Source: Azospira inquinata (GTDB lineage Bacteria > Pseudomonadota > Gammaproteobacteria > Burkholderiales > Rhodocyclaceae). Taken from it: a DNA stretch of 64,000 nt. Position 1 is the stretch's first letter. Each line of letters opens with the position of its first letter. The stretch covers positions 1,054,001 to 1,118,000 of the forward strand of contig NZ_CP064782.1 of NCBI RefSeq assembly GCF_018905915.1, in the 5' to 3' direction. Below are positions 1 through 64,000 of this stretch, piece after piece. Both the position numbers and the translations under genes were made by a program. Below the pieces are notes generated by a model. It made no database searches. It saw only the letters and a list, made by a program, of their open reading frames with translations, and was not told the origin of the DNA.

Positions 1-3000
1 CCAGACCATTTAGTTGAAAACCTGTATTGGTGTAATAAAGCGCCTGCATGGGCAGGTTCAGGCCCAACAGTTCAGAACCGTAGGCGCTGAGCAGGCGCAG
101 GACTCCGAAACGCTCCTTGGTAGCGGTGGAGGCCACCCGGTCATTGGTGCTATCCCCATCCGCGCTGAGATTCAAGGCCTTGGGGTCCAATGTCACCTGA
201 TCCGCATCTTTGGGCACCACCCCTAAAGTAAAGTTGTCGTATGGGCCGTCGGGAGACGCGGCACGAGCGAGCTGGACACAAGCAGAAAATTTCCCCTTCC
301 CAGCAGAAAAGCTCCCAGAAGGAAGGGCACAACTTCCTACGGACGCGCTATTTACCTGGATACGCCCAGCGGGAAAAGTGGTTTTTTGCCCCCCCAAATC
401 AATGCCCCAAAGGTTTAAATTGGAGGCGGAAACGCTGCTAGCCCCAGTAGAAGAAATCCAGTTAGCAGCCACCGTACCGTCAAGACGAGCCCAGGAAGTG
501 GAATTGCTATCCAATTTGCTGGTGTCGTAATTCACCGTGGGAGCGTTTGCCGAATTCCTCGCGGTAAGAATAAATGCCACCTGAATCGGCTCCCCCATAT
601 AAGTAAAGCCGTCCCCATTTCTGGAGTTGCAGGTCGTTTCACTTCGATTATCTAAGGTCACTGTGTCAACATCAAAATGGTCCGGCACGAACCTACCCCA
701 CAACGACTTTTGCGAAGTAGCAATATAACAACCTACTTTATCATTATCATTATTATCAGCCTGATTCAGATAGGCCGCCCCGCTAGTCTTATCGGTATAG
801 CAATCCTGAATACCATTTCCCTGGTCTACAGCGGTAAAAGTAGTGTCAACTATCGCGTAGGGGTTAAGAATAAAATAACCAACTTCCCCATAATTACACT
901 TCCCGCTGGCCGTACCGCTTACCGCAGCATCGATGGCACAAGTCAAAGGAGCGGGGGAAATAGAAGAAACACCTGTACTGGCATTAAAAGATGCCCCATC
1001 AAATATATTTGAGCTATCCAAACCAGGCGTACCGGAATAGCTGGATACGATGGCTGAGTTATTATCATAAGCTTGGATGCTCACGGAAAAATCCGCCCCA
1101 GCCTTAACCACCGAAGCCGTAGCAACCGTTCCACCGCCACTGGTGGGGCCCGTCGCAGAAAAGCTCAAATAGGCCGGACGGACAGAAAATGCATCAGTAG
1201 AGCAAGCCGGACCTACCTTAGAGGGAGATGTTTGAGTAACCTGCACATGGACTATTTTATACGCACTATTTAACGTTATATCGGAGGTAAGCCAATATCC
1301 ATTCTGCCCATCATGGGAACCTGCTGGAATAGTTATAGTCTGAGGCCCTCCAATCGGAGCGCCTTTACAAGCGGTTGATGAGTTACTGTCATCAAACAAC
1401 TGTACCTGAACCGTCTTCGGCACACTGGTGACATATCCGGAAAGAATGCTCGTAGCAACCCCCCCTGACACGTTTAAAGCAGCAATCACTAGCTTGAATG
1501 GCTGATTTACTAGCTTCGTGAAAATATGGCCAGAAATAGCATCCATATTACCCACATTACCATTGGTGCTAGTCCAATAATAGCTATCTATTGCATTAAA
1601 AGCCCCAGCCGCCGAGCCGTTAACCGGATATATCTTTAGTGCGCAAATACGCAACCCACTCAGCTCATGATAGTTGTAATTATCCCCAGTCGACCCAGTG
1701 AACGACAATTTCCAAAAGTCAGGCACCGCATTAATAGGTGTAGTTGGTTTAAGCGAATAAATATTACCCACATTCCACAAGGACGAATAAGCCGTTGGGC
1801 AAAAATCCGTTGTACATCCAGTAGTATTTATCTGAACGTTAGCCGATTGATTCGCTGCGGTATAATTTCTTGCATCGACGACAATCTGATAATAAGTGCC
1901 CACAGAATTATTGATAGGAACCGAGTTTGATTTACCTAAGAATGGATACCCATGCAAGTAGTCATTATAAAATGAGCCTCTAGCCGCCACCACCCCCGGG
2001 AAAGACCCGGGGCCACCAGTTCTGCCTTCACTATTGTTAGAATAATTACCAAATTCATCAAACCCCACCCCTAACCATCCCCCAGCAAAACCATTTATTC
2101 CGGTCTTTTGGGCATACCCAAGAGACCCCCCAAAGGCACCGGGGTTAGGCGTAACGTAGGAATCGGACAGTACCATCGCCAGCCCGTCGGCCCCATTGCC
2201 ACCATAAGCATATTGGCGAAACTCTACGGAAATGTAATTACCCGCAGCAGGGAAAACCGCACCCAAAGTTGCGGAGGTCGACTCTTTTGTAGCCGCACTG
2301 GTCAAACGCAAGCGATTATTGATGAAATTTGGAGTATAGGCATTACTCCCGGAAGAACTTACCGTCCAAGCTGAATTCAATATAGCAGAACTAAGACTAG
2401 TTCCGTTGAAGCTATCGCAATAGCAGGTGACTCCTGCTGGGACGAAGGCAGGCGTGGGGCACTGTCCCGTTGGTGCGGAACAGCGGTCATAACTACGGGA
2501 GGCATCCCCCGGGTCTGTCAAGGAATTCAGGTCGGAGGAGCACACTCCCACAACCGAACTGGATTTATCAATAGTCAAAGCGCTGGACCAGGCACCAGCG
2601 GTAACATTTCCATAGACTGTAGTATTGGTACTCAAATTAACCGTATTATTGGTCGAAATACTTACAGAGTTAGTAGATGTACCAATAGTGCTCCCCCCAA
2701 CCGAAATAGCGACACCATTTCCGCCCGCGACACTTCCTGACGGAATAGTCGTATTGGCAATACTAATGGTTCCCGCACTCGCCGTCACATTCCCGGTAAC
2801 CGTACTCCCGGTCAAGGTTACGCCACTACTATTGCCATTGGCTCCGCTATTTAAAGTAGCGCCACTAGCAAAAACACCGTTACCACTTACAGCACCAGAA
2901 ATAGTACCACCGGTAATAGACACTTTACCGCTACTATCGGTCACAGCGCCCGTTACACTGGTGTTTGTTAAGGTAAGGCCATTACCCTTTGCAGTCACAT

Positions 3001-3409
3001 CGCCATAAATAATGCTGGAACTACCCGAATTAGGCTGATTGGCCGCCATGGAATTATTTGAGACGGAAATATCAACGCTATCGGTGGGGTCCCCGATAGT
3101 ATTATTTCCATCCAGAACCAAGGTTCCAGAAGAAATCACAAGGGCAATGGAAGTTGACGCAGAAATAGTATCTCCATTTTTTAATTCAATACTTCCTGAG
3201 CAGGTGAACTGCGAATTGCCATATGTCCAGGTACCATTATTGCAATTCGGTAGATTGCTGGTCAGCCACCAGTTCCACCAATTAGCAGAAAAATAGTAAT
3301 CCGTAGCACAGGCTAACGGAGAAACAAAAAAAGTTACCAACAGCAGCAAAACGGCTACCGACCTACGTTCAAAAAATTGTATGAACCGCCATTTCAGTAA
3401 ATAATTCAT
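1..3409 (-). CDS. mshQ: MSHA biogenesis protein MshQ, lectin-like/DUF6701 protein (3' end cut by window edge)
   Basis: One frame stays open on the minus strand from ATG at 3409 to the window edge (1136 codons, no stop seen). The ATG overlaps the mshP stop as ATGA. An N-terminal hydrophobic segment (about residues 10-37) looks like a signal peptide. Residues about 60-300 are a repetitive Gly/Ser/Asn/Thr-rich, beta-helix-like stretch. Residues about 329-560 resemble an L-type lectin/concanavalin fold (GADGLAMVL, GWLGVGFDEFGNY). Later motifs such as FVPDHFDV near residue 907 are typical of the DUF6701 region of MshQ. It is last in the msh order, as in Vibrio. It is probably an exported adhesin or pilus-associated protein; the exact function is inferred. 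Composition is clearly more AT-rich than neighbouring genes. Confidence 0.82.
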   Translation of the reverse strand, partial: MNYLLKWRFIQFFERRSVAVLLLLVTFFVSPLACATDYYFSANWWNWWLTSNLPNCNNGTWTYGNSQFTCSGSIELKNGDTISASTSIALVISSGTLVLDGNNTIGDPTDSVDISVSNNSMAANQPNSGSSSIIYGDVTAKGNGLTLTNTSVTGAVTDSSGKVSITGGTISGAVSGNGVFASGATLNSGANGNSSGVTLTGSTVTGNVTASAGTISIANTTIPSGSVAGGNGVAISVGGSTIGTSTNSVSISTNNTVNLSTNTTVYGNVTAGAWSSALTIDKSSSVVGVCSSDLNSLTDPGDASRSYDRCSAPTGQCPTPAFVPAGVTCYCDSFNGTSLSSAILNSAWTVSSSGSNAYTPNFINNRLRLTSAATKESTSATLGAVFPAAGNYISVEFRQYAYGGNGADGLAMVLSDSYVTPNPGAFGGSLGYAQKTGINGFAGGWLGVGFDEFGNYSNNSEGRTGGPGSFPGVVAARGSFYNDYLHGYPFLGKSNSVPINNSVGTYYQIVVDARNYTAANQSANVQINTTGCTTDFCPTAYSSLWNVGNIYSLKPTTPINAVPDFWKLSFTGSTGDNYNYHELSGLRICALKIYPVNGSAAGAFNAIDSYYWTSTNGNVGNMDAISGHIFTKLVNQPFKLVIAALNVSGGVATSILSGYVTSVPKTVQVQLFDDSNSSTACKGAPIGGPQTITIPAGSHDGQNGYWLTSDITLNSAYKIVHVQVTQTSPSKVGPACSTDAFSVRPAYLSFSATGPTSGGGTVATASVVKAGADFSVSIQAYDNNSAIVSSYSGTPGLDSSNIFDGASFNASTGVSSISPAPLTCAIDAAVSGTASGKCNYGEVGYFILNPYAIVDTTFTAVDQGNGIQDCYTDKTSGAAYLNQADNNDNDKVGCYIATSQKSLWGRFVPDHFDVDTVTLDNRSETTCNSRNGDGFTYMGEPIQVAFILTARNSANAPTVNYDTSKLDSNSTSWARLDGTVAANWISSTGASSVSASNLNLWGIDLGGQKTTFPAGRIQVNSASVGSCALPSGSFSAGKGKFSACVQLARAASPDGPYDNFTLGVVPKDADQVTLDPKALNLSADGDSTNDRVASTATKERFGVLRLLSAYGSELLGLNLPMQALYYTNTGFQLNGL

Positions 3410-3837
3410 AGCGTCACCTCAATTCTTCGCTCGATATAGCCAGCACCCGGATTAGTGGTATTGGGACAAGCCCCGTTAGTCGGTTGATTACAGGCCACGG
3501 CTACAATGGAATAGACCACGGGATTGGAAACGGCCGCCGTACAGGTCACAGACACCGTAAATCCGGATAAGGTCGGCGCCGCCGGGGAAAAAGACTGGGG
3601 GGTAGCCACACAGGAGCCGTTGATGGATTGCCGATAAAGCCCCCATTCAATCCCGGCTCTGGCCGCCTGATAGGCCTGGCTCCCCTGGGCTTCCATCCCC
3701 AGCCGGGCGTTTTCTCCGGAAAAGAGATTGACCATGGCCGCCGCAATGGCGGCTAAGACCACAAGAATAAACAGGGCGGTGGCGATGGCAAAACCCGCCG
3801 AGCGCTTCTGTAGCAACACTTTCCTTGGCGTACTCAT
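3406..3837 (-). CDS. mshP: MSHA biogenesis protein MshP (PilX-like minor pilin)
   Basis: This 143-residue protein has a short basic N-terminus and one long hydrophobic helix (residues about 15-40, GFAIATALFILVV), followed by EARxG-like pilin features (AYQAARAGIEWGLY). The normal Glu at position +5 after the processing glycine is absent, as is usual for PilX/GspK-like minor pilins. Two cysteine-containing segments lie in the C-terminal half. It overlaps mshO upstream and mshQ downstream by ATGA junctions, which implies translational coupling. It likely acts in the inner membrane and pilus tip complex. The call rests on position between mshO and mshQ and on the helix pattern. Confidence 0.85.
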   Translation of the reverse strand: MSTPRKVLLQKRSAGFAIATALFILVVLAAIAAAMVNLFSGENARLGMEAQGSQAYQAARAGIEWGLYRQSINGSCVATPQSFSPAAPTLSGFTVSVTCTAAVSNPVVYSIVAVACNQPTNGACPNTTNPGAGYIERRIEVTL

Positions 3838-4703
3838 GGGGTGTTATCCACGTGGATTTCCCGGAACAGGCTAACGCAGTCACCGCCCCCCTGCCCCGCA
3901 GCGGAAGAGACATTCAGGGTGATACTCAACAGGCCGGAACGGGTGGCCCCCGGGTTGTTGGTGTAATTCACCGAACAGGTGATATGGTCCGCGACCATGG
4001 CCGAGCTGCCCGCTCCGGTCTGGCCGCTGAATCCATATTTCCAGTAGCGCATCAACTTGCCCCCATTACTCTGAGGGCAGGCCCCATTGGAGATGGCAGC
4101 CGGACAGGTATAGGCCACCGCCTGCTGGCTGGCGGGGACCACCTGAAAGCGGCTATTGGGGGATGGCAGGGGGGGGCTTTGGGCGGCAAAGGGATTGGCG
4201 CTGAGGGTCACCGTATTACCGGCAATCTTGCTGATGGCCGCCCGATTGGTGCCTGCATAGGCATTGCCCGGGTTGTCCCCGATGTTGAAGACCACGATGG
4301 AATCCCCCACTGCCATGCCCTGGGGCATGGGCCCCACCACATCGAAGGAGGTGGCAGCGGTATTGGTGAAATCCAGGGGGTTGCCTGCCTGTCCATCCCC
4401 CATATCCCGGTAACGGCCGCCCCCGCTGGTCATAATGAACTCAATGGTATTCACGCCCCCTGCCTGGGTAACCCGCAGGGAATTGGGCAGGGCCAAGTGC
4501 ACGTCCCGGGATAAACGGCGCAGCGCGGTATCCGCCACATCGGTCATATCCGCCCGGCGGGAGGAATCCATATAGGTGACGAAGGGCAAGCGCATGACGG
4601 TGGCGACAATAGCCACCAGAATGCCCATAACCACCATGGACACAATGGCTTCGACGAGGGTGAAGCCCCCCTGGCGGAGGATCGGTTGGAGAGGGGTATT
4701 CAT
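3834..4703 (-). CDS. mshO: MSHA biogenesis protein MshO (PilW-like minor pilin)
   Basis: The protein has 289 residues with a short leader and the prepilin site QGG|FTLVEA (Gly13, Glu18), then a hydrophobic helix to about residue 38. That makes it a substrate of prepilin peptidase. The large C-terminal globular part, with four cysteines, matches the size of MshO/PilW-type minor pilins. Start and stop overlap mshD and mshP by 4 bp each (ATGA), so mshD-mshO-mshP-mshQ form a tightly coupled block. It is expected to help initiate assembly of the MSHA-type pilus in the inner membrane. Confidence 0.88.
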   Translation of the reverse strand: MNTPLQPILRQGGFTLVEAIVSMVVMGILVAIVATVMRLPFVTYMDSSRRADMTDVADTALRRLSRDVHLALPNSLRVTQAGGVNTIEFIMTSGGGRYRDMGDGQAGNPLDFTNTAATSFDVVGPMPQGMAVGDSIVVFNIGDNPGNAYAGTNRAAISKIAGNTVTLSANPFAAQSPPLPSPNSRFQVVPASQQAVAYTCPAAISNGACPQSNGGKLMRYWKYGFSGQTGAGSSAMVADHITCSVNYTNNPGATRSGLLSITLNVSSAAGQGGGDCVSLFREIHVDNTP

Positions 4704-5356
4704 GGCAAGGTCGTGGGAGCGTAGCGGGCCCGGTAGCCTTCCAGGGTGACACTGGCCGCCCCGTTGGTAACCGTTACCCGGATACGCAGTACGTTCATGG
4801 TGGAAGCATCGTTGGCAGAGGCGGGAGCGGCGGATCCAATCTGGGCGCCCCCAGGCCCCAGGGCTTCCGGGATTAGCTGGATGGAAGCGGAATACCCGGC
4901 CGGGCTCGCCCCAATGCCAGTCAGGTCCGGGATGGGGCTGGCCAGGGTATAAACGCCGCCGTTGGCGGTGGCATAGTCCGGCACGTTGTTGAAGGGATTG
5001 GTGCTACTCCCCCGCTGTTCCCCATTGGCCGGGCCCAGGCCCTGGACCATGGAGCTACATCCGGTACCGCCCTTGGTGGCGGATGTAGCCGTGGCCGCTT
5101 GAGCGTCCGCCGGGTCGCAGTAGGTGAAAGGCTGCATTTCCACCTCTTCCAGCAAGGCTTCCGCAATGGCCAGGCACTGCTTCTGCACCAGGGGGTCCGT
5201 ATTGCTGCGGGTCACGTAATTGATGACGGAGAGTATGCCCAGCAGACCCACGCTCACCACCACAATAAAGACCAGCAGCTCAATCAGGGTCATGCCCCGG
5301 GCCTGGGCCGCCCCCACCCAACTGGGGCGAAAACTATTGGACGGAGCCATGGACAT
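4700..5356 (-). CDS. mshD: MSHA pilin-like protein MshD (PilV-type minor pilin)
   Basis: The preferred start is ATG 5356 (218 residues), preceded at about 8 bases by a GGGGAG ribosome binding site. The open frame extends upstream to 5467, but that part lies fully inside mshC. The prepilin motif ARG|MTLIELL (Gly21, Met22, Glu26) is followed by a hydrophobic helix typical of PilV/MshD proteins. The first residue after cleavage is Met rather than Phe, which prepilin peptidase tolerates. The gene overlaps the mshC 3' end by 23 bp and the mshO start by 4 bp. Confidence 0.85.
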   Translation of the reverse strand: MSMAPSNSFRPSWVGAAQARGMTLIELLVFIVVVSVGLLGILSVINYVTRSNTDPLVQKQCLAIAEALLEEVEMQPFTYCDPADAQAATATSATKGGTGCSSMVQGLGPANGEQRGSSTNPFNNVPDYATANGGVYTLASPIPDLTGIGASPAGYSASIQLIPEALGPGGAQIGSAAPASANDASTMNVLRIRVTVTNGAASVTLEGYRARYAPTTLP

Positions 5357-6002
5357 AGCCACTCTCCCCTTCCACGGTGACGCTCCAGGTGCCGCCCCTA
5401 TTGATCTTATAAATTTGGGGGTCCACCAAGTTTCCTTTTTCGTCGGCCGGACGGCCCAGGGGGTCAAACTGGAGGCTAGCAGGCCCGGTGAGGGTCACCC
5501 CGGCGCCGGGGCAAACCTGATTGGTAACGTTGGCCGCACAATGACTATCCGCCACGGGCAGGGCCACCCCCACCCCTTTGTCGCCACAGGCGGAGCAGCT
5601 GCCCCCGGTATCAAAAGGTAGATTGTTGCCGTCCTGTAGTACGGCCAAACTACTGTCCTGCAACAACTGAACGCAGACACAACGACGGGAAGAAATGGCC
5701 AGCTGGTGGGCGAACTGGAGGGTGGAGCGGACCCGGTCGTAATAGCCCCGGTCTTCCACGGAAAGCATACTCAGCTTGGGGCCGATCACCGCCGCCAGGA
5801 TGCCCACGATGACAATGGTGGTAATCAGCTCCACCAGGGTAAATCCCCGGCTGGGAACGGGGCCCGGCCCAATCCCGGCCCGCCTCCCGGTGCCAGCGGT
5901 ACGGCGACGGCTCCCTTTCCCGACGATGCAAGCAAGCACTGCGCGCACTCCCTTTTTAGCCTTCCCCTGGGAGGAAGTATAACGGAACCACTCCGGCCCC
6001 AT
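5334..6002 (-). CDS. mshC: MSHA pilin-like protein MshC (GspH/FimT-type pseudopilin)
   Basis: This 222-residue protein has the prepilin site SRG|FTLVELI (Gly53, Glu58) and a hydrophobic helix ending near residue 75, followed by a globular domain with paired cysteines (RRCVCVQL, SCSAC). It belongs to the GspH/FimT pseudopilin type and sits where mshC belongs. The leader before the glycine is 52 residues with many Arg and Gly, unusually long. The ATG at 6002 is 8 bp past the upstream stop with only a weak Shine-Dalgarno, so a GTG start further in is possible. Confidence 0.83.
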   Translation of the reverse strand: MGPEWFRYTSSQGKAKKGVRAVLACIVGKGSRRRTAGTGRRAGIGPGPVPSRGFTLVELITTIVIVGILAAVIGPKLSMLSVEDRGYYDRVRSTLQFAHQLAISSRRCVCVQLLQDSSLAVLQDGNNLPFDTGGSCSACGDKGVGVALPVADSHCAANVTNQVCPGAGVTLTGPASLQFDPLGRPADEKGNLVDPQIYKINRGGTWSVTVEGESGYVHGSVQ

Positions 6003-6010
6003 TCCGTTCC

Positions 6011-7858
6011 CTAGGGCTGGCAGACCTTCAAATCCGGGGCTTTCTGCCCTTCCGCCTTAGCCAGGGCCTTTGTCAAAGCCGCCAGCGCCTCTTCCGCCCC
6101 GGATTTCTTCTCCTTTTCCGCCGGGGTCCTGGTCCCCCGGGCAGCTAGGGCTAAATAGCGGCAAGCTTCTTCCGTCTTCCCCCGGGCCAGCAGGGTATTA
6201 CCCAGCAGGCGCCGGGTAACCGGCTCCCCGGGCAGCACTTGCAGGGCGGCCCGCAGCTTGGCTTCCGCCGCGGCCCCCTTACCCGCCAGCCCCAGGTTAA
6301 TGCCCTGAAGATTCAGACAGGTGCCCTTGAGGGGTGCCGGTATGGCCGCTTTTCCCCCCAAGGCCAGCACCTGATCACAACTGTGGGCGGCGGCGTTCAG
6401 GTCATTGCGCCCCAACTCCATGGCAATCATTTTCGCCAATACGGGGAAATTACCCGGATGTTGCTGGGCAAACTCCGCCAAGCTAGCTTCCCCTTCCTTG
6501 CCCTTGGCCAGCTGAAGAAAGCCCATGGCCCGGTTAATGGCCACATAGCCCGAATCCGGGTTATCCAACTGGGCCCAGGTCCACAGGGTCAAATCCCGCT
6601 GCCACAGGGGGGCCGTAACGCTCACCGTGTAGGCCGCTCCCATGAGCCACAGGCCCGCCACCAACAGTTTGGCGTAGGTAAAGGCCTGACGCCGGGTCTC
6701 CGCCCCGGCAGCCACGGGGCCATCGACCCAGGCCGCCACCGCCAGGGCAAAAAAGACAGCGGGCAGCATGAGGAAACGATCCTGATAGAAGCTGTCCGCA
6801 ATGGTCATGGGGCGGAGGTTAATGACGGGCACCACCGCCACCAGGGCCAGCAGGGAGTAGCCGGCGATCCGCCCCCAGGGGCCGTTCCGGGCCACGCCCC
6901 CCAGCAGCACCCAGGGCAGCACCAGAGCACCGATCAGGGCCCCCAGGGCCCAGCGGTCATGGGCAGCAATGGGCAGCAGGGTGCTATGCACCGGGGAGAC
7001 GGAGGCGAAGGGAAACACCATGGTGCGGCAATAGGCCATGAGGGATTTACCCACCAGCAGGGCATGCTGCCAGGGCGTACCGGCCCCCTGGGGAATCTGA
7101 CGCACCGGATGGAGCAGATAGCCCAGCACCCCGTAGCGAATGGCCAGGTAGGCCAGACCGGTGACCAGGAGTCCAAGCCAGAGGCGCCATTGGGGCAACA
7201 AACTCCGCCCCAGGGCAGCCTTCAGGGACAGGCCACCCCGACGCTGGTCGAGAAACACCAACCCCACCATGAGCAGGGGGAAGGGCGCCACGGATTCCTT
7301 GCAGAAAGCCGCCAGGAAAAAGCCCAGGCAGAGCACCACGACGGACGTCCAGCGCCCCCGGGTCAGCCGCCAGGCCCAGAGGCCGAGCAGCAGAAAAAAG
7401 GTGGCCATCAAGTCGAAGCGGCCGGAAATCCAGGCCACCGCCTCCACCAGGGCCGGGTGGAGACCGAAAAACAGGGCGCCCAAAATGGCCCCCAGAAGGG
7501 AAGCGCCGCTACGCCGGATAAAGTCGAAAAGCAGGGCCGTACTGGCCAGATGCAAGACCAGATTGGTGACGTGGGGAATGGCCGGGTTTAGCCCCCCCCA
7601 GACCCCCTCGGGGAAAAAGGAGGCCAGCGCCAGGGGCCGGTAATAGTCCGCCGAGAGCACCAGGGGCGCCCCCAGGGTCGGCCAGAAGTGACGGAAGCTA
7701 CGGAAGGTGTCCCCTTTGAGGAAGAAGGTGTAGTCATCCCAGACGTAGCCGTAATCCCAGACGCCCCAGTAGGAAAACAACACCATGAACAGGCACAGGG
7801 CCAGGCCCAGCAACACCCGGTGCCGGGCCACAAAGGGATTTTCGAGAATGGAAGACAT
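6011..7858 (-). CDS. TMTC-like GT-C membrane glycosyltransferase with C-terminal TPR-like region
   Basis: This polytopic membrane protein has about 615 residues from ATG 7858; an in-frame TTG at 7876 overlaps the upstream stop and is an alternative start. An Asp-Asp pair lies in the first periplasmic loop (WDDY, Asp41-Asp42). The segment HPALVEAVAWISGR near residues 134-147 resembles the HP-x-x-EAVAW-x-SGR signature of TMTC/DUF1736 O-mannosyltransferase-like proteins. About ten further membrane segments follow, then a soluble helical tail (from about residue 425) that looks like TPR repeats. It lies between mshA and mshC, a position not occupied in the canonical msh operon. Transfer of a lipid-linked sugar to pilin is inferred, not shown. 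Confidence 0.7.
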   Translation of the reverse strand: MSSILENPFVARHRVLLGLALCLFMVLFSYWGVWDYGYVWDDYTFFLKGDTFRSFRHFWPTLGAPLVLSADYYRPLALASFFPEGVWGGLNPAIPHVTNLVLHLASTALLFDFIRRSGASLLGAILGALFFGLHPALVEAVAWISGRFDLMATFFLLLGLWAWRLTRGRWTSVVVLCLGFFLAAFCKESVAPFPLLMVGLVFLDQRRGGLSLKAALGRSLLPQWRLWLGLLVTGLAYLAIRYGVLGYLLHPVRQIPQGAGTPWQHALLVGKSLMAYCRTMVFPFASVSPVHSTLLPIAAHDRWALGALIGALVLPWVLLGGVARNGPWGRIAGYSLLALVAVVPVINLRPMTIADSFYQDRFLMLPAVFFALAVAAWVDGPVAAGAETRRQAFTYAKLLVAGLWLMGAAYTVSVTAPLWQRDLTLWTWAQLDNPDSGYVAINRAMGFLQLAKGKEGEASLAEFAQQHPGNFPVLAKMIAMELGRNDLNAAAHSCDQVLALGGKAAIPAPLKGTCLNLQGINLGLAGKGAAAEAKLRAALQVLPGEPVTRRLLGNTLLARGKTEEACRYLALAARGTRTPAEKEKKSGAEEALAALTKALAKAEGQKAPDLKVCQP

Positions 7859-7872
7859 GGCAACAGGCAGTT

Positions 7873-9393
7873 TCAAAAAGCGGGGGCACCGGCCCCGGGG
7901 ACCAGGCGCACCAGGGCGCTCCCCGGTTCTCCGGACGCCTGGAAGCGGATAATGGCTGCCCGCAAGGCGGCGGCACTGGCCCCATCCACCCCATAAAGGG
8001 AAACCACGCTGGAAGCCGGGGTAATCCGGGGCGGGGGCAGGAGCAAGACCCCCACCTTGATCCAGGAGGAAGGCCGCCGGGGAAACCAGTTATCGTAAAT
8101 GAAGGCGTAGCGCACCCCGTGGGCCGCCATGAGCTGGCCCATCCAGGCCCCATCCCGGGCCGTGCGGCGGTAATTGAGGGCCTCCCGGGAGCCTAGGCCC
8201 CACAGATCCAGCACATATTGTCCCGAGTTATAGGCCATCCATCCAAGGTCGTTCACCGCTACCGGGGACTTCAGAAAATCCCGGTTCAGCAGGCTCATCT
8301 GGTATTGCTGGTCGTGGATATTGCGGGCGGCAGCGGGGGTCAGCATGGTGCAGATGCGCAGCACGGGAAAAAACCAGAGCAGCACCATCACCATCAGGAC
8401 CGCCCAGACGGCCTGACCCTTGGGAAGCCGCTCCTGTTCCAGGAACCGCCCCACCATGAGGAAACCGTACATCAGGAAAAAGACCTCATAGCGGCCAAAC
8501 CAGCCATAGCGCCCGCCGGCCAGATACAGCAAGGCAGGACCAAGCAGGAGGAAAAAGACCTCCTCCGCCCGGCGCCGCACCAGAAGAAATATCGTGGCTC
8601 CCAGCAACAGGACCCAGTAGGGCCACAGGGCAAAAAGATTGGCCAGAGCATTGAGGCCCATGCCGCCCAGGGGATGGCCCTGGCCCAGGACGGACTTCAC
8701 CATGATGGAAGCGGGCAGATAGTCCAGACCCAGGGCCAACAAAAAGAGGGAAAAAGCCCCCAGCAAGGCGACGGAAGCGCCCAGGGAAACCAGGGACGCC
8801 TTACGCTGCCCCCGCCAGAAGGCATAGGCCAGGAGGGGCAGGGTAATGGCCCCATCCTCGTAGCGCACCAGGGGCAGCAGTACGGCCAGCCAGTAAAAGA
8901 GCGGTGGAGGCTGATCCCGGTCCCACAACGTCACCAGCCACACCACCAGAAAGACCTGGAGGGAATGTTCCAGGCCGGTAAAAACCAGTCCGTAGATATT
9001 CAGGAGATAAAGCAGGGCCAAGCTTAGGATGGCACTCCACCACCACTTCCAGAAGCGGGAGAAATAGCGAAAGAGCAGGAGGGCGGTACCGCCGCAGGCC
9101 AGGGTGTTGATAACCAAGGGCAGCCAGTCGAAATGGGGCAGCCGGGCCCAGGGGGCCAACAGAAAGGGCCACAGGATGCTGGAAGACGGCGCATCCACTT
9201 CCCCCGGATTCAGGCCGTAATGGCCCAGGTTCAGTTGTTTCGCCAGGGCCAGATGGATGTAGGGATCATCCAGGGTATAGAACATTCCCCCGCACTGGGC
9301 GTAGATCAGCCAACCCAGCCAGACTAGAGGCAGGGACAGCAACACGGCCCAGCCCAGGGAAACTTTGAGGGATGAAGAATGAGCGCCAAACAT
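7873..9393 (-). CDS. GT-C-fold polytopic membrane protein, probable lipid-linked sugar transferase
   Basis: The protein has 506 residues with a first membrane helix at about residues 12-30, then the loop motif TLDDPYIHLALA (Asp42-Asp43) and NPGEVDAPSSSILWPF. This combination is typical of GT-C glycosyltransferases such as arabinosyl/mannosyltransferase-like enzymes. About ten further hydrophobic segments follow, and a C-terminal periplasmic part. The start is ATG 9393. It is the first gene after the mshA terminator and overlaps or abuts the TMTC-like gene. The context suggests pilin or surface glycan modification; donor and acceptor are unknown. Confidence 0.65.
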   Translation of the reverse strand: MFGAHSSSLKVSLGWAVLLSLPLVWLGWLIYAQCGGMFYTLDDPYIHLALAKQLNLGHYGLNPGEVDAPSSSILWPFLLAPWARLPHFDWLPLVINTLACGGTALLLFRYFSRFWKWWWSAILSLALLYLLNIYGLVFTGLEHSLQVFLVVWLVTLWDRDQPPPLFYWLAVLLPLVRYEDGAITLPLLAYAFWRGQRKASLVSLGASVALLGAFSLFLLALGLDYLPASIMVKSVLGQGHPLGGMGLNALANLFALWPYWVLLLGATIFLLVRRRAEEVFFLLLGPALLYLAGGRYGWFGRYEVFFLMYGFLMVGRFLEQERLPKGQAVWAVLMVMVLLWFFPVLRICTMLTPAAARNIHDQQYQMSLLNRDFLKSPVAVNDLGWMAYNSGQYVLDLWGLGSREALNYRRTARDGAWMGQLMAAHGVRYAFIYDNWFPRRPSSWIKVGVLLLPPPRITPASSVVSLYGVDGASAAALRAAIIRFQASGEPGSALVRLVPGAGAPAF

Positions 9394-9438
9394 GGGCAGA
9401 AACCCGCTCCCTTTCAGGGAAATTCAAATCCAATCCAG

Positions 9439-9475
9439 CCAACAAAAAACGGCCCCAAGGGCCGCTTTTTGTTGG
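9439..9475 (-). terminator. Rho-independent terminator after mshA
   Basis: A GC-rich stem (GCGGCCC paired with GGGCCGT) flanked by A and T runs gives a near-symmetric, bidirectional terminator 13 bases past the mshA stop. It would separate high expression of the major pilin from the downstream GT-C and minor-pilin genes on the same strand. Confidence 0.85.
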
Positions 9476-9487
9476 TTCGGAAACGCC

Positions 9488-9946
9488 CTAGCAACCGGAA
9501 GACGTAATGGTGTAGGTGGGTTGGGTGCCAGCAGCAGTAGGCGCCGTATAGCTGATATTGCAATTGGCTTGGGCCGTACCCCCCGTACCGTAGGACAGGG
9601 TATTGGTGCTCACCACAAAATTCCCTGTGCTGGTGGTATCCAGCTGGGCAGCCTTGACCAGTTCGGTCAGGCTGGTGGCATAGCCGTAAGAGGTGCTGAC
9701 AGAAGTAGCCGCATCAATAGCCACAGCCGTAGCCGTGGTGGAAGCCGTAGCACCCGCCAAAGCCGCCTTGCCGTACACCATGTTATTGGCGCCTTGCAGG
9801 GCCCCTTGGGCGCCCTTGACCACCGCCACCCGGGCATCCTTGCCGAAGTCAATGAACTTGGGCAGGGCCGTGGCGGCCAAAATCCCCAGAATCACAATCA
9901 CCACGATCAATTCGATCAGGGTGAAGCCCGCTTCTTTGTATTTCAT
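9488..9946 (-). CDS. mshA: MSHA-type major pilin MshA
   Basis: This 152-residue type IV prepilin has a 7-residue leader and the site EAG|FTLIELIVVIVILG (Gly7, Phe8, Glu12). The mature domain is Ser/Thr-rich (for example DTTSTG and TASTTATA) and ends in a Cys-bounded loop (CNISYT...SSGC), the usual D-loop disulfide. A good AGGAG ribosome site precedes ATG 9946 and a strong terminator follows, as expected for the most abundant subunit. It assembles into the pilus fibre after cleavage and N-methylation by prepilin peptidase. mshA versus mshB is assigned from position and terminator. Confidence 0.85.
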   Translation of the reverse strand: MKYKEAGFTLIELIVVIVILGILAATALPKFIDFGKDARVAVVKGAQGALQGANNMVYGKAALAGATASTTATAVAIDAATSVSTSYGYATSLTELVKAAQLDTTSTGNFVVSTNTLSYGTGGTAQANCNISYTAPTAAGTQPTYTITSSGC

Positions 9947-9987
9947 CTTTTTCTCCTAAAACAAAACCAAAAATTCAAAAACACGAA

Positions 9988-10521
9988 TTAGATACAAGGC
10001 GACGTGGTGCTCGGCAGAGTCACCACGGGAGCCACCACCACATTGCTCGCCACGGTGGCGGCTTGATAGGTGAATTGGCAGGTGGAACCCGTGGCCCCAG
10101 GCACGGCAATAGTCAGGGTGTTCCCGGCAGCAGTACCACCGCCAGAAATCACGTAATCCACCCCGGTGCCCACGGAATTACCGCCCGCCACGCCGGCAGC
10201 CGCCAGAATCCCGGCGGAATCGGCGGTGGGATACTGGGCGATACCGGTGACGCTGGTCCCTTCCATATTGATAGAGATGGCGGTACCACTATCCGCCGGG
10301 CAGGCCGTTCCGGTGCTGGTGCCCGCCTGGGTCAGGCAGGTAGCGTGATAAAGGCTGGAAGCTGCCCGCACCGCAGCAACAGCGCCTTGCAGCTTGGCGT
10401 AGCGGGCCTGTTCTTGCAGGTTCACGAAGCGGGGCAAGGCCACCGCCGCCAGAATCCCCAGGATGATGATGACCACCACCAGTTCGATCAGGGTAAAACC
10501 CTGTTGCTTGTTCCGTTTCAT
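9988..10521 (-). CDS. mshB: MSHA pilin-like protein MshB
   Basis: The protein has 177 residues, a leader of 8 residues and the processing site [17 protein letters not shown] (Gly8, Glu13). The N-terminal helix continues into [20 protein letters not shown], very like MshA, and there is a C-terminal Cys pair (TCQF...SPCI). A GGGAG site lies ahead of ATG 10521. It sits between the mshF position and mshA, matching mshB in the canonical operon. It is a structural or minor subunit of the MSHA-type pilus. Which of this gene and the next is the major pilin can only be shown by expression. Confidence 0.83.
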
Positions 10522-10559
10522 GCTGTCACTCCCTTTTTATTACCGTGCGCTCGATTCTG

Positions 10560-11126
10560 TCAGCTGCGATGCACCCGCTTTAACCAAGCGCAGGCGCAAT
10601 CCCCCGCAATGCCGATGCCGTTGAAGCCCCGTCTAGCCGAGCCCCCCGAATCATATAGAACTATTTGGAACTCTACGACATTCCTTTTGTCCCCGTCCAT
10701 GAAAAAGTTGTCGTGAAATCGGGGTAAATAGACGATTTTTAAATTTTTAACATCAAAAAACCAACTTCCCGGCGCCCCCGTTCCCGGGCCCAGCCAGGCA
10801 CCGCTATAACCAGGTATCCGCGCCTGGAGATGAAGAAAAGGATTTTCCCCAGCCAGGCGCACCACACCGCCCTCCCCCTCCCCCACCATGCGGGTAGCCG
10901 CCGCGGCCCACAGACCGGCTTGCAGGGAATCCAGGGCAGAGGAAACCGCCGCCCGCTCCGCCGCCTCCTGAACGTCTCGCAGCCGCACCAGGAAAGCCAC
11001 AGAGAGGATGCCGATCAGGGCAATCACCAACATCAGTTCCAGGAGGGTAAAGCCCTTGGCCCGGGCCTTTCCGCCCCCGCCCCCCCTCCGGCAGGCGGGG
11101 GGCAGAAAAAGATCAATGTTTGCCAA
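10560..11126 (-). CDS. mshF: Pseudopilin in the MshF position
   Basis: A 188-residue frame starts with TTG 11126 inside the 3' end of mshG (14 bp overlap) and carries a prepilin site AKG|FTLLELMLVIALIG (Gly25, Glu30). The leader has a Gly run before the processing site. The C-terminal half has no recognised fold and includes a CAC pair near the end. It occupies the place of mshF between mshG and mshB. MshF proteins are poorly conserved, so the symbol rests on order alone. It probably acts as a minor pilin. Confidence 0.65.
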   Translation of the reverse strand: MANIDLFLPPACRRGGGGGKARAKGFTLLELMLVIALIGILSVAFLVRLRDVQEAAERAAVSSALDSLQAGLWAAAATRMVGEGEGGVVRLAGENPFLHLQARIPGYSGAWLGPGTGAPGSWFFDVKNLKIVYLPRFHDNFFMDGDKRNVVEFQIVLYDSGGSARRGFNGIGIAGDCACAWLKRVHRS

Positions 11127-12354
11127 GGGCCACCCGACCCAGGTCCCAGATGGGCAGGAAAATCCCCAGGGCCAGAATGAGCACCAGCACGCCGAGACAG
11201 ACGATCAGGATGGGTTCGATCTGCTGGGAAAGGTTTTTCAGGTCGTATTCCACTTCCCGCTGATACATTTCCGCCACTTCCTGCATCATGTCATCCAGGG
11301 CGCCGGATTCTTCCCCCACGGCCACCATTTGCAGCACCACCGGGGTAAATACCTTGGCGTTGGCTGCCGTGCGCAGCACCGATTCCCCCCGTTCGATGCC
11401 CTCCCGCATTTTCTCGATTTTGTCCGCCACATAGACGTTGTCCACCGTCTGGGCCACCGTACTCATGGCCTGGATCACGGGCACACCGCTACGGGTAGCC
11501 AGGGCGAAACTGCGGGCAAAGCGGGCCAGGGTGGCCCGCAGGATAATTTTTCCCGCAATGGGGAAAGAGAGTTTCCATTTATCCCAGCCGTAATGGCCCG
11601 AGGGAGTGCGAATCCAGGAGCGAAAGGCAAAGGCTGTCCCCACGGCCCCGGCCAACATCAACAGGCCGTTACTCCGAACAAAATCGGAAAAGCCGATGAG
11701 AATCCGGGTCATAAGGGGCAACTGGGCATGGAATCCCTTGAATACCGTGGCGAAAGCCGGAATCACCCAGACATTGACCACCGCCAGGGCGATGATCATG
11801 GCGGTGACCACAAAAATGGGATAGCGCAGGGCGGATTTCACCTGATTGCGCATGAATTGCTCAAATTCCAGGTGATAGAAGAGGCGGAGGAACACTTCTT
11901 CCAGGCGCCCGGTCATTTCTCCCACCCGGATCATGGCCAGATAGAAAGGGGCGAACACCTCCGGATGGCGGGCCAGGGAGGCGGCCAGTTCACGCCCCGA
12001 ATCCAGGCTTTCCCGCACATCCTGCAAGACCTTGCGCAGGGCCTGACTGCTGGAGGATTCCTGCAAGCCCGCCAGGGCCCGCATGATAGGCACCCCGGCC
12101 TTGAGCAGGGCGTGAATCTGGCGGCTAAACAGGAGAATGTCCTCGTGGCGGACCTTTTCCTTGAAAAAGGACAGGCCGCTCAGCACCGACCCGCCGGCCG
12201 CGCTTTTGCCCCCCACCTTCGCGGGTTTGATTTCCAGGGGCCGCAGCCCCTGGCCGAAGAGATTGTCGGCAGCCGCCGCCGAGGTAGTGGCTTCCACCAT
12301 CCCGGTGACCAGCACCCCTTGAGGGTTGCGGCAGCGATAGGCAAAGAGGGCCAT
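11113..12354 (-). CDS. mshG: MSHA biogenesis protein MshG, inner-membrane platform (GspF/PilC family)
   Basis: The 413-residue length is normal for GspF/PilC platform proteins. Two repeated T2SF domains are visible (residues about 75-195 and 275-400), each with the hallmark pattern of SLARHPEVFAPFY...GE.TGRLEEVF and GEESGALDDMMQEVA. Membrane helices lie near residues 175-195, 220-245 and 380-400. It anchors the assembly ATPase MshE to the inner membrane and organises pilin polymerisation. The start is 3 bp after the mshE stop, so the two are cotranscribed and probably translationally coupled. Confidence 0.93.
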   Translation of the reverse strand: MALFAYRCRNPQGVLVTGMVEATTSAAAADNLFGQGLRPLEIKPAKVGGKSAAGGSVLSGLSFFKEKVRHEDILLFSRQIHALLKAGVPIMRALAGLQESSSSQALRKVLQDVRESLDSGRELAASLARHPEVFAPFYLAMIRVGEMTGRLEEVFLRLFYHLEFEQFMRNQVKSALRYPIFVVTAMIIALAVVNVWVIPAFATVFKGFHAQLPLMTRILIGFSDFVRSNGLLMLAGAVGTAFAFRSWIRTPSGHYGWDKWKLSFPIAGKIILRATLARFARSFALATRSGVPVIQAMSTVAQTVDNVYVADKIEKMREGIERGESVLRTAANAKVFTPVVLQMVAVGEESGALDDMMQEVAEMYQREVEYDLKNLSQQIEPILIVCLGVLVLILALGIFLPIWDLGRVALGKH

Positions 12355-12357
12355 GGC

Positions 12358-14070
12358 TTAGCCTTCTTCCTCGGTCTGGCTGGCCACCCGCATGGCTTCT
12401 TCCACCGTGGTGCGTCCCAGGGTAGCCAGGCGCACCGCATCGCTGCGCAGGGTCTGGCCGGACATCTGCCGCCGACCGGCCTGCATGAACAGGGCCGGTT
12501 CTCCCTGATTCACCGCTTCCACCATTTCGTTGGTCATTTCCAGCATTTCCCAGATGCCGGTCCGGCTCTGGTAGCCCGTGTTGCTGCAATGGGGACAGCC
12601 CTTGCCTTTGACGAAGTGGTATTGATCCACCCGATCCCCCAGCTCATAGCGCAACCATTCCCGCTCATGGGCTTCCAGTTCGTGGGGCGCCCGGCAGGAT
12701 TCGCAGACCACCCGCACCAGCCGCTGGGCCAATACTAGGTGGAGGGAGAGGGCCACCATGTAGCGGGGCACCCCCATGTCCAACAGGCGGATAGGCGTGG
12801 ACAGGGCATCATTGGTGTGCAGGGTAGATAGCACCAAGTGGCCCGTCATGGACGCCCGCATACCGATTTCCGCCGTCTGCTGGTCCCGCATTTCCCCCAC
12901 CAGAATAATGTCCGGATCCTGGCGCAGGGCGGTGCGCAGCACCCGCTCGAAGGACAGGTCGATTTTTTCATGGACCTGGACCTGGTTAATGCCCGGCAGC
13001 CGGTATTCCACCGGGTCTTCCACGGTAATGATCTTTTTTTCCGTGGTATTCAGCTCGGACAGGGCCGCATAGAGGGTGGTGGTCTTACCGCTCCCCGTGG
13101 GGCCGGTCACCAGCACAATGCCGCTGGGCCGGTGAATGGCGTTGCGCAACCGGTTGAGCATGTGGTCCGGCATATTCATGTGGTCCAGGCCAAGAATGCC
13201 GCCGGACTGGCTGAGCAGCCGCATCACCACCGATTCCCCGTACTGGGTCGGCATGGTGGAAATCCGCACGTCCACCGGGCTGTTGCGCACCTTAATAACA
13301 AAGCGGCCATCCTGGGGCAGACGCTTTTCCGAAATATCCAGGCCGGACATGAGCTTCAGGCGCAGGGCCACGGCGGTGGCAATTTTCGGGTCCGCGTCGG
13401 TCTGGATGTGGAGAATGCCGTCGATACGGAAGCGAATGCGCAGGGAGCTTTCCTGGGGCTCGATGTGAATGTCCGAGGCCCGGGTGCGCATGGCTTCTTC
13501 AAACACGGTCTGGAGCAGCTTCACCACCGGGGCGTCTTCCGCCCCCGGGGTGAGACCCAGCAATTCGCCGAATTCGATGGGGGCATCCCCCAGCTCCGCC
13601 TTCAGTTCCTTGGCCAGGCCGGAGATTTCCTCCGTACGCCGGTAAATGCGGTCAATGGTGGCCAGCAGGTCCGTTTCCGTCACCACCGCCAGTTCAATGC
13701 CCCGCCGCACAATCCGGGTAATTTCGTCGTAGGCCAGAAGGTCCGTGGGATCCACCAGCCCCACCAGTAGGGTATCGCCCCGGTCTTCCAGGGGAATGGC
13801 GCGGAAACGCCGGGCCTGGGCTTCCGGCAACAGCTTGGTGAGCGCCCCGGCCGGGGTATAGGTGTGCAGATCCACAAAAGGAATGCGCAGCTGGCGGGCC
13901 AGGGCCTGGGAAATCTGCTCTTCGCTGACAAAACCGCTATCGACGAAAATGCGCCCCAGCTTGCGACCGCTCCGTTTCTGCTCTTCCAGGGCTGATTTCA
14001 ACTGCTCATCGCTGAGCAGACCCTGCTGAATCAGCAAATCTCCCAAACGGATTTTTTCCGGCCGCGCCAT
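12358..14070 (-). CDS. mshE: MSHA pilus assembly ATPase MshE with c-di-GMP-binding N-domain (GspE/PilB family)
   Basis: The protein has 570 residues. Residues 8-31 and 37-60 form two copies of the MshEN motif (RLGDLLIQQGLL... ending Gln31; KLGRIFVDSGFV... ending Gln60), known from Vibrio MshE to bind c-di-GMP. The C-terminal ATPase has Walker A GPTGSGKTT (residues 323-331), an Asp box, Walker B (DPDIILVGEMRD) and a CxxC...CxxC zinc site (CESC, CPHC). It powers pilus extension from the cytoplasmic face and is first in the msh operon, with a GGAG ribosome site ahead of ATG 14070. Confidence 0.95.
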   Translation of the reverse strand: MARPEKIRLGDLLIQQGLLSDEQLKSALEEQKRSGRKLGRIFVDSGFVSEEQISQALARQLRIPFVDLHTYTPAGALTKLLPEAQARRFRAIPLEDRGDTLLVGLVDPTDLLAYDEITRIVRRGIELAVVTETDLLATIDRIYRRTEEISGLAKELKAELGDAPIEFGELLGLTPGAEDAPVVKLLQTVFEEAMRTRASDIHIEPQESSLRIRFRIDGILHIQTDADPKIATAVALRLKLMSGLDISEKRLPQDGRFVIKVRNSPVDVRISTMPTQYGESVVMRLLSQSGGILGLDHMNMPDHMLNRLRNAIHRPSGIVLVTGPTGSGKTTTLYAALSELNTTEKKIITVEDPVEYRLPGINQVQVHEKIDLSFERVLRTALRQDPDIILVGEMRDQQTAEIGMRASMTGHLVLSTLHTNDALSTPIRLLDMGVPRYMVALSLHLVLAQRLVRVVCESCRAPHELEAHEREWLRYELGDRVDQYHFVKGKGCPHCSNTGYQSRTGIWEMLEMTNEMVEAVNQGEPALFMQAGRRQMSGQTLRSDAVRLATLGRTTVEEAMRVASQTEEEG

Positions 14071-14095
14071 AACAACTCCAATTCACCTTAAAATA

Positions 14096-14143
14096 GTGGC
14101 GTAATTTTATGAACTATAGCGCCTTTTTAATTTCTAACGCCAC
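14096..14143. promoter_or_regulatory. Inverted repeat between divergent mshE and trmL
   Basis: GTGGCGT (14096-14102) and ACGCCAC (14137-14143) are perfect 7-bp inverted half-sites about 41 bp apart centre to centre, in an AT-rich 85-bp gap between divergently read genes. A two-site operator is possible; no -35/-10 pair is convincing enough to name. Confidence 0.35.
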
Positions 14144-14155
14144 TTTGTCGAGCCC

Positions 14156-14620
14156 ATGATCGCCATCGTTCTTTATTGCCCGGAGATTCCCCCCAACACG
14201 GGCAACATTATCCGGCTCTGCGCCAATACGGGCTGTGAATTACATCTCATTGAACCCCTGGGCTTCGCCCTGGATGACAAGCACATGCGCCGAGCCGGGC
14301 TGGATTACCATGAGTACGCCAGCATGAAGCTCCATTCTTCCTGGGAAGTCTGCCGGGCAGCCCTGGCCGGACGCCGCTTTTTTGCCGTCACCACCAAAGG
14401 CGGGCAACGCCACGATCAGCCCCATTTTACGGACCAGGACGTTTTTCTCTTCGGTCAGGAAACCCGGGGCCTGCCCCCGGAAATCATGGCCCAGTTTCCC
14501 GAGGAGCAACGGCTGCGGCTGCCCATGCGGCCGGGGCAGCGCAGCATGAACCTATCCAATGCGGCGGCCGTCATGGCCTTTACCGCCTGGGGTCAGTTGG
14601 GCTATCCGGGAGGCGTCTAA
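14156..14620 (+). CDS. trmL: tRNA (cytidine/uridine-34 2'-O)-methyltransferase TrmL
   Basis: This 154-residue protein is full length for TrmL/YibK, the small SPOUT-fold enzyme that 2'-O-methylates the wobble base of tRNA-Leu using S-adenosylmethionine. The start matches the family (MIAIVLYCPEIPPNTGNIIR) and the knotted SAM site is intact (FGQETRGLP, then LPMRPGQRSMNLSNA). It works as a cytoplasmic dimer. It is divergent from mshE and convergent with gpsA, which is common in betaproteobacteria. It is read alone. Confidence 0.95.
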   Translation: MIAIVLYCPEIPPNTGNIIRLCANTGCELHLIEPLGFALDDKHMRRAGLDYHEYASMKLHSSWEVCRAALAGRRFFAVTTKGGQRHDQPHFTDQDVFLFGQETRGLPPEIMAQFPEEQRLRLPMRPGQRSMNLSNAAAVMAFTAWGQLGYPGGV

Positions 14621-14632
14621 AGGGCGCCCCCT

Positions 14633-15619
14633 TTACAGGCCTTCCAGCTTGGGATCCCGGGCCAGGAGCTGTTCCACCGCCAGGGCCGCCGACAGGCCCC
14701 GGTGCAGCACCCCATCCACGGCCTGGGTAATGGGCATGTCGATACCCAGGCGGGTAGCCAGCCCGGCCACTTCCCGGGCCGTATTCACCCCTTCCGCCAC
14801 ATGGCCCAGGTCCGCCAGGATTTGCTCCAGGGTCTTGCCCTGGCCCAGGGCCAAGCCCACCCGGCGATTGCGGGACAAATCCCCGGTGCAGGTGAGAATC
14901 AAATCCCCCATGCCCGCCAGGCCCATCAAGGTTTCCCGGCGCCCCCCCATGGCCAGACCCAGGCGGGCGATTTCCGCCAGCCCCCGGGTAACCAGGGCGG
15001 CCCGGGCATTGAGGCCCAGGCCCAGACCGTCCGCAATGCCGGTGGCGATGGCCAGGACGTTTTTCACCGCACCGCCGATTTCCACCCCCACCACATCATC
15101 ATTGGCATAGAGCCGCAGACGGGGAGAATGGAGGGCCAGGACGGAACGTTTGGCGAAGTCCAGATTGGTGGAGGCCAGGGTTACCGCCGTGGGCATGCCC
15201 CGGGCCACCTCATCCGCAAAACTGGGGCCGGAGAGGGCGCCGCAGCAGCGCCCTTCCCCCAGCACCTGGGCCACTACCTGATGGGGCAGGAGTGCCGTTC
15301 CCGCTTCCAGCCCCTTGCAGGCCCAGAGCAGGGGCGCCTCCGAGAGGGGTGCCAGACGGCTCAGGGTGGGCCGTAGGCCCGCCGTGGGGGTGGCGATCAA
15401 CAACAAATCCGCCCCCGCCACCGCCGCTTCAAAATCGTCCCCCACCTGAATGCTGTCCGGCAGGGCCACTCCGGGCAGATAGCGCTCGTTGCGCCGGGTC
15501 CGGGCCATTTCGGCCACCTGATCGGTTTCCCGGCTCCACAGCCGGACCCCATGGGCCGGCGCGAAGGCAATGGCCAGGGCCGTGCCCCAGGCGCCGGCCC
15601 CCAGTACCGCAAGATTCAT
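14633..15619 (-). CDS. gpsA: Glycerol-3-phosphate dehydrogenase [NAD(P)+] GpsA
   Basis: The start is set at ATG 15619 (328 residues), because the family begins [16 protein letters not shown] with the dinucleotide-binding glycines. The frame is open to 15649 but that part falls in a terminator. The catalytic-domain motif [14 protein letters not shown] near residue 180 holds the conserved Lys. The enzyme reduces dihydroxyacetone phosphate to sn-glycerol-3-phosphate for phospholipid synthesis in the cytosol. It lies downstream of secB and the SH3-domain gene in a common betaproteobacterial order, but a hairpin separates it from them. Confidence 0.95.
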
Positions 15620-15640
15620 GATGTTTTTGCTTTTCCAGAC

Positions 15641-15672
15641 AAAAGACAAAGGGCGGTCAACACTGACCGCCC
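15641..15672 (-). terminator. Rho-independent terminator before gpsA
   Basis: A perfect 9-bp stem (GGGCGGTCA / TGACCGCCC, 4-base loop) is followed on the minus strand by TTTGTCTTTT. It lies between the SH3-domain gene and gpsA, so gpsA probably depends on readthrough or on its own promoter. Confidence 0.75.
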
Positions 15673-15703
15673 ACCGGTTTCGGGACCTATCGTCCCGCGG
15701 TTC

Positions 15704-16168
15704 CTAGAGGCCCCAGACCTGATTGTCCCGCACATAGCCGGTGGTCCCGTCCCGATGCTTGACCTGGGCCCAGCCCGGCGGCCCCACCTGCACCAGTTCC
15801 AGGGCCACCCCCTTGGCGGCGCTGAAGGCGACGGGGGCATTGGCATCGGCGGACTGGCGAATCTGGGCGGTATCGGCCGTAACCTGCACCGTGCGCCGTT
15901 CCACCAGTTCGTTTTTGGCAATCCAGCAGAGGCCTCCGTCCCGGTCCCGCACCTTGACCCAGGCTTCCAGGCTCACCACCACTTCCACCGGGGTATAGCG
16001 GCGAATCAGGTAGAGCTTTTTGGCCTTGGAGGAAGGGGCGTCGTAAAGGATGGCAGCCTCTCCGGAGGCCGGTTCCACGGAGCGGAAATCCGCCGCCCAG
16101 GCGGCGACGGCCCACAGTCCGCCCAACCCCAGGAGCAACAGGCGGCGCCAGGAAAGGTATGGGACCAT
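15704..16168 (-). CDS. Secreted SH3-domain protein
   Basis: About 154 residues from ATG 16168, chosen because the GGAGG site sits about 8 bases ahead of it and too close to the upstream ATG at 16174. A signal peptide (residues 1-26, ending WAVAAWAA) leads into two bacterial SH3-like repeats: residues about 30-85 (YDAPSSKAKKLYLIRR, VKVRDRDGGLCWI) and 92-150 (IRQSADANAPV, WAQVKHRDGTTGYV). Such proteins usually bind peptidoglycan or act in the periplasm. No catalytic domain is seen and the specific role is unknown. The gene is 20 bp downstream of secB. Confidence 0.8.
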   Translation of the reverse strand: MVPYLSWRRLLLLGLGGLWAVAAWAADFRSVEPASGEAAILYDAPSSKAKKLYLIRRYTPVEVVVSLEAWVKVRDRDGGLCWIAKNELVERRTVQVTADTAQIRQSADANAPVAFSAAKGVALELVQVGPPGWAQVKHRDGTTGYVRDNQVWGL

Positions 16169-16188
16169 GGTCATTTCCTCCCCAAAAC

Positions 16189-16656
16189 TTATTGAATGGG
16201 CACTTCCTGATTACCGGCAGCGGCTTGTTCTTCCGCCTTGCGGGACAGGTAAAGGGCTTCAAAATTGACCGGTTGGAGCACCACCGGGGCAAAGCCCGCA
16301 TGGGCCACACAGGTGGAAACCACTTCCCGAGCATAGGGGAAGAGCACATTGGGGGCGGCGATGGCCAGCAGGGGCTCCATGTTTTCTTCCGGCACGTTGA
16401 GAATGCGGAACACCCCGCCCTGACCCACTTCCGCCAGGAAAACGGTCTTGTCCTCCAGCTTGGCGGTGACGGTCACGGTCAGCACCACGTCGTAAAGGCC
16501 ATCCCCCAGCCCCTTGCCTTCGCTGCGCAGTTGCACGTCCAGTTCCGGAGTTTCCCGTTGCAGGAAAATTTCCGGGGCGTGGGGCACTTCCACGGACAAA
16601 TCTTTCACGTACAACTTTTCGATGGCAAAAACGGGGCTGTTTTCTTCTTGGCTCAT
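16189..16656 (-). CDS. secB: Protein-export chaperone SecB
   Basis: The 155-residue protein matches SecB in length and sequence (FAIEKLYVKDLSVEVPHAP, PNVLFPYAREVVS). SecB is a cytosolic homotetramer that keeps preproteins unfolded and delivers them to SecA. The long substrate groove residues and the C-terminal helix are present, and the acidic N-terminus is typical. It is read with grxC (31 bp upstream) and the rhodanese gene, the standard rhodanese-grxC-secB order in beta- and gammaproteobacteria. Confidence 0.97.
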   Translation of the reverse strand: MSQEENSPVFAIEKLYVKDLSVEVPHAPEIFLQRETPELDVQLRSEGKGLGDGLYDVVLTVTVTAKLEDKTVFLAEVGQGGVFRILNVPEENMEPLLAIAAPNVLFPYAREVVSTCVAHAGFAPVVLQPVNFEALYLSRKAEEQAAAGNQEVPIQ

Positions 16657-16687
16657 GGAGAACTTTCCAAATCAGTTTGGTTAAAAA

Positions 16688-16948
16688 TCAATCGTTTTGC
16701 AGCAGGGGCAGCAAATCCCCGGCCCGATCCAGGGCGTAGAGGTCATCGCAGCCGCCCACGTGGGTGTCGCCGATAAAAATCTGGGGCACGGTGCGGCGGC
16801 CGGTACGGCTCATCATCTGCTCTCGTAATTCCGGCTCCAAATCCACCCGGAGTTTTTCAATGTCGGTCACGCCCCGGGCCCGGAGCAGCTGCTCGGCCCG
16901 GACACAGTAGGGGCAAACCCCGGTGGAATACATCTGCACCGGCTTCAT
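16688..16948 (-). CDS. grxC: Glutaredoxin 3 GrxC
   Basis: This 86-residue glutaredoxin has the dithiol active site CPYC (Cys12, Cys15), the cis-proline motif TVPQIF, and the glutathione-binding GGCDDLYALD. It reduces protein disulfides and glutathione mixed disulfides in the cytoplasm. The gene starts 2 bp after the rhodanese stop, so the two are probably translated together. Confidence 0.96.
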   Translation of the reverse strand: MKPVQMYSTGVCPYCVRAEQLLRARGVTDIEKLRVDLEPELREQMMSRTGRRTVPQIFIGDTHVGGCDDLYALDRAGDLLPLLQND

Positions 16949-16950
16949 GG

Positions 16951-17376
16951 TCAGGCCTTTTTCCGGGTCAGGGGGAGATTGGCTTCACTCCAGCGGCCCA
17001 TGCCCCCATCCAGGTTTTTCACCTGGGTGAAACCGGCTTTGGCCAACTGGCCGCAGGCCGTGGCGGAACGCATACCGGAAGCGCACACCACCACAATGGG
17101 GCGATCCTTATATTGGGCCAGTTCGCTGATCCGTTCCCCCAGCTTGGCCAGGGGTACGTTTTTGGCTTCCGGAATGTGGCCCCCGGCGAATTCCGCCGGG
17201 TCCCGCACATCCAGTACCAGGGCGTCTTGCCGGTTAATCAACAGGGTGGCATCCACCACCGAAATGGCGGGGCCGCCGGAGCGACGCAGCAGGGAGGCCA
17301 GAAAAGCGCCGCCGCTCACCACCACCAGGCCGACGAGAAAAATATTTTGCTTAATGAATTCCAAAACCAGCTCCAT
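16951..17376 (-). CDS. Membrane-anchored rhodanese-domain sulfurtransferase
   Basis: The start at ATG 17376 gives 141 residues; the frame opens earlier with GTG but the family starts MELVLEFI. One membrane helix (residues 13-30) is followed by a single rhodanese domain with DVRDPAEFAGGHIP and the active-site loop VVCASGMRS (catalytic Cys98). It probably moves sulfane sulfur in or near the inner membrane. It is first in the operon with grxC and secB, and sits just downstream of an ArsR-type regulator with sulfide-sensor-like cysteines, recalling E. coli ygaV-ygaP. Confidence 0.9.
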   Translation of the reverse strand: MELVLEFIKQNIFLVGLVVVSGGAFLASLLRRSGGPAISVVDATLLINRQDALVLDVRDPAEFAGGHIPEAKNVPLAKLGERISELAQYKDRPIVVVCASGMRSATACGQLAKAGFTQVKNLDGGMGRWSEANLPLTRKKA

Positions 17377-17424
17377 GCAGAGAAAAAAAGAGGGGCGGGA
17401 TGCCACCGGAGGGTGCCCGCCGGT

Positions 17425-17742
17425 TTAATTTCCGTCCCGGCGGCAGAACACTTCCCGCATCATCACAATCAGTTGCAGGGTACGGGCATCCCCGACCCGG
17501 TAAAACACACGGTTGGCGTCCTTACGGGTCAGCAGCACGCCCTTTTCCCGAAGAATGGCCAGATGCTGGGAAATATTGCTTTGAGAAGTGCCCACCGCAT
17601 CCACGATTTCCTGGACGCAGACTTCCCCGTCCCCAACCACGCAAAGAATTTTCAGCCGCAGGGGATGGGCAATGGCCTTGAGGGCACGGGCCGCCTGCTC
17701 GATCTGCTCTTGCTTGTCGATAAATTGATTGAGTGATTCCAC
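17425..17742 (-). CDS. ArsR/SmtB-family repressor, candidate persulfide sensor
   Basis: This 105-residue winged-helix protein begins with GTG 17742. The helix-turn-helix is clear (VGTSQSNISQHLAILREKGVL, recognition helix about residues 52-62). Cysteines are Cys34 (LKILCVV), Cys42 (GEVCVQE) and Cys100 (REVFCRR). Cys34 and Cys100 are 66 residues apart and in the same secondary-structure places as the persulfide-sensing pair of SqrR and BigR. The gene lies 48 bp upstream of the membrane rhodanese. A sulfide-responsive role is inferred; a metal sensor using Cys42 is the alternative. Confidence 0.85.
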   Translation of the reverse strand: MESLNQFIDKQEQIEQAARALKAIAHPLRLKILCVVGDGEVCVQEIVDAVGTSQSNISQHLAILREKGVLLTRKDANRVFYRVGDARTLQLIVMMREVFCRRDGN

Positions 17743-17957
17743 TAAGGACCGCCTTCTTAACCCAAGTTACGAAACCCGTTCCCCCTGGCGTCGGCTTGGG
17801 TGGACCGTCCTGCCCCCCAGGGGCTAGAAAAAACATTATAAAATACTCCGCTAGTCTAGCCTAAGACGGGCTTGAGGAGGGTTTTCCGACCCCGTTGCGG
17901 CGGCCCCGCCCCCTCACTCCTCCAGGCCCGCCCCCCCGGTCGTCATCCCCAGCCCCC

Positions 17958-19460
17958 ATGTCTCCCCACTTCCCCTCCGCCCCATTCCCTGCCCCCTCTT
18001 CCCCCCGTCCGCCCCATGGCTGGAGCCGTCTGGCCGCCTGCTGCCTGATGCTGATCTGGGGATTGGGGGCCATCCAGCCCGCCCTGGCGGCCAAAGAAAA
18101 GGAACGGAGCCACAAGGAAAAAGACTCGCCCCCGGAAAAAACGGCGATCCGCAGCGCCCAGAAGCAGATGAATCAGAAGCAGGGTGATTTGCAGGATGTA
18201 CGGGGCAAGCTCACCCATTTGCGCAAGGAAGTGGCCACCACGGAAAAAACCCGCTCCGATGTGGCGGACCAGTTGCAGGACGTGGAGCGGAATATTTCCT
18301 CCGCCACCCGGGAGCTGCGGGATCTGGCGGATCAGCGCAATAGCCTCCAGGACAAGCTGCACAGCCTGGCGGACCAATCCCGGGTCCTGTCAGGCACCCT
18401 GGATACCCAGCAGAACCAGCTCCAGAAGCTAGTGGTCCGCCAGTACACCCGGGGGGACACGGACTCCCTGCGCCTGCTCCTGAACGGTAACGACCCCAAC
18501 CAGATCGCCCGGGACATGTATTACCTGGCCGCCGTGGCCAAGGCCCGCAGTGCCTTGATGCAGCAGCTGGGAGAATCCCTCAAGCAGAAGCAGGACCTGG
18601 CGGAAGAAACCAAGCGCCAGGAAGGGGAACTGGCCCGGGTGGAAGCCAAGCAAAAGGATGAGCAGGCTCGGCTGGAAAGCCTGAAACAGCAGCGCCAGGC
18701 CACCCTGGCCCAGCTCTCGGACCGGATTGCGGACCGGCGTAAGCAGATCACCTCCCTACAACAGGACGAAAAGCATCTCTCCGACCTAGTCGCCAATCTG
18801 TCCAAGTCCATCGCCGAAGCCCAGGCCCGGGAAAAGGCCCGGGCGGAGGCCGCTGCCCGGGCACGGGCCAAGGCTGAAGCGGCAGCCCGGGCCAAAGCGG
18901 AGGCCGAAGCCAAGGCGGCGGCCCGAGCCCAGGCCCTGGCCAGGGAAAAGGCGGCCAAAGCAGGTAAGCCCCTGCCGCCGCAAAAGCCCATCCCCCGCCC
19001 GGCTCCGCCCCCCCGGGAACCGGAGCTGCAAAACGAAAAAATTCCGGAAGCCGTTCCCAGCGGCGCCTTCGCCCGCCTCAAGGGCAGCCTGCACCTGCCA
19101 GTCCGGGGCGCGGTCAGCAACCGCTTCGGCAGTAAGCGTGGCGAAGGTGGCTCCTGGAAGGGCGTCTTCGTCCGAGCTGGCGCCGGCAGCGAGGTTCGGG
19201 CAGTGGCCGGCGGCCGGGTGGCCTTCGCCGACTGGATGCGGGGGTTTGGCAACCTGCTCATCATCGACCACGGGGATGGTTACATGACCATCTACGGCAA
19301 TAACGAATCCCTCTATAAAAAAGCCGGGGATACGGTGAAAGGTGGGGATGTAATCGGGGCCGTCGGCAGCAGCGGTGGCAACGGAGAATCCGGTTTATAC
19401 TTTGAACTTCGCCGTCAAGGACAACCGCTCGACCCATTGCAGTGGGTGGGCTTGAAGTAG
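17958..19460 (+). CDS. envC: EnvC-like murein hydrolase activator (coiled coil plus degenerate LytM domain)
   Basis: The start is set at ATG 17958 (500 residues); an upstream in-frame TTG 17895 exists but gives a Pro/Arg-rich stretch. A signal peptide ends near residue 44. Residues about 65-320 are a long coiled coil ending in an Ala/Arg/Glu-rich run. The C-terminal M23/LytM domain (about residues 395-498) has GGRVAFADWMRGFGNLLIIDHGDG but lacks the zinc-binding His residues of active enzymes (GVFVRAG and LYFELR in place of H-x-G-x-D and HxH). That matches EnvC, which activates AmiA/AmiB amidases at the septum. It is followed by ctpA. Confidence 0.9.
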   Translation: MSPHFPSAPFPAPSSPRPPHGWSRLAACCLMLIWGLGAIQPALAAKEKERSHKEKDSPPEKTAIRSAQKQMNQKQGDLQDVRGKLTHLRKEVATTEKTRSDVADQLQDVERNISSATRELRDLADQRNSLQDKLHSLADQSRVLSGTLDTQQNQLQKLVVRQYTRGDTDSLRLLLNGNDPNQIARDMYYLAAVAKARSALMQQLGESLKQKQDLAEETKRQEGELARVEAKQKDEQARLESLKQQRQATLAQLSDRIADRRKQITSLQQDEKHLSDLVANLSKSIAEAQAREKARAEAAARARAKAEAAARAKAEAEAKAAARAQALAREKAAKAGKPLPPQKPIPRPAPPPREPELQNEKIPEAVPSGAFARLKGSLHLPVRGAVSNRFGSKRGEGGSWKGVFVRAGAGSEVRAVAGGRVAFADWMRGFGNLLIIDHGDGYMTIYGNNESLYKKAGDTVKGGDVIGAVGSSGGNGESGLYFELRRQGQPLDPLQWVGLK

Positions 19461-19473
19461 GAGAGCAGGACAG

Positions 19474-20892
19474 ATGGGTAAGCAGTTGAAAACGGTGGGT
19501 CTGGTCAGCGTCGGCTTTGTCGCCGGGGTGCTGTTGAGCTTGCAGATTTCCGCCATGGCGGAAAAGGAAAACCGGGCGGGCCTGCCGGTGGAAGAGCTGC
19601 GCACCTTCGCGGAAGTCTTCAATGCCATCAAACAGGGCTACGTGGAGCCGGTGGAGGATAAGAAGCTCATCACCAATGCCATTTCCGGCATGCTCTCCAA
19701 CCTGGACCCCCACTCCTCCTATCTGGATGCGGATTCCTTCAAGGAACTCCAGGTCGGCACCCAGGGTGAGTTCGGCGGCCTGGGCATTGAAGTGGGCATG
19801 GAAGACGGCTTCGTCAAAGTGGTCTCCCCCATTGAAGACACCCCCGCCTACCGGGCCGGGCTCAAGGCCGGGGACCTGATCGTCAAGCTGGACGACACCC
19901 CGGTGAAAGGCCTCACCCTGTCCGACGCGGTAAAGCGCATGCGGGGCAAGCCCAAGACCCCCATTACACTGACCGTGGTCCGCAAGGGGGAACAAAAACC
20001 CCTGGTGATTACCCTGACCCGGGAAGTGATCAAGGTGCAGAGCGTCAAATCCAAGCTCCTGGACGGGGCCTATGGCTATGTGCGCATCACCCAGTTCCAG
20101 GAAAATACCGGGCCTTCCCTGGTGAAGCACCTCAATGATCTCTATAAACAGGCCAAGCTGAAGGGCCTGATTCTGGATTTGCGCAACGATCCGGGCGGCC
20201 TGCTGAACGGGGCCGTGGGCGTGGCTGGCGCCTTCCTGCCGCCCAAGGCTTTGGTGGTTTCCACCAATGGCCGCCTGGCGGATTCCAAGCACGAATTCCG
20301 GGCCGTTACCGAGGATTACGCCCGCAGCGCCAAGGAAGACTACCTGCAAGGCCTGAATCCGGAAGTGAAGAAGGTGCCCATGGTGGTGCTGGTGAACGGG
20401 GGCTCCGCCTCCGCCTCGGAAATCGTCGCCGGCGCCTTGCAAGACCACAAGCGGGCGGTGGTCATGGGCACCCAGACCTTCGGCAAGGGCTCGGTGCAAA
20501 CCGTGCTGCCCCTGCCCAACAACACGGCCATCAAGCTCACCACGGCCCGCTACTACACCCCCTCGGGCCGCTCCATCCAGGCCAAGGGCATTGTGCCGGA
20601 CATCGAGGTGGAAGAATCCGCCAACGGTGGCAATGGCCGGGATCATCTGCTGCGGGAAGCGGATCTGGAACACCACCTGAACAACGACAAGGACAGTGGG
20701 GCCGCTAAAGATTCTGCCCTGAAGCCGGCTAAGGACCTCAAAGACAACGGTAAGACCAAGGGCAAGTCCAAGGAAGAAGACGACAAGCTGGACATGCAGC
20801 CTCCGGTGGAACCGGCCTCCAAGGACGACTATCAGGTGAATCAGGCGGTCAATCTTCTCAAGGGCCTGCAGATCATGCAGAATCGCCAGTAG
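19474..20892 (+). CDS. ctpA: Carboxyl-terminal processing protease CtpA (S41 family)
   Basis: The protein has 472 residues: an N-terminal signal or anchor (residues 5-25), a PDZ domain (about 85-175), and the S41 protease core. The catalytic pair is Ser313 in NGGSASASEI and Lys338 in TFGKGSVQT, 25 residues apart as in Tsp and D1 protease. The C-terminus is charged and Lys-rich. It cleaves periplasmic proteins at their C-terminus. The envC-ctpA pair, 13 bp apart with an AGGAG site, is a conserved arrangement and suggests a shared role in cell-wall hydrolase control. Confidence 0.95.
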   Translation: MGKQLKTVGLVSVGFVAGVLLSLQISAMAEKENRAGLPVEELRTFAEVFNAIKQGYVEPVEDKKLITNAISGMLSNLDPHSSYLDADSFKELQVGTQGEFGGLGIEVGMEDGFVKVVSPIEDTPAYRAGLKAGDLIVKLDDTPVKGLTLSDAVKRMRGKPKTPITLTVVRKGEQKPLVITLTREVIKVQSVKSKLLDGAYGYVRITQFQENTGPSLVKHLNDLYKQAKLKGLILDLRNDPGGLLNGAVGVAGAFLPPKALVVSTNGRLADSKHEFRAVTEDYARSAKEDYLQGLNPEVKKVPMVVLVNGGSASASEIVAGALQDHKRAVVMGTQTFGKGSVQTVLPLPNNTAIKLTTARYYTPSGRSIQAKGIVPDIEVEESANGGNGRDHLLREADLEHHLNNDKDSGAAKDSALKPAKDLKDNGKTKGKSKEEDDKLDMQPPVEPASKDDYQVNQAVNLLKGLQIMQNRQ

Positions 20893-20915
20893 CTTTTCTT
20901 GCCAGGAGGTGGGAT

Positions 20916-21347
20916 ATGCAGCGCACCATGGACATCCCCGGGGGGGCGCCCCGAGACACCCAGAAGCGCCGGGAAATTCTCTTTTCCCGTTTCCCACCGG
21001 GCCAGGTTCCCGAGGCCCGGACCCTGCTGGAGGGCCTACCCGCCCTCCAGGTGGCGGATCACCGGGATAGGCCCGCACTCAGCGTGGCCTATCGGCTGGA
21101 AAACTACACCTTGCAGGGACTGGAAGCCGGGCTCACGGACCAGGGCTTTCACCTGGACAACACCCTCTTGGCCAAGCTGCGCCGGGCCCTGATCTACTAC
21201 GTGGAAGAAACCCAGCTACACAACCTGGGCGCCCCCACCAAACCCCTGAAAGACAACAGCAGAGACGCTGCCTACGTGCAGGCCTGGGACCGGGAACTCC
21301 ACGGTGACCGGGACGACACCCCGGAAGAATGGCGCCACTACCGCTGA
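20916..21347 (+). CDS. Conserved protein of unknown function downstream of ctpA
   Basis: This 143-residue protein has a strong AGGAGG ribosome site 6 bases before ATG 20916. It has no signal peptide or membrane helix. Residues about 30-80 (alternating strands and one helix: ALQVADHRDRPALSVAYRL then GLEAGLTDQGFHL) could form a ferredoxin-like fold similar in shape to heavy-metal-associated domains, but without the CxxC. The C-terminus is rich in Asp, Arg and Glu. It lies 23 bp after ctpA and before moeB, so probably in one operon. I do not recognise a function. Confidence 0.7.
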   Translation: MQRTMDIPGGAPRDTQKRREILFSRFPPGQVPEARTLLEGLPALQVADHRDRPALSVAYRLENYTLQGLEAGLTDQGFHLDNTLLAKLRRALIYYVEETQLHNLGAPTKPLKDNSRDAAYVQAWDRELHGDRDDTPEEWRHYR

Positions 21348-21402
21348 CCTTTCCCCTCCCCCTCTTCTTCCGGGCCGGTTCTACCGGCCCGATGTTTTCC
21401 CC

Positions 21403-22152
21403 ATGGACGACCAGCAACTTCTCCACTACAGCCGCCACATTCTTCTAGAACCCATCGGTATCGAAGGTCAGGAGCGCCTGCTCCAATCCCGGGTATTAAT
21501 TGTGGGAGCCGGGGGGCTGGGCTCCCCCGCCGCCCTCTACTTGGCGGCCGCCGGGGTGGGACGTCTGGTGCTGGCGGACGGAGATACGGTGGATTACACC
21601 AATCTGCAACGGCAGATTCTCCATAGCCCGGATACGGTGGGCATGGCCAAGGCCCTGTCCGGAGAACGGCGCCTACACCAGCTCAACCCAGAATGCCGGG
21701 TGGAGGCCCTGACCCGGCGCCTGGAAGGGGAAGACCTGGAAGCCCAGGTAGCCCTGGCGGACGTGGTACTGGATTGCTGCGACAATTTTCCCACCCGCCA
21801 TGCCGTAAACCGGGCCTGCGTGGCCCAGAAAAAGCCCCTGGTGTCCGGTGCTGCGGTGCGCTTCGACGGCCAGATCAGCGTCTTTGACCAGCGCCAGGAA
21901 GATGCTCCCTGCTACCACTGCCTGTTTCCCGAAGGGGAAGATGTGGAGGAGCTGCGCTGCGCCGTCACCGGGGTCTTCGCCCCCCTCACCGGCATCATCG
22001 GCGCCATGCAAGCCGCGGAAGCCCTCAAGCTCCTGGTGCCCTGCGGTACCCCCTTGAGCGGCCGCCTATTGTTGCTGGACGCCCTGACCATGGAATGGCG
22101 CAGCATCCGCCTGGCGAAAGACCCGGACTGCCCGGTCTGCGGGCATCATTAG
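21403..22152 (+). CDS. moeB: Sulfur-carrier adenylyltransferase MoeB/ThiF (HesA family)
   Basis: The start at ATG 21403 (249 residues) fits the family (MDDQQLLHYSRHILL). The ATP-binding loop GAGGLGSPAA, the NLQRQ segment with the catalytic Arg, and the zinc-binding pairs CYHC (near residue 170) and CPVC (at the end) are all visible. The enzyme adenylates the C-terminus of MoaD or ThiS in molybdopterin or thiamine synthesis. No moaD or thiS is adjacent, so which carrier it serves is open. It is convergent with ribD. Confidence 0.92.
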   Translation: MDDQQLLHYSRHILLEPIGIEGQERLLQSRVLIVGAGGLGSPAALYLAAAGVGRLVLADGDTVDYTNLQRQILHSPDTVGMAKALSGERRLHQLNPECRVEALTRRLEGEDLEAQVALADVVLDCCDNFPTRHAVNRACVAQKKPLVSGAAVRFDGQISVFDQRQEDAPCYHCLFPEGEDVEELRCAVTGVFAPLTGIIGAMQAAEALKLLVPCGTPLSGRLLLLDALTMEWRSIRLAKDPDCPVCGHH

Positions 22153-22237
22153 GGCTTCCCCTGCTTTGGGGCAGCCCGAGGTTGCCCCTGCGCTCCGCCG
22201 CCCGGACCCGGGCAAGCACCCACAGTCCCTGAGGGTT

Positions 22238-23323
22238 TCAGGCCCGCCGGGCCAGAATACGAAGATCCGTACCGACCTGGCGCAGGTCGTGGAAGCGCCA
22301 GTGGGGCGCCGCCTCCAGACTTTCCAGATCCGGCCAGTCCAGGAGCCCCCGGCCGCCCCCACCGATCAGGCAGGGAGCCAGATACCAGAGCAGTTCATCC
22401 GCCAAGCCCTGAGCAATGAGCGCCCCGTGCAGCCGGGCGCCCCCTTCTCCATGGACCTCATTTAAGCCCCGGCGCCCCAGTTCCGCCAGCAGACCGGGCA
22501 AATCCACCCGGCCATCGGCCCCTGGCAACACCAGCACCTCCGCCCCCTGATCCTGCAAGGAGCGGGCTTTGGCCCCGTCCTCACAGGCCGTCACCACCAG
22601 GGTGCCGCCCCCTTCCAGGATCCGGGCGTTCCCCGGGGTAACCAAATGGCTATCCACCACCACCCGCAGGGGCTGACGTTCCGTTGCCACGCCCCGTACC
22701 GTGAGTTGGGGATCATCCGCCAACACCGTGCCGCTGCCGGTGAGAATGGCACAGGCCCGGGCCCGCCAGCGGTGGCCATCCTGGCGCGCCGCCGGGCCCG
22801 TAATCCATTGGCTAACCCCGTTGGCCAGGGCCGTGCGGCCATCCAAACTGGCCGCCCCCTTGAGGCGCAGCCAGGGGCGCCCCCGGGTCATCCGGGCGAT
22901 AAAACCAATATTCAGTTCCCGGGCTTCCTCCGCCAGCAGACCCGCAGCAGTGGCAATGCCCGCCGCCCCGATGCGGGCTAAGCCTTGTCCGGAAACCAGG
23001 GGATTGGGGTCTTCCATGGCCGCCACTACCCGGGCCACCCCGGCCTGGATCAAGGCGTCGGCACAGGGGGGAGTCCGGCCGAAATGGCTACAGGGCTCCA
23101 GAGTCACATAGGCGGTGGCGCCCCGGGCCGCTTCCCCCGCCGCCCGCAGGGCATGGACCTCCGCATGGAGGCCACCGGCTTTTTGATGCCAGCCTTCGCC
23201 AACGATCTGACCGTCCTTGACCAGGACACAGCCGACCCGGGGATTGGGGGAAGTGGAAAAAAGGCCTTGGGCAGCCAGGCGCAGGGCCCGCGCCATGAAG
23301 CGGTGATCCTGGGCGTCGAACAT
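22238..23323 (-). CDS. ribD: Bifunctional riboflavin biosynthesis deaminase/reductase RibD
   Basis: The protein has 361 residues. The N-terminal deaminase (residues 1-145) holds the zinc site HAEVHAL and EPCSHFGRTPPC. The C-terminal reductase (about 148-360) has the NADPH-binding pattern LKGAASLDGRTA and ITG. It carries out the second and third steps of the riboflavin pathway in the cytoplasm. It starts 14 bp after nrdR in the conserved glyA-nrdR-ribD order. Confidence 0.96.
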   Translation of the reverse strand: MFDAQDHRFMARALRLAAQGLFSTSPNPRVGCVLVKDGQIVGEGWHQKAGGLHAEVHALRAAGEAARGATAYVTLEPCSHFGRTPPCADALIQAGVARVVAAMEDPNPLVSGQGLARIGAAGIATAAGLLAEEARELNIGFIARMTRGRPWLRLKGAASLDGRTALANGVSQWITGPAARQDGHRWRARACAILTGSGTVLADDPQLTVRGVATERQPLRVVVDSHLVTPGNARILEGGGTLVVTACEDGAKARSLQDQGAEVLVLPGADGRVDLPGLLAELGRRGLNEVHGEGGARLHGALIAQGLADELLWYLAPCLIGGGGRGLLDWPDLESLEAAPHWRFHDLRQVGTDLRILARRA

Positions 23324-23337
23324 GGGAGGGAGAGAAA

Positions 23338-23832
23338 TCAGGCGTCGCGGGAACGACGGGGAGGCTTGGGGGACACCGGGCTACGGGGGGTGACTTCCCG
23401 CACCGCGTGGGAAAACTCGTCCACGTCTTCGAAATTGCGATAGACGGAGGCGAAGCGGACATAGGCGATCTTGTCCAGTTTCTTCAATTCCCGCATGACC
23501 ATTTCACCTAGCTTTTCCGAGGGCATTTCCCGTTCCCCCAAAGCCAGGAGTTTTTCTTCAATGCGGGCAATGGCCCCTTCCACGCTTTCCGTGGAAACGG
23601 GCCGCTTGCGCAGGGCCAGCCAGAGGCTGGCGGCCAGCTTTTCCCGGCTGAAATCCACCCGGGAACCGTTTTTCTTGACCACCTGGGGCAGGCGGATTTC
23701 CGCCCGCTCGTAGGTAGTGAACCGCTTCTCGCAGGAGAGGCAGCGGCGGCGACGGCGCACGATGTCGCCGTCGTCGTTGATGCGGGTATCGACGACGGTG
23801 GTGTCAGGAGCGTTGCAGAATGGACACTTCAT
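23338..23832 (-). CDS. nrdR: Transcriptional repressor NrdR
   Basis: The start at ATG 23832 (164 residues) gives the conserved MKCPFC opening; the frame is open further upstream. The N-terminal zinc ribbon uses CPFC and CLSC, followed by an ATP-cone domain (residues about 49-139, [14 protein letters not shown]). NrdR senses ATP/dATP and represses ribonucleotide reductase genes. The C-terminal tail is Arg/Pro/Ser-rich and a little longer than usual. It is 16 bp downstream of glyA. Confidence 0.96.
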
Positions 23833-23848
23833 CCGTCGGCGATTCCCT

Positions 23849-25099
23849 TTAGGCCCCGTAAACCGGGAACTTGGCGCAAAGAGCGGACACCTTGGCCCGC
23901 ACTTCCGCCAGCTTGGCTTCATCTTCCGGGGCGTCCAGCACGTCGGCCACCAGATGGGCCACCTGTTCCGCTTCCAGCTCGGTGAAGCCCCGGGTGGTCA
24001 TGGCCGGGGAGCCGATGCGAATGCCGGAGGTGACAAAGGGCTTTTCCGGGTCATTGGGGATGGCGTTCTTGTTCACCGTGATGTGAGCCTTGCCCAGAGC
24101 GGCTTCCGCCAGCTTGCCGGTGATTTTCTTGGCCCGCAGATCCACCAGGAAAACGTGGGATTCGGTCCGACCGGAGACAATGCGCAGGCCCCGTTCTTCC
24201 CCCAGCACCCGGGCCATGACCCGGGCGTTGGCCAGCACCTGTTCCTGATACACCTTGAATTCAGGGGACAGGGCTTCCTTGAAGGCCACGGCCTTGGCGG
24301 CGATGACGTGCATCAGGGGACCGCCTTGCAGGCCCGGGAAAATGGCGGAATTAATGGCTTTTTCGTGCTCCGCCTTCATCAGGATGACGCCGCCCCGGGG
24401 ACCGCGCAGGGTCTTGTGGGTGGTGGTGGTCACCACATCGGCGTGGGGCACCGGGTTGGGGTAGCAACCGGCAGCTACCAGACCGGCGTAGTGGGCCATG
24501 TCCACCCAGAGGATGGCGCCCACTTCCTTGGCGATTTTGGCGAACCGTTCGAAATCGATGCGCAGGGAGTAGGCGGAGGCACCGGCCACGATAATCTTGG
24601 GCTTGTGTTCCTTGGCCAGGGCTTCCAGCTTGTCGTAATCGATTTCTTCCTTGGCGTTGAGGCCATAGGAAACGGCGTGGAACCACTTGCCGGACATGTT
24701 CAGAGCCATGCCGTGGGTCAGGTGGCCACCTTCGGCCAGGCTCATGCCCAGGATGGTGTCACCGGGCTTGGCAAAGGCCATGAGCACGGCCTGATTGGCC
24801 TGGGAGCCGGAATTGGGCTGCACATTGGCGGCTTCGGCACCAAAGATTTTCTTGACCCGGTCGATGGCCAGTTGTTCGGCCACGTCCACGTATTCGCAAC
24901 CGCCGTAATAGCGCTTGCCGGGATAACCTTCCGCGTATTTGTTGGTCAGCTGGGAGCCTTGGGCTTCCATCACCGCCTTGGAAACGTAGTTTTCGGAGGC
25001 GATCAGCTCGATGTGATCCTCTTGGCGACGGTTTTCGTTTTCGATCGCCTGCCAGAGTTCGGAATCCACTTTTGCCAGGGTTTGTTGCGCGGAAAACAT
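23849..25099 (-). CDS. glyA: Serine hydroxymethyltransferase GlyA
   Basis: The 416-residue length is normal. Key motifs are [25 protein letters not shown] and the PLP-lysine segment [14 protein letters not shown] (Lys near residue 229). It converts serine and tetrahydrofolate to glycine and methylene-tetrahydrofolate, feeding purine and thymidylate synthesis in the cytosol. It is first of glyA-nrdR-ribD. About 40 bases upstream is an AT-rich patch with TACAAT that may be a -10 box, but no good -35 is seen at the right spacing. No glycine riboswitch is visible. Confidence 0.97.
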
Positions 25100-25253
25100 C
25101 GGGGGAGCCTTTCAAGCCATTGAAAAGGGGGGAAATTGTATCATGTCAATCCCCCCCGCAGAAAACCTCGTGCCCCTTTTTGGGGAAAACCCTTAGGCCG
25201 TTCCCGCCTGCCTCCCCGGGGAACCGGTCCTTGGCCCCCCAGCCCGCCCCGTT

Positions 25254-25901
25254 TCAGGCGTTGGCCAACTCGTCCAGGCTGCCGGGCTGGAGGTGTTCCG
25301 TGCAGGCCCAGGCTTCCACCACCCAGCCTTCCCCTTCCCGACGCACCCAGTTGAAGCCGGCGTTGGGAATCTGGAAATCCCGGGGCGCCTCCAGGGGCAA
25401 AGCCCGCAGGTAGCGGTTGAGAATATCCAGTACCCCGCCGTGGGTCACCAGCACCACCAGCCCCCCGGGATGGGCCTGGGCCAGGGCTTCCAGGGCCGGG
25501 GCCACCCGGGCCCGCATCTGCACCAGGCTTTCCCCGCCCCCGGGCACCCCGTAGGCCGGGTCCCGGATTTCAAAAGCCCGATAGGCCTCCGGATGCTGGG
25601 CCCGGGCCTCGTCGTAGGTCAGGCCCTCGAAAATACCGTAACGCCGTTCCCGGAACTGGGGCGCCAGCACCGGAGCCAGGCCCAGGCAGGCGCCGATGCG
25701 CTCGGCGGTGCTCCGGGCCCGGGTCAGATCGCTGCTGTAGAGGGCCGCCACCGGCTGCCCCGCCAGGGCCCGCCCGGCCAAAGCCGCCTGGGCCTGGCCG
25801 GTGTCGCTCAGGCCAATGTCGGTTTGACCCTGGATGCGCCGTTCCGCATTCCAGGGGGTTTCCCCGTGGCGGACCAGACAGAAGCGGGTGGCCGCCCCCA
25901 T
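25254..25901 (-). CDS. Histidine phosphatase family protein (phosphoglycerate mutase-like)
   Basis: This 215-residue protein has the RHG motif LVRHGETPWN with the phosphorylated His near residue 11, a DLTRARSTAE segment, the acid-base Glu in RERRYGIFEG, and the second His in VTHGGV. These belong to the cofactor-dependent phosphoglycerate mutase/acid phosphatase superfamily (GpmB/CobC-like). Its substrate cannot be told from sequence, and no cobalamin genes are near. It begins 2 bp ahead of the pmbA stop side, so it follows pmbA-independent transcription between glyA and pmbA on the same strand. Confidence 0.88.
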   Translation of the reverse strand: MGAATRFCLVRHGETPWNAERRIQGQTDIGLSDTGQAQAALAGRALAGQPVAALYSSDLTRARSTAERIGACLGLAPVLAPQFRERRYGIFEGLTYDEARAQHPEAYRAFEIRDPAYGVPGGGESLVQMRARVAPALEALAQAHPGGLVVLVTHGGVLDILNRYLRALPLEAPRDFQIPNAGFNWVRREGEGWVVEAWACTEHLQPGSLDELANA

Positions 25902-25903
25902 GG

Positions 25904-27307
25904 TCAGGCCCCGGCCACGGTCATGCGCTCGATGAGCACGGAGCCAGACTGCTTGGAGCCCCGCACCACCACATCGTTACCGATGGCGCCGATGTTGAGG
26001 AACATGTCCTTGAGATTGCCGGCGATGGTGATTTCTTCCACCGGATGGACGATTTCCCCATTTTCGATCCAGTAACCCGCCGCGCCTCGGGAATAGTCCC
26101 CGTTCACGTAATTCACCCCCTGGCCCAGCAGTTCGGTCACCAGCAGCCCCCGCTTCAGGCCCCGGATCAGGCCGTTCAGGTCTTCCTGGCCCGACTTCAG
26201 GATCAGGTTGTGGCAGCCCCCAGCGTTACCCGTGGTGGTCATGCCCAGTTTGCGGGCGGTGTAGACGCTGAGGAAATAGCCGTTCAGCACCCCATCCGTC
26301 ACCACTTCCCGGGAACGGGTAGCTACTCCGTCGTTATCGAAGGGGCCGGAGGCCAGACCCTTGGGCAGATCGGGCCGTTCGCTGATCTGCACCAGAGGGG
26401 AAAACACTTTCTTACCCAGGCTATCCACCAGAAAGCTGGCCTTGCGGTACAGGCTGCCACCGCTGGCCCCATAGACGAAATTGCCCAGCAGGGCGCAGGC
26501 CACGGGGGCCTCGAAAATCACCGGCACCTGGCAGGTTTTCACCTTGCGCGCCCCCAGTCGGGACAGGGCCCGCCGGGCGGCGTAGTCCCCAATGGTTTCG
26601 GGGGCGGGGAAATCCGCCGGGTCCCGGTGGGTGGAATACCAGTCATCCCGCTGCATGGCGGCGTTTTTGCCCGCTTCCCCCGTAATCACGGAGCAGGCGA
26701 TGTAATGCCGGGAGGTGGGATAACCGCCCCGGAAGCCCAGGCTGTTGGCCGTGGCGAACTGGCCTTCCTGCAAGGACAGGGAGGCCCCTTCGGAATTTTT
26801 CACCAGGGGACTTACGGCAAAGGCCGCCGCCTCGCAGCGCCGGGCCAGGTCGATAGCCCCTTCCACCGGAATATCCCAGGGGAAATAAAGGCCCGGGTCC
26901 TGCCAATCCTTGGCCAGCCATTCGGCCTCGGGCAGCCCGGCGCAGGGGTCTTCCGCCGTGTAACGAGCAATGTCCAGGGCAGCCGCCACCGTCTGTTTGA
27001 CCGCCAGAGGGGAAAAATCGCTGGTGGAGGCGTAACCCTTGCGTTGGCCCAGATAGACCGTAATGCCCAGACCCTTGTCCCGGTTGTATTCGATGGTTTC
27101 CACCTCCCCTTGGCGCACCGTCACGGACTGGCCGAAACCTTCCGACACATCCGCTTCACAGGCTGAGGCGCCCCCCTTGCGGGCCAGACGGACCGCGTCG
27201 TCGGCCAGATTCTGCAAATCGGCCAAAGGCAGGGAAAAACGGCTGGAAACCGGGACCGGCGGGGCTTTTTTCGCGGAAGAGGAACGGGGGGAACGGACTT
27301 TGGCCAT
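25904..27307 (-). CDS. pmbA: Metalloprotease PmbA/TldE
   Basis: The start is set at ATG 27307 (467 residues); the open frame runs much further upstream but that part is antisense to yjgA. The family pattern is clear (AVRLARKGGASACEADVSE, VRQGEVETIEYNRDKGLGITVYLGQRKGYASTSD in pieces, and RSREVVTDGVLNGYFLS). PmbA pairs with TldD in a heterodimer that degrades unfolded peptides and matures microcin B17 or CcdA in E. coli. TldD carries the HExxxH zinc site and is not in this window. It is divergent from yjgA. Confidence 0.93.
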   Translation of the reverse strand: MAKVRSPRSSSAKKAPPVPVSSRFSLPLADLQNLADDAVRLARKGGASACEADVSEGFGQSVTVRQGEVETIEYNRDKGLGITVYLGQRKGYASTSDFSPLAVKQTVAAALDIARYTAEDPCAGLPEAEWLAKDWQDPGLYFPWDIPVEGAIDLARRCEAAAFAVSPLVKNSEGASLSLQEGQFATANSLGFRGGYPTSRHYIACSVITGEAGKNAAMQRDDWYSTHRDPADFPAPETIGDYAARRALSRLGARKVKTCQVPVIFEAPVACALLGNFVYGASGGSLYRKASFLVDSLGKKVFSPLVQISERPDLPKGLASGPFDNDGVATRSREVVTDGVLNGYFLSVYTARKLGMTTTGNAGGCHNLILKSGQEDLNGLIRGLKRGLLVTELLGQGVNYVNGDYSRGAAGYWIENGEIVHPVEEITIAGNLKDMFLNIGAIGNDVVVRGSKQSGSVLIERMTVAGA

Positions 27308-27400
27308 GGGGACTGCCAGCAGTGAGGGGTGGAAAGCCGCTATCATAGCAGTTTGGCGGCAGCCGCCGCCCCTTCCACCCCGTCTCTCCAAGCCGATCCC

Positions 27401-27976
27401 ATGGACAAGCCCTCTTCCAACGACCAAGACCTGCCGCCCAGTAAAACCCAGCGCAAACGCGCCATGGAAGATTTGCAGGAACTGGGGGAAACCCTGGTAG
27501 CCCTGCCCCTGGACCGGCTCAAGCGCCTGCTGGATAAGCAGGACCTGCCCGACATTCTCCGGGACGCCCTGCTGGAGGCCTACCGCATCACCAGCCACGG
27601 AGCCCGTAAGCGTCACCTGCAATACATCGGCCGGCTTATGCGGGAAGTGGATCCGGAGCCCCTGCGTCTGGCCCTGGACGTAGTGAACGGCGCCTCCGTG
27701 GCGGAAAACGCCCGGCTGCACCGCCTTGAACACCTGCGGGAAACCCTGCTGGACGACGAGCAGACCCTGAACCACATCGCCACCACCTACCCGGGGGCGG
27801 ACCTGACCCATCTGCGCCAGCTGCGCCGCAACGCCATCAAGGAAAAGGAACAGAACAAGGCCCCCCGTAATTACCGGGCCCTGTTCCAGGCACTCAAGGA
27901 GTTGGACGACCGGAGTCTTACGACTCTTGCCCCTCTCGCCCCCACGGGCGGGGAGGAAGACGGGGGGGAAATCTGA
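27401..27976 (+). CDS. yjgA: Ribosome-associated protein YjgA/DarP (DUF615)
   Basis: The start at ATG 27401 gives 191 residues. The family is recognised by PPSKTQRKRAMEDLQELGE and the repeated helical segments ending in RHLQYIGRLMRE. E. coli DarP helps late assembly of the 50S subunit. The protein is helical, charged, and has no membrane segments. Its stop overlaps the start of mogA as TGATG, so the pair is translationally coupled. It is divergent from pmbA, an association seen in many proteobacteria. Confidence 0.94.
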   Translation: MDKPSSNDQDLPPSKTQRKRAMEDLQELGETLVALPLDRLKRLLDKQDLPDILRDALLEAYRITSHGARKRHLQYIGRLMREVDPEPLRLALDVVNGASVAENARLHRLEHLRETLLDDEQTLNHIATTYPGADLTHLRQLRRNAIKEKEQNKAPRNYRALFQALKELDDRSLTTLAPLAPTGGEEDGGEI

Positions 27977-28566
27977 TGGACCAGGAAATCCTGCGGGTCG
28001 GTCTGGTCTCCATCAGCGACCGGGCCGCCACCGGCGTGTATGAAGATAAGGGGCTGCCAGCCCTGGAAGCCTGGCTGGATCAGGCGGTGCTTAATCCCAT
28101 GGAGCGGGAACGGCGGCTCATTCCGGACGATCAGGCGGGCATTGAAGCCACCCTGAAGGAGCTGGTGGATGAACGGGGCTGCCATCTGGTGCTGACCACG
28201 GGAGGCACCGGCCCGGCGCCCCGGGATGTGACCCCGGAAGCCACCCTGGCGGTGGCGGACAAGGTCATGCCCGGCTTTGGGGAACAGATGCGCCAGATCG
28301 GCCTGTGTTTCGTCCCCACCGCCCTCCTCTCCCGCCAGGTGGGGGTGATCCGGGGCGGGGCCCTGATCCTTAATCTGCCGGGCCAGCCCAAATCCATCCA
28401 GGAAACCCTGGAAGGCCTGCCGGCCCGGGACGGGCAAAAAGCGGTACCGGGTATTTTCGCCGCCGTGCCCTACTGCCTGGATTTGATCGGCGGCCCCTAC
28501 GTGGAAACCCGGGAATCGGTGGTGGCGGCCTTCCGCCCCAAGTCCGCCCGGCGCCCCAAGGCCTAA
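27976..28566 (+). CDS. mog: Molybdopterin adenylyltransferase Mog
   Basis: The 196-residue protein has the MoaB/Mog fold motifs VGLVSISDRAATGVYEDKG, the TTGGTGPAPRDVTPEA phosphate-binding segment, and LNLPGQPKSI. Mog adenylates molybdopterin before MoeA inserts molybdate. The length favours Mog over the shorter MoaB. It overlaps yjgA by one base. Together with moeB about 6 kb away it shows that the cell makes molybdenum cofactor; the other genes are outside the window. Confidence 0.92.
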   Translation: MDQEILRVGLVSISDRAATGVYEDKGLPALEAWLDQAVLNPMERERRLIPDDQAGIEATLKELVDERGCHLVLTTGGTGPAPRDVTPEATLAVADKVMPGFGEQMRQIGLCFVPTALLSRQVGVIRGGALILNLPGQPKSIQETLEGLPARDGQKAVPGIFAAVPYCLDLIGGPYVETRESVVAAFRPKSARRPKA

Positions 28567-28646
28567 GCCCTTCCCCAACCGCCCCCAAGGTCCGGAAGGC
28601 CCCACGGGCTTCCGGACACCCCATCCCCACCGGTCCTTGCCAGTCC

Positions 28647-30182
28647 TTATCCGGCGGCGCTCAGGGGCTGGGCCTGGCGGTAATGGGCGATTTCGTAATC
28701 CGACCCGGCTTCCGCCAGTTCCACCGGGGTCAGGAGACCGCCACCGTTACCGGGTAATTCCAGGGCTTCCCGGGGATCAAAGGTGGCCCGGGGCAGCACC
28801 AGACGCACCACCCCCGGTTCCCCGTCTTCCAGACGCAGGCCCGGCACCCCGCCGGACAGGGCGTAGGAGGCCGCCATCCGGGGCCGCAGGCTGAGACACT
28901 GGGCCTGACGACCCACGGTGCGAATGCCCACCTGGATCAGATCATCCCGCTCCTTCACATAGCGGCGCACCACCCCAATCACCCAGTTGTCCCCTCCGTC
29001 CGGGCGCATGGCCAGGAGGGCGCCGACCCGCAGCCAGTCCCCATGGCTGCCCGTCACCGTGGCGCCGAAGCCGCCCCGGCTCACGTCTTCCACAATCCAG
29101 CTTTCCGCCGCAGCCGGGTCCAGCCCGGGAAACTGCACCGCCTGCCGGGCCCCATCTAAGCCATGGACCACGGTCATGCGGCTTTTTACCCGGTGCCGGG
29201 GATGGTGGCGCTGGGGGGGAATGGGCTGCCAACATTGTTGCAGGTGGCGCAGCACGCCCAGCACCAGGGGCAGGGGATACTGCCCCCCCAGGTTGAGCTC
29301 CCCTGGCAGACGGCCCTGCTCCACTTCCCGGGTCAAGTTATTGAGCCGCTCCACCGCCCGGCCGGGGGCCAGAAAATGGAGGGTGGGGCTGGCCTCCGGC
29401 TCCATCACCAGACGCATGGGGGCCAGGCCCTGGGCCGGGTCCACCCAGTAAACGCTGTCCGGCCCGGATTGGCGGGAAAAGTTGAAGCCGCCGTAGAAAT
29501 GGTTGATGAGGCGCTTGGCCAGCTCGATTTCCACGGGCAGCAGACAGTCCATGGAAGAGGCGTAGCACATCAGTACCTTGACGTATTCCCCCCCGGGGGA
29601 AGTGAGGCCGTGGGAAGCGGGATAGAGGCCCACCGCCTTGTCCCCCAGCCCCGCCCCTTCCGCCACCAGAAACAGGCGTCCCAGGCGCTGCCACAGTTCC
29701 CCGTCGATGGGGCCGTAGCGGAACAGCTGCCACTTGCAATAGACCCCCAGGGCGCCGATGGCCCGGCTCAGGAGCAGGGGCAGATCGCTTTTCAGGTTAT
29801 CCGCCGCCCGCTTTTCGCCCCCCGTTTCCTGGCCCTCGTAACGGTCCAGACAGGTTTCGTAATTTTTCGCCAGATTAGCCCAGAAACCGGCGCACACGGC
29901 CCACAGGCGCTTTTCCTCGGTACGGGAAAGGCGGGGGGAAAGGAGATAGTCCCGGGTCAGGCGTCGCAGATGGGGCTGGGCCGCCTCGTCCAGAGCCCGC
30001 ACCACGGCAAACAGCTTGTCACAGCGAAAGTCGGTGGCGGAAGGCAGGGATTCCAGCCAACCGTTTATTTCATCCACCGCCCGGAAGGTGTTGTCCAGGG
30101 GCAACTCGGCGATGGTGCGTTGCAATTCCTTGGGATCGGCCAGGGGATGATCGGGCTTGGGGGAAAAGAGGTCGAGAATCAC
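28647..30182 (-). CDS. PilZ-domain protein, candidate c-di-GMP receptor
   Basis: GTG 30182 is chosen as start (511 residues), since no ATG lies between it and conserved sequence, and the open frame upstream is antisense to thyA. Residues about 1-310 are helical, without membrane segments. The C-terminal part carries a PilZ signature: RHHPRHR (RxxxR, near residue 323) and DVSRGGFGA (DxSxxG, near residue 362), the two c-di-GMP contact motifs. Its output is unknown. It is divergent from thyA and convergent with mog, and may share second-messenger control with the MshE pilus ATPase. Confidence 0.82.
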   Translation of the reverse strand: MILDLFSPKPDHPLADPKELQRTIAELPLDNTFRAVDEINGWLESLPSATDFRCDKLFAVVRALDEAAQPHLRRLTRDYLLSPRLSRTEEKRLWAVCAGFWANLAKNYETCLDRYEGQETGGEKRAADNLKSDLPLLLSRAIGALGVYCKWQLFRYGPIDGELWQRLGRLFLVAEGAGLGDKAVGLYPASHGLTSPGGEYVKVLMCYASSMDCLLPVEIELAKRLINHFYGGFNFSRQSGPDSVYWVDPAQGLAPMRLVMEPEASPTLHFLAPGRAVERLNNLTREVEQGRLPGELNLGGQYPLPLVLGVLRHLQQCWQPIPPQRHHPRHRVKSRMTVVHGLDGARQAVQFPGLDPAAAESWIVEDVSRGGFGATVTGSHGDWLRVGALLAMRPDGGDNWVIGVVRRYVKERDDLIQVGIRTVGRQAQCLSLRPRMAASYALSGGVPGLRLEDGEPGVVRLVLPRATFDPREALELPGNGGGLLTPVELAEAGSDYEIAHYRQAQPLSAAG

Positions 30183-30366
30183 GGCGGAAAGACCCTTGCA
30201 AAGGGGCTGTCTGGCAGCCAGGGGATGGGCGAAAGTATAACCGGGAATTCCGTTGGGATGGGGCCCGGGCCCGGCCCTAGCCCCCGCCAGGCCCCTTTCC
30301 CCCGGGGGAGGGACGGCCGGGGATAGGCTACAATAAGCCGTTTCCAATTCCTTGGGATTCCCCCCC

Positions 30367-31188
30367 ATGCAGCAGTATCTGGACCTCATGCGCCATGTGC
30401 TGGACCACGGCCAGGTGAAAGCCGACCGGACCGGTACCGGCACCCGCTCCGTTTTTGGCTGGCAGATGCGTTTCGACCTGGACCAGGGCTTTCCCGTGGT
30501 CACCACCAAGAAACTCCACCTGCGTTCCATCATCCATGAGCTGCTGTGGTTTCTCCAGGGAGACACCAATATTGCCTACCTGAAGGCCAACGGGGTTTCC
30601 ATTTGGGACGAGTGGGCGGACGACAAGGGCGAACTGGGACCGGTGTACGGCAAGCAATGGCGGCGCTGGGAATGCGCCGACGGCCGGGTGATCGACCAGG
30701 TGGCCCAGCTGGTAGAAAACCTGAAAAAGAATCCGGATTCCCGCCGTCACATCGTCTCCGCCTGGAACCCGGGGGACGTGGACGCCATGGCCCTGCCCCC
30801 CTGCCATTGCCTGTTCCAGTTCTACGTGGCTCCGGCCCCGGAAGGGGCGGCGGATGCCCGGCCCCGGCTGAGCTGCCAGCTCTACCAGCGCAGCGCGGAC
30901 ATTTTCCTCGGGGTGCCATTCAACATCGCTTCCTACGCCCTGCTCACCCTCATGGTGGCCCAGGTCTGCGGCTACCGGCCCGGGGATTTCGTCCACACCC
31001 TGGGGGACGCCCACCTCTACAGCAACCACCTGGATCAGGCCCGGCTCCAGCTGTCCCGCAGCCCCCGGCCCCTGCCCACCATGCGGATCAATCCGGAGGT
31101 GAGGGATTTGTTCGCCTTCCGCTTCGAAGATTTCCAGCTGGAAGGCTACGATCCCCATCCCCATATCGCCGCCCCGGTGGCAGTCTGA
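30367..31188 (+). CDS. thyA: Thymidylate synthase ThyA
   Basis: The start is ATG 30367 (273 residues; [15 protein letters not shown]). The catalytic Cys lies in [13 protein letters not shown], with DRTGTGT for phosphate and [11 protein letters not shown] for dUMP binding. An insert of a few residues follows the catalytic loop ([13 protein letters not shown]), longer than in E. coli. The enzyme makes dTMP from dUMP with methylene-tetrahydrofolate. Pgi and folA follow on the same strand. Confidence 0.97.
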
Positions 31189-31197
31189 TCCCACCCC

Positions 31198-32853
31198 ATG
31201 CCCATGGATATCACCCACAGCCCGGAATGGCAGGCCCTGCTGGCCCACCGGGAACAGGTCAAACACCGCCATCTGCGGGACTTTTTCGCCGCCGACCCGG
31301 AGCGTTTCAGTCATTTAGCCCTACGCCACAACGACTTTCTCGCTGACTTTTCCAAGCAGCGGGTCAGTCAGGAAACCGTAGCGCTCCTGGTGGCCCTGGC
31401 CCGGGCCGCGGAAGTGGAAAGCTGGCGGGACCGGCTTTTTGCCGGAGAGGCCATCAATTTCAGTGAACATCGGGCGGTGCTGCACCCGGCCCTGCGCTTT
31501 CTCGGCCCGGGCCCCTTCCCCACAGCGACGGACAATGTGATGCCCCAGGTGCGCCAGGTGCGCCAGCACATGCGGGACTTTTCCGAGCGGGTGCGCAGCG
31601 GCCTGTGGCGGGGCTTTTCCGGGGAAGCCATCCGCAATGTGGTAAATCTGGGCATTGGTGGCTCGGACCTGGGGCCGAAAATGGCCGCCAAGGCCCTGTC
31701 CGCCTATGAGCATCCCGGCCTCCACGTCCATTTCGTTTCCAACCTGGACGGGGCCCAGCTGGCCCCCCTGCTGGAAACCCTGGATCCCCGCTCCACCCTG
31801 TTCATCGTCGCCAGCAAGACCTTTACCACCCAGGAAACCCTGCGCAACGCCCAGACCGCCCGGGAATGGCTGCTAGCCTCCGCCGGGGAAGAAAACCGGG
31901 AAGCGGTGATCGCCCGCCATTTCGTGGGGGTAACGGCCGCCACGGAAGAGGCTGGCCGCTTCGGCATTCCTCAGGAAAACCTGTTCGCCATGTGGGACTG
32001 GGTGGGGGGCCGCTATTCCCTGTGGTCCGCCGTGGGTCTGGCCCTGGTGCTAACCATCGGCATGACCCAGTTCGAGCGCCTGCTCACCGGCGCCCAGGCC
32101 ATGGACAAGCATTTTCTGGAAACGCCCCTGGAACGGAATCTGCCCGTGCTCATGGGGCTGCTGGGCATCTGGAACACCAATTTCCTCGGCGCCGAGACCC
32201 TGGCCATCCTGCCCTACAATGAGTCCCTGCGCGCCCTGCCCGCCTACCTGCAACAGCTGGAAATGGAGAGCAACGGCAAGACCATTTCCCGCACCGGCAG
32301 CCCCCTGGGCTGTCAGCCCAACCCCATAGTCTGGGGAGAAATCGGCATCAACGGCCAGCACGCCTTTTTCCAGCTCCTGCACCAGGGGGGCTGGCTGATT
32401 CCCAGCGATTTCATCATTTCCGCCACCAGCGACTATCCCCTGCCCGGCCATAACGGCCCCCTGCTGGCTAATTGTCTGGCCCAGAGCGCCGCCCTGGCCT
32501 TTGGCCGCACGGAAGGGGAAGCCCGAGCCGATCTGGAAGGGGAAGGCCGCCAGGAAGCGGAAATCCAGGCCCTGCTGCCCTACAAGGTGTTTGCTGGCAA
32601 CCAGCCCTCCACCACCCTGGTCCTGCCCCGTCTGGACCCCTATCACCTGGGTCTGCTCCTGGCCCTATACGAGCACAAGGTATTCGTTCAGGGGGTGGTG
32701 TGGGGCATTAATTCCTTCGACCAGTGGGGGGTGGAACTGGGCAAGAAACTAGCCCGCCGCCTCCAGCCCGCCCTGGAAGGCCATCCGGACGATTCCCTGG
32801 ATGCTTCTACCCGGGGCCTGATCGCCTATTGCCGCCGTTACGGCCAGCTCTGA
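31198..32853 (+). CDS. pgi: Glucose-6-phosphate isomerase Pgi
   Basis: The 551-residue length fits the proteobacterial type. Signatures are NLGIGGSDLGPKMA, GGRYSLWSAVGL and the active-site segment GCQPNPIVWGEIGINGQHA, with the catalytic Glu and His. It interconverts glucose-6-phosphate and fructose-6-phosphate in the cytosol. It starts 9 bp after thyA and precedes folA, which separates two genes that are often direct neighbours. A second ATG six bases in is an alternative start. Confidence 0.97.
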   Translation: MPMDITHSPEWQALLAHREQVKHRHLRDFFAADPERFSHLALRHNDFLADFSKQRVSQETVALLVALARAAEVESWRDRLFAGEAINFSEHRAVLHPALRFLGPGPFPTATDNVMPQVRQVRQHMRDFSERVRSGLWRGFSGEAIRNVVNLGIGGSDLGPKMAAKALSAYEHPGLHVHFVSNLDGAQLAPLLETLDPRSTLFIVASKTFTTQETLRNAQTAREWLLASAGEENREAVIARHFVGVTAATEEAGRFGIPQENLFAMWDWVGGRYSLWSAVGLALVLTIGMTQFERLLTGAQAMDKHFLETPLERNLPVLMGLLGIWNTNFLGAETLAILPYNESLRALPAYLQQLEMESNGKTISRTGSPLGCQPNPIVWGEIGINGQHAFFQLLHQGGWLIPSDFIISATSDYPLPGHNGPLLANCLAQSAALAFGRTEGEARADLEGEGRQEAEIQALLPYKVFAGNQPSTTLVLPRLDPYHLGLLLALYEHKVFVQGVVWGINSFDQWGVELGKKLARRLQPALEGHPDDSLDASTRGLIAYCRRYGQL

Positions 32854-32895
32854 AGCGCCGCCTCTGCCGCCCCCTTTTCCGAACCTTATCGCCCC

Positions 32896-33441
32896 ATGAC
32901 CTCTGCCCCTGCCACACCCCCCCTGGCCCTCATCGCCGCCGTTGGCGCCAATCGGGCCATCGGTCTCAACAACCGCCTGCTCTGGTCCCTGCCGGAGGAT
33001 ATGGCCCATTTCAAGGCCCTCACCCAGGGGCGTACCGTGCTCATGGGGCGTAAAACCTGGGAATCCCTCCCCCCCCGTTTCCGCCCCCTGCCGGGACGCC
33101 GCAATATCGTCATCAGCCGCAACCCGGATTACCAGGCCCCTGGGGCAGAGCTGGCCCACTCCCTGGAAGCCGCCCTGGCCCTGGCAGCCCGCCCCCAAGG
33201 GGGGCAAGAGTCGGCCGCGGCCAGCCTGGCGGAGGTGTTTGTCATCGGGGGCGCCCAGCTTTACGGGGAAGCCCTGGCCCTGGCTGACCGCCTCTACCTC
33301 ACCGAGGTGGCGGACAGCCCGGCGGCAGACGCCTTTTTTCCCCCGGTGGATGGGGCCCGGTGGCCCGAAACGGCCCGGGAAACCCACCGCACGGATTCCG
33401 GGCTGATTTACGCCTTCGTCACCCGGGAGCGGGCGGCCTAA
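32896..33441 (+). CDS. folA: Dihydrofolate reductase FolA
   Basis: The 181-residue enzyme has the family N-terminus LALIAAVGANRAIGLNN, the NADPH and substrate motifs LPEDMAHFKALT and MGRKTWESLP, and VIGGAQLY. It regenerates tetrahydrofolate from dihydrofolate produced by ThyA. It is a little longer than E. coli FolA because of an insert near residues 90-110. It is last in thyA-pgi-folA, followed by a terminator. The trimethoprim-contact positions look normal. Confidence 0.95.
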   Translation: MTSAPATPPLALIAAVGANRAIGLNNRLLWSLPEDMAHFKALTQGRTVLMGRKTWESLPPRFRPLPGRRNIVISRNPDYQAPGAELAHSLEAALALAARPQGGQESAAASLAEVFVIGGAQLYGEALALADRLYLTEVADSPAADAFFPPVDGARWPETARETHRTDSGLIYAFVTRERAA

Positions 33442-33456
33442 GCCCCCGTCCCCCCA

Positions 33457-33486
33457 AAGAAAAGGGCGCCTCTTGGCGCCCTTTTT
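33457..33486. terminator. Bidirectional terminator between folA and the decarboxylase gene
   Basis: A perfect 10-bp stem (AAAGGGCGCC / GGCGCCCTTT, loop TCTT) has A and T runs on either side. It can serve folA on the plus strand and the convergent decarboxylase gene on the minus strand. Confidence 0.9.
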
Positions 33487-33507
33487 CATGTCCAGCCCGA
33501 AGCTGGC

Positions 33508-35754
33508 TTAGCGTTGCCGCACGCAATCCACGAAATAGTGGATTTCCCCTTCAATGTCCGTCTGCACCAGACCGTGGATATCGGTCTCGAAGCCGGGGAA
33601 TTTATCGTTAAATTCCCGGGCGAATTTCAGGTACTGGACGATGGTCTGGTTGAAGCGCTCCCCAGGAATGAGCAGGGGAATACCGGGAGGATAGGGGGTG
33701 AGCAGCACGGAGGTGATGCGCCCTTCCAACTCGTCGATGGGCACCCGGTCGATTTCCCGGTGGGCCATTTTGGCGAAGGCATCTGCCGGACGCATGGCAG
33801 GCACCATGTCGGACAGGTACATTTCCGTGGTCAGGCGAGCCACGTCGTTTTCCTTGTAGACGTGGTGAATCTGGCGGCACAGGTCCCGCAGCCCCACCCG
33901 CTCGTAGCGGGGATGCTTGGCGACGAATTCGGGCAGCACCTTCCACAGGGGATGGTTTTTGTCGTAATCGTCCTTGAACTGTTGCAGCTCGGTCACCAGG
34001 GTATTCCAGCGACCCTTGGTAATGCCGATGGTGAACATGATGAAGAAGGAGTAGAGCCCGGTCTTCTCCACAATCACCCCGTGTTCCGCCAGGTACTTGG
34101 TGACGATGGCGGCGGGAATGCCCCGTTCGGCGAATTCCCCGTCCACATCCAGCCCCGGGGTAATGATAGTGGCCTTGATGGGGTCCAGCATGTTGAAGCC
34201 TTCGGCCAGATCGCCGAAGCCATGCCACCGGTCCCCGGCCCGCAGCATCCAGTCTTCCCGGTCCCCCATGCCTTCCGCGGCCAGGTAATCCGGGCCCCAG
34301 ACCTTGAACCACCAGTCGGCGCCCCATTCCTCGTCCACCTTGCGCATGGCCCGGCGGAAATCCAGGGCTTCGGCGATGGATTCTTCCACCAGGGCCGTGC
34401 CTCCCGGCTCTTCCATCATGGCCGCCGCCACGTCACAGCTGGCAATAATGGCGTACTGGGGCGAGGTGGAGGTGTGCATCAGGAAGGCTTCGTTGAAGCT
34501 GTGCCGGTCCAGTTTGCGGGTCTTGGAATCCTGCACCAGGATCTGGGAGGCCTGGGACAGGCCCGCCAGGAGCTTATGGGTGGACTGGGTGGAAAAGACC
34601 ATGGATTCCTTGCAGCGGGGCCGGTCCTTGCCGATGGCGTGCATGCCCTTGTAGAAATCGTGGAAGGTGGCGTGGGGCAGCCAGGCCTCGTCGAAGTGGA
34701 GGGTATCGATTTTGCCATCCAGCTCGGACTTGATGGCTTCCACGTTGTAGATCACCCCGTCGTAGGTGGACTGGGTAATGGTCAGCACCCGGGGCTTGCC
34801 CTTGGCTTCCTTGGCGAAGGGGTGGGCGGCGATCTTTTTCTGGATGTTTTCCCACTTGAACTCGGACTTGGGAATGGGCCCGATGATGCCGTAGTTGTTC
34901 CGGGTGGGCATGAGGAACACGGGGATGGCCCCGGTCATCATGATGGCGTGGAGAATGGACTTATGGCAGTTGCGGTCCACCAGCACAATGTCCCCCGGCG
35001 CCACGGTGGAGTGCCAAACGATTTTGTTGGAGGTGGAGGTGCCGTTGGTGACGAAATACAGGTGGTCGGCGTTGAAAATTCGCGCCGCGTTGCGCTCCGA
35101 CGCCGCCACCGGACCGGTATGGTCCAGGAGCTGGCCCAGTTCTTCCACCGCATTGCAGACATCGGCCCGCAGCATGTTTTCCCCGAAAAACTGGTGGAAC
35201 ATCTGGCCCACCGGGCTTTTCAGAAAGGCCACGCCCCCGGAGTGACCGGGACAGTGCCAGGAATAGGAGCCATCCGCCGCATAGTGGGTCAGGGCCCGGA
35301 AAAAGGGCGGCGGCAGGGAATCCAGGTAGGCCTTGGCTTCCCGCACCACATAGCGGGCGATGAATTCCGGAGTGTCCTCGTACATGTGGATGAAACCGTG
35401 GAGCTCCCGCAGCACGTCATTGGGAATGTGCCGGGAGGTACGGGTTTCCCCGTGGAGGAAAATGGGAATTTCCGCGTTGCGGAAACGGATTTCCTTGACG
35501 AAGGTACGCAGGTCCGCAATGGCCTTATCCGCCGCTTCGGGAGAAAAGAATTCCTCATCGTCGATAGACAGAATAAAGGCGGAGGCTCGGCTCTGTTGCT
35601 GGGCGAAAGAGGACAGATCCCCGTAGCTGGTCACCCCCAGGACTTCCAGACCTTCATCCTCAATGGCTTTGGCCAGGGCCCGGATACCCAGTCCCGAGGC
35701 ATTCTCGGAACGGAAGTCTTCGTCGATGATGAAGACGGGAAAACGGAATTTCAT
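33508..35754 (-). CDS. Arg/Lys/Orn decarboxylase, inducible-type PLP fold I
   Basis: The protein has 748 residues, like E. coli LdcC, AdiA and SpeC. An N-terminal wing domain (residues 1-130, FPVFIIDEDFRSENASGLG) precedes the PLP core with SWHCPGHSGG, VDRNCHKSI and the PLP-lysine motif TQSTHKLLAG (near residue 390). A C-terminal domain completes the fold. Which amino acid it uses cannot be settled by eye. It makes polyamines (cadaverine, agmatine or putrescine) or serves acid stress. It is downstream of dcd, with a hairpin in its leader. Confidence 0.9.
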   Translation of the reverse strand: MKFRFPVFIIDEDFRSENASGLGIRALAKAIEDEGLEVLGVTSYGDLSSFAQQQSRASAFILSIDDEEFFSPEAADKAIADLRTFVKEIRFRNAEIPIFLHGETRTSRHIPNDVLRELHGFIHMYEDTPEFIARYVVREAKAYLDSLPPPFFRALTHYAADGSYSWHCPGHSGGVAFLKSPVGQMFHQFFGENMLRADVCNAVEELGQLLDHTGPVAASERNAARIFNADHLYFVTNGTSTSNKIVWHSTVAPGDIVLVDRNCHKSILHAIMMTGAIPVFLMPTRNNYGIIGPIPKSEFKWENIQKKIAAHPFAKEAKGKPRVLTITQSTYDGVIYNVEAIKSELDGKIDTLHFDEAWLPHATFHDFYKGMHAIGKDRPRCKESMVFSTQSTHKLLAGLSQASQILVQDSKTRKLDRHSFNEAFLMHTSTSPQYAIIASCDVAAAMMEEPGGTALVEESIAEALDFRRAMRKVDEEWGADWWFKVWGPDYLAAEGMGDREDWMLRAGDRWHGFGDLAEGFNMLDPIKATIITPGLDVDGEFAERGIPAAIVTKYLAEHGVIVEKTGLYSFFIMFTIGITKGRWNTLVTELQQFKDDYDKNHPLWKVLPEFVAKHPRYERVGLRDLCRQIHHVYKENDVARLTTEMYLSDMVPAMRPADAFAKMAHREIDRVPIDELEGRITSVLLTPYPPGIPLLIPGERFNQTIVQYLKFAREFNDKFPGFETDIHGLVQTDIEGEIHYFVDCVRQR

Positions 35755-35771
35755 CGCAGACTCCTAAAGCA

Positions 35772-35794
35772 GACGCCCCGGCTGGCGGGGCGTC
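35772..35794 (-). promoter_or_regulatory. Perfect hairpin in the leader of the decarboxylase gene
   Basis: GACGCCCCG and CGGGGCGTC pair as a 9-bp perfect stem with a 5-base loop, 17 bases upstream of the decarboxylase ATG. No T run follows on either strand, so a simple terminator is unlikely. It could affect translation or processing between dcd and the decarboxylase. Confidence 0.4.
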
Positions 35795-35834
35795 GCAAAA
35801 GTAAACGGTTCGGGTGACGGGACAATGACGGTCA

Positions 35835-36401
35835 CTATATCTTGGGCAGGGTGACGCCCACCTGACCCTGGTACTTGCCGCCCCGATCCTTGTAGGAGGT
35901 CTCGCAAACCTCATCGGATTCAAAGAACAGCACCTGGGCGCAACCTTCCCCGGCGTAAATTTTGGCAGGCAGGGGGGTGGTGTTGGAAAACTCCAGGGTC
36001 ACGTAGCCTTCCCATTCCGGCTCGAAGGGGGTGACGTTCACAATAATGCCGCAACGGGCGTAGGTGCTCTTCCCCAGGCACACGGTCAGCACATTGCGGG
36101 GAATGCGGAAATATTCGATGGTGCGGGCCAGGGCGAAGGAATTGGGGGGAATAATGCAGCAATCCGACTCAATTTCCACAAAGGACTGGGGATCGAAGGA
36201 CTTGGGGTCCACCACCGTGGAGTTGATATTGGTAAACACCCGGAATTCCCGGGCACAGCGGATATCGTAGCCGTAGCTGGAAGTCCCGTAGGAAACGATC
36301 TTTTGGCCATTCACCTCCCGCACCAGTTCGGGCGCAAAAGGTTCGATCATGCCGTGTTCCTGCGCCATGCGGCGGATCCACTTGTCGGACTTGATGGACA
36401 T
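35835..36401 (-). CDS. dcd: dCTP deaminase Dcd
   Basis: The start at ATG 36401 (188 residues) matches the family opening [13 protein letters not shown]; the frame extends upstream without conservation. Motifs are [20 protein letters not shown] and [12 protein letters not shown], with the catalytic Glu in TLEFSN. It deaminates dCTP to dUTP, the precursor of dUMP for ThyA, in the cytosol as a trimer. It is read on the minus strand ahead of the decarboxylase. Confidence 0.97.
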
Positions 36402-36616
36402 CCGGGTTACCCCAATACCTTGGAAAAAGCGGGATTCTACTTGGTGTCGGGGGGCATAAAAAGCACAATTTTGCAACAAGGCCACGGGATGCCCGTCAGT
36501 GGGCGCCCCCCCGGGGCGCCCCTGCCGCTTCTAGGAAAGACGCGCCCAGCCCCATGGTACGCCTGCACCGCCCCCTCGGGGGCGGAGGCCAGCCCCCCCT
36601 CCCCCGCCTAGCCCCA

Positions 36617-36638
36617 TAAAAACCGGGCCGGCCCGGTT
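36617..36638 (-). terminator. Rho-independent terminator after apbC
   Basis: The palindrome AACCGGGCCGGCCCGGTT folds with a 7-bp stem and is followed by a T run on the minus strand, 43 bases past the apbC stop. Confidence 0.75.
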
Positions 36639-36680
36639 ACCCGGTGCCGGCCCTGGCGGGGGAAAGCCCCAACGGCCGCC

Positions 36681-37775
36681 TCAGGTGTTCTGCACCACGA
36701 TATTGGGGAATTTGTTGGTCATGTCCTTGGCCCGTTCCCCCACCCGCACCGCCACCTTGCGGGCAATGGCCCGGTAGAGTTCCGCCGGACGGGAATCGGG
36801 GGCTCCCACCACGGTGGGTTTGCCGCCGTCCGCCAGTTGCCGGATGGCCATGTCCAGGGGCAGCTTGCCCAGGAACTCCACCCCGTAGTCCTGACACATC
36901 TTTTCCCCGCCCCCCACGCCGAAAATGGCTTCTTCGTGGCCGCAGTTGGAACAGATGTGGAGGGACATGTTTTCCACAATACCGAGAATGGGAATACCCA
37001 CCTTCTCAAACATCTTCAATCCCTTGCGGGCGTCGATGAGGGCCAGATCCTGGGGCGTAGTGACAATCACCGCCCCGGTGACGGGCACCTTCTGGGCCAG
37101 GGTCAACTGGGTGTCCCCGGTGCCCGGAGGCATATCCACAATGAGGTAATCCAGGTCGCGCCAGTTGGTATCGTGGAGCAGCTGTTCCAGGGCCTGGGTG
37201 ACCATGGGGCCGCGCCAGACCATGGGGGTTTCCGCGTCTTCCAGGAGAAAACCGATGGACATGGCTTGCAGGCCGTAGGCTTCCAGGGGCTCCAGGCTGT
37301 TGCCGTCCTTGGAATCGGGCTGGCGGCCGGAAAGGCCCAGCAGCTGGGGCTGGGAGGGACCGTAAATGTCCGCATCCAGAATGCCCACGGTGGCCCCTTC
37401 CTGGGCCAGGGCCAGGGCCAGATTGACGGCGGTGGTGCTCTTCCCCACCCCCCCCTTGCCGGAAGCCACGGCAATAATATTTTTCACCCCGGGCAGGAGC
37501 TTGATGCCCCGCTGCACCGTATGGGAGACGATTTTGCTATAGACGTTGGCGGACACGTTGCCAACCCCGGGCAGGGCTTTCAGGGCCTCGATCACCGCCT
37601 TGCGGATGAGGTCAATCTGGCTCTTGGCCGGGTAGCCCAATTCCACGTCCAGGGACACGTCATTGCCATCCACCCGGATATTACGAGCGGCTTTGCTGGT
37701 CACGTAGTCCTGCTGGGTATTGGGGTCCTGAAGGGACCGGAGGGCGGCTTCGACGGCCGCGACGGTAAGGGTCAT
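36681..37775 (-). CDS. apbC: Iron-sulfur cluster carrier ATPase ApbC/Mrp
   Basis: The 364-residue protein has an N-terminal DUF59/MIP18-like domain (residues 1-95) and a ParA-type ATPase with deviant Walker A (ASGKGGVGKST, near residues 103-113), VDMPPGTGD, and the cluster-binding CSNC near residue 285. It carries Fe-S clusters to target apoproteins in the cytosol. It is divergent from metG, a gene pair conserved in many proteobacteria. The DUF59 domain lacks an obvious catalytic residue. Confidence 0.95.
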   Translation of the reverse strand: MTLTVAAVEAALRSLQDPNTQQDYVTSKAARNIRVDGNDVSLDVELGYPAKSQIDLIRKAVIEALKALPGVGNVSANVYSKIVSHTVQRGIKLLPGVKNIIAVASGKGGVGKSTTAVNLALALAQEGATVGILDADIYGPSQPQLLGLSGRQPDSKDGNSLEPLEAYGLQAMSIGFLLEDAETPMVWRGPMVTQALEQLLHDTNWRDLDYLIVDMPPGTGDTQLTLAQKVPVTGAVIVTTPQDLALIDARKGLKMFEKVGIPILGIVENMSLHICSNCGHEEAIFGVGGGEKMCQDYGVEFLGKLPLDMAIRQLADGGKPTVVGAPDSRPAELYRAIARKVAVRVGERAKDMTNKFPNIVVQNT

Positions 37776-37949
37776 GGGGGGCTCCTGAAGATACCTGAGT
37801 ATTTACGTCAAGTATAAAACAAAAGGGGCCCCTCCGGCAGGGGCAGAAAGCACAGGGGGAAGCCCGGGCCCTCCGCCCACCCCGGGGGAACGGGAGTTTG
37901 ACCGCCACACAAGGTAGAATGTGGTCTTTTCGCCCTCACCTTTCCCGCC

Positions 37950-40052
37950 ATGAAGCGCAAGATTCTCGTCACCTCCGCCCTCCCCTATGCCAACGGCTCC
38001 ATTCACCTGGGCCACCTGGTGGAGTACATCCAGACCGACATCTGGGTGCGCTTCCAGAAAATGCGGGGGCACGACTGCTGGCTGGTGTGCGCCGACGACA
38101 CCCACGGCACCCCCATCATGCTGCGGGCTCAGAAGGAAGGCATTCGTCCGGAACAGCTCATCGCCCGGGTCTATGAGGAACACACCCGGGACTTCGCCGG
38201 CTTTCTCATTGGCTTCGACAATTACTACTCCACCAACACCCCGGAAACCCGGGAACTGGCGGAAGAGATTTACGCCAAGTTGCAGGCCGCCGAGCTCATC
38301 GAAGTGCGCTCCATCGAACAGTTCTACGACCCGGTGAAGGAAATGTTCCTGCCGGACCGGTTCATCAAGGGGGAATGCCCCAAGTGCGGCGCCAAGGACC
38401 AGTACGGGGACAACTGCGAGGTGTGCGGCGCCGCCTACACCCCCAATGAGTTGAAGCATCCCTATTCCGCCGTATCCGGCGCCAAGCCGGTGCTGCGCAC
38501 CTCGGACCACTATTTCTTCAAGCTTTCCGATCCCCGCTGTCAGGGCTTTCTCCGGCGCTGGACCCGGGAACCGGGCCGGCTGCAGCCGGAAGCCGCCAAC
38601 AAAATGCAGGAATGGCTGGGGGCGGAGGGGGAAAACAAGCTTACCGACTGGGATATTTCCCGGGACGCCCCCTATTTCGGCTTTGAAATCCCCAACGCCC
38701 CGGGCAAATATTTCTACGTCTGGCTGGACGCCCCCATCGGCTACATGGGCTCCTTCGCCAATCTGTGCGCCAAGCAGGGCCTGGATTTTGACGAATACTG
38801 GCGAAAGGACGCGGCCACCGAGCTGTACCACTGCATCGGTAAGGACATTCTCTACTTCCACGCCCTGTTCTGGCCCGCCGAACTGACCCACGCGGGCTTC
38901 CGCACCCCCACCAAGATTTTCGCCCACGGCTTCCTCACGGTGGACGGCCAGAAAATGTCCAAGTCCCGGGGCACCTTCATCACCGCGGACAGCTACCTGA
39001 AGCAGGGCCTCAATCCGGAATGGCTGCGCTATTACTTCGCCGCCAAGCTGACCAACACCCTGGAAGACATCGACCTGTCCCTCCCCGACTTCATCGCCCG
39101 GGTGAATTCGGACCTAGTGGGCAAATACGTGAATATCGCCAGCCGGGCCGCCGGTTTCATCAGCAAGCGCTTCGACGGCAAGCTCACTGTGGCCGATGAA
39201 AGCCTGGCCCCCTATGCCGCCATCCGGGAAGCGGCCCCCCGCATCGCGGAACTCTACGAAGGTCGGGAATACAGCAAGGCCCTGCGGGAAATCATGGCCC
39301 TGGCGGACACGGTGAATCAGTACGTGGATACGGTGAAGCCCTGGGAACTGGCCAAGCAGGAAGGCCAGGAAGCCGCCCTCCACGCCGCTTGCAGCAATGC
39401 CCTGAATCTCTTCCGCCTGCTCACCATTCTCCTGAAGCCGGTGCTACCCGCCCTGGCGGACCGGGTCGCCGCCTTCCTCAATGTGGCGCCCCTGGCCTGG
39501 AGCGACCTGGATAGTCTGCTGGCTGCCGGTCACGTAATCCAGCCCTACCAGCATCTGATGACCCGGATCGACCCCAAGCAGGTGGATGCCCTGGTGGAAG
39601 CCAACAAAGCCTCCCTGGCCCCCGCCCCGGCGGCGGCGCCCCACTCGGAACAGCGCCACGGGGAAAAGCAGCAGCAGGCCGCCAAGGACGGCGCCATGGC
39701 CGCTGCCGCTGGTCCCCACATCAGCATCGACGACTTCATGAAGGTGGATCTGCGCATCGCCAAAATCGTGGAAGCCTCCCATGTGGAAGGGGCAGATAAG
39801 CTCATCCGCCTGCTCCTGGACATCGGGGAAAAAAAGCCCCGTCAGGTCTTCGCCGGCATTAAGTCCGCCTACGACCCGGCCACCCTGGTGGGCCGGCTCA
39901 CGGTGATGGTGGCCAACCTGGCGCCCCGCAAAATGAAGTTCGGCCTCTCGGAAGGCATGGTGCTGGCCGCCTCCGATCCGGAAGGTAAAACCGGCGGCCT
40001 CTACATCCTCTCCCCGGACAGTGGCGCCCAGCCGGGCATGCGGGTGAAATAG
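37950..40052 (+). CDS. metG: Methionyl-tRNA synthetase MetG
   Basis: The 700-residue enzyme has the HIGH-type motif [12 protein letters not shown], the zinc knuckle CPKC...CEVC (residues about 145-161), and the KMSKS loop GQKMSKSRG (near residue 333). A C-terminal tRNA-binding EMAP-like domain (about 590-700, [17 protein letters not shown]) is joined by an Ala/Gln/Lys-rich linker. It charges tRNA-Met in the cytosol as a dimer. No T-box or other leader is apparent. Confidence 0.98.
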
Positions 40053-40255
40053 ACAGAATTCCGCCCTTTCCCGGTGCCCGGCCCCTGTAAGGGCCATGTC
40101 AGCCCCCCGCCCTAGCCTGATTTCATGACCCGATCCGGCTGGGGCGTTGTTCCTTTCGGGACCGCCCGACACCCCCTCCTGCCAATCCGCCGCCCCCGCT
40201 CCTGGGCCCGGCCCACCTGCCGCCCGCTCCCTTGAGGAAAGGCGGCCCCCTCCCC

Positions 40256-41932
40256 ATGTTCACCTTCCATCCCAAACTCCTGGACTGCCTGCCCGGCTAT
40301 AACCGGGCCCAATTCGGCCGGGACCTTTCCGCCGGTATTACGGTGGGGGTCCTGGCCCTGCCCCTGGCCATGGCCTTCGCCATCGCCTCCGGCCTTAGCC
40401 CGGCGGCGGGTATCTGGACCGCCATTGTGGCCGGGCTGGCCATTTCCGCCTGCGGCGGCTCCCGGGTCCAAATCGGCGGCCCCACCGGGGCCTTCATCGT
40501 CATTCTCTACGGCATCGTGGCCCGCTACGGCCTGGCCAATCTGCTCATCGCCACCATGCTGGCCGGGATCATCCTCATCCTCATGGGGGCGGTGCGGCTC
40601 GGGGCCCTGATCCGCTTCATTCCCGTCTCCGTGGTCATCGGCTTTACCAACGGCATTGCGGTGCTCATCTTCCTCAGCCAGATGAAGGATTTTCTCGGCC
40701 TGCCCACGGGAGCCCTGCCGGCGGAATTCTTTGCCCGCATGGCCCAGTTGGGGGCGGCCCTACCCCACGCCCACTTGCCCACCCTGGCCCTGGCCGGGGC
40801 CTCCCTGGCCCTGCTCCTGGTCTGGAACCGGTTGGTGCGGGCCGGGGTGCCCCTGCTGCGCCTCATTCCCGGGCCCCTGGCGGTGCTGGTGCTGGGCACC
40901 CTGGCCCAGGCCCTGGGCCAGTTCCCCGTGGAAACCATCGGCAGCCGCTTCGGCGGCATTCCCCAGGGCCTGCCGCCCTTCCAGCTGCCCGCCTTCAGCC
41001 TTTCCACCCTGCACAACCTGATCGCCCCGGCCCTCACCATCGCCCTCCTGGGGGCCATTGAATCCCTGCTCTCCGCCCGGGTCACGGACGGCCAGATCGA
41101 CGACCGCCACGATCCCAACCAGGAACTGATCGGCCAGGGCATCGCCAATCTCCTCGCCCCCCTGTGGGGCGGTTTTGCCGCCACCGGCGCCATTGCCCGT
41201 TCCGCCACCAATGTGCGGGCCGGGGGCCGCACCCCGGTGGCCGGGCTAATCCACTCCGTCACCCTGCTGGCCATCGTGCTCCTGGCCGCCCCCCTGGCCC
41301 GGCATATTCCCCTGGCCACCCTCTCCGCCATTCTGGTGGTGGTGGCGGTGAATATGGGGGAATGGCACGGCTTCAAGGAACTACCCCGCTATTCCCTCAA
41401 TTACCGGGTCACCCTGCTGGCCACCTTTTTCATTACGGTGATTTTCGATCTCACCCTGGCGGTGGAAATCGGCATGGTGCTGGCCTCCCTGTTTTTCATT
41501 TACCGCATGTCCGAACTCACCCATGCGGACGCCCTGCCCCTGCCGGACTGGGCCCGGGGCCAGCCGGTCACCGCCTATCGGCTCTATGGCTCCCTGTTTT
41601 TCGGCGCCGTGGGCAAGCTTCAGACCCTGATTGACCAGAACGCCGCCCACACCCGCTGGGTGCTCCTGGATTTGCACCAGGTCATCAACCTGGACACCAC
41701 GGGTCTGGACACCCTGGAAGCCCTGCACCGGCTCCTGGCCAAGCGGGACGGGGGCCTGATCCTGGCGGGGCTGCAAGCCCAGCCCCGTTCCCTGATCCAC
41801 CGCTCCGGCTTCGCCGACACCCTGGGAGACGCCAATCTGGTGGACGACCTGGATCAGGCCTGGAGCCGGGTGGCCCTGCGCCTGCCCCGGGATGACGGGG
41901 CCCCCACCGAGGAAACCGACCATGACCGATAA
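40256..41932 (+). CDS. SulP-family anion transporter with STAS domain
   Basis: The start is ATG 40256 (558 residues). About 10-14 membrane segments (residues about 20-400) carry SulP landmarks such as [19 protein letters not shown] and [14 protein letters not shown] cytoplasmic STAS domain (about 430-540) has [20 protein letters not shown]. It is probably a sulfate, bicarbonate or other anion transporter; substrate is not predictable here. The 200-bp gap upstream shows no clear promoter. Its 3' end overlaps acyP by 11 bp. Confidence 0.9.
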
Positions 41933-42209
41933 AGCGGTGCGCCTGATCATCCACGGCCGGGTTCAGGGCGTGGGCTTTCGCTGGTATCTGAGCCGGGAGG
42001 CCGATGTCCTGGGCCTTTGCGGCTGGGTGCGCAATCGCCGGGAAGGCACGGTGGAAGCCCTGCTTCGGGGCCCCACGGAGGCGGTGGATTGTCTGGTGGG
42101 CTGGGCCCACAAAGGGCCACCCTCGGCCCGGGTCAGCCTGGTGGAGGTCCACCTGGCGGAAGAAGAGAGCCCCTTTCCCTGCCCGTTTGAACAGTACCCC
42201 ACCCTCTGA
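41922..42209 (+). CDS. acyP: Acylphosphatase AcyP
   Basis: This 95-residue enzyme has the family loop [16 protein letters not shown] with the catalytic Arg, and [13 protein letters not shown] with the catalytic Asn. It hydrolyses carboxyl-phosphate bonds such as acetyl phosphate in the cytosol. The start overlaps the SulP gene by 11 bp. The C-terminus (PFEQYPTL) is slightly longer than the family minimum. Confidence 0.93.
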
Positions 42210-42222
42210 CAAAATAGCCGCT

Positions 42223-42801
42223 ATGGATAATCTCCTGCGCGGCGACGCCCCCCTGGAACTCTATACCTGGCTACGGCCAGACGAAGAACTGCCCAACTGG
42301 AATTTCCAGAGCGGCGGCCCCTTCGCGGCCAATCTGGCGGCCCCCGCCGGGGGCGACCCCCTGCTGGTGCAAAGCTATTTTGCCGAATACAACCTGGAGT
42401 TTTTCCGCCAGCGCAGCTTCGGCCACTACCCCTCCCGGCTCCACGCCCTCTTTCTCTTCGCCACCCGCATCGACGCAGAAAACTACCGGCAGAAATTTCC
42501 CGCCCGGGTCTTCGGCAAACAGCTCACCCGGGTCTGCACCCGGGGCGCCTACCTGTGCTCCTACCACGACGCCAGCTGGATCGAATACCTCCACCTGCCC
42601 CACAACATGGACCTGGACACCCTGGGACAACTGGCCCAGGCCTATTGGTCGGGAACTTTAGTGGAAGAAGTTGGCCTTAGCTTCATGGACCAGCCCTGGC
42701 GGGAAGTGCCCGTCATCGAAGCCCTATTCCAGGGCAACCTGGTGGCCACCCCCGCGCCCTACTTGAGCGCCAGCCTGTTTCCAGGCCTGGGCGCAAATTG
42801 A
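42223..42801 (+). CDS. Conserved protein of unknown function
   Basis: The start is ATG 42223 (192 residues), 13 bp after acyP. There is no signal peptide or membrane helix. Aromatic residues and conserved-looking patches (LFLFATRIDAENYRQKF, YLCSYHDASWIEYLHLPH) suggest a globular soluble enzyme or binding protein, and a His/Asp-rich segment lies at residues about 115-135. I do not recognise the family and give no function. It is probably cotranscribed with the SulP and acylphosphatase genes; its stop overlaps the likely -35 of the peroxiredoxin promoter. Confidence 0.75.
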   Translation: MDNLLRGDAPLELYTWLRPDEELPNWNFQSGGPFAANLAAPAGGDPLLVQSYFAEYNLEFFRQRSFGHYPSRLHALFLFATRIDAENYRQKFPARVFGKQLTRVCTRGAYLCSYHDASWIEYLHLPHNMDLDTLGQLAQAYWSGTLVEEVGLSFMDQPWREVPVIEALFQGNLVATPAPYLSASLFPGLGAN

Positions 42802-42827
42802 CAGGGACTTTCCGGGTCGGTTAGATT
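42798..42827 (+). promoter_or_regulatory. Sigma-70-type promoter for the peroxiredoxin gene
   Basis: A perfect TTGACA (42798-42803) and TAGATT (42822-42827) lie 18 bp apart, about 80 bases ahead of the peroxiredoxin ATG. The -35 overlaps the stop codon of the upstream gene. No OxyR site is obvious. Confidence 0.5.
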
Positions 42828-42905
42828 CTTCGGGTTCCTGCGGCCTTCGGGCCACTTCGACCTACAAGCAGCATTCCCAACTTTCATACATCAAGGAGAA
42901 ACAAC

Positions 42906-43505
42906 ATGGCCGTTCTCGTCGGCAAGCAAGCTCCGGACTTCAGCGCCTCCGCCGTACTCGGTAACAACGAAATCAAGGACATCAAGCTGTCCGAATTCGT
43001 CAAGGGCAAGTACACCCTGCTGTTCTTCTACCCCCTGGACTTCACCTTCGTCTGCCCCTCCGAAATCATCGCTTTCGACCACCGTCTGGAGGAATTCAAG
43101 AAGCGCAATGTGGAAGTCATCGGCTGCTCCATCGACTCCCCCTTCACCCACCTGGCCTGGAAAAACACCCCGGTGGAAAAGGGCGGCATCGGCAAAGTGG
43201 GCTACACCCTGGTGTCCGATGTGAAACACGAAATCATCCAAGCCTATGACGTGGAATCCGCCGGTGGCGTGGCTTTCCGTGGCGCCTTCCTGATCGACAA
43301 GGAAGGGGTGGTGCGTCACCAATACGTGAACGACGGCCCCCTCGGCCGTAACGTGGACGAATTCATCCGCCTGGTGGACGCCCTCCAATTCACCGAAGAA
43401 CACGGGGAAGTCTGCCCCGCCGGCTGGCAAAAAGGCCAATCCGGCATGAAGGCCTCCACCGAAGGCGTGGCCGACTACCTGGCCAAGAACGCCGCCAAGC
43501 TGTAA
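42906..43505 (+). CDS. 2-Cys peroxiredoxin (AhpC/Prx1 type)
   Basis: The 199-residue protein carries the peroxidatic Cys50 in FTFVCPSE and the resolving Cys170 in GEVCPAGW, so it is a typical 2-Cys enzyme of the Prx1/AhpC group. It reduces hydrogen peroxide and alkyl peroxides in the cytosol, recycled by thioredoxin or AhpF; neither is adjacent. The C-terminal tail ends in GVADYLAKNAAKL. A strong AAGGAGA ribosome site precedes ATG 42906 and a strong terminator follows, so it is likely highly expressed and monocistronic. Confidence 0.96.
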   Translation: MAVLVGKQAPDFSASAVLGNNEIKDIKLSEFVKGKYTLLFFYPLDFTFVCPSEIIAFDHRLEEFKKRNVEVIGCSIDSPFTHLAWKNTPVEKGGIGKVGYTLVSDVKHEIIQAYDVESAGGVAFRGAFLIDKEGVVRHQYVNDGPLGRNVDEFIRLVDALQFTEEHGEVCPAGWQKGQSGMKASTEGVADYLAKNAAKL

Positions 43506-43525
43506 GCCCCGTAGCCGCAAGGCGC

Positions 43526-43560
43526 AAAAAAAAAGCCGCTCTTTGGAGCGGCTTTTTTTA
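43526..43560. terminator. Bidirectional terminator after the peroxiredoxin gene
   Basis: AGCCGCTC and GAGCGGCT pair with loop TTTG, followed by seven T residues and preceded by nine A residues. It marks the end of the core operon and the start of the low-GC island. Confidence 0.92.
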
Positions 43561-43696
43561 TGGGCAGCAGGCAGAATCGGAAGGCTAAGTGTAGAGCGGA
43601 GTTTTGGGGATGACGAAAACCGCGCTAACTAAGGCCTCCGGTAGCACGGGTCGTCTCCTGACTAAAAGCGGAAGTTGCCGGCTTGGAAAAGCAGAC

Positions 43697-43765
43697 GTTC
43701 AACGTGGAGTTGAGGGGCCTCGCACGGTTTTTCGCGCGAGGCCCCTCTCGAACGCAGGGTTAGAC
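43697..43765 (-). other. attC-like recombination site 2 (integron cassette end)
   Basis: On the minus strand this 69-bp element begins with an R'' box GTCTAAC, then after 5 bases an L''-like GTTCGAG. A perfect 12-bp inverted repeat (GAGGGGCCTCGC / GCGAGGCCCCTC) follows. It ends with L'-like CTCAAC, 5 bases, and the R' box GTTGAAC, which fits GTTRRRY. Size, box order and spacing match attC (59-base) elements of integron cassettes. It lies 25 bp after the stop of the minus-strand gene at 43790, as expected for a cassette. Confidence 0.7.
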
Positions 43766-43789
43766 CTCTTGGTAGCTACCGCTCGCATT

Positions 43790-44236
43790 TCAGTCCGAGC
43801 TTGAACCAACGATAACAACTGCCTCATTCTCTTTCCTGAGCAGAAACGCAAAATCCCAGAAAACAGGATAGGCGGGGTGCCCCTCCTTCAACCAGAACCG
43901 CTCAATTCGTGTTGATCGCGCAACGGCAGCACCTACTTCGGCGAGCACGGTATCAAGCAGCTCTGCAAAGTGCTCGGACTGCATTGCCTGTGGAGCGGGG
44001 CCAGCGCCACTGTCCCCTGCATAGGTAAGCGACTCTTTAACCTCTGCCAACGCCTCCGCAGGCGTGACCTCGCTGCAACCACCAACAACCGCCGTAGCAC
44101 CCAGCGCACTATGTATGACCACCTCTGACGAGACGCTCGCAGCGAAGGGCGTGCCGTAGCTCTGAAGAAAGACGCTGTAGTTCCAGCCTGCAGCATTGAG
44201 GAACTCAGCTAGAGCAGAGAGAGCATCTTGGTTCAT
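43790..44236 (-). CDS. Hypothetical protein in an integron-like cassette
   Basis: This 148-residue protein has no signal peptide, membrane segment or motif I recognise. It is Ala- and Glu-rich with a central VEEx-like helical region and a C-terminal Leu/Val-rich end (FWDFAFLLRKENEAVVIVG). The ATG at 44236 is only 9 bases after an attC-like R' box, and an attC-like site follows the stop. Base composition is lower in GC than the host genes. Such one-gene cassettes commonly encode proteins of unknown function; I offer no role. Confidence 0.7.
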   Translation of the reverse strand: MNQDALSALAEFLNAAGWNYSVFLQSYGTPFAASVSSEVVIHSALGATAVVGGCSEVTPAEALAEVKESLTYAGDSGAGPAPQAMQSEHFAELLDTVLAEVGAAVARSTRIERFWLKEGHPAYPVFWDFAFLLRKENEAVVIVGSSSD

Positions 44237-44245
44237 CGCGAAGAG

Positions 44246-44301
44246 GTCTAACGTCCTAACTAATCGGCGCTCCGCCGCTAGGCGGAGCGCCCGTGTTGAT
44301 A
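44246..44301 (-). other. attC-like recombination site 1 (integron cassette end)
   Basis: On the minus strand a perfect 11-bp inverted repeat (GGCGCTCCGCC / GGCGGAGCGCC, loop TAGC) is followed after 13 bases by an R' box GTTAGAC. The left end has a weak R'' candidate TATCAAC, which departs from RYYYAAC at two positions. The site is short (56 bp) but sits exactly between two same-strand genes, with the R' box 9 bases before the next ATG. Confidence 0.6.
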
Positions 44302-44318
44302 TCTATGGGCACACTGCT

Positions 44319-44996
44319 TCAACCGGGGTTCCTCTTAAGCTCAAGCTTTCCATTACGAATAGCGTCAATGAGCGTGTCGACACTTCCATCGCTCGGCTTG
44401 CGGCGCTTGTAGTCTTCAAGATTCTTTAGGGCCTGATCTTTGTCGCCAAGCATCAAATACGTCATACCGATAGCGTACGCTGCATCAACAACACCAACGG
44501 AAAGCGCTTTTTCAAGGTAAGTGAGGGCCTCTTTCGGCTTACCAATGCCCGCGAGAAACGTTCCATACATGTAGTTACCCCGCGGATCAGAAGGTATTGC
44601 CGCAAGGAGCTTGAGGAAGATTGAATTCGCTTTTTCAGCTGCCCCGGGAACATCAAGATTGTGGCCCATGCTATTGAGGTAGCCAGCTCGGATTAGAAGG
44701 TCTGGATTTGGGGTCGGGACGTTAATCATGATGTCTAGCAGTCCAGACACCACCTTCACGTCTTGGGCAGCGCGTTGTTTATCTTGTGGAGTATCAAATA
44801 TGGGCGGGTAGTTCTTCGCATGGGCCGAGAGATCATTCAGTATTTGGTCAAGATACGCACCATTAAAACCATATTTCTTCCCCGAAGGAGTTTCTGAAAT
44901 CGTAAGCAAACGCTTAGGATCGTAGTGTCCGTACTCCCTCGCACTTGCGTTGAATGCAACAAGTACTACGAGAACAGCAAGAGCAAGTTTTCGCAT
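44319..44996 (-). CDS. Secreted TPR-repeat protein, cassette-like
   Basis: ATG 44996 gives 225 residues with a clear signal peptide (MRKLALAVLVVLVAFNASA); an upstream ATG 45011 adds five residues. After residue about 115 there are TPR/Sel1-like helical pairs (GNYMYGTFLAGIGKPKEALTYLEKAL, AYAIGMTYLMLGDKDQALKNLEDYKR). The protein is probably periplasmic or exported and mediates binding. It is AT-richer than the core genes and is followed by an attC-like site, so it may be the first gene of a cassette array. No upstream attC or attI was found. Confidence 0.78.
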   Translation of the reverse strand: MRKLALAVLVVLVAFNASAREYGHYDPKRLLTISETPSGKKYGFNGAYLDQILNDLSAHAKNYPPIFDTPQDKQRAAQDVKVVSGLLDIMINVPTPNPDLLIRAGYLNSMGHNLDVPGAAEKANSIFLKLLAAIPSDPRGNYMYGTFLAGIGKPKEALTYLEKALSVGVVDAAYAIGMTYLMLGDKDQALKNLEDYKRRKPSDGSVDTLIDAIRNGKLELKRNPG

Positions 44997-45290
44997 GATG
45001 TATAGATACATAACGTAATGTGGACGTTACTTCGCAAGGTTACTCAGACGTGTGACGGATAACCTAGCGCCCATCATTAGGTAATCAATTGTTTTAAACA
45101 ATGAATCTCCGAATACTGTCAGCCAACACACAGTACTAAATATTTCGCCATCCCCCGCAAACACTCAAAAAGTGCCAATGGCATTATACGGCCGCTTTTC
45201 GGTAGTTTGATCTTTGAGCGCTCTTGGCCGAAGGCAGAAGCAAGCCCCCCCCCTATCTCCCGCCCCCACATCAGCCTCAAACCTCCCCCT

Positions 45291-45698
45291 TCACGGCTGC
45301 CCATCCACCACCAGTTGATACTTTTCCCCGCCCGGGGAAACGCAATCTCCCAAGGCCCGGGAGCCTCCAAAGAGGAACTGGCAGCTTAGTTGGGCGCCGT
45401 CTTCCGCTTTCAGGTAGGCCCGGGCGGCGTTGCTGTTGATGATGGTGGTGCTGTCCCGGGGGAAACCCCGCCAGGCGGGCCAGCTTTGGGTGGTGGTGGC
45501 CAGGCCGGTTTCCACCAGGTAGAAGCCCCGGTAATGGCGAGTGCCGATATCCACGCTCAGGGTCTGGGGCCCGGGCAGGAAGGTGCCCCGATAGACATGG
45601 GCCTGGCTATCCAGCAACTGGAAGGGCACGGGGGCCGGAGCGGCGCAGCCGGCCAGGGCGAGGCAGGATAGGGCGGCAGGCTTCCAGGGAAAGGTCAT
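45291..45698 (-). CDS. Small predicted lipoprotein
   Basis: ATG 45698, with AGGAG six bases ahead, gives 135 residues. A lipobox LALAGC (Cys near residue 18) marks lipid attachment. The mature part has strand-like sequence (FQLLDSQAHVYRGTF, RHYRGFYLVETG) and two cysteines near the end (LSCQFLFGGSRALGDC) that could form a disulfide. It may be a periplasmic or outer-membrane anchored protein. I do not recognise the family. It is divergent from the barrel gene at 45878. Confidence 0.8.
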   Translation of the reverse strand: MTFPWKPAALSCLALAGCAAPAPVPFQLLDSQAHVYRGTFLPGPQTLSVDIGTRHYRGFYLVETGLATTTQSWPAWRGFPRDSTTIINSNAARAYLKAEDGAQLSCQFLFGGSRALGDCVSPGGEKYQLVVDGQP

Positions 45699-45877
45699 GG
45701 CAAGCTCCTGGGCAAAGGGTAAGCCTGCATCATAACCGCAGGGGCCGGCGCCTTCACCACCCCTGCGACATAAGGTCGCACCTGTGGTCTGGGGCAGGTT
45801 GGCGACAGGAAAGCTCCGTAGCATCGGCCCACTTTCCGGCTCCGGCCCCCTTTTTCACCTTCCGAGGCGCCCTATCC

Positions 45878-46834
45878 ATGCCCCTGCATCGCCGCCCCTG
45901 CCCCGCCCCCCTTTCCCTCACCGCCCTGCTTCTCTCCCTGGCCTGGGCCCCCACGGCCCTGGCCTGCGCCGGTTGCGGCTGCACCTTGAGTTCCGACTGG
46001 GAAAGCCAGGGGTTTTCCACCACTTCCGGCTGGAAGGTGGATCTGCGCTACGACTATCTGAACCAGGATCAGCTGCGCCACAACCGGAGCAAAGTTAACG
46101 CGTCCCAGGTGCCGGACGGCCAGGAGCTAGAAACCTATTCCCATAACCGCTACTTGACCCTGGGCCTGGATTACAGCCCGGCCCCGGATTGGGGGGTGAA
46201 TGTGCAGATTCCCCAGATTGACCGGGAACACGGCACCCTGGGGGAAGACCACGCCAGCCCGGACCATTCCAGCCACAACGATCTGGGGGATATCCGGGTG
46301 CTGGGCCGCTACCAGGGCTGGCTGCCCGGCCACAATCTGGGCCTCCAGTTCGGACTGAAACTGCCCACCGGCAGCCACACCCAGACCTTTGACAGCAGCG
46401 CCCCCCTGGACCGGGGCCTGCAACCGGGCAGCGGCACCACGGACCTGCTCCTGGGGGCCTACTTTTTCGATGCCCTTTCCCAGAACTGGGATTATTTCGC
46501 CCAGGCCCTGGCCCAAACGCCGCTGGATAGCAAGGACCAGTATCGGCCGGGTAAATCCCTCAATTTCAATCTGGGGGTGCGCTACATGAACGGGGGCAAC
46601 TGGGTGCCCCAGGTGCAGATCAACGCCCGGGTGGCGGGCAAGGATCAGGGGGCCCAGGCAGACCAGGACAATAGCGGCGGACGCCTGGTGTACCTGAGCC
46701 CGGGGGTGACCTACAAGATCAATGCCCAGACCTCGGTCTATGGCTTTGTCCAGGTGCCCCTGTTCCAAGACGTGAACGGCTATCAGCTGACCCCCAAGAC
46801 CACCGCCTCCCTGGGCGTACGCTATGCCTTCTAG
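45878..46834 (+). CDS. Outer-membrane beta-barrel protein with N-terminal CAGCGC motif
   Basis: This 318-residue protein has a signal peptide ending ALA at residue 29, so the mature protein begins CAGCGCTLSS (Cys30, Cys33, Cys35). The rest alternates amphipathic strands and turns, with the terminal Phe (GVRYAF) typical of outer-membrane barrels. It resembles the transporter-type or MetA-like porin families rather than TonB receptors. Three cysteines in six residues suggest metal or thiol chemistry. It overlaps the TlpA-like gene by 11 bp, so the two probably work together. Confidence 0.78.
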   Translation: MPLHRRPCPAPLSLTALLLSLAWAPTALACAGCGCTLSSDWESQGFSTTSGWKVDLRYDYLNQDQLRHNRSKVNASQVPDGQELETYSHNRYLTLGLDYSPAPDWGVNVQIPQIDREHGTLGEDHASPDHSSHNDLGDIRVLGRYQGWLPGHNLGLQFGLKLPTGSHTQTFDSSAPLDRGLQPGSGTTDLLLGAYFFDALSQNWDYFAQALAQTPLDSKDQYRPGKSLNFNLGVRYMNGGNWVPQVQINARVAGKDQGAQADQDNSGGRLVYLSPGVTYKINAQTSVYGFVQVPLFQDVNGYQLTPKTTASLGVRYAF

Positions 46835-47351
46835 GCTCCTGAGCCTGATTCTGGGGCTACTGCTCCTGGGCTTGAGTCTGAGCGCCCGGGCCCTGGAGGT
46901 AGGCAGCCCGGCCCCGGACCTATCCGGCACCCTGCTAGACGGCCAGCCCCTCGCCCTGCACCCGGCAGCACCGGGAACGGCCCGTGCCCCGGTGGTGCTG
47001 ATCCATTTTTGGGCCACCTGGTGTGAGCCCTGCCGCCGGGAAATGCCGATTCTGGACGCCTACTATCGCCGCCACCGGGATCAGGGCCTGGTCATTCTGG
47101 CCATCAGCCTGGACGACCCGGGGGCCAGGGCCCAGGTGCGCCAGACCCTGGCCTCTTACGGCTTTGCTGGCGCCATGGCCCGGGACATGCATTACCCGGG
47201 CTGGGGGCGTATCTGGCGCATTCCGGTGAGCTTTGTGGTGGATCGCCAGGGCATCCTGCGGCACAACGGCTGGTCCGGCCCGGCGGAATGGACGGAAGCT
47301 AGCCTGGAAAGCCAGATCACGCCGCTACTGACGGCCGCCGAGGCCCCTTAA
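46824..47351 (+). CDS. TlpA/ResA-like periplasmic thioredoxin
   Basis: The 175-residue protein has an N-terminal signal or anchor (residues 1-23) and a thioredoxin fold with active site WCEPC (Cys67, Cys70), FWATW before it and a cis-Pro loop (WRIPVSFVVD). It is a thiol-disulfide oxidoreductase on the periplasmic side. The start codon overlaps the stop of the barrel gene, which carries a Cys cluster, so this enzyme may keep those cysteines reduced. It could also serve cytochrome maturation; no ccm gene is near. Confidence 0.9.
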   Translation: MPSRLLSLILGLLLLGLSLSARALEVGSPAPDLSGTLLDGQPLALHPAAPGTARAPVVLIHFWATWCEPCRREMPILDAYYRRHRDQGLVILAISLDDPGARAQVRQTLASYGFAGAMARDMHYPGWGRIWRIPVSFVVDRQGILRHNGWSGPAEWTEASLESQITPLLTAAEAP

Positions 47352-47399
47352 GCTCGGAGCGCAGGAAGCAGGCTCCTTCGCCCCACTTCCTACGGAGAT

Positions 47400-47876
47400 T
47401 CAGGCGAACAGGGCTTCCAGGGAGGCCAGATAGGCCGCCGCTTCCGGGGCCCCCTCCGGGGGCGCCCAGGGGGCCTTTTCCGCCTCCGTCAGGGGCAGAA
47501 AGGGCCCGGCCTTGGCTTCAAAAAACACCGAGCCCGGGGCCAAAGAGAGGATGGCGTGGAAGCAGCCATGGGGAATATCCATGCCCAGGGCGGGCCCGCC
47601 CGCCGCCAGCACCACCCGGTCCAGCACCCGCCCCCCCTCATCGAACAACACCAGCCCGAAACGGCCCCGCAGCACCACCAGGGTTTCGTCCTTGGCCGGG
47701 TCCAGGTGCCGGTGGGGGCGGATGTAGGAGCCCGGTTCCACCCCGTTGAGCAGGCGGTGGGCAGGGAAGTCATCCGTGGGATGGAAGTTGCGATTGCGGC
47801 GCAGGCGGGGCAGTTGCCGGGCCTGGGCGCTGAGTTCATCCAGGCTGGCCTGGTCGATGAGGGTGGGAGCGGTCAT
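47400..47876 (-). CDS. WbuC-type cupin metalloprotein
   Basis: This 158-residue cupin matches the WbuC type: RRNRNFHPTDDFPAHRLLNG, then YIRPHRHLDPAKDE with the metal His and Glu, and IPHGCFHAIL. WbuC proteins are linked to polysaccharide clusters in other bacteria, but none lies here. The substrate is unknown. The C-terminal tail is Ala/Pro/Glu-rich. It is convergent with the TlpA-like gene. Confidence 0.85.
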   Translation of the reverse strand: MTAPTLIDQASLDELSAQARQLPRLRRNRNFHPTDDFPAHRLLNGVEPGSYIRPHRHLDPAKDETLVVLRGRFGLVLFDEGGRVLDRVVLAAGGPALGMDIPHGCFHAILSLAPGSVFFEAKAGPFLPLTEAEKAPWAPPEGAPEAAAYLASLEALFA

Positions 47877-48042
47877 GGGGATTCCAAAGGAACGAAGGGA
47901 GAGCCGGTGGGGCCACCAGGGGAAACAAACACCCCAGGCCCAGAAGCATGGCAGGGGCGGGAAACCAACACCGGAGCGGGATTAAGGCAAGACGGGGGCC
48001 CGCGGCCCGGCCCCGGTGGGAGACCGCCCCCGGCGCCCCGGA

Positions 48043-48327
48043 TTACTTATGCAAGCCCTGGGCGTTGAGCTGCACCGCCTTGCCGTCCAGGAAAACAATG
48101 GTGATGCGCCTTTCCACACTGCCCCAGGAACAATGCTGTTCCACCAGGGAGTCATCGCAGCGGTCCGGGCTGCCCAGCACCGCCACCACCTGATCGTAGG
48201 TCTGGCCCACTTTCAAGCGGGCGTAATTGTCCTGGGTCACATGGACATGGCAGCCGCCCAGGCCCAGAAGCAGGGCCAGGGCACCGGCCCCCAGGGGGGC
48301 GGCGGCAATGGGGTGGGAGGGGAACAT
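48043..48327 (-). CDS. Small BamE/SmpA-like lipoprotein
   Basis: This 94-residue lipoprotein has lipobox LLGLGGC (Cys near residue 26). The mature part has the BamE/SmpA pattern ARLKVGQTYDQVVAVLGSPD then CSWGSVERRITIVFLDGKAV, which forms the two-helix, three-strand fold of that family. It is shorter than BamE and may be a relative (DUF3862-like) rather than the essential Bam component. It lies 36 bp downstream of dnaE on the same strand. Confidence 0.83.
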   Translation of the reverse strand: MFPSHPIAAAPLGAGALALLLGLGGCHVHVTQDNYARLKVGQTYDQVVAVLGSPDRCDDSLVEQHCSWGSVERRITIVFLDGKAVQLNAQGLHK

Positions 48328-48362
48328 GGGTAGATTCCTTGGCGGGGGCCGGGGCGCGCCCC

Positions 48363-51800
<3,438 letters not shown>

Positions 51801-51870
51801 GGGCGGATTTTACCCCGGCCGCCCCCCCGGCGCATGGGCGGCGGCGGGGCAAGGGAGGCACAGGAGAAGA

Positions 51871-51896
51871 CAAAAACGCCCCGGAAAGGGGCGTGG
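51871..51896 (-). terminator. Rho-independent terminator upstream of dnaE
   Basis: ACGCCCC and GGGGCGT pair with a short loop and are followed on the minus strand by TTTTTG. It stops transcription coming from the response-regulator side before dnaE. Confidence 0.7.
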
Positions 51897-52012
51897 TTAC
51901 TGGAAGAAAACAATCGGCCCCGGCATCGGGGCCTGGGGCTTTAAGGCCAGGGGAGGCTGCCGGGAGAAGACCGTCATGCGGCCCTCTCCACCGGAAGGAA
52001 ATCTACAGGTCC

Positions 52013-52034
52013 AAAAGACGGCCCTTCCGGGCCG
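52013..52034 (-). terminator. Rho-independent terminator after the receiver gene
   Basis: CGGCCC and GGGCCG pair around a TTCC-type tetraloop just past the stop codon at 52039, followed on the minus strand by TCTTTT. It is a second, closer terminator for the receiver gene. Confidence 0.65.
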
Positions 52035-52038
52035 GTTT

Positions 52039-52401
52039 TCAGCCGCCGATGAGGGCCATGACTTCCGCCACGGTGGCGGGGGTCACGGGCTTTTTGATGA
52101 AATGGACGCCCATGGCCTGGGATTTATCCCGAATGGCGTCCTGCACATTGGCGGTCATCAGGGCCAGGGGCGCCATACAGCCCGCCAGGCGGAGCTTGGC
52201 CGCCAGGGTCAGGCCGTCCATGCCGGGCATGTTGAAATCCAGGGTCACCAGGTCGTAGGCCGCCTCGCTCACCTTGGCCCGGGCCTCGTCCCCGTTGGCC
52301 GCCTCATCCACCACCCAGTCCCCGTGCTTGTCCTGGACCAGGGCCTTGACCATCATCCGGCTCACCCGGCTGTCGTCCACCACCAAAATACGCTTGCTCA
52401 T
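52039..52401 (-). CDS. Stand-alone CheY-like receiver protein
   Basis: This 120-residue protein is a single receiver domain without output domain. The acidic pair is Asp9-Asp10, the phosphoacceptor Asp55 (LDFNMPGMDG), the switch Thr83 and conserved Lys104 (IKKP). It probably relays a phosphosignal by protein contact, as CheY or Spo0F do. No kinase gene is adjacent. It is downstream of gloA by 32 bp and isolated by two terminators, so it may share the gloA transcript. Confidence 0.9.
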   Translation of the reverse strand: MSKRILVVDDSRVSRMMVKALVQDKHGDWVVDEAANGDEARAKVSEAAYDLVTLDFNMPGMDGLTLAAKLRLAGCMAPLALMTANVQDAIRDKSQAMGVHFIKKPVTPATVAEVMALIGG

Positions 52402-52433
52402 GCTGTTCTCCGGCCGGGGCGGGGCTCCGCCTG

Positions 52434-52820
52434 TCAGGTCCGCTCTTGGATCAGTTCGATTTTATAGCCATCCGGGTCTTCCACGAAGGCGATGATGGTG
52501 CTGCCGTGTTTCATGGGCCCGGCTTCCCGCACCACCTTGCCGCCCCGGGCCCGGATTTGGGCACAGGCCGCCGCCGCATCCGGCACCCCCAGGGCCACGT
52601 GGCCGAAGCCCGTGCCCAGGTCGTAGGCCGGTGTATCCCAGTTATGGGTCAATTCAATGACCGCCTGTTCCGCTTCCGGACCGTAGCCCACAAAGGCCAG
52701 GGTGAAGCGGCCTTCCGGGTAATCCTGACGGCGCAACAGGGTCATGCCCAGCACTTCCGTGTAGAAAGCCAAAGAACGGTCCAGATTGCCGACCCGCAGC
52801 ATGGTGTGGAGGAGACGCAT
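52434..52820 (-). CDS. gloA: Lactoylglutathione lyase GloA
   Basis: The 128-residue length is normal for the nickel-type glyoxalase I. The metal ligands are visible: His5 (RLLHTM), Glu near 57 (VIELTHNW), His near 75 (GFGHVALGV) and Glu near 123 (GYKIELI). It converts the hemithioacetal of methylglyoxal and glutathione to lactoylglutathione in the cytosol. It starts 10 bp after the YgjP-type peptidase gene. Confidence 0.96.
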
Positions 52821-52830
52821 GATTTTCCTT

Positions 52831-53640
52831 TCAACGGAGGGTTGGTTCGGCCCAGCGGGGCAAGCCCGGGGCCAGGCGGCGCAGCTCGGCCCGGGCCTGA
52901 CGGTGGTCCGGATAAAGGGAAGCCACCACCTGCCAGAACCGGGGGGAATGGTTCATTTCCCGTAAATGGGCCACTTCGTGGGCCACCACGTAATCCCCCA
53001 GGGCTGGGGGAAAGTGTAGCAGGCGCCAGTTGAGGCGGATGCCGCTTTGCTGGCTGCAACTGCCCCAGCGAGTACGGGCGGCGGACAGGGCCAGGGGAGG
53101 CACAGCCACCCCCAGGCGCTGGCAATAATCGGCCAGCCGGGGGGTGAAATAGTCCAGGGCCCGCTGGCGCAGGGCCCGTTCCAGCACCCGGGCCAAATCC
53201 CCGGCCCGGGGCTCCCGGGGATGGCCCAGCTGCAACAGCCAGCCCCCCTCCTGGCCCCGGGGAATCCAATGGGCGCCCCGCCGCCCGGGTTGCAGCCAGA
53301 GTTCCGCTTCCTGGCCCAGCACGGGCAGTTTCAGCCCGTCCGCCAGCACCAGGGGGGGAGGCTCGGCCGCCGCCCGCTGCTGCCACTCGGCAAGCTTGTT
53401 CAGGACCCAGGCTTGATGCTGGCGGATCACCCCCTCCACGTCCGTGAGGGAGGCTTTCAGGGGAGCCCCTACCCGCAGGCCCCGCTGGTCGATGGAAAGG
53501 CCGATGGAACGGCGCCGGCTGCGGCGCAGGGCGTAGGCCACGGCCTGGCCCGCCAGCAGGAGGCTGCGGCTGCTTTCCGCCGCCCCGCCCCGGGCCACGG
53601 AGGTCTCAGGCCCCCTGGGCTGGTTCCGCAGCGCGGCCAT
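52831..53640 (-). CDS. YgjP-type metallopeptidase (DUF45)
   Basis: ATG 53640 gives 269 residues; the start lies inside the 3' end of plsC (35 bp overlap). The zinc motif is [16 protein letters not shown], with HExxH and a third His. The segment [20 protein letters not shown] before it is the DUF45/YgjP signature. The N-terminal half has the expected strands plus an Arg-rich run (RRSRRRS). The substrate is unknown; the gene is often near plsC and gmhB in betaproteobacteria. Confidence 0.9.
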
Positions 53641-54361
53641 GGGATTTACGGTGCCCCCGGGAAATCTGGGCCATTTCCCCTTCGATCCAGGCTTCCACCT
53701 GGGCATTCAGGGCGGTTTCCGTCATCCCGGTGGGATCGATTACCGGGCCGATGCTCACCGTAATGGTGCCGGGGCGCTTGAGGAAAGCCTGACGGGGCCA
53801 GAGTTCCCCCGCGTTGTGGGCCACGGGCACCACCTTAGCCCCCGCATGGATGGCCAGATGGGCGCCACCGATTTTGTAGCGGCCCTTTTTGCCCGCCGCC
53901 ACCCGGGTACCTTCCGGAAAAATAATGACGCCGATGCCCTGTTTAAGCCGTTCCCGGCCCTGTTCCACCACCTGCATGAGGGAATCCCGCCCAGCCCGGC
54001 GGTTGATGGAGATCATTTTCAGGGTGGCCAAGCCCCAGCCGAAAAAGGGCACGCTCAAAAGCTCCCGCTTCAGCACAAAGACCACGGGGGGAAAGTATTC
54101 CTGCAAGCCCACGGTTTCCCAGGCGGACTGGTGCTTGGCCAGCACGATGCAGGGTTCCTTGGGGACATTTTCCAGGCCCTTGACCTTGACCCGGATGCCC
54201 AGCACGTAGCGGGACAGCCAGAGAAAGCCTTTGCGCCAGGCCACGCCAATGCGATAGCGCACCCGGAACGGCAGGGGCCGGGCCAGGTTGAGGAGCAGGG
54301 AAATAACGATGGTGAGGGGTACCACACCCACCATAAACAACAGGGAGCGGAGAAAGATCAT
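53606..54361 (-). CDS. plsC: 1-acylglycerol-3-phosphate O-acyltransferase PlsC
   Basis: The 251-residue enzyme has a first membrane helix (residues 5-25), the acceptor motif AKHQSAWET (HxxxxD-type with Glu in the Asp place) and FPEGTR. It acylates lysophosphatidic acid to phosphatidic acid at the inner membrane. The start overlaps the gmhB stop as ATGA. The variation H-x4-E occurs in betaproteobacterial homologues and should be active. Confidence 0.93.
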   Translation of the reverse strand: MIFLRSLLFMVGVVPLTIVISLLLNLARPLPFRVRYRIGVAWRKGFLWLSRYVLGIRVKVKGLENVPKEPCIVLAKHQSAWETVGLQEYFPPVVFVLKRELLSVPFFGWGLATLKMISINRRAGRDSLMQVVEQGRERLKQGIGVIIFPEGTRVAAGKKGRYKIGGAHLAIHAGAKVVPVAHNAGELWPRQAFLKRPGTITVSIGPVIDPTGMTETALNAQVEAWIEGEMAQISRGHRKSHGRAAEPAQGA

Positions 54362-55026
54362 GGTTTGTCCGTTTTTTCTGCCTTTTCAGGCTTTTCCGCT
54401 TTCTCAGGCTTGTCTGCCTTATCGCCCTTCTCCGCCTTATCGGCTTTGTCAGACTTTTCGGGCTTTTCCGCCTTCTCCCCCTTATCCGGGGCCGTGGCCA
54501 GCAGGTGATCCACCAGGGCGGCCAGATCGGGGAACACTTCCGTGCCCTCGGGCAAATCCCCGTCCTCCCGGGTCTTTTCCCCCTTGCCGGTAAGCACCAG
54601 ATAGGGCTTGGCCCCCACGGCGGCAGCGGCCTGGAGGTCCCGCAGGGAATCCCCCACGGCGGGCACCCCGGTCAGCTCCACGTTGTAGCAGGCGGCCAGG
54701 CGATAAAACATGCCGGGCTTGGGTTTGCGGCATTCGCACTTGGAATCCGCCGCATGGGGGCAGTAGAAAATGGCGTCGATGCGGCCCCCGGCGGCCTGGA
54801 CCGTCTTGTGCATTTTTTCGTGGATGGCGTTCAGGGTGTCCATGTCGAACAGACCCCGGCCCACCCCCGACTGGTTGGTGGCCACCACCACCCGGTAGCC
54901 CGCCTGGTTGAGCCGGGCAATGGCTTCCGGGCTGCCCGGAATGGGTTTCCATTCCGCCGGGGACTTGATGAACTGGGCGGAATCGAAATTGATGACCCCG
55001 TCCCGGTCGAGGATGACCAGCTTCAT
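54358..55026 (-). CDS. gmhB: D-glycero-beta-D-manno-heptose-1,7-bisphosphate 7-phosphatase GmhB with charged repeat tail
   Basis: The start at ATG 55026 gives 222 residues. The HAD-type motif is LDRDGVIN (nucleophile Asp near residue 7), then TNQSGVGRG, the zinc loop CPHAADSKCECRKPKP, and GDSLRDLQAA. It removes the 7-phosphate in ADP-heptose synthesis for lipopolysaccharide. The core ends near residue 180 and the last 40 residues are a low-complexity tail of Lys, Glu, Asp, Pro and Ala (EKAEKPEKSDKADKAEKGDK and so on), not usual for GmhB. It lies 1 bp after glyS. Confidence 0.93.
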   Translation of the reverse strand: MKLVILDRDGVINFDSAQFIKSPAEWKPIPGSPEAIARLNQAGYRVVVATNQSGVGRGLFDMDTLNAIHEKMHKTVQAAGGRIDAIFYCPHAADSKCECRKPKPGMFYRLAACYNVELTGVPAVGDSLRDLQAAAAVGAKPYLVLTGKGEKTREDGDLPEGTEVFPDLAALVDHLLATAPDKGEKAEKPEKSDKADKAEKGDKADKPEKAEKPEKAEKTDKP

Positions 55027-55027
55027 A

Positions 55028-57115
55028 TCACTTCTCCACGGCCAGCCGGGAAATGTCCGCCACCGCATTGAGCTGGTCGGACAGGGATTGGAGCAGGGCC
55101 AGACGGTTGGCCCGCACCAGGGGCTCGTCCGTCATCACCATGACTTCGTCGAAGAAGCCGTCCACCTCGGCCCGCACGGCGGAGAGGGCCTTCAAGGCGG
55201 CGGTGTAGTCTTCGTTGGCAGTGAAGGACTTGATCTGGGGGGCCAGATGGAGCACCCGCTCGAACAGGGACTTTTCCGCCCCTTCCTGGAAGAGGGCCAC
55301 ATCCGGCTCGCCCACCGGGCCTTCCGCCTTTTTCAGGATATTGCCGATGCGCTTGTTGGCAGCGGCCAGGGCCTGGGCTTCCGGCAGGGTGACGAAGACC
55401 TTCACCGCTTCCAGCTTGGGCACCACCCGGTCGATGCGGGTGGGCTTCTGGGCCAGCACCGCTTCCACCCCATCCTGGGCATAACCCGCGTCCTTCAGGT
55501 AGCCCCGCAGCCGGTCCAGCATGAAGTCCAGCAGATGGTCAGCAAAGTCCCCTTGCAGCACCCCGGGGACGAACCCGGCGGCGGCGTCCTGGATCAATTC
55601 ACCCAGGTCCAGGGGCAGGGGCGTTTCCAGGAGAATGCGCAGCACCCCCAGGGCGGCCCGGCGCAGACCGAAGGGGTCCTTGTCCCCAGTGGGCACCTGA
55701 CCGATGCCGAAAAAGCCCACCAGGGCATCCAGCTTATCCGCCAGGGCCGCGGCGGCGGCCACATTGCCCTGGGGCAAGGCATCCCCGGCAAAGCGGGGCT
55801 GGTAGTGGGCGGCAATGGCTTCCGCCACTTCCGGCGCTTCCCCGTCGTGAAGGGCGTAGTAGCGGCCCATGATGCCTTGCAATTCGGGGAATTCCCCCAC
55901 CATGTCGGTAACCAGGTCCGCCTTGGCCAGACGGGCAGCCCGGGCCGCCAGGGAGGCGTTGCTTTGCAGGCGCACGGCGATTTTCTGGGCCAGGGCTTCG
56001 AGCCGTTCCACCCGTTGCAGCTGGCTGCCCAGCTTGTTGTGGTACACCACCGCCCCCAGCTTTTCCAGGCGGGAGGCCAGGGTGGATTTCCGGTCCTGGT
56101 TGAAGAAGAAGCGGGCGTCCGCCAGCCGGGGCCGCACCACCCGGGCGTTGCCGCCCACGATGTGCTTGGGATCGGCCACCGCCATGTTGGAGACGATGAG
56201 GAACTTGTTGATCAGCTTGCCCTGGGCGTCCAGCAGGGGGAAGTATTTCTGGTTCTGCTGCATGGTGAGGATCAGGCATTCCTGGGGCACTTCCAGGAAT
56301 TCGGGCTCAAATTCCCCCACATAGACCACGGGCCATTCCACCAGGGCCGTCACCTCGTCCAGCAGACCTTCCGCCGGATTAATGGTGGCCTGGAGTTCCC
56401 GGGCCTTGGCATCCAGTTGGGCGGCGATGTTGGCCTTGCGCTGGGCGTAGGAAGCCATGACCTTGCCCTGATTTTCCAGGGTGCTGGCGTAGGCGTCGGC
56501 GGAAGGCAGGGTGATTTCCCCCCGGGAGAGGAAACGGTGGCCCAGGGTGGTCTTCTGGCTGGACAGGCCCAGCACTTCCCCGGGCACCACCCGGTTGCCG
56601 TGGAGCATCACCAGACCATGGACCGGACGCACGAAGAGCACGTCCCGGTCGCCCCAGTGCATGAGCTTGGGGATAGGCAGCTTTTTCAGGGCGTCGGCCA
56701 CGATACCGGCCAGCACCTCGTCCAGCTTGGCCCCCTTTACGGTGGCCTGGTAGTAGAAGGTTTCCGACTTACCGTCCACCCGCTTTTCAAAGCTGGGGAT
56801 GGCGCTTTCCGGAATACCCTTAGCCGCCAGCTTTTTCAGCAGGGCGGGGGAAGGATTGCCGTTGGCGTCCAGGGCCACGGACACCGGCATGATTTTCTCG
56901 AACACCTGGGCGTCCGGGGCCTGAACCAGGACCTGGGGCACCTGGATGGCCAGGCGGCGGGGGGTGGCGAACCATTCATAGGCGCCCCCGGCGGGGGTCA
57001 GGTTACGGCTGGAAAGTCCGGCATGGACACCGGCAGCGAACACCTCGCCGAGCCGGGCCAGGGCCTTGGGCGGCAGTTCTTCCGTGCGCAGTTCGATGAG
57101 CAGGGTCTGATTCAT
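55028..57115 (-). CDS. glyS: Glycyl-tRNA synthetase beta subunit GlyS
   Basis: The 695-residue protein opens with the family sequence [15 protein letters not shown] and ends in an anticodon-binding domain ([17 protein letters not shown]). It works with GlyQ as an alpha2-beta2 enzyme charging tRNA-Gly. The first ATG is 1 bp past the glyQ stop, so the subunits are made together. No glycine riboswitch or T-box is visible upstream of glyQ. Confidence 0.98.
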
Positions 57116-57116
57116 G

Positions 57117-58013
57117 TTATTTGCCCTCCCCGGCCCGCACCATGGGGAAACCCAGGGCCTCCCGGGAGTCGTAGTAGGCCTGGGCGACCTGGCGGGCCAG
57201 CGCCCGCACCCGGCCGATATAGGCGGCCCGTTCGGTGACGGAAATGGCGCCCCGGGCGTCCAGGAGATTGAAGGTGTGGGAGCACTTCATGACCATTTCA
57301 AAGCCCGGCAGGGGCAGGCCCGCCTCCATGAGGCGCTTGGCCTCGGCTTCGTATTCGTTGAAATGGCGGAAGAGCATCTCCACGTTGGAATACTCGAAGT
57401 TGTACTTGGACTGTTCCACTTCGTTCTGATGGAACACGTCCCCGTAGGTCACGACCCGGTCGCCGTTTCTCGCCCACACCAGGTCATAGACATTTTCCAC
57501 GCCCTGGAGGTACATGGAGAGCCGCTCCAGGCCGTAGGTGATTTCCCCCAGCACGGGCTTGCAGTCCAGGCCGCCCACCTGCTGGAAGTAGGTGAACTGG
57601 GTCACTTCCATGCCGTCCAACCAGACTTCCCAGCCCAGACCCCAGGCACCCAGGGTGGGGGATTCCCAGTCGTCTTCCACGAAACGCACGTCGTGTTCCT
57701 GGAGATTGATGCCCAGAGCTTCCAGGGACTGGAGATAGAGTTCCTGAATATTGTCGGGAGAGGGTTTGATCACCACCTGATACTGGTAGTAATGCTGAAG
57801 CCGGTTGGGATTTTCCCCGTAGCGGCCGTCCTTGGGACGGCGGGAAGGCTGGACATAGGCGGCAGCCCAGGGTTCGGGGCCCACGGCGTGGAGGAAGGTG
57901 GCGGTGTGGAAAGTGCCCGCGCCCACCTCAATATCGTAAGGCTGGAGCAGCGCGCAGCCCTGCTTGTCCCAGAAATTCTGCAACCGCAGAATGACTTCCT
58001 GAAAAGTTGGCAT
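57117..58013 (-). CDS. glyQ: Glycyl-tRNA synthetase alpha subunit GlyQ
   Basis: The 298-residue subunit has the family features [31 protein letters not shown] and [16 protein letters not shown] in the catalytic core. It forms the aminoacylation site of the heterotetrameric enzyme. It is first of glyQ-glyS-gmhB-plsC, the order common in proteobacteria. The upstream 170 bp to lnt carries no obvious terminator. Confidence 0.98.
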
Positions 58014-58183
58014 GGTTTGCCCGGTGAGATTTGGTGAAACGGAGGATTTTACCTTGTCGGGCCCGGTTTGCCGAACCTAAGCGCCAGCAGGCAGAAACGG
58101 GGCCGAGGAGTCCGCTCACCCCGGGAACGGCGCCGGGGTAGGCTCCGGCCCCATGGGGGCAGGGGCAGGGGCCCCGCCGCCCT

Positions 58184-59683
58184 TTAGCGGGCAGAACCGG
58201 TCGGCCGGTCGCCCCAGCCCAGCACCCCGGGTAGCAGGCAGAGCACGGCCAGTATCAGCATCAGGACATTGCCCCAGCGGGCATAGGGGGTGAGCCCCTG
58301 GTAGCCCTGCACATCCCCCACCAGAGCGCCCCGGGTAAAGGGGGGCAGCTGGTCCTGGACCCGGCCATCCGGGGTGATGATGGCGGTCATGCCCGTATTG
58401 GTGGCCCGCAGCATGGGGCGGCCGTTTTCCATGGCCCGCAGGCGGGAAATTTGCAGGTGCTGGGGCTGGGCCAGGGAACGGCCAAACCAGGCGGTGTTGG
58501 ACATATTCACCAGCAGGGTGGCCCGGGGCAGGGCCTGGCGGATTTCCTCGCCGAAGCCGTCCTCATAGCAGATATCCGGCGCCACCTGCTGCCCGGCCAG
58601 GGCCAGGGGGGGACGCCCCACCTGGCCCGGAGTGAAGTCGGACATGGGCATGTGCATCATGTCCAGGAACCAGGCGAAGCCCGGGGGAATGTATTCGCCG
58701 AAGGGCACCAGATGGGCTTTGTCATAGCGCTGCATGGGGGAAGCCCCCAGGCTCACGGCGCTGTTGGTGTAGCGCTCCCCTTCCCCATACACCACCCCCA
58801 CCAGCACATCCCCCTTCTGGCGATGGACCAGATCCCGCAGGTCGGAGAGAAATTCCGGAGGCAACTGCTGGTAATAGGCGGGCAGCGCCGTTTCCGGCAG
58901 CACGGTGAGTTTGGCCGGGTTTTCCAGCACCAGCCGCAGATAGGATTCCAGGGAATCGTAAAATCGTTCCGGCTGCCACTTCATATCCTGGGCAATATTC
59001 CCCTGGAGCAGGGCCACCCGTACCGGCGCCCCCACGGGATGGACCCAGGGCACCCGGGTCAGGCCATAGCCGCCCCCCAGGATCAGGGCCACGGGCAGAA
59101 GCATGGTCCAGCGCCGGGAAGCCACCACCTCGGCGGCGCAGGCGGCCAGCAGGGCGGTCACCAGGCCCATGCCATAGACCCCCAGCACCGGGGCGAACCC
59201 GGCCAGGGGACTGGGGGGGGTCTGGGAATAGCCGAGACTGAGCCAGGGGAAACCGGTGAGGAACCAGCCCCGGGCCCATTCGGTCAGGGTCCAGAGACCG
59301 GCGAAGGCGAACACCAGAGCCCAGGGTCCCAGCCCCCGGCCCTTCAGGCGCCCCAGGCCCCAGGCGGCCAGGGCGGGGAAAAGGCCCAGATAGGCGCACA
59401 GCAAGGCGCTGGCGAAGGCGGCCATGGGCAGGGCCATGCCACCGAAGTCGTGAAGACTCACGTAAACCCAGGAAACCCCGGCGAGGAAATGGCCAAAGCC
59501 GAAGGTAAAGCCCAGCCAGCCCGCTTCCCGGGGGCTGTCGGCCCGGGACACGAACAGATAGAAACCGGCCCAGGCCAGCCAGGCCAGGGGAAACCAGCCG
59601 AAGGGGGCAAAGGCGGCCACGGCCATGGCACCCAGGCCGCAGGTGGCCACGCTGAAAAATCGACGACGGGGAATGGCAGCCAT
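58184..59683 (-). CDS. lnt: Apolipoprotein N-acyltransferase Lnt
   Basis: ATG 59683 is chosen (499 residues; MAAIPRRRFFS), because the frame further up has no conservation. Six or more membrane helices (residues about 10-220) are followed by a periplasmic nitrilase-like domain with the catalytic Glu (LPETALP), Lys (YDKAHLVPFGEY) and Cys (DICYEDGF). It adds the third acyl chain to outer-membrane lipoproteins. It is last of miaB-phoH-ybeY-corC-lnt. The predicted lipoproteins in this window would be its substrates. Confidence 0.95.
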   Translation of the reverse strand: MAAIPRRRFFSVATCGLGAMAVAAFAPFGWFPLAWLAWAGFYLFVSRADSPREAGWLGFTFGFGHFLAGVSWVYVSLHDFGGMALPMAAFASALLCAYLGLFPALAAWGLGRLKGRGLGPWALVFAFAGLWTLTEWARGWFLTGFPWLSLGYSQTPPSPLAGFAPVLGVYGMGLVTALLAACAAEVVASRRWTMLLPVALILGGGYGLTRVPWVHPVGAPVRVALLQGNIAQDMKWQPERFYDSLESYLRLVLENPAKLTVLPETALPAYYQQLPPEFLSDLRDLVHRQKGDVLVGVVYGEGERYTNSAVSLGASPMQRYDKAHLVPFGEYIPPGFAWFLDMMHMPMSDFTPGQVGRPPLALAGQQVAPDICYEDGFGEEIRQALPRATLLVNMSNTAWFGRSLAQPQHLQISRLRAMENGRPMLRATNTGMTAIITPDGRVQDQLPPFTRGALVGDVQGYQGLTPYARWGNVLMLILAVLCLLPGVLGWGDRPTGSAR

Positions 59684-59816
59684 GAACGGCAACACTCTTC
59701 TGAATTCGGAAAACGTTTGAAAAGGCGGGGAAACCACCGGCCCCGGGTTCCCGGCCACCGGGAGCGCTCCCGCCACTGCGCCCGGCAGGATACCCGGAAG
59801 GGGCCGCCGGGGGAAA

Positions 59817-60665
59817 TCAGGCAGCCGGGGCTTCCGTCCGGGGCAGGCGTTCCACCAGGAGGGTATAGAGGCGCCGGCTGTCCGCCCGCAGCACCTGGAA
59901 TTTCAAGCCCTCCAGCTCCAGCACCTCATTGCGCTTGGGCACCCGGCCCAGGGCGGCCATCACCAGCCCCCCCACCGTATCGCAGCTCTGATCCTCGAAA
60001 TGGGTGCCGAAGGTTTCGTTGAAGGCGTCGATCTCGGTCTGGGCCTTGACTCGGTAGCGGCCGGACTGGTCCTGGAGAATGTTGTCCTTGTCCTCATCGA
60101 AGTCGTATTCGTCTTCGATGTCCCCCACGATCTGTTCCAGCACATCCTCGATGGTCACTAGGCCAGCCACGCCGCCGTATTCGTCCACCACAATAGCCAT
60201 GTGATTGTGGGAGACCCGGAATTCCCGGAGCAGCACGTCCAGACGCTTGGATTCGGGGATAAAGACGGCGGGACGAAGCCAGTCCCGGAGGGCGAAGGCC
60301 GGGTCGCCAAAGGCCCGCAGCAGGTCTTTGGCCAGGAGGATGCCCAGGATGTCGTCCTTGTTGTCCCCTACCACGGGGAAACGGGAGTGGGCGGTGGTAA
60401 TGACCGTGGAAATCAGGGCCGGCAGAGGCTGATCCAGGGTGAGGAAATCCATCTGGGCCCGGGGCACCATCACGTCCCGCACGGCGGTTTCGGAGGCGGC
60501 CAGGGCCCCTTCGATAATGGTCAGGGCGTCCGCGTCGAGCAGGCTGCGCTCGAAGGCGGAATGGAGCAATTCCAGGAGTTGCTCCCGGTCCTCCGGCTCC
60601 CGCAACAGGAGGGAGGACAAGCGTTCAAGAAAAGTGGGTTTGGGGGTACTGGGGGAACTGTCCAT
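59817..60665 (-). CDS. corC: CorC/HlyC-type CBS-domain protein
   Basis: The 282-residue protein has two CBS domains (about residues 60-185, VMVPRAQMDFLTLDQPLPAL and FIPESKRLDVLLREF) and a C-terminal CorC/HlyC transporter-associated domain (about 200-275). It has no membrane helices, like E. coli CorC. A role in magnesium or cobalt efflux is known for the family but not settled. It sits between ybeY and lnt in the conserved operon. Confidence 0.94.
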   Translation of the reverse strand: MDSSPSTPKPTFLERLSSLLLREPEDREQLLELLHSAFERSLLDADALTIIEGALAASETAVRDVMVPRAQMDFLTLDQPLPALISTVITTAHSRFPVVGDNKDDILGILLAKDLLRAFGDPAFALRDWLRPAVFIPESKRLDVLLREFRVSHNHMAIVVDEYGGVAGLVTIEDVLEQIVGDIEDEYDFDEDKDNILQDQSGRYRVKAQTEIDAFNETFGTHFEDQSCDTVGGLVMAALGRVPKRNEVLELEGLKFQVLRADSRRLYTLLVERLPRTEAPAA

Positions 60666-60674
60666 GATGGAGAT

Positions 60675-61184
60675 TTAGCGGCTCTCTGATCGGGGAAGGG
60701 AAGGCGCCTGGTCGGGAGGCTCGCCGCGTTCGGCGGCATAGGGGTCGGGATAGCCCAGGGTGGCCAGGATTTCCCGCTCCCGGCCCTCCATGACTTCGGC
60801 TTCCTGATCGTTTTCGTGGTCGTAGCCCTGTAAATGCAGCATACCATGCACCACCAGGTGGGCGTAGTGAGCCTCCGTGGGGATGCCCTGCTCCGCCGCT
60901 TCCCTGCGCACCACGTCCGGGCTGATGACCAGGTCGCCAAAGACCACCGGCTCCTGGTCATAGGGGAAGGACAGCACATTGGTGGTGTAGTCCTTGCCCC
61001 GATAGTCCCGGTTCAGGTCCCGGCCTTCTTCCGGGGCCACAAAGCGCACCGTAATCTGGCCCCCCTTCATGCCGTCCACATTGAGGGCCGCCCGGGCCCA
61101 GCGGAAAATGGCCGGACGGGCGGGAACGTCCTCGGGGCGGATGACGTATTGCACGGAAAGATTGAGGCGGCGGCTGGGGGTCAC
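60675..61184 (-). CDS. ybeY: Endoribonuclease YbeY
   Basis: The start is GTG 61184, overlapping the phoH stop as GTGA, for 169 residues. The zinc motif [15 protein letters not shown] carries the three His of the family, and VLSFPYD is a conserved strand. YbeY is needed for 16S rRNA 3'-end maturation and ribosome quality control. It is part of the miaB-phoH-ybeY-corC-lnt cluster. Confidence 0.96.
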
Positions 61185-62197
61185 GAGGCTTGCTTCCGGG
61201 TGTGGTCTTCGTAGGCGGAGACGATGCGGGCCACCAGGGGATGGCGCACCACGTCTTCTTTGAGAAACTGGGTAAAGGCGATACCCCGCACGTCCTTGAG
61301 GATCAGGGCCGCTTCCTTGAGGCCGCTGCTGTGGCCCTTGGGTAAATCCACCTGGGTCAGGTCCCCCGTAATCACCGCCTTGGCGCCGATACCGATGCGG
61401 GTCAGGAACATTTTCATCTGTTCCGGCGTGGTGTTCTGGGCTTCGTCCAGGATGATGAAAGCGTGGTTCAGGGTGCGGCCCCGCATAAAGGCCAGGGGGG
61501 CGATTTCAATGGCGCCCTTTTCGTAGAGCCGGGTCACCCGGTCAAAGCCCATGAGGTCGTAAAGGGCGTCGTAGAGGGGGCGCAGATAAGGATCCACCTT
61601 CTGGGCCAGATCCCCGGGGAGAAAACCAAGCCGTTCCCCCGCTTCCACCGCCGGACGGGTAAGGACGATGCGCTCCACCAGATCCCGCTCAAAGGCATCC
61701 ACGGCGCTGGCCACGGCCAGATAGGTCTTGCCCGTGCCCGCCGGGCCAATGCCGAAGGTGATGTCGTGTTCCTGGATGGCTTTCAGGTATTCCACCTGGC
61801 GGGGGGTGCGGCCATGGAGCTCGGTCTTGCGGGTCACCAGGGCGGGGGTGCCCACCGCCGGCGCCGGAGCCGCCGGGGCGGAGAGGCGCCGCACCGGCCG
61901 GTTAAGGATTTCCACCAGCCCCAGCTGCACGTCGTCCACCGTCAGGCCGTCCGCCGCCCGGTCGTAGAAATGGCGCAGGGCCTCCGCCGCTCGGGCGGTG
62001 TGCTCTGCCTCGCCGCGCAGGGTAAAGCGTTCTCCCCGGCGGGCAATGGTCACATCCAGGGCGGTTTCGATCTGGCGCAGGTTTTCGTCCAGGGCGCCGC
62101 AGAGGTTGGACAGCTGGGTGTTGTCCAGGGGGTCGAGAATGACTTCCAGGGGACGGGCCTTGGCCGCCCCCGTTTTGGCGCTGCCACGGGGGCTCAT
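61181..62197 (-). CDS. ybeZ: PhoH-like ATPase YbeZ
   Basis: The 338-residue protein has an N-terminal KH-like domain (about 15-110) and a PhoH ATPase with Walker [12 protein letters not shown] (near residue 153) and Walker [10 protein letters not shown]. It partners YbeY in RNA metabolism. The N-terminus is Lys/Arg-rich and Ala-rich. The start lies 28 bp after the miaB stop and its end overlaps ybeY. Confidence 0.95.
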
Positions 62198-62225
62198 CGT
62201 CCTTGTTCCTTATCTGTCATGCCGT

Positions 62226-63572
62226 TCAGGCCTCGCGCTCCCGGGTCACAATCTCCCCCCGCAGGGAGTGGGGCAGGGCCGAGGTAATGGCCACTTCCAC
62301 AAAATGGTGGATGAGCCGGGGATTGCCGACGAAATTGACCACCCGGTTGTTGTCCGTGCGCCCCGCCAGCTCCCCTGGATCTTTCTTGGAAACCCCTTCC
62401 ACCAGCACCCGTTGCACCGAGCCCACCATGGTCTGGGAAATGGCCATGGCCTGGGCCTCTATCTGCTTTTGCAGCCGCATCAGGCGCTTTAACTTCACGT
62501 CCTGGGGCGTATCGTCGGCCAGTTCCACCGCCGGCGTGCCCGGGCGGGGGCTGTACACAAAGCTGAAGGAGGTGTCGAAATTCAGCTCCTCAATCAGGCT
62601 CATGGTCTTTTCAAAGTCCGCTTCCGTTTCCCCGGGGAAACCCACGATGAAATCGGAACTCAGGGACAGGTCGGGCCGGGCGGCCCGCAGCTTACGCACC
62701 ACGCTCTTGTATTCCAGGGTGGTGTAGCCCCGCTTCATGGCCGCCAGCACCCGGTCCGCCCCGGCCTGCACGGGCAGGTGGAGGTGGGACACCAGCTTGG
62801 GCACCTTGGCATAGGTTTCAATAAGCCGGGCCGTCATTTCCCGGGGATGGGAAGTGGTGTAGCGGATGCGCTCCACCCCGGGCATGTCGGCGATGTATTC
62901 GATCAGCAGGGCCAAATCCGCCGTTTCCCCTTCCGAGCCGCCCACCTGGCCCCGGTAGGCGTTCACGTTCTGGCCCAGGAGGGTGATTTCCTTGACCCCC
63001 TGCTCCGCCAGCCCGGCCACTTCGGTGAGGATGTCCTCAAAGGGGCGGGATACTTCGCCGCCCCGGGTGTAGGGCACGATGCAGTAGGTGCAGAACTTGG
63101 AGCAGCCTTCCATGATGGAAACGAAGGCGCTGGCCCCTTCCGTCTTGGCCGGGGGCAGGGCATCGAATTTTTCGATTTCCGGAAAGGACACATCCACCGC
63201 CGCCCGGCCCTTGGTACGCCGATCCGCGATCAATTGGGGCAGCCGGTGCAGGGTCTGGGGCCCGAACACCACATCCACGTACGGGGCCCGGGCCACAATG
63301 GCCTCCCCTTCCTGACTGGCCACGCAGCCCCCCACGCCGATCACCAGATCAGGTTTGGATTGCTTCAGGTGGCGCACCCGGCCCAGGTCGTGAAACACCT
63401 TTTCCTGGGCCTTTTCCCGCACGGAACAGGTGTTGAAGAGAATGATATCGGCGTCTTCCGGGTTATCGGTTTTCTCGATCCCGCCCGCCTGGTTAAGCAC
63501 ATCGGCCATCTTGTCCGAGTCGTACTCGTTCATCTGACAGCCAAAGGTTTTGATATAGAGCTTTTTCGCCAC
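62226..63572 (-). CDS. miaB: tRNA-2-methylthio-N6-isopentenyladenosine synthase MiaB
   Basis: The start is GTG 63572 (448 residues). The N-terminal methylthiotransferase domain has three cluster cysteines in FGCQMNE, NTCSVRE and GGCVASQ. The radical-SAM motif is CSKFCTYC (near residue 159), and a C-terminal TRAM domain is present ([10 protein letters not shown]). It adds the methylthio group to i6A37 of tRNA. It begins the miaB-phoH-ybeY-corC-lnt cluster. Confidence 0.97.
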
Positions 63573-63627
63573 AGGGTTTCTACACAGAAAGGGAAAAACA
63601 AAGCCGTTGGAACGGGAGCACCGGCCC

Positions 63628-64000
63628 CTAGTTCCAGGTCGCCGTTGCGGCGGTGGTCCGGTTGGAGGGGAGAGGCAGGGGCTGGGGCGGCATCCGCTTC
63701 GGGTCCAGCACCGCCAGTTCCTGGTTGGTCAAAATCCAAATCCGCTGCACATCCCCGTTCATGTCCGTCAAATAACGAACGTACAGGGTGCCGTTCAGAT
63801 TTTGCAGCGCGCCCACCAGCACCAGAAAATTGTTCTGATCCCGGATCACCAGACCCGGCGCCAGGTGGTACGTATATTTGTCGATGGTCACGTAGCCATT
63901 GGCCGGCGCCGACATTTTGCCGAAGGCCGCCGTCACCGGAATGGGGCGCACAATCGTCTGGGCCTGTACCCCCAGACAGCCGCCCCCCAGGGCCAGACAC
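63628..64000 (-). CDS. Partial secreted protein of unknown function (start beyond window)
   Basis: The frame is open to the right edge with a hydrophobic N-terminal stretch ([14 protein letters not shown]), which looks like the second half of a signal peptide, so the start codon lies beyond the window. The mature part (about 110 residues) has alternating strands ([42 protein letters not shown]) and ends in a Pro/Thr-rich tail. A GTG at 63951 is an internal candidate start. I do not recognise a family. Confidence 0.75.

Follow-up and report, generated by a model that had tools for sequence, protein, structure and literature searches.

The window, the whole 64,000-nucleotide stretch of Azospira inquinata DNA analysed here, carries on its minus strand an array of two gene cassettes. 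The array is preceded by a conserved leader of about 225 bp and followed by a conserved tail. Cassette 1 codes for a TPR protein and cassette 2 for a 148-aa protein without an assigned function, and each gene is followed by an attC-like hairpin element. The features are listed below in the order in which the array is read, with positions counted along the window.

45014-45237, minus strand: conserved leader upstream of the first cassette, with a promoter-like module, a truncated intI start and a predicted attI
45183-45188, minus strand: TATAAT, a -10-like hexamer in a highly conserved block of the leader
45136-45161 (approximate), minus strand: block corresponding to about the first eight intI codons, antisense and with the start codon gone, bounded at profile position 77
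45008-45050, minus strand: putative attI core, also present next to an intact intI and next to intI relics at three loci
44252-45013, minus strand: cassette 1, 762 bp, TPR protein (ORF 44319-45011, likely start 44996)
44246-44310, minus strand: attC of cassette 1, degenerate, with a weak R'' box
43703-44251, minus strand: cassette 2, 549 bp, 148-aa protein (ORF 43790-44236)
43697-43765, minus strand: attC of cassette 2
43597-43702, minus strand: conserved tail after the last attC

An initial annotation made from the sequence alone had described this locus as an integrase-less, CALIN-like cassette array in a low-GC island. A sequence check found the two minus-strand genes, the box strings and the hairpins all present as written. 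The low-GC island is also real, with 51.9% GC at 44001-45000 and mostly 59-70% in the remaining window. The annotation was likewise right that the window holds no intI, and none of the six Phage_integrase matches in the genome falls inside it. An array of cassettes with no intI next to it is supported, but calling it CALIN-like is incomplete, because a conserved leader and a conserved tail are present as well.

Two other compositional features were seen in the window. Positions 1-4000 have a lower GC content (46-52%) and are possibly a further island. A strong AT skew (0.36-0.45) with normal GC occurs at 7001-9000, 18001-19000 and 59001-60000.

One sound and one worn attC site

The attC covariance model, a check that the initial annotation had proposed, was built from 16 attC sites at other loci and included neither the window sites nor the two homologues nearest to them. 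It recovered 43697-43765 exactly (61.2 bits, E 3.4e-13), whereas the site at 44246-44310 scored 13.8 bits (E 0.22). Beyond these two sites, a search of both strands of the 64 kb gave zero model matches up to E 5. The higher-scoring site has minus-strand boxes GTCTAAC (43765-43759) and GTTGAAC (43703-43697) and a perfect 12-bp inverted repeat. The other has a perfect 11-bp inverted repeat and an R' box, GTTAGAC, at 44252-44246, with the next ATG (44236) 9 bases on. It is to this second site, which comes first in array order, that the weak R'' box actually belongs; the initial annotation had placed it at 43697-43765.

The 44246-44310 site shares 80% identity with a proper attC (L012 4244-4315, 40.9 bits) of an array at 277 kb in the same genome (L and G numbers denote loci and genomes). 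On the basis of this identity and of the two scores, we regard 43697-43765 as a well-supported attC and 44246-44310 as a degenerate homologue of a genuine site. When folded as plus-strand DNA, both sites beat 200 of 200 shuffles (z of -4.4 and -4.0). Chance hairpins were considered and are ruled out by the covariance model and by the homologous sites elsewhere.

A leader that joins a promoter-like module to an attI

The initial annotation found no site upstream of the TPR gene. That place is occupied at 45014-45237 by an attI-type leader, not by an attC. A leader profile searched with nhmmer matches 45009-45237 with 193 bits (E 1e-58), the window copy itself being within the profile. In a pairwise comparison, the window leader is 71% identical over 206 bp (E 3e-21) to the leader of an array at 1418 kb in the same genome.

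In L039 and L106, the sequence next to the intI relics aligns with profile positions 77-233. L105 gives two separate matches, with 34.7 bits for positions 185-233 and a weak 8.9 bits for a piece starting from 77. The leader match in all three loci starts at profile position 77, which is the point where the coding sequence of the intI relic takes over, and the L039 stretch from 77 to about 98 corresponds in antisense to about the first eight intI codons. The sole link to an intact intI comes from L121, where a weaker attI match (23.3 bits) lies at the expected place. Because the same sequence abuts three intI relics and, weakly, an intact intI, the 3' half of the leader is, as judged from these alignments, an attI. 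Crossover in the window attI is expected between 45014 and 45013 (ACG/TT, cut after ACG). Divergence among leaders begins straight after ACGTT.

Profile positions 1-76, which carry GTATAATGCCATTGGCAC, form a separate module at the place where intI would be expected. The fusion of this upstream module to the attI part is common to all 17 aligned leader copies. Column conservation peaks at 88% in both the -10 block and the attI core; it is 85% for the intI-start block and 68% in the middle. The -10-like box, which reads TANNAT in 14 of the 17 copies, suggests that the leader may function as a promoter; a sigma-70 consensus scan of 43400-45400 did not find a full promoter.

The motifs GGCCAGAAGCGGCC and CCGCTTTGGGTCG occur in leader positions 1-54, in the tail, and at 1707-1756 and 2457-2537 of L039, and they resemble a short repeat dispersed in these genomes. 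This repeat may have mediated the loss of intI.

Two other readings of the leader can be weighed at this point. It could be a structured regulatory RNA ahead of the cassette genes, as its conservation might suggest, and the ORF picked by script behind each leader starts 9-32 nt after it in 14 of 25 loci. However, the consensus fold of 17 copies reaches only -3.05 kcal/mol, with 8 pairs of which 2 have double changes, an Rfam scan of the window gave zero matches at gathering score, and the pattern of conservation fits an attI and a -10 box. A regulatory RNA is thus a highly improbable explanation. The leader could instead be coincidental host sequence beside which IntI inserted cassettes at ordinary chromosomal attG sites, which are named as IntI targets in the accessible text of two reports (PMC12901181; PMC12444791). 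Such insertion is scarcely credible here, given that the leader of about 225 bp recurs ahead of unrelated cassettes at different loci.

attC sites and a conserved tail accompany the leader

The attC model gave 37 matches at E≤0.01 among 26 leader loci from 17 genomes, and 16 of these 26 loci stayed outside construction of the leader profile. Downstream of a leader, on its strand and within 3 kb lie 34 of the 37 matches, against an expected share of 10.9%; six of the 37, from five loci, are training members of the model, whose training sites lie mainly downstream of leaders or intI. At least one downstream same-strand attC is found at 18 of the 26 leaders, and at 13 of 21 when the five training loci are left out. 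Two of the eight leaders that have no downstream attC match are cut by a contig end (L115, L119).

The window tail alone matches L039 (E 0.002). A tail profile was assembled from six members, one each from the window and L012 and two each from L035 and L039, and every one of them follows a last attC. This profile also matches array ends in L108 (9e-7), L112 (2e-10) and, weakly, L113 (0.016), and it has a match in L119 at a place that is not tied to the leader there.

Because the array starts at a conserved leader with a promoter-like module and an attI, and ends in a conserved tail, we favor a platform over a bare attC cluster. Judging from the sequence comparisons, the locus is probably (roughly a three in four chance) a dispersed intI-less integron platform that consists of the promoter-like module and attI, two cassettes and the tail, and that is loaded in trans.

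Distribution of the leader

The genome of origin carries leaders in the window, at 1418 kb and at 292 kb, as well as a partial copy at 444 kb and, at 277.5 kb, a remnant that scores a weak 14 bits. Among 395 genomes of the family searched with the leader consensus, 43 have matches at E≤0.01, many of these short. (The family is called Rhodocyclaceae here; NCBI puts Dechloromonas in Azonexaceae.) Matches of at least 60 bits occupy at least 20 places in 15 of the 395 genomes and in six genera, including that of the window, with two attI-only places in G051 excluded. Two candidates per genome were scored in this search, and copy numbers are therefore lower bounds.

Leader copies inside one genome are 61-70% alike (7 pairs) and so are no closer to each other than copies are overall (mean 64.6%, 18 copies). 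The nearest relative of the window leader is an Oryzomicrobium copy, at 74%. A search of plasmids and phages with the window leader in distant mode gave no match, and a 233-base query diverging to about 65% comes close to what that search mode can detect. One of six contig records from a motif scan (L055, Cloacimonadota) was dropped because it looked like a chance coding match.

Comparisons between strains

The 1418-kb array is missing from a conserved site in both congeners. We take its two neighbours to be a gene resembling exonuclease III and a small YqjD/ElaB-like gene; the stretches that match them lie about 165 bp apart there and about 2.29 kb apart here. At the window locus the peroxiredoxin side is conserved in both congeners and the opposite flank is non-syntenic in both, so that the comparison yields no empty site for the window array. 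The initial annotation had said that its reading would be refuted if no attC matched the covariance model and the two genes stood in conserved synteny in distant relatives; an attC match exists, and the second flank is non-syntenic in the two congeners.

A closer view of possible cassette turnover comes from two close relatives, G326 and G146. One of their leaders, together with the flank upstream of it, matches between them at 93% identity over 5.7 kb, and the cassettes differ. The identity breaks off at the attI R box and resumes (84%) at the R' box of the last G326 attC, and blastn between the cassettes of the two genomes found zero similarity. At the right-hand break in G146, where the R' box reads ACGTCGAGC, no attC match ends. 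G146 has no intI at E≤1e-20, and the one intI of G326 has a stop codon inside. This pattern is what cassette exchange at an intI-less platform would leave. Homologous recombination between leaders, or decay, is also possible, because the two leaders are only 80.9% alike in comparison with 95.8% over 2 kb of flank, and because of the missing attC at the right-hand G146 break.

Two further comparisons involve the same pair of genomes. The 1280-kb array of G146 shares one flank with G326 at about 94%, with neither leader nor tail in the matching stretch, and its other flank is unshared. For a second G146 array the leader is absent from G326, but the gap starts 587 bp past the leader and is therefore unclean.

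These observations bear on a different route of spread, in which leader, array and tail form a MITE-like transposon unit that is moved by a transposase in trans, with the attI as passive cargo. Several arrays are indeed bracketed by the conserved leader and the conserved tail, and relatives lack one array at a conserved site. However, terminal inverted repeats or target duplications were not established at the compared sites, which are diverged or unclean, the tail is present at only part of the arrays, and differences in cassettes break at attI and attC boxes, away from the ends of the presumed unit. We consider such a unit unlikely as the explanation of the arrays, although dispersal by a MITE-like route is compatible with the intI-less platform that we favor.

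Integrase supply

A tblastn search for intI covered at least 4.0 kb upstream of every one of the 26 leaders and left 25 loci without a trace. The sole exception is L039, where a relic lies beside a second attI, and no leader among the 26 has intI directly beside it. An intI that is open over its length exists in five of the 17 leader-bearing genomes (G176, G358, G280, G165 and G020); in the remaining 12 it is broken, partial or absent at E≤1e-20. The intI pieces of G098 are in shifted frames, and the matches in G211, at 36% identity, are probably other recombinases.

The genome of the window has intI only as an internally deleted relic (residues 1-125 and 273-333) at 2082 kb, about 1 Mb away, and for this reason the window array is probably frozen or inactive today. 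The relic locus (L015, G000:C1:2082175-2085000) also has a LexA-like box recognized by eye, a different attI and two attC matches. One of its cassettes has a weak PADLOC match to a TIR effector.

This broken intI, together with the relics that adjoin attI in L039, L105 and L106, speaks for an alternative, an ordinary CALIN, under which each locus once held a complete integron, its intI decayed there, and the array is what remains. However, independent decay at each locus would not yield an upstream module and a fusion common to all 17 aligned leaders. The absence of the 1418-kb array from the conserved site in both congeners, and leader copies that are no more alike within a genome than overall, also argue against it. 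We therefore judge decay in place to be rather improbable.

Cassettes and cargo

The cargo is as the initial annotation described it, one protein with no assignment and one TPR protein with a likely signal peptide. Pfam TPR matches support the assignment of the cassette 1 product, and its signal peptide was judged by eye. The TPR gene has a 68% DNA homologue in the congener G020 (L067:5581-6261), with no attC-model or leader-profile match there.

The 148-aa protein of cassette 2 matches zero Pfam, NCBIfam or PADLOC families. It has 100 further relatives at E≤0.001, many from short metagenome contigs, and a functional name appears on only one partial match among them; a search of viral contigs found no relatives. 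Its structure model is confident (pLDDT 91.5), and a fold match in the PDB is absent at E≤0.001, as is a solved relative by sequence search.

Integrons are able to carry phage defence. In a survey of first cassettes, a script took one ORF behind each of 25 leaders, and for a few loci (for example L035, L040 and L112) this is perhaps not the true first gene. Full-length matches to PADLOC models were found in four of the 25 ORFs: PDC-S54 (L036), PDC-S21 (L039), bSEFIR (L108) and PDC-S14 (L110). Weak partial matches occur in three more (L107, L113 and L119). None of ten ordinary window genes used for comparison matched, nor did the two cassette genes of the window. The first-slot cassettes of L036, L039, L108 and L110, which lie directly behind the leader, are single-gene defence candidates.

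A proposed origin and relation to known systems

The usual integron picture has one integrase, one attI and one array. The platform favored here could have arisen when a deletion left an ancestral integron without intI. The break would have fused a short repeat carrying a -10-like box to about codon 8 of the gene and spared the attI, as the shared fusion point suggests. The resulting leader of about 225 bp has spread to many loci and genera, as its distribution shows. An IntI made elsewhere, either in the same cell or during transfer, would act in trans and recombine the attI with the attC of circular cassettes at the ACG/TT junctions seen here, and the putative leader promoter would drive the first cassette.

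A bolder version of this model is that Rhodocyclaceae host 'satellite integrons', where a horizontally spreading unit of about 225 bp, with attI and promoter, is multicopy in some genomes and is independently loaded by IntI encoded elsewhere. Some of the cassettes would be single-gene phage-defence candidates, and the platform would outlive the enzyme. We offer this version tentatively, at somewhat below even odds, and we infer the step from an orphan attI to an active satellite served in trans.

If the model is true, one genome can hold many first-position, expressed cassette slots that are served in trans by one integrase, and the dispersed leader would be an origin for some CALINs. The leader would also provide a sequence handle for arrays of one or two cassettes, which rules based on attC counts can miss. 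In the window, one attC scores well, and the 44246 site falls below significance, though it is homologous to a good attC. Finally, the leader system would be open to direct testing in environmental Rhodocyclaceae.

The arrays resemble sedentary chromosomal integrons in their attI-type leader, same-strand cassettes with attC sites and G/TT junctions. They differ in that intI is missing, its truncated start is fused to another module, and some genomes carry several dispersed copies. CALIN is the IntegronFinder term for attC clusters lacking integrase (PMC9024848). As that source presents the definition, a cluster of attC sites without intI is shared with the arrays described here, whereas the conserved attI and promoter-like module at the start are not asked for.

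A CALIN with its own attI occurs in the Shewanella prophage M16-3 (PMC9892861), and there too an attI heads an intI-less cassette array. That example is a single instance, lying next to a complete integron within one prophage, and the accessible parts of the report describe neither an intI-truncating module nor dispersal across genera. The deltaattI-type gene cassettes (PMC12901181) likewise have a partial attI apart from intI, but the available text presents it as part of a cassette in mobile integrons, whereas in the arrays described here it forms the 5' docking site. The Xanthomonas CALINs at non-ilvD loci (PMC12444791) are likewise intI-less and occupy several places in the chromosome, and the portions of the source at hand do not describe a common attI leader for them. 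Thus, intI-less attC clusters and one attI-bearing CALIN are known already. The literature searched, which included few subscription papers, yielded no description of a leader family in which a dispersed attI with truncated intI heads arrays across genera.

Two further leaders, in L041 and L114, are truncated internally. A GTTAGAT or GTTAAGT box and an ORF come soon after each of them, and these loci are possible deletion derivatives of the platform.
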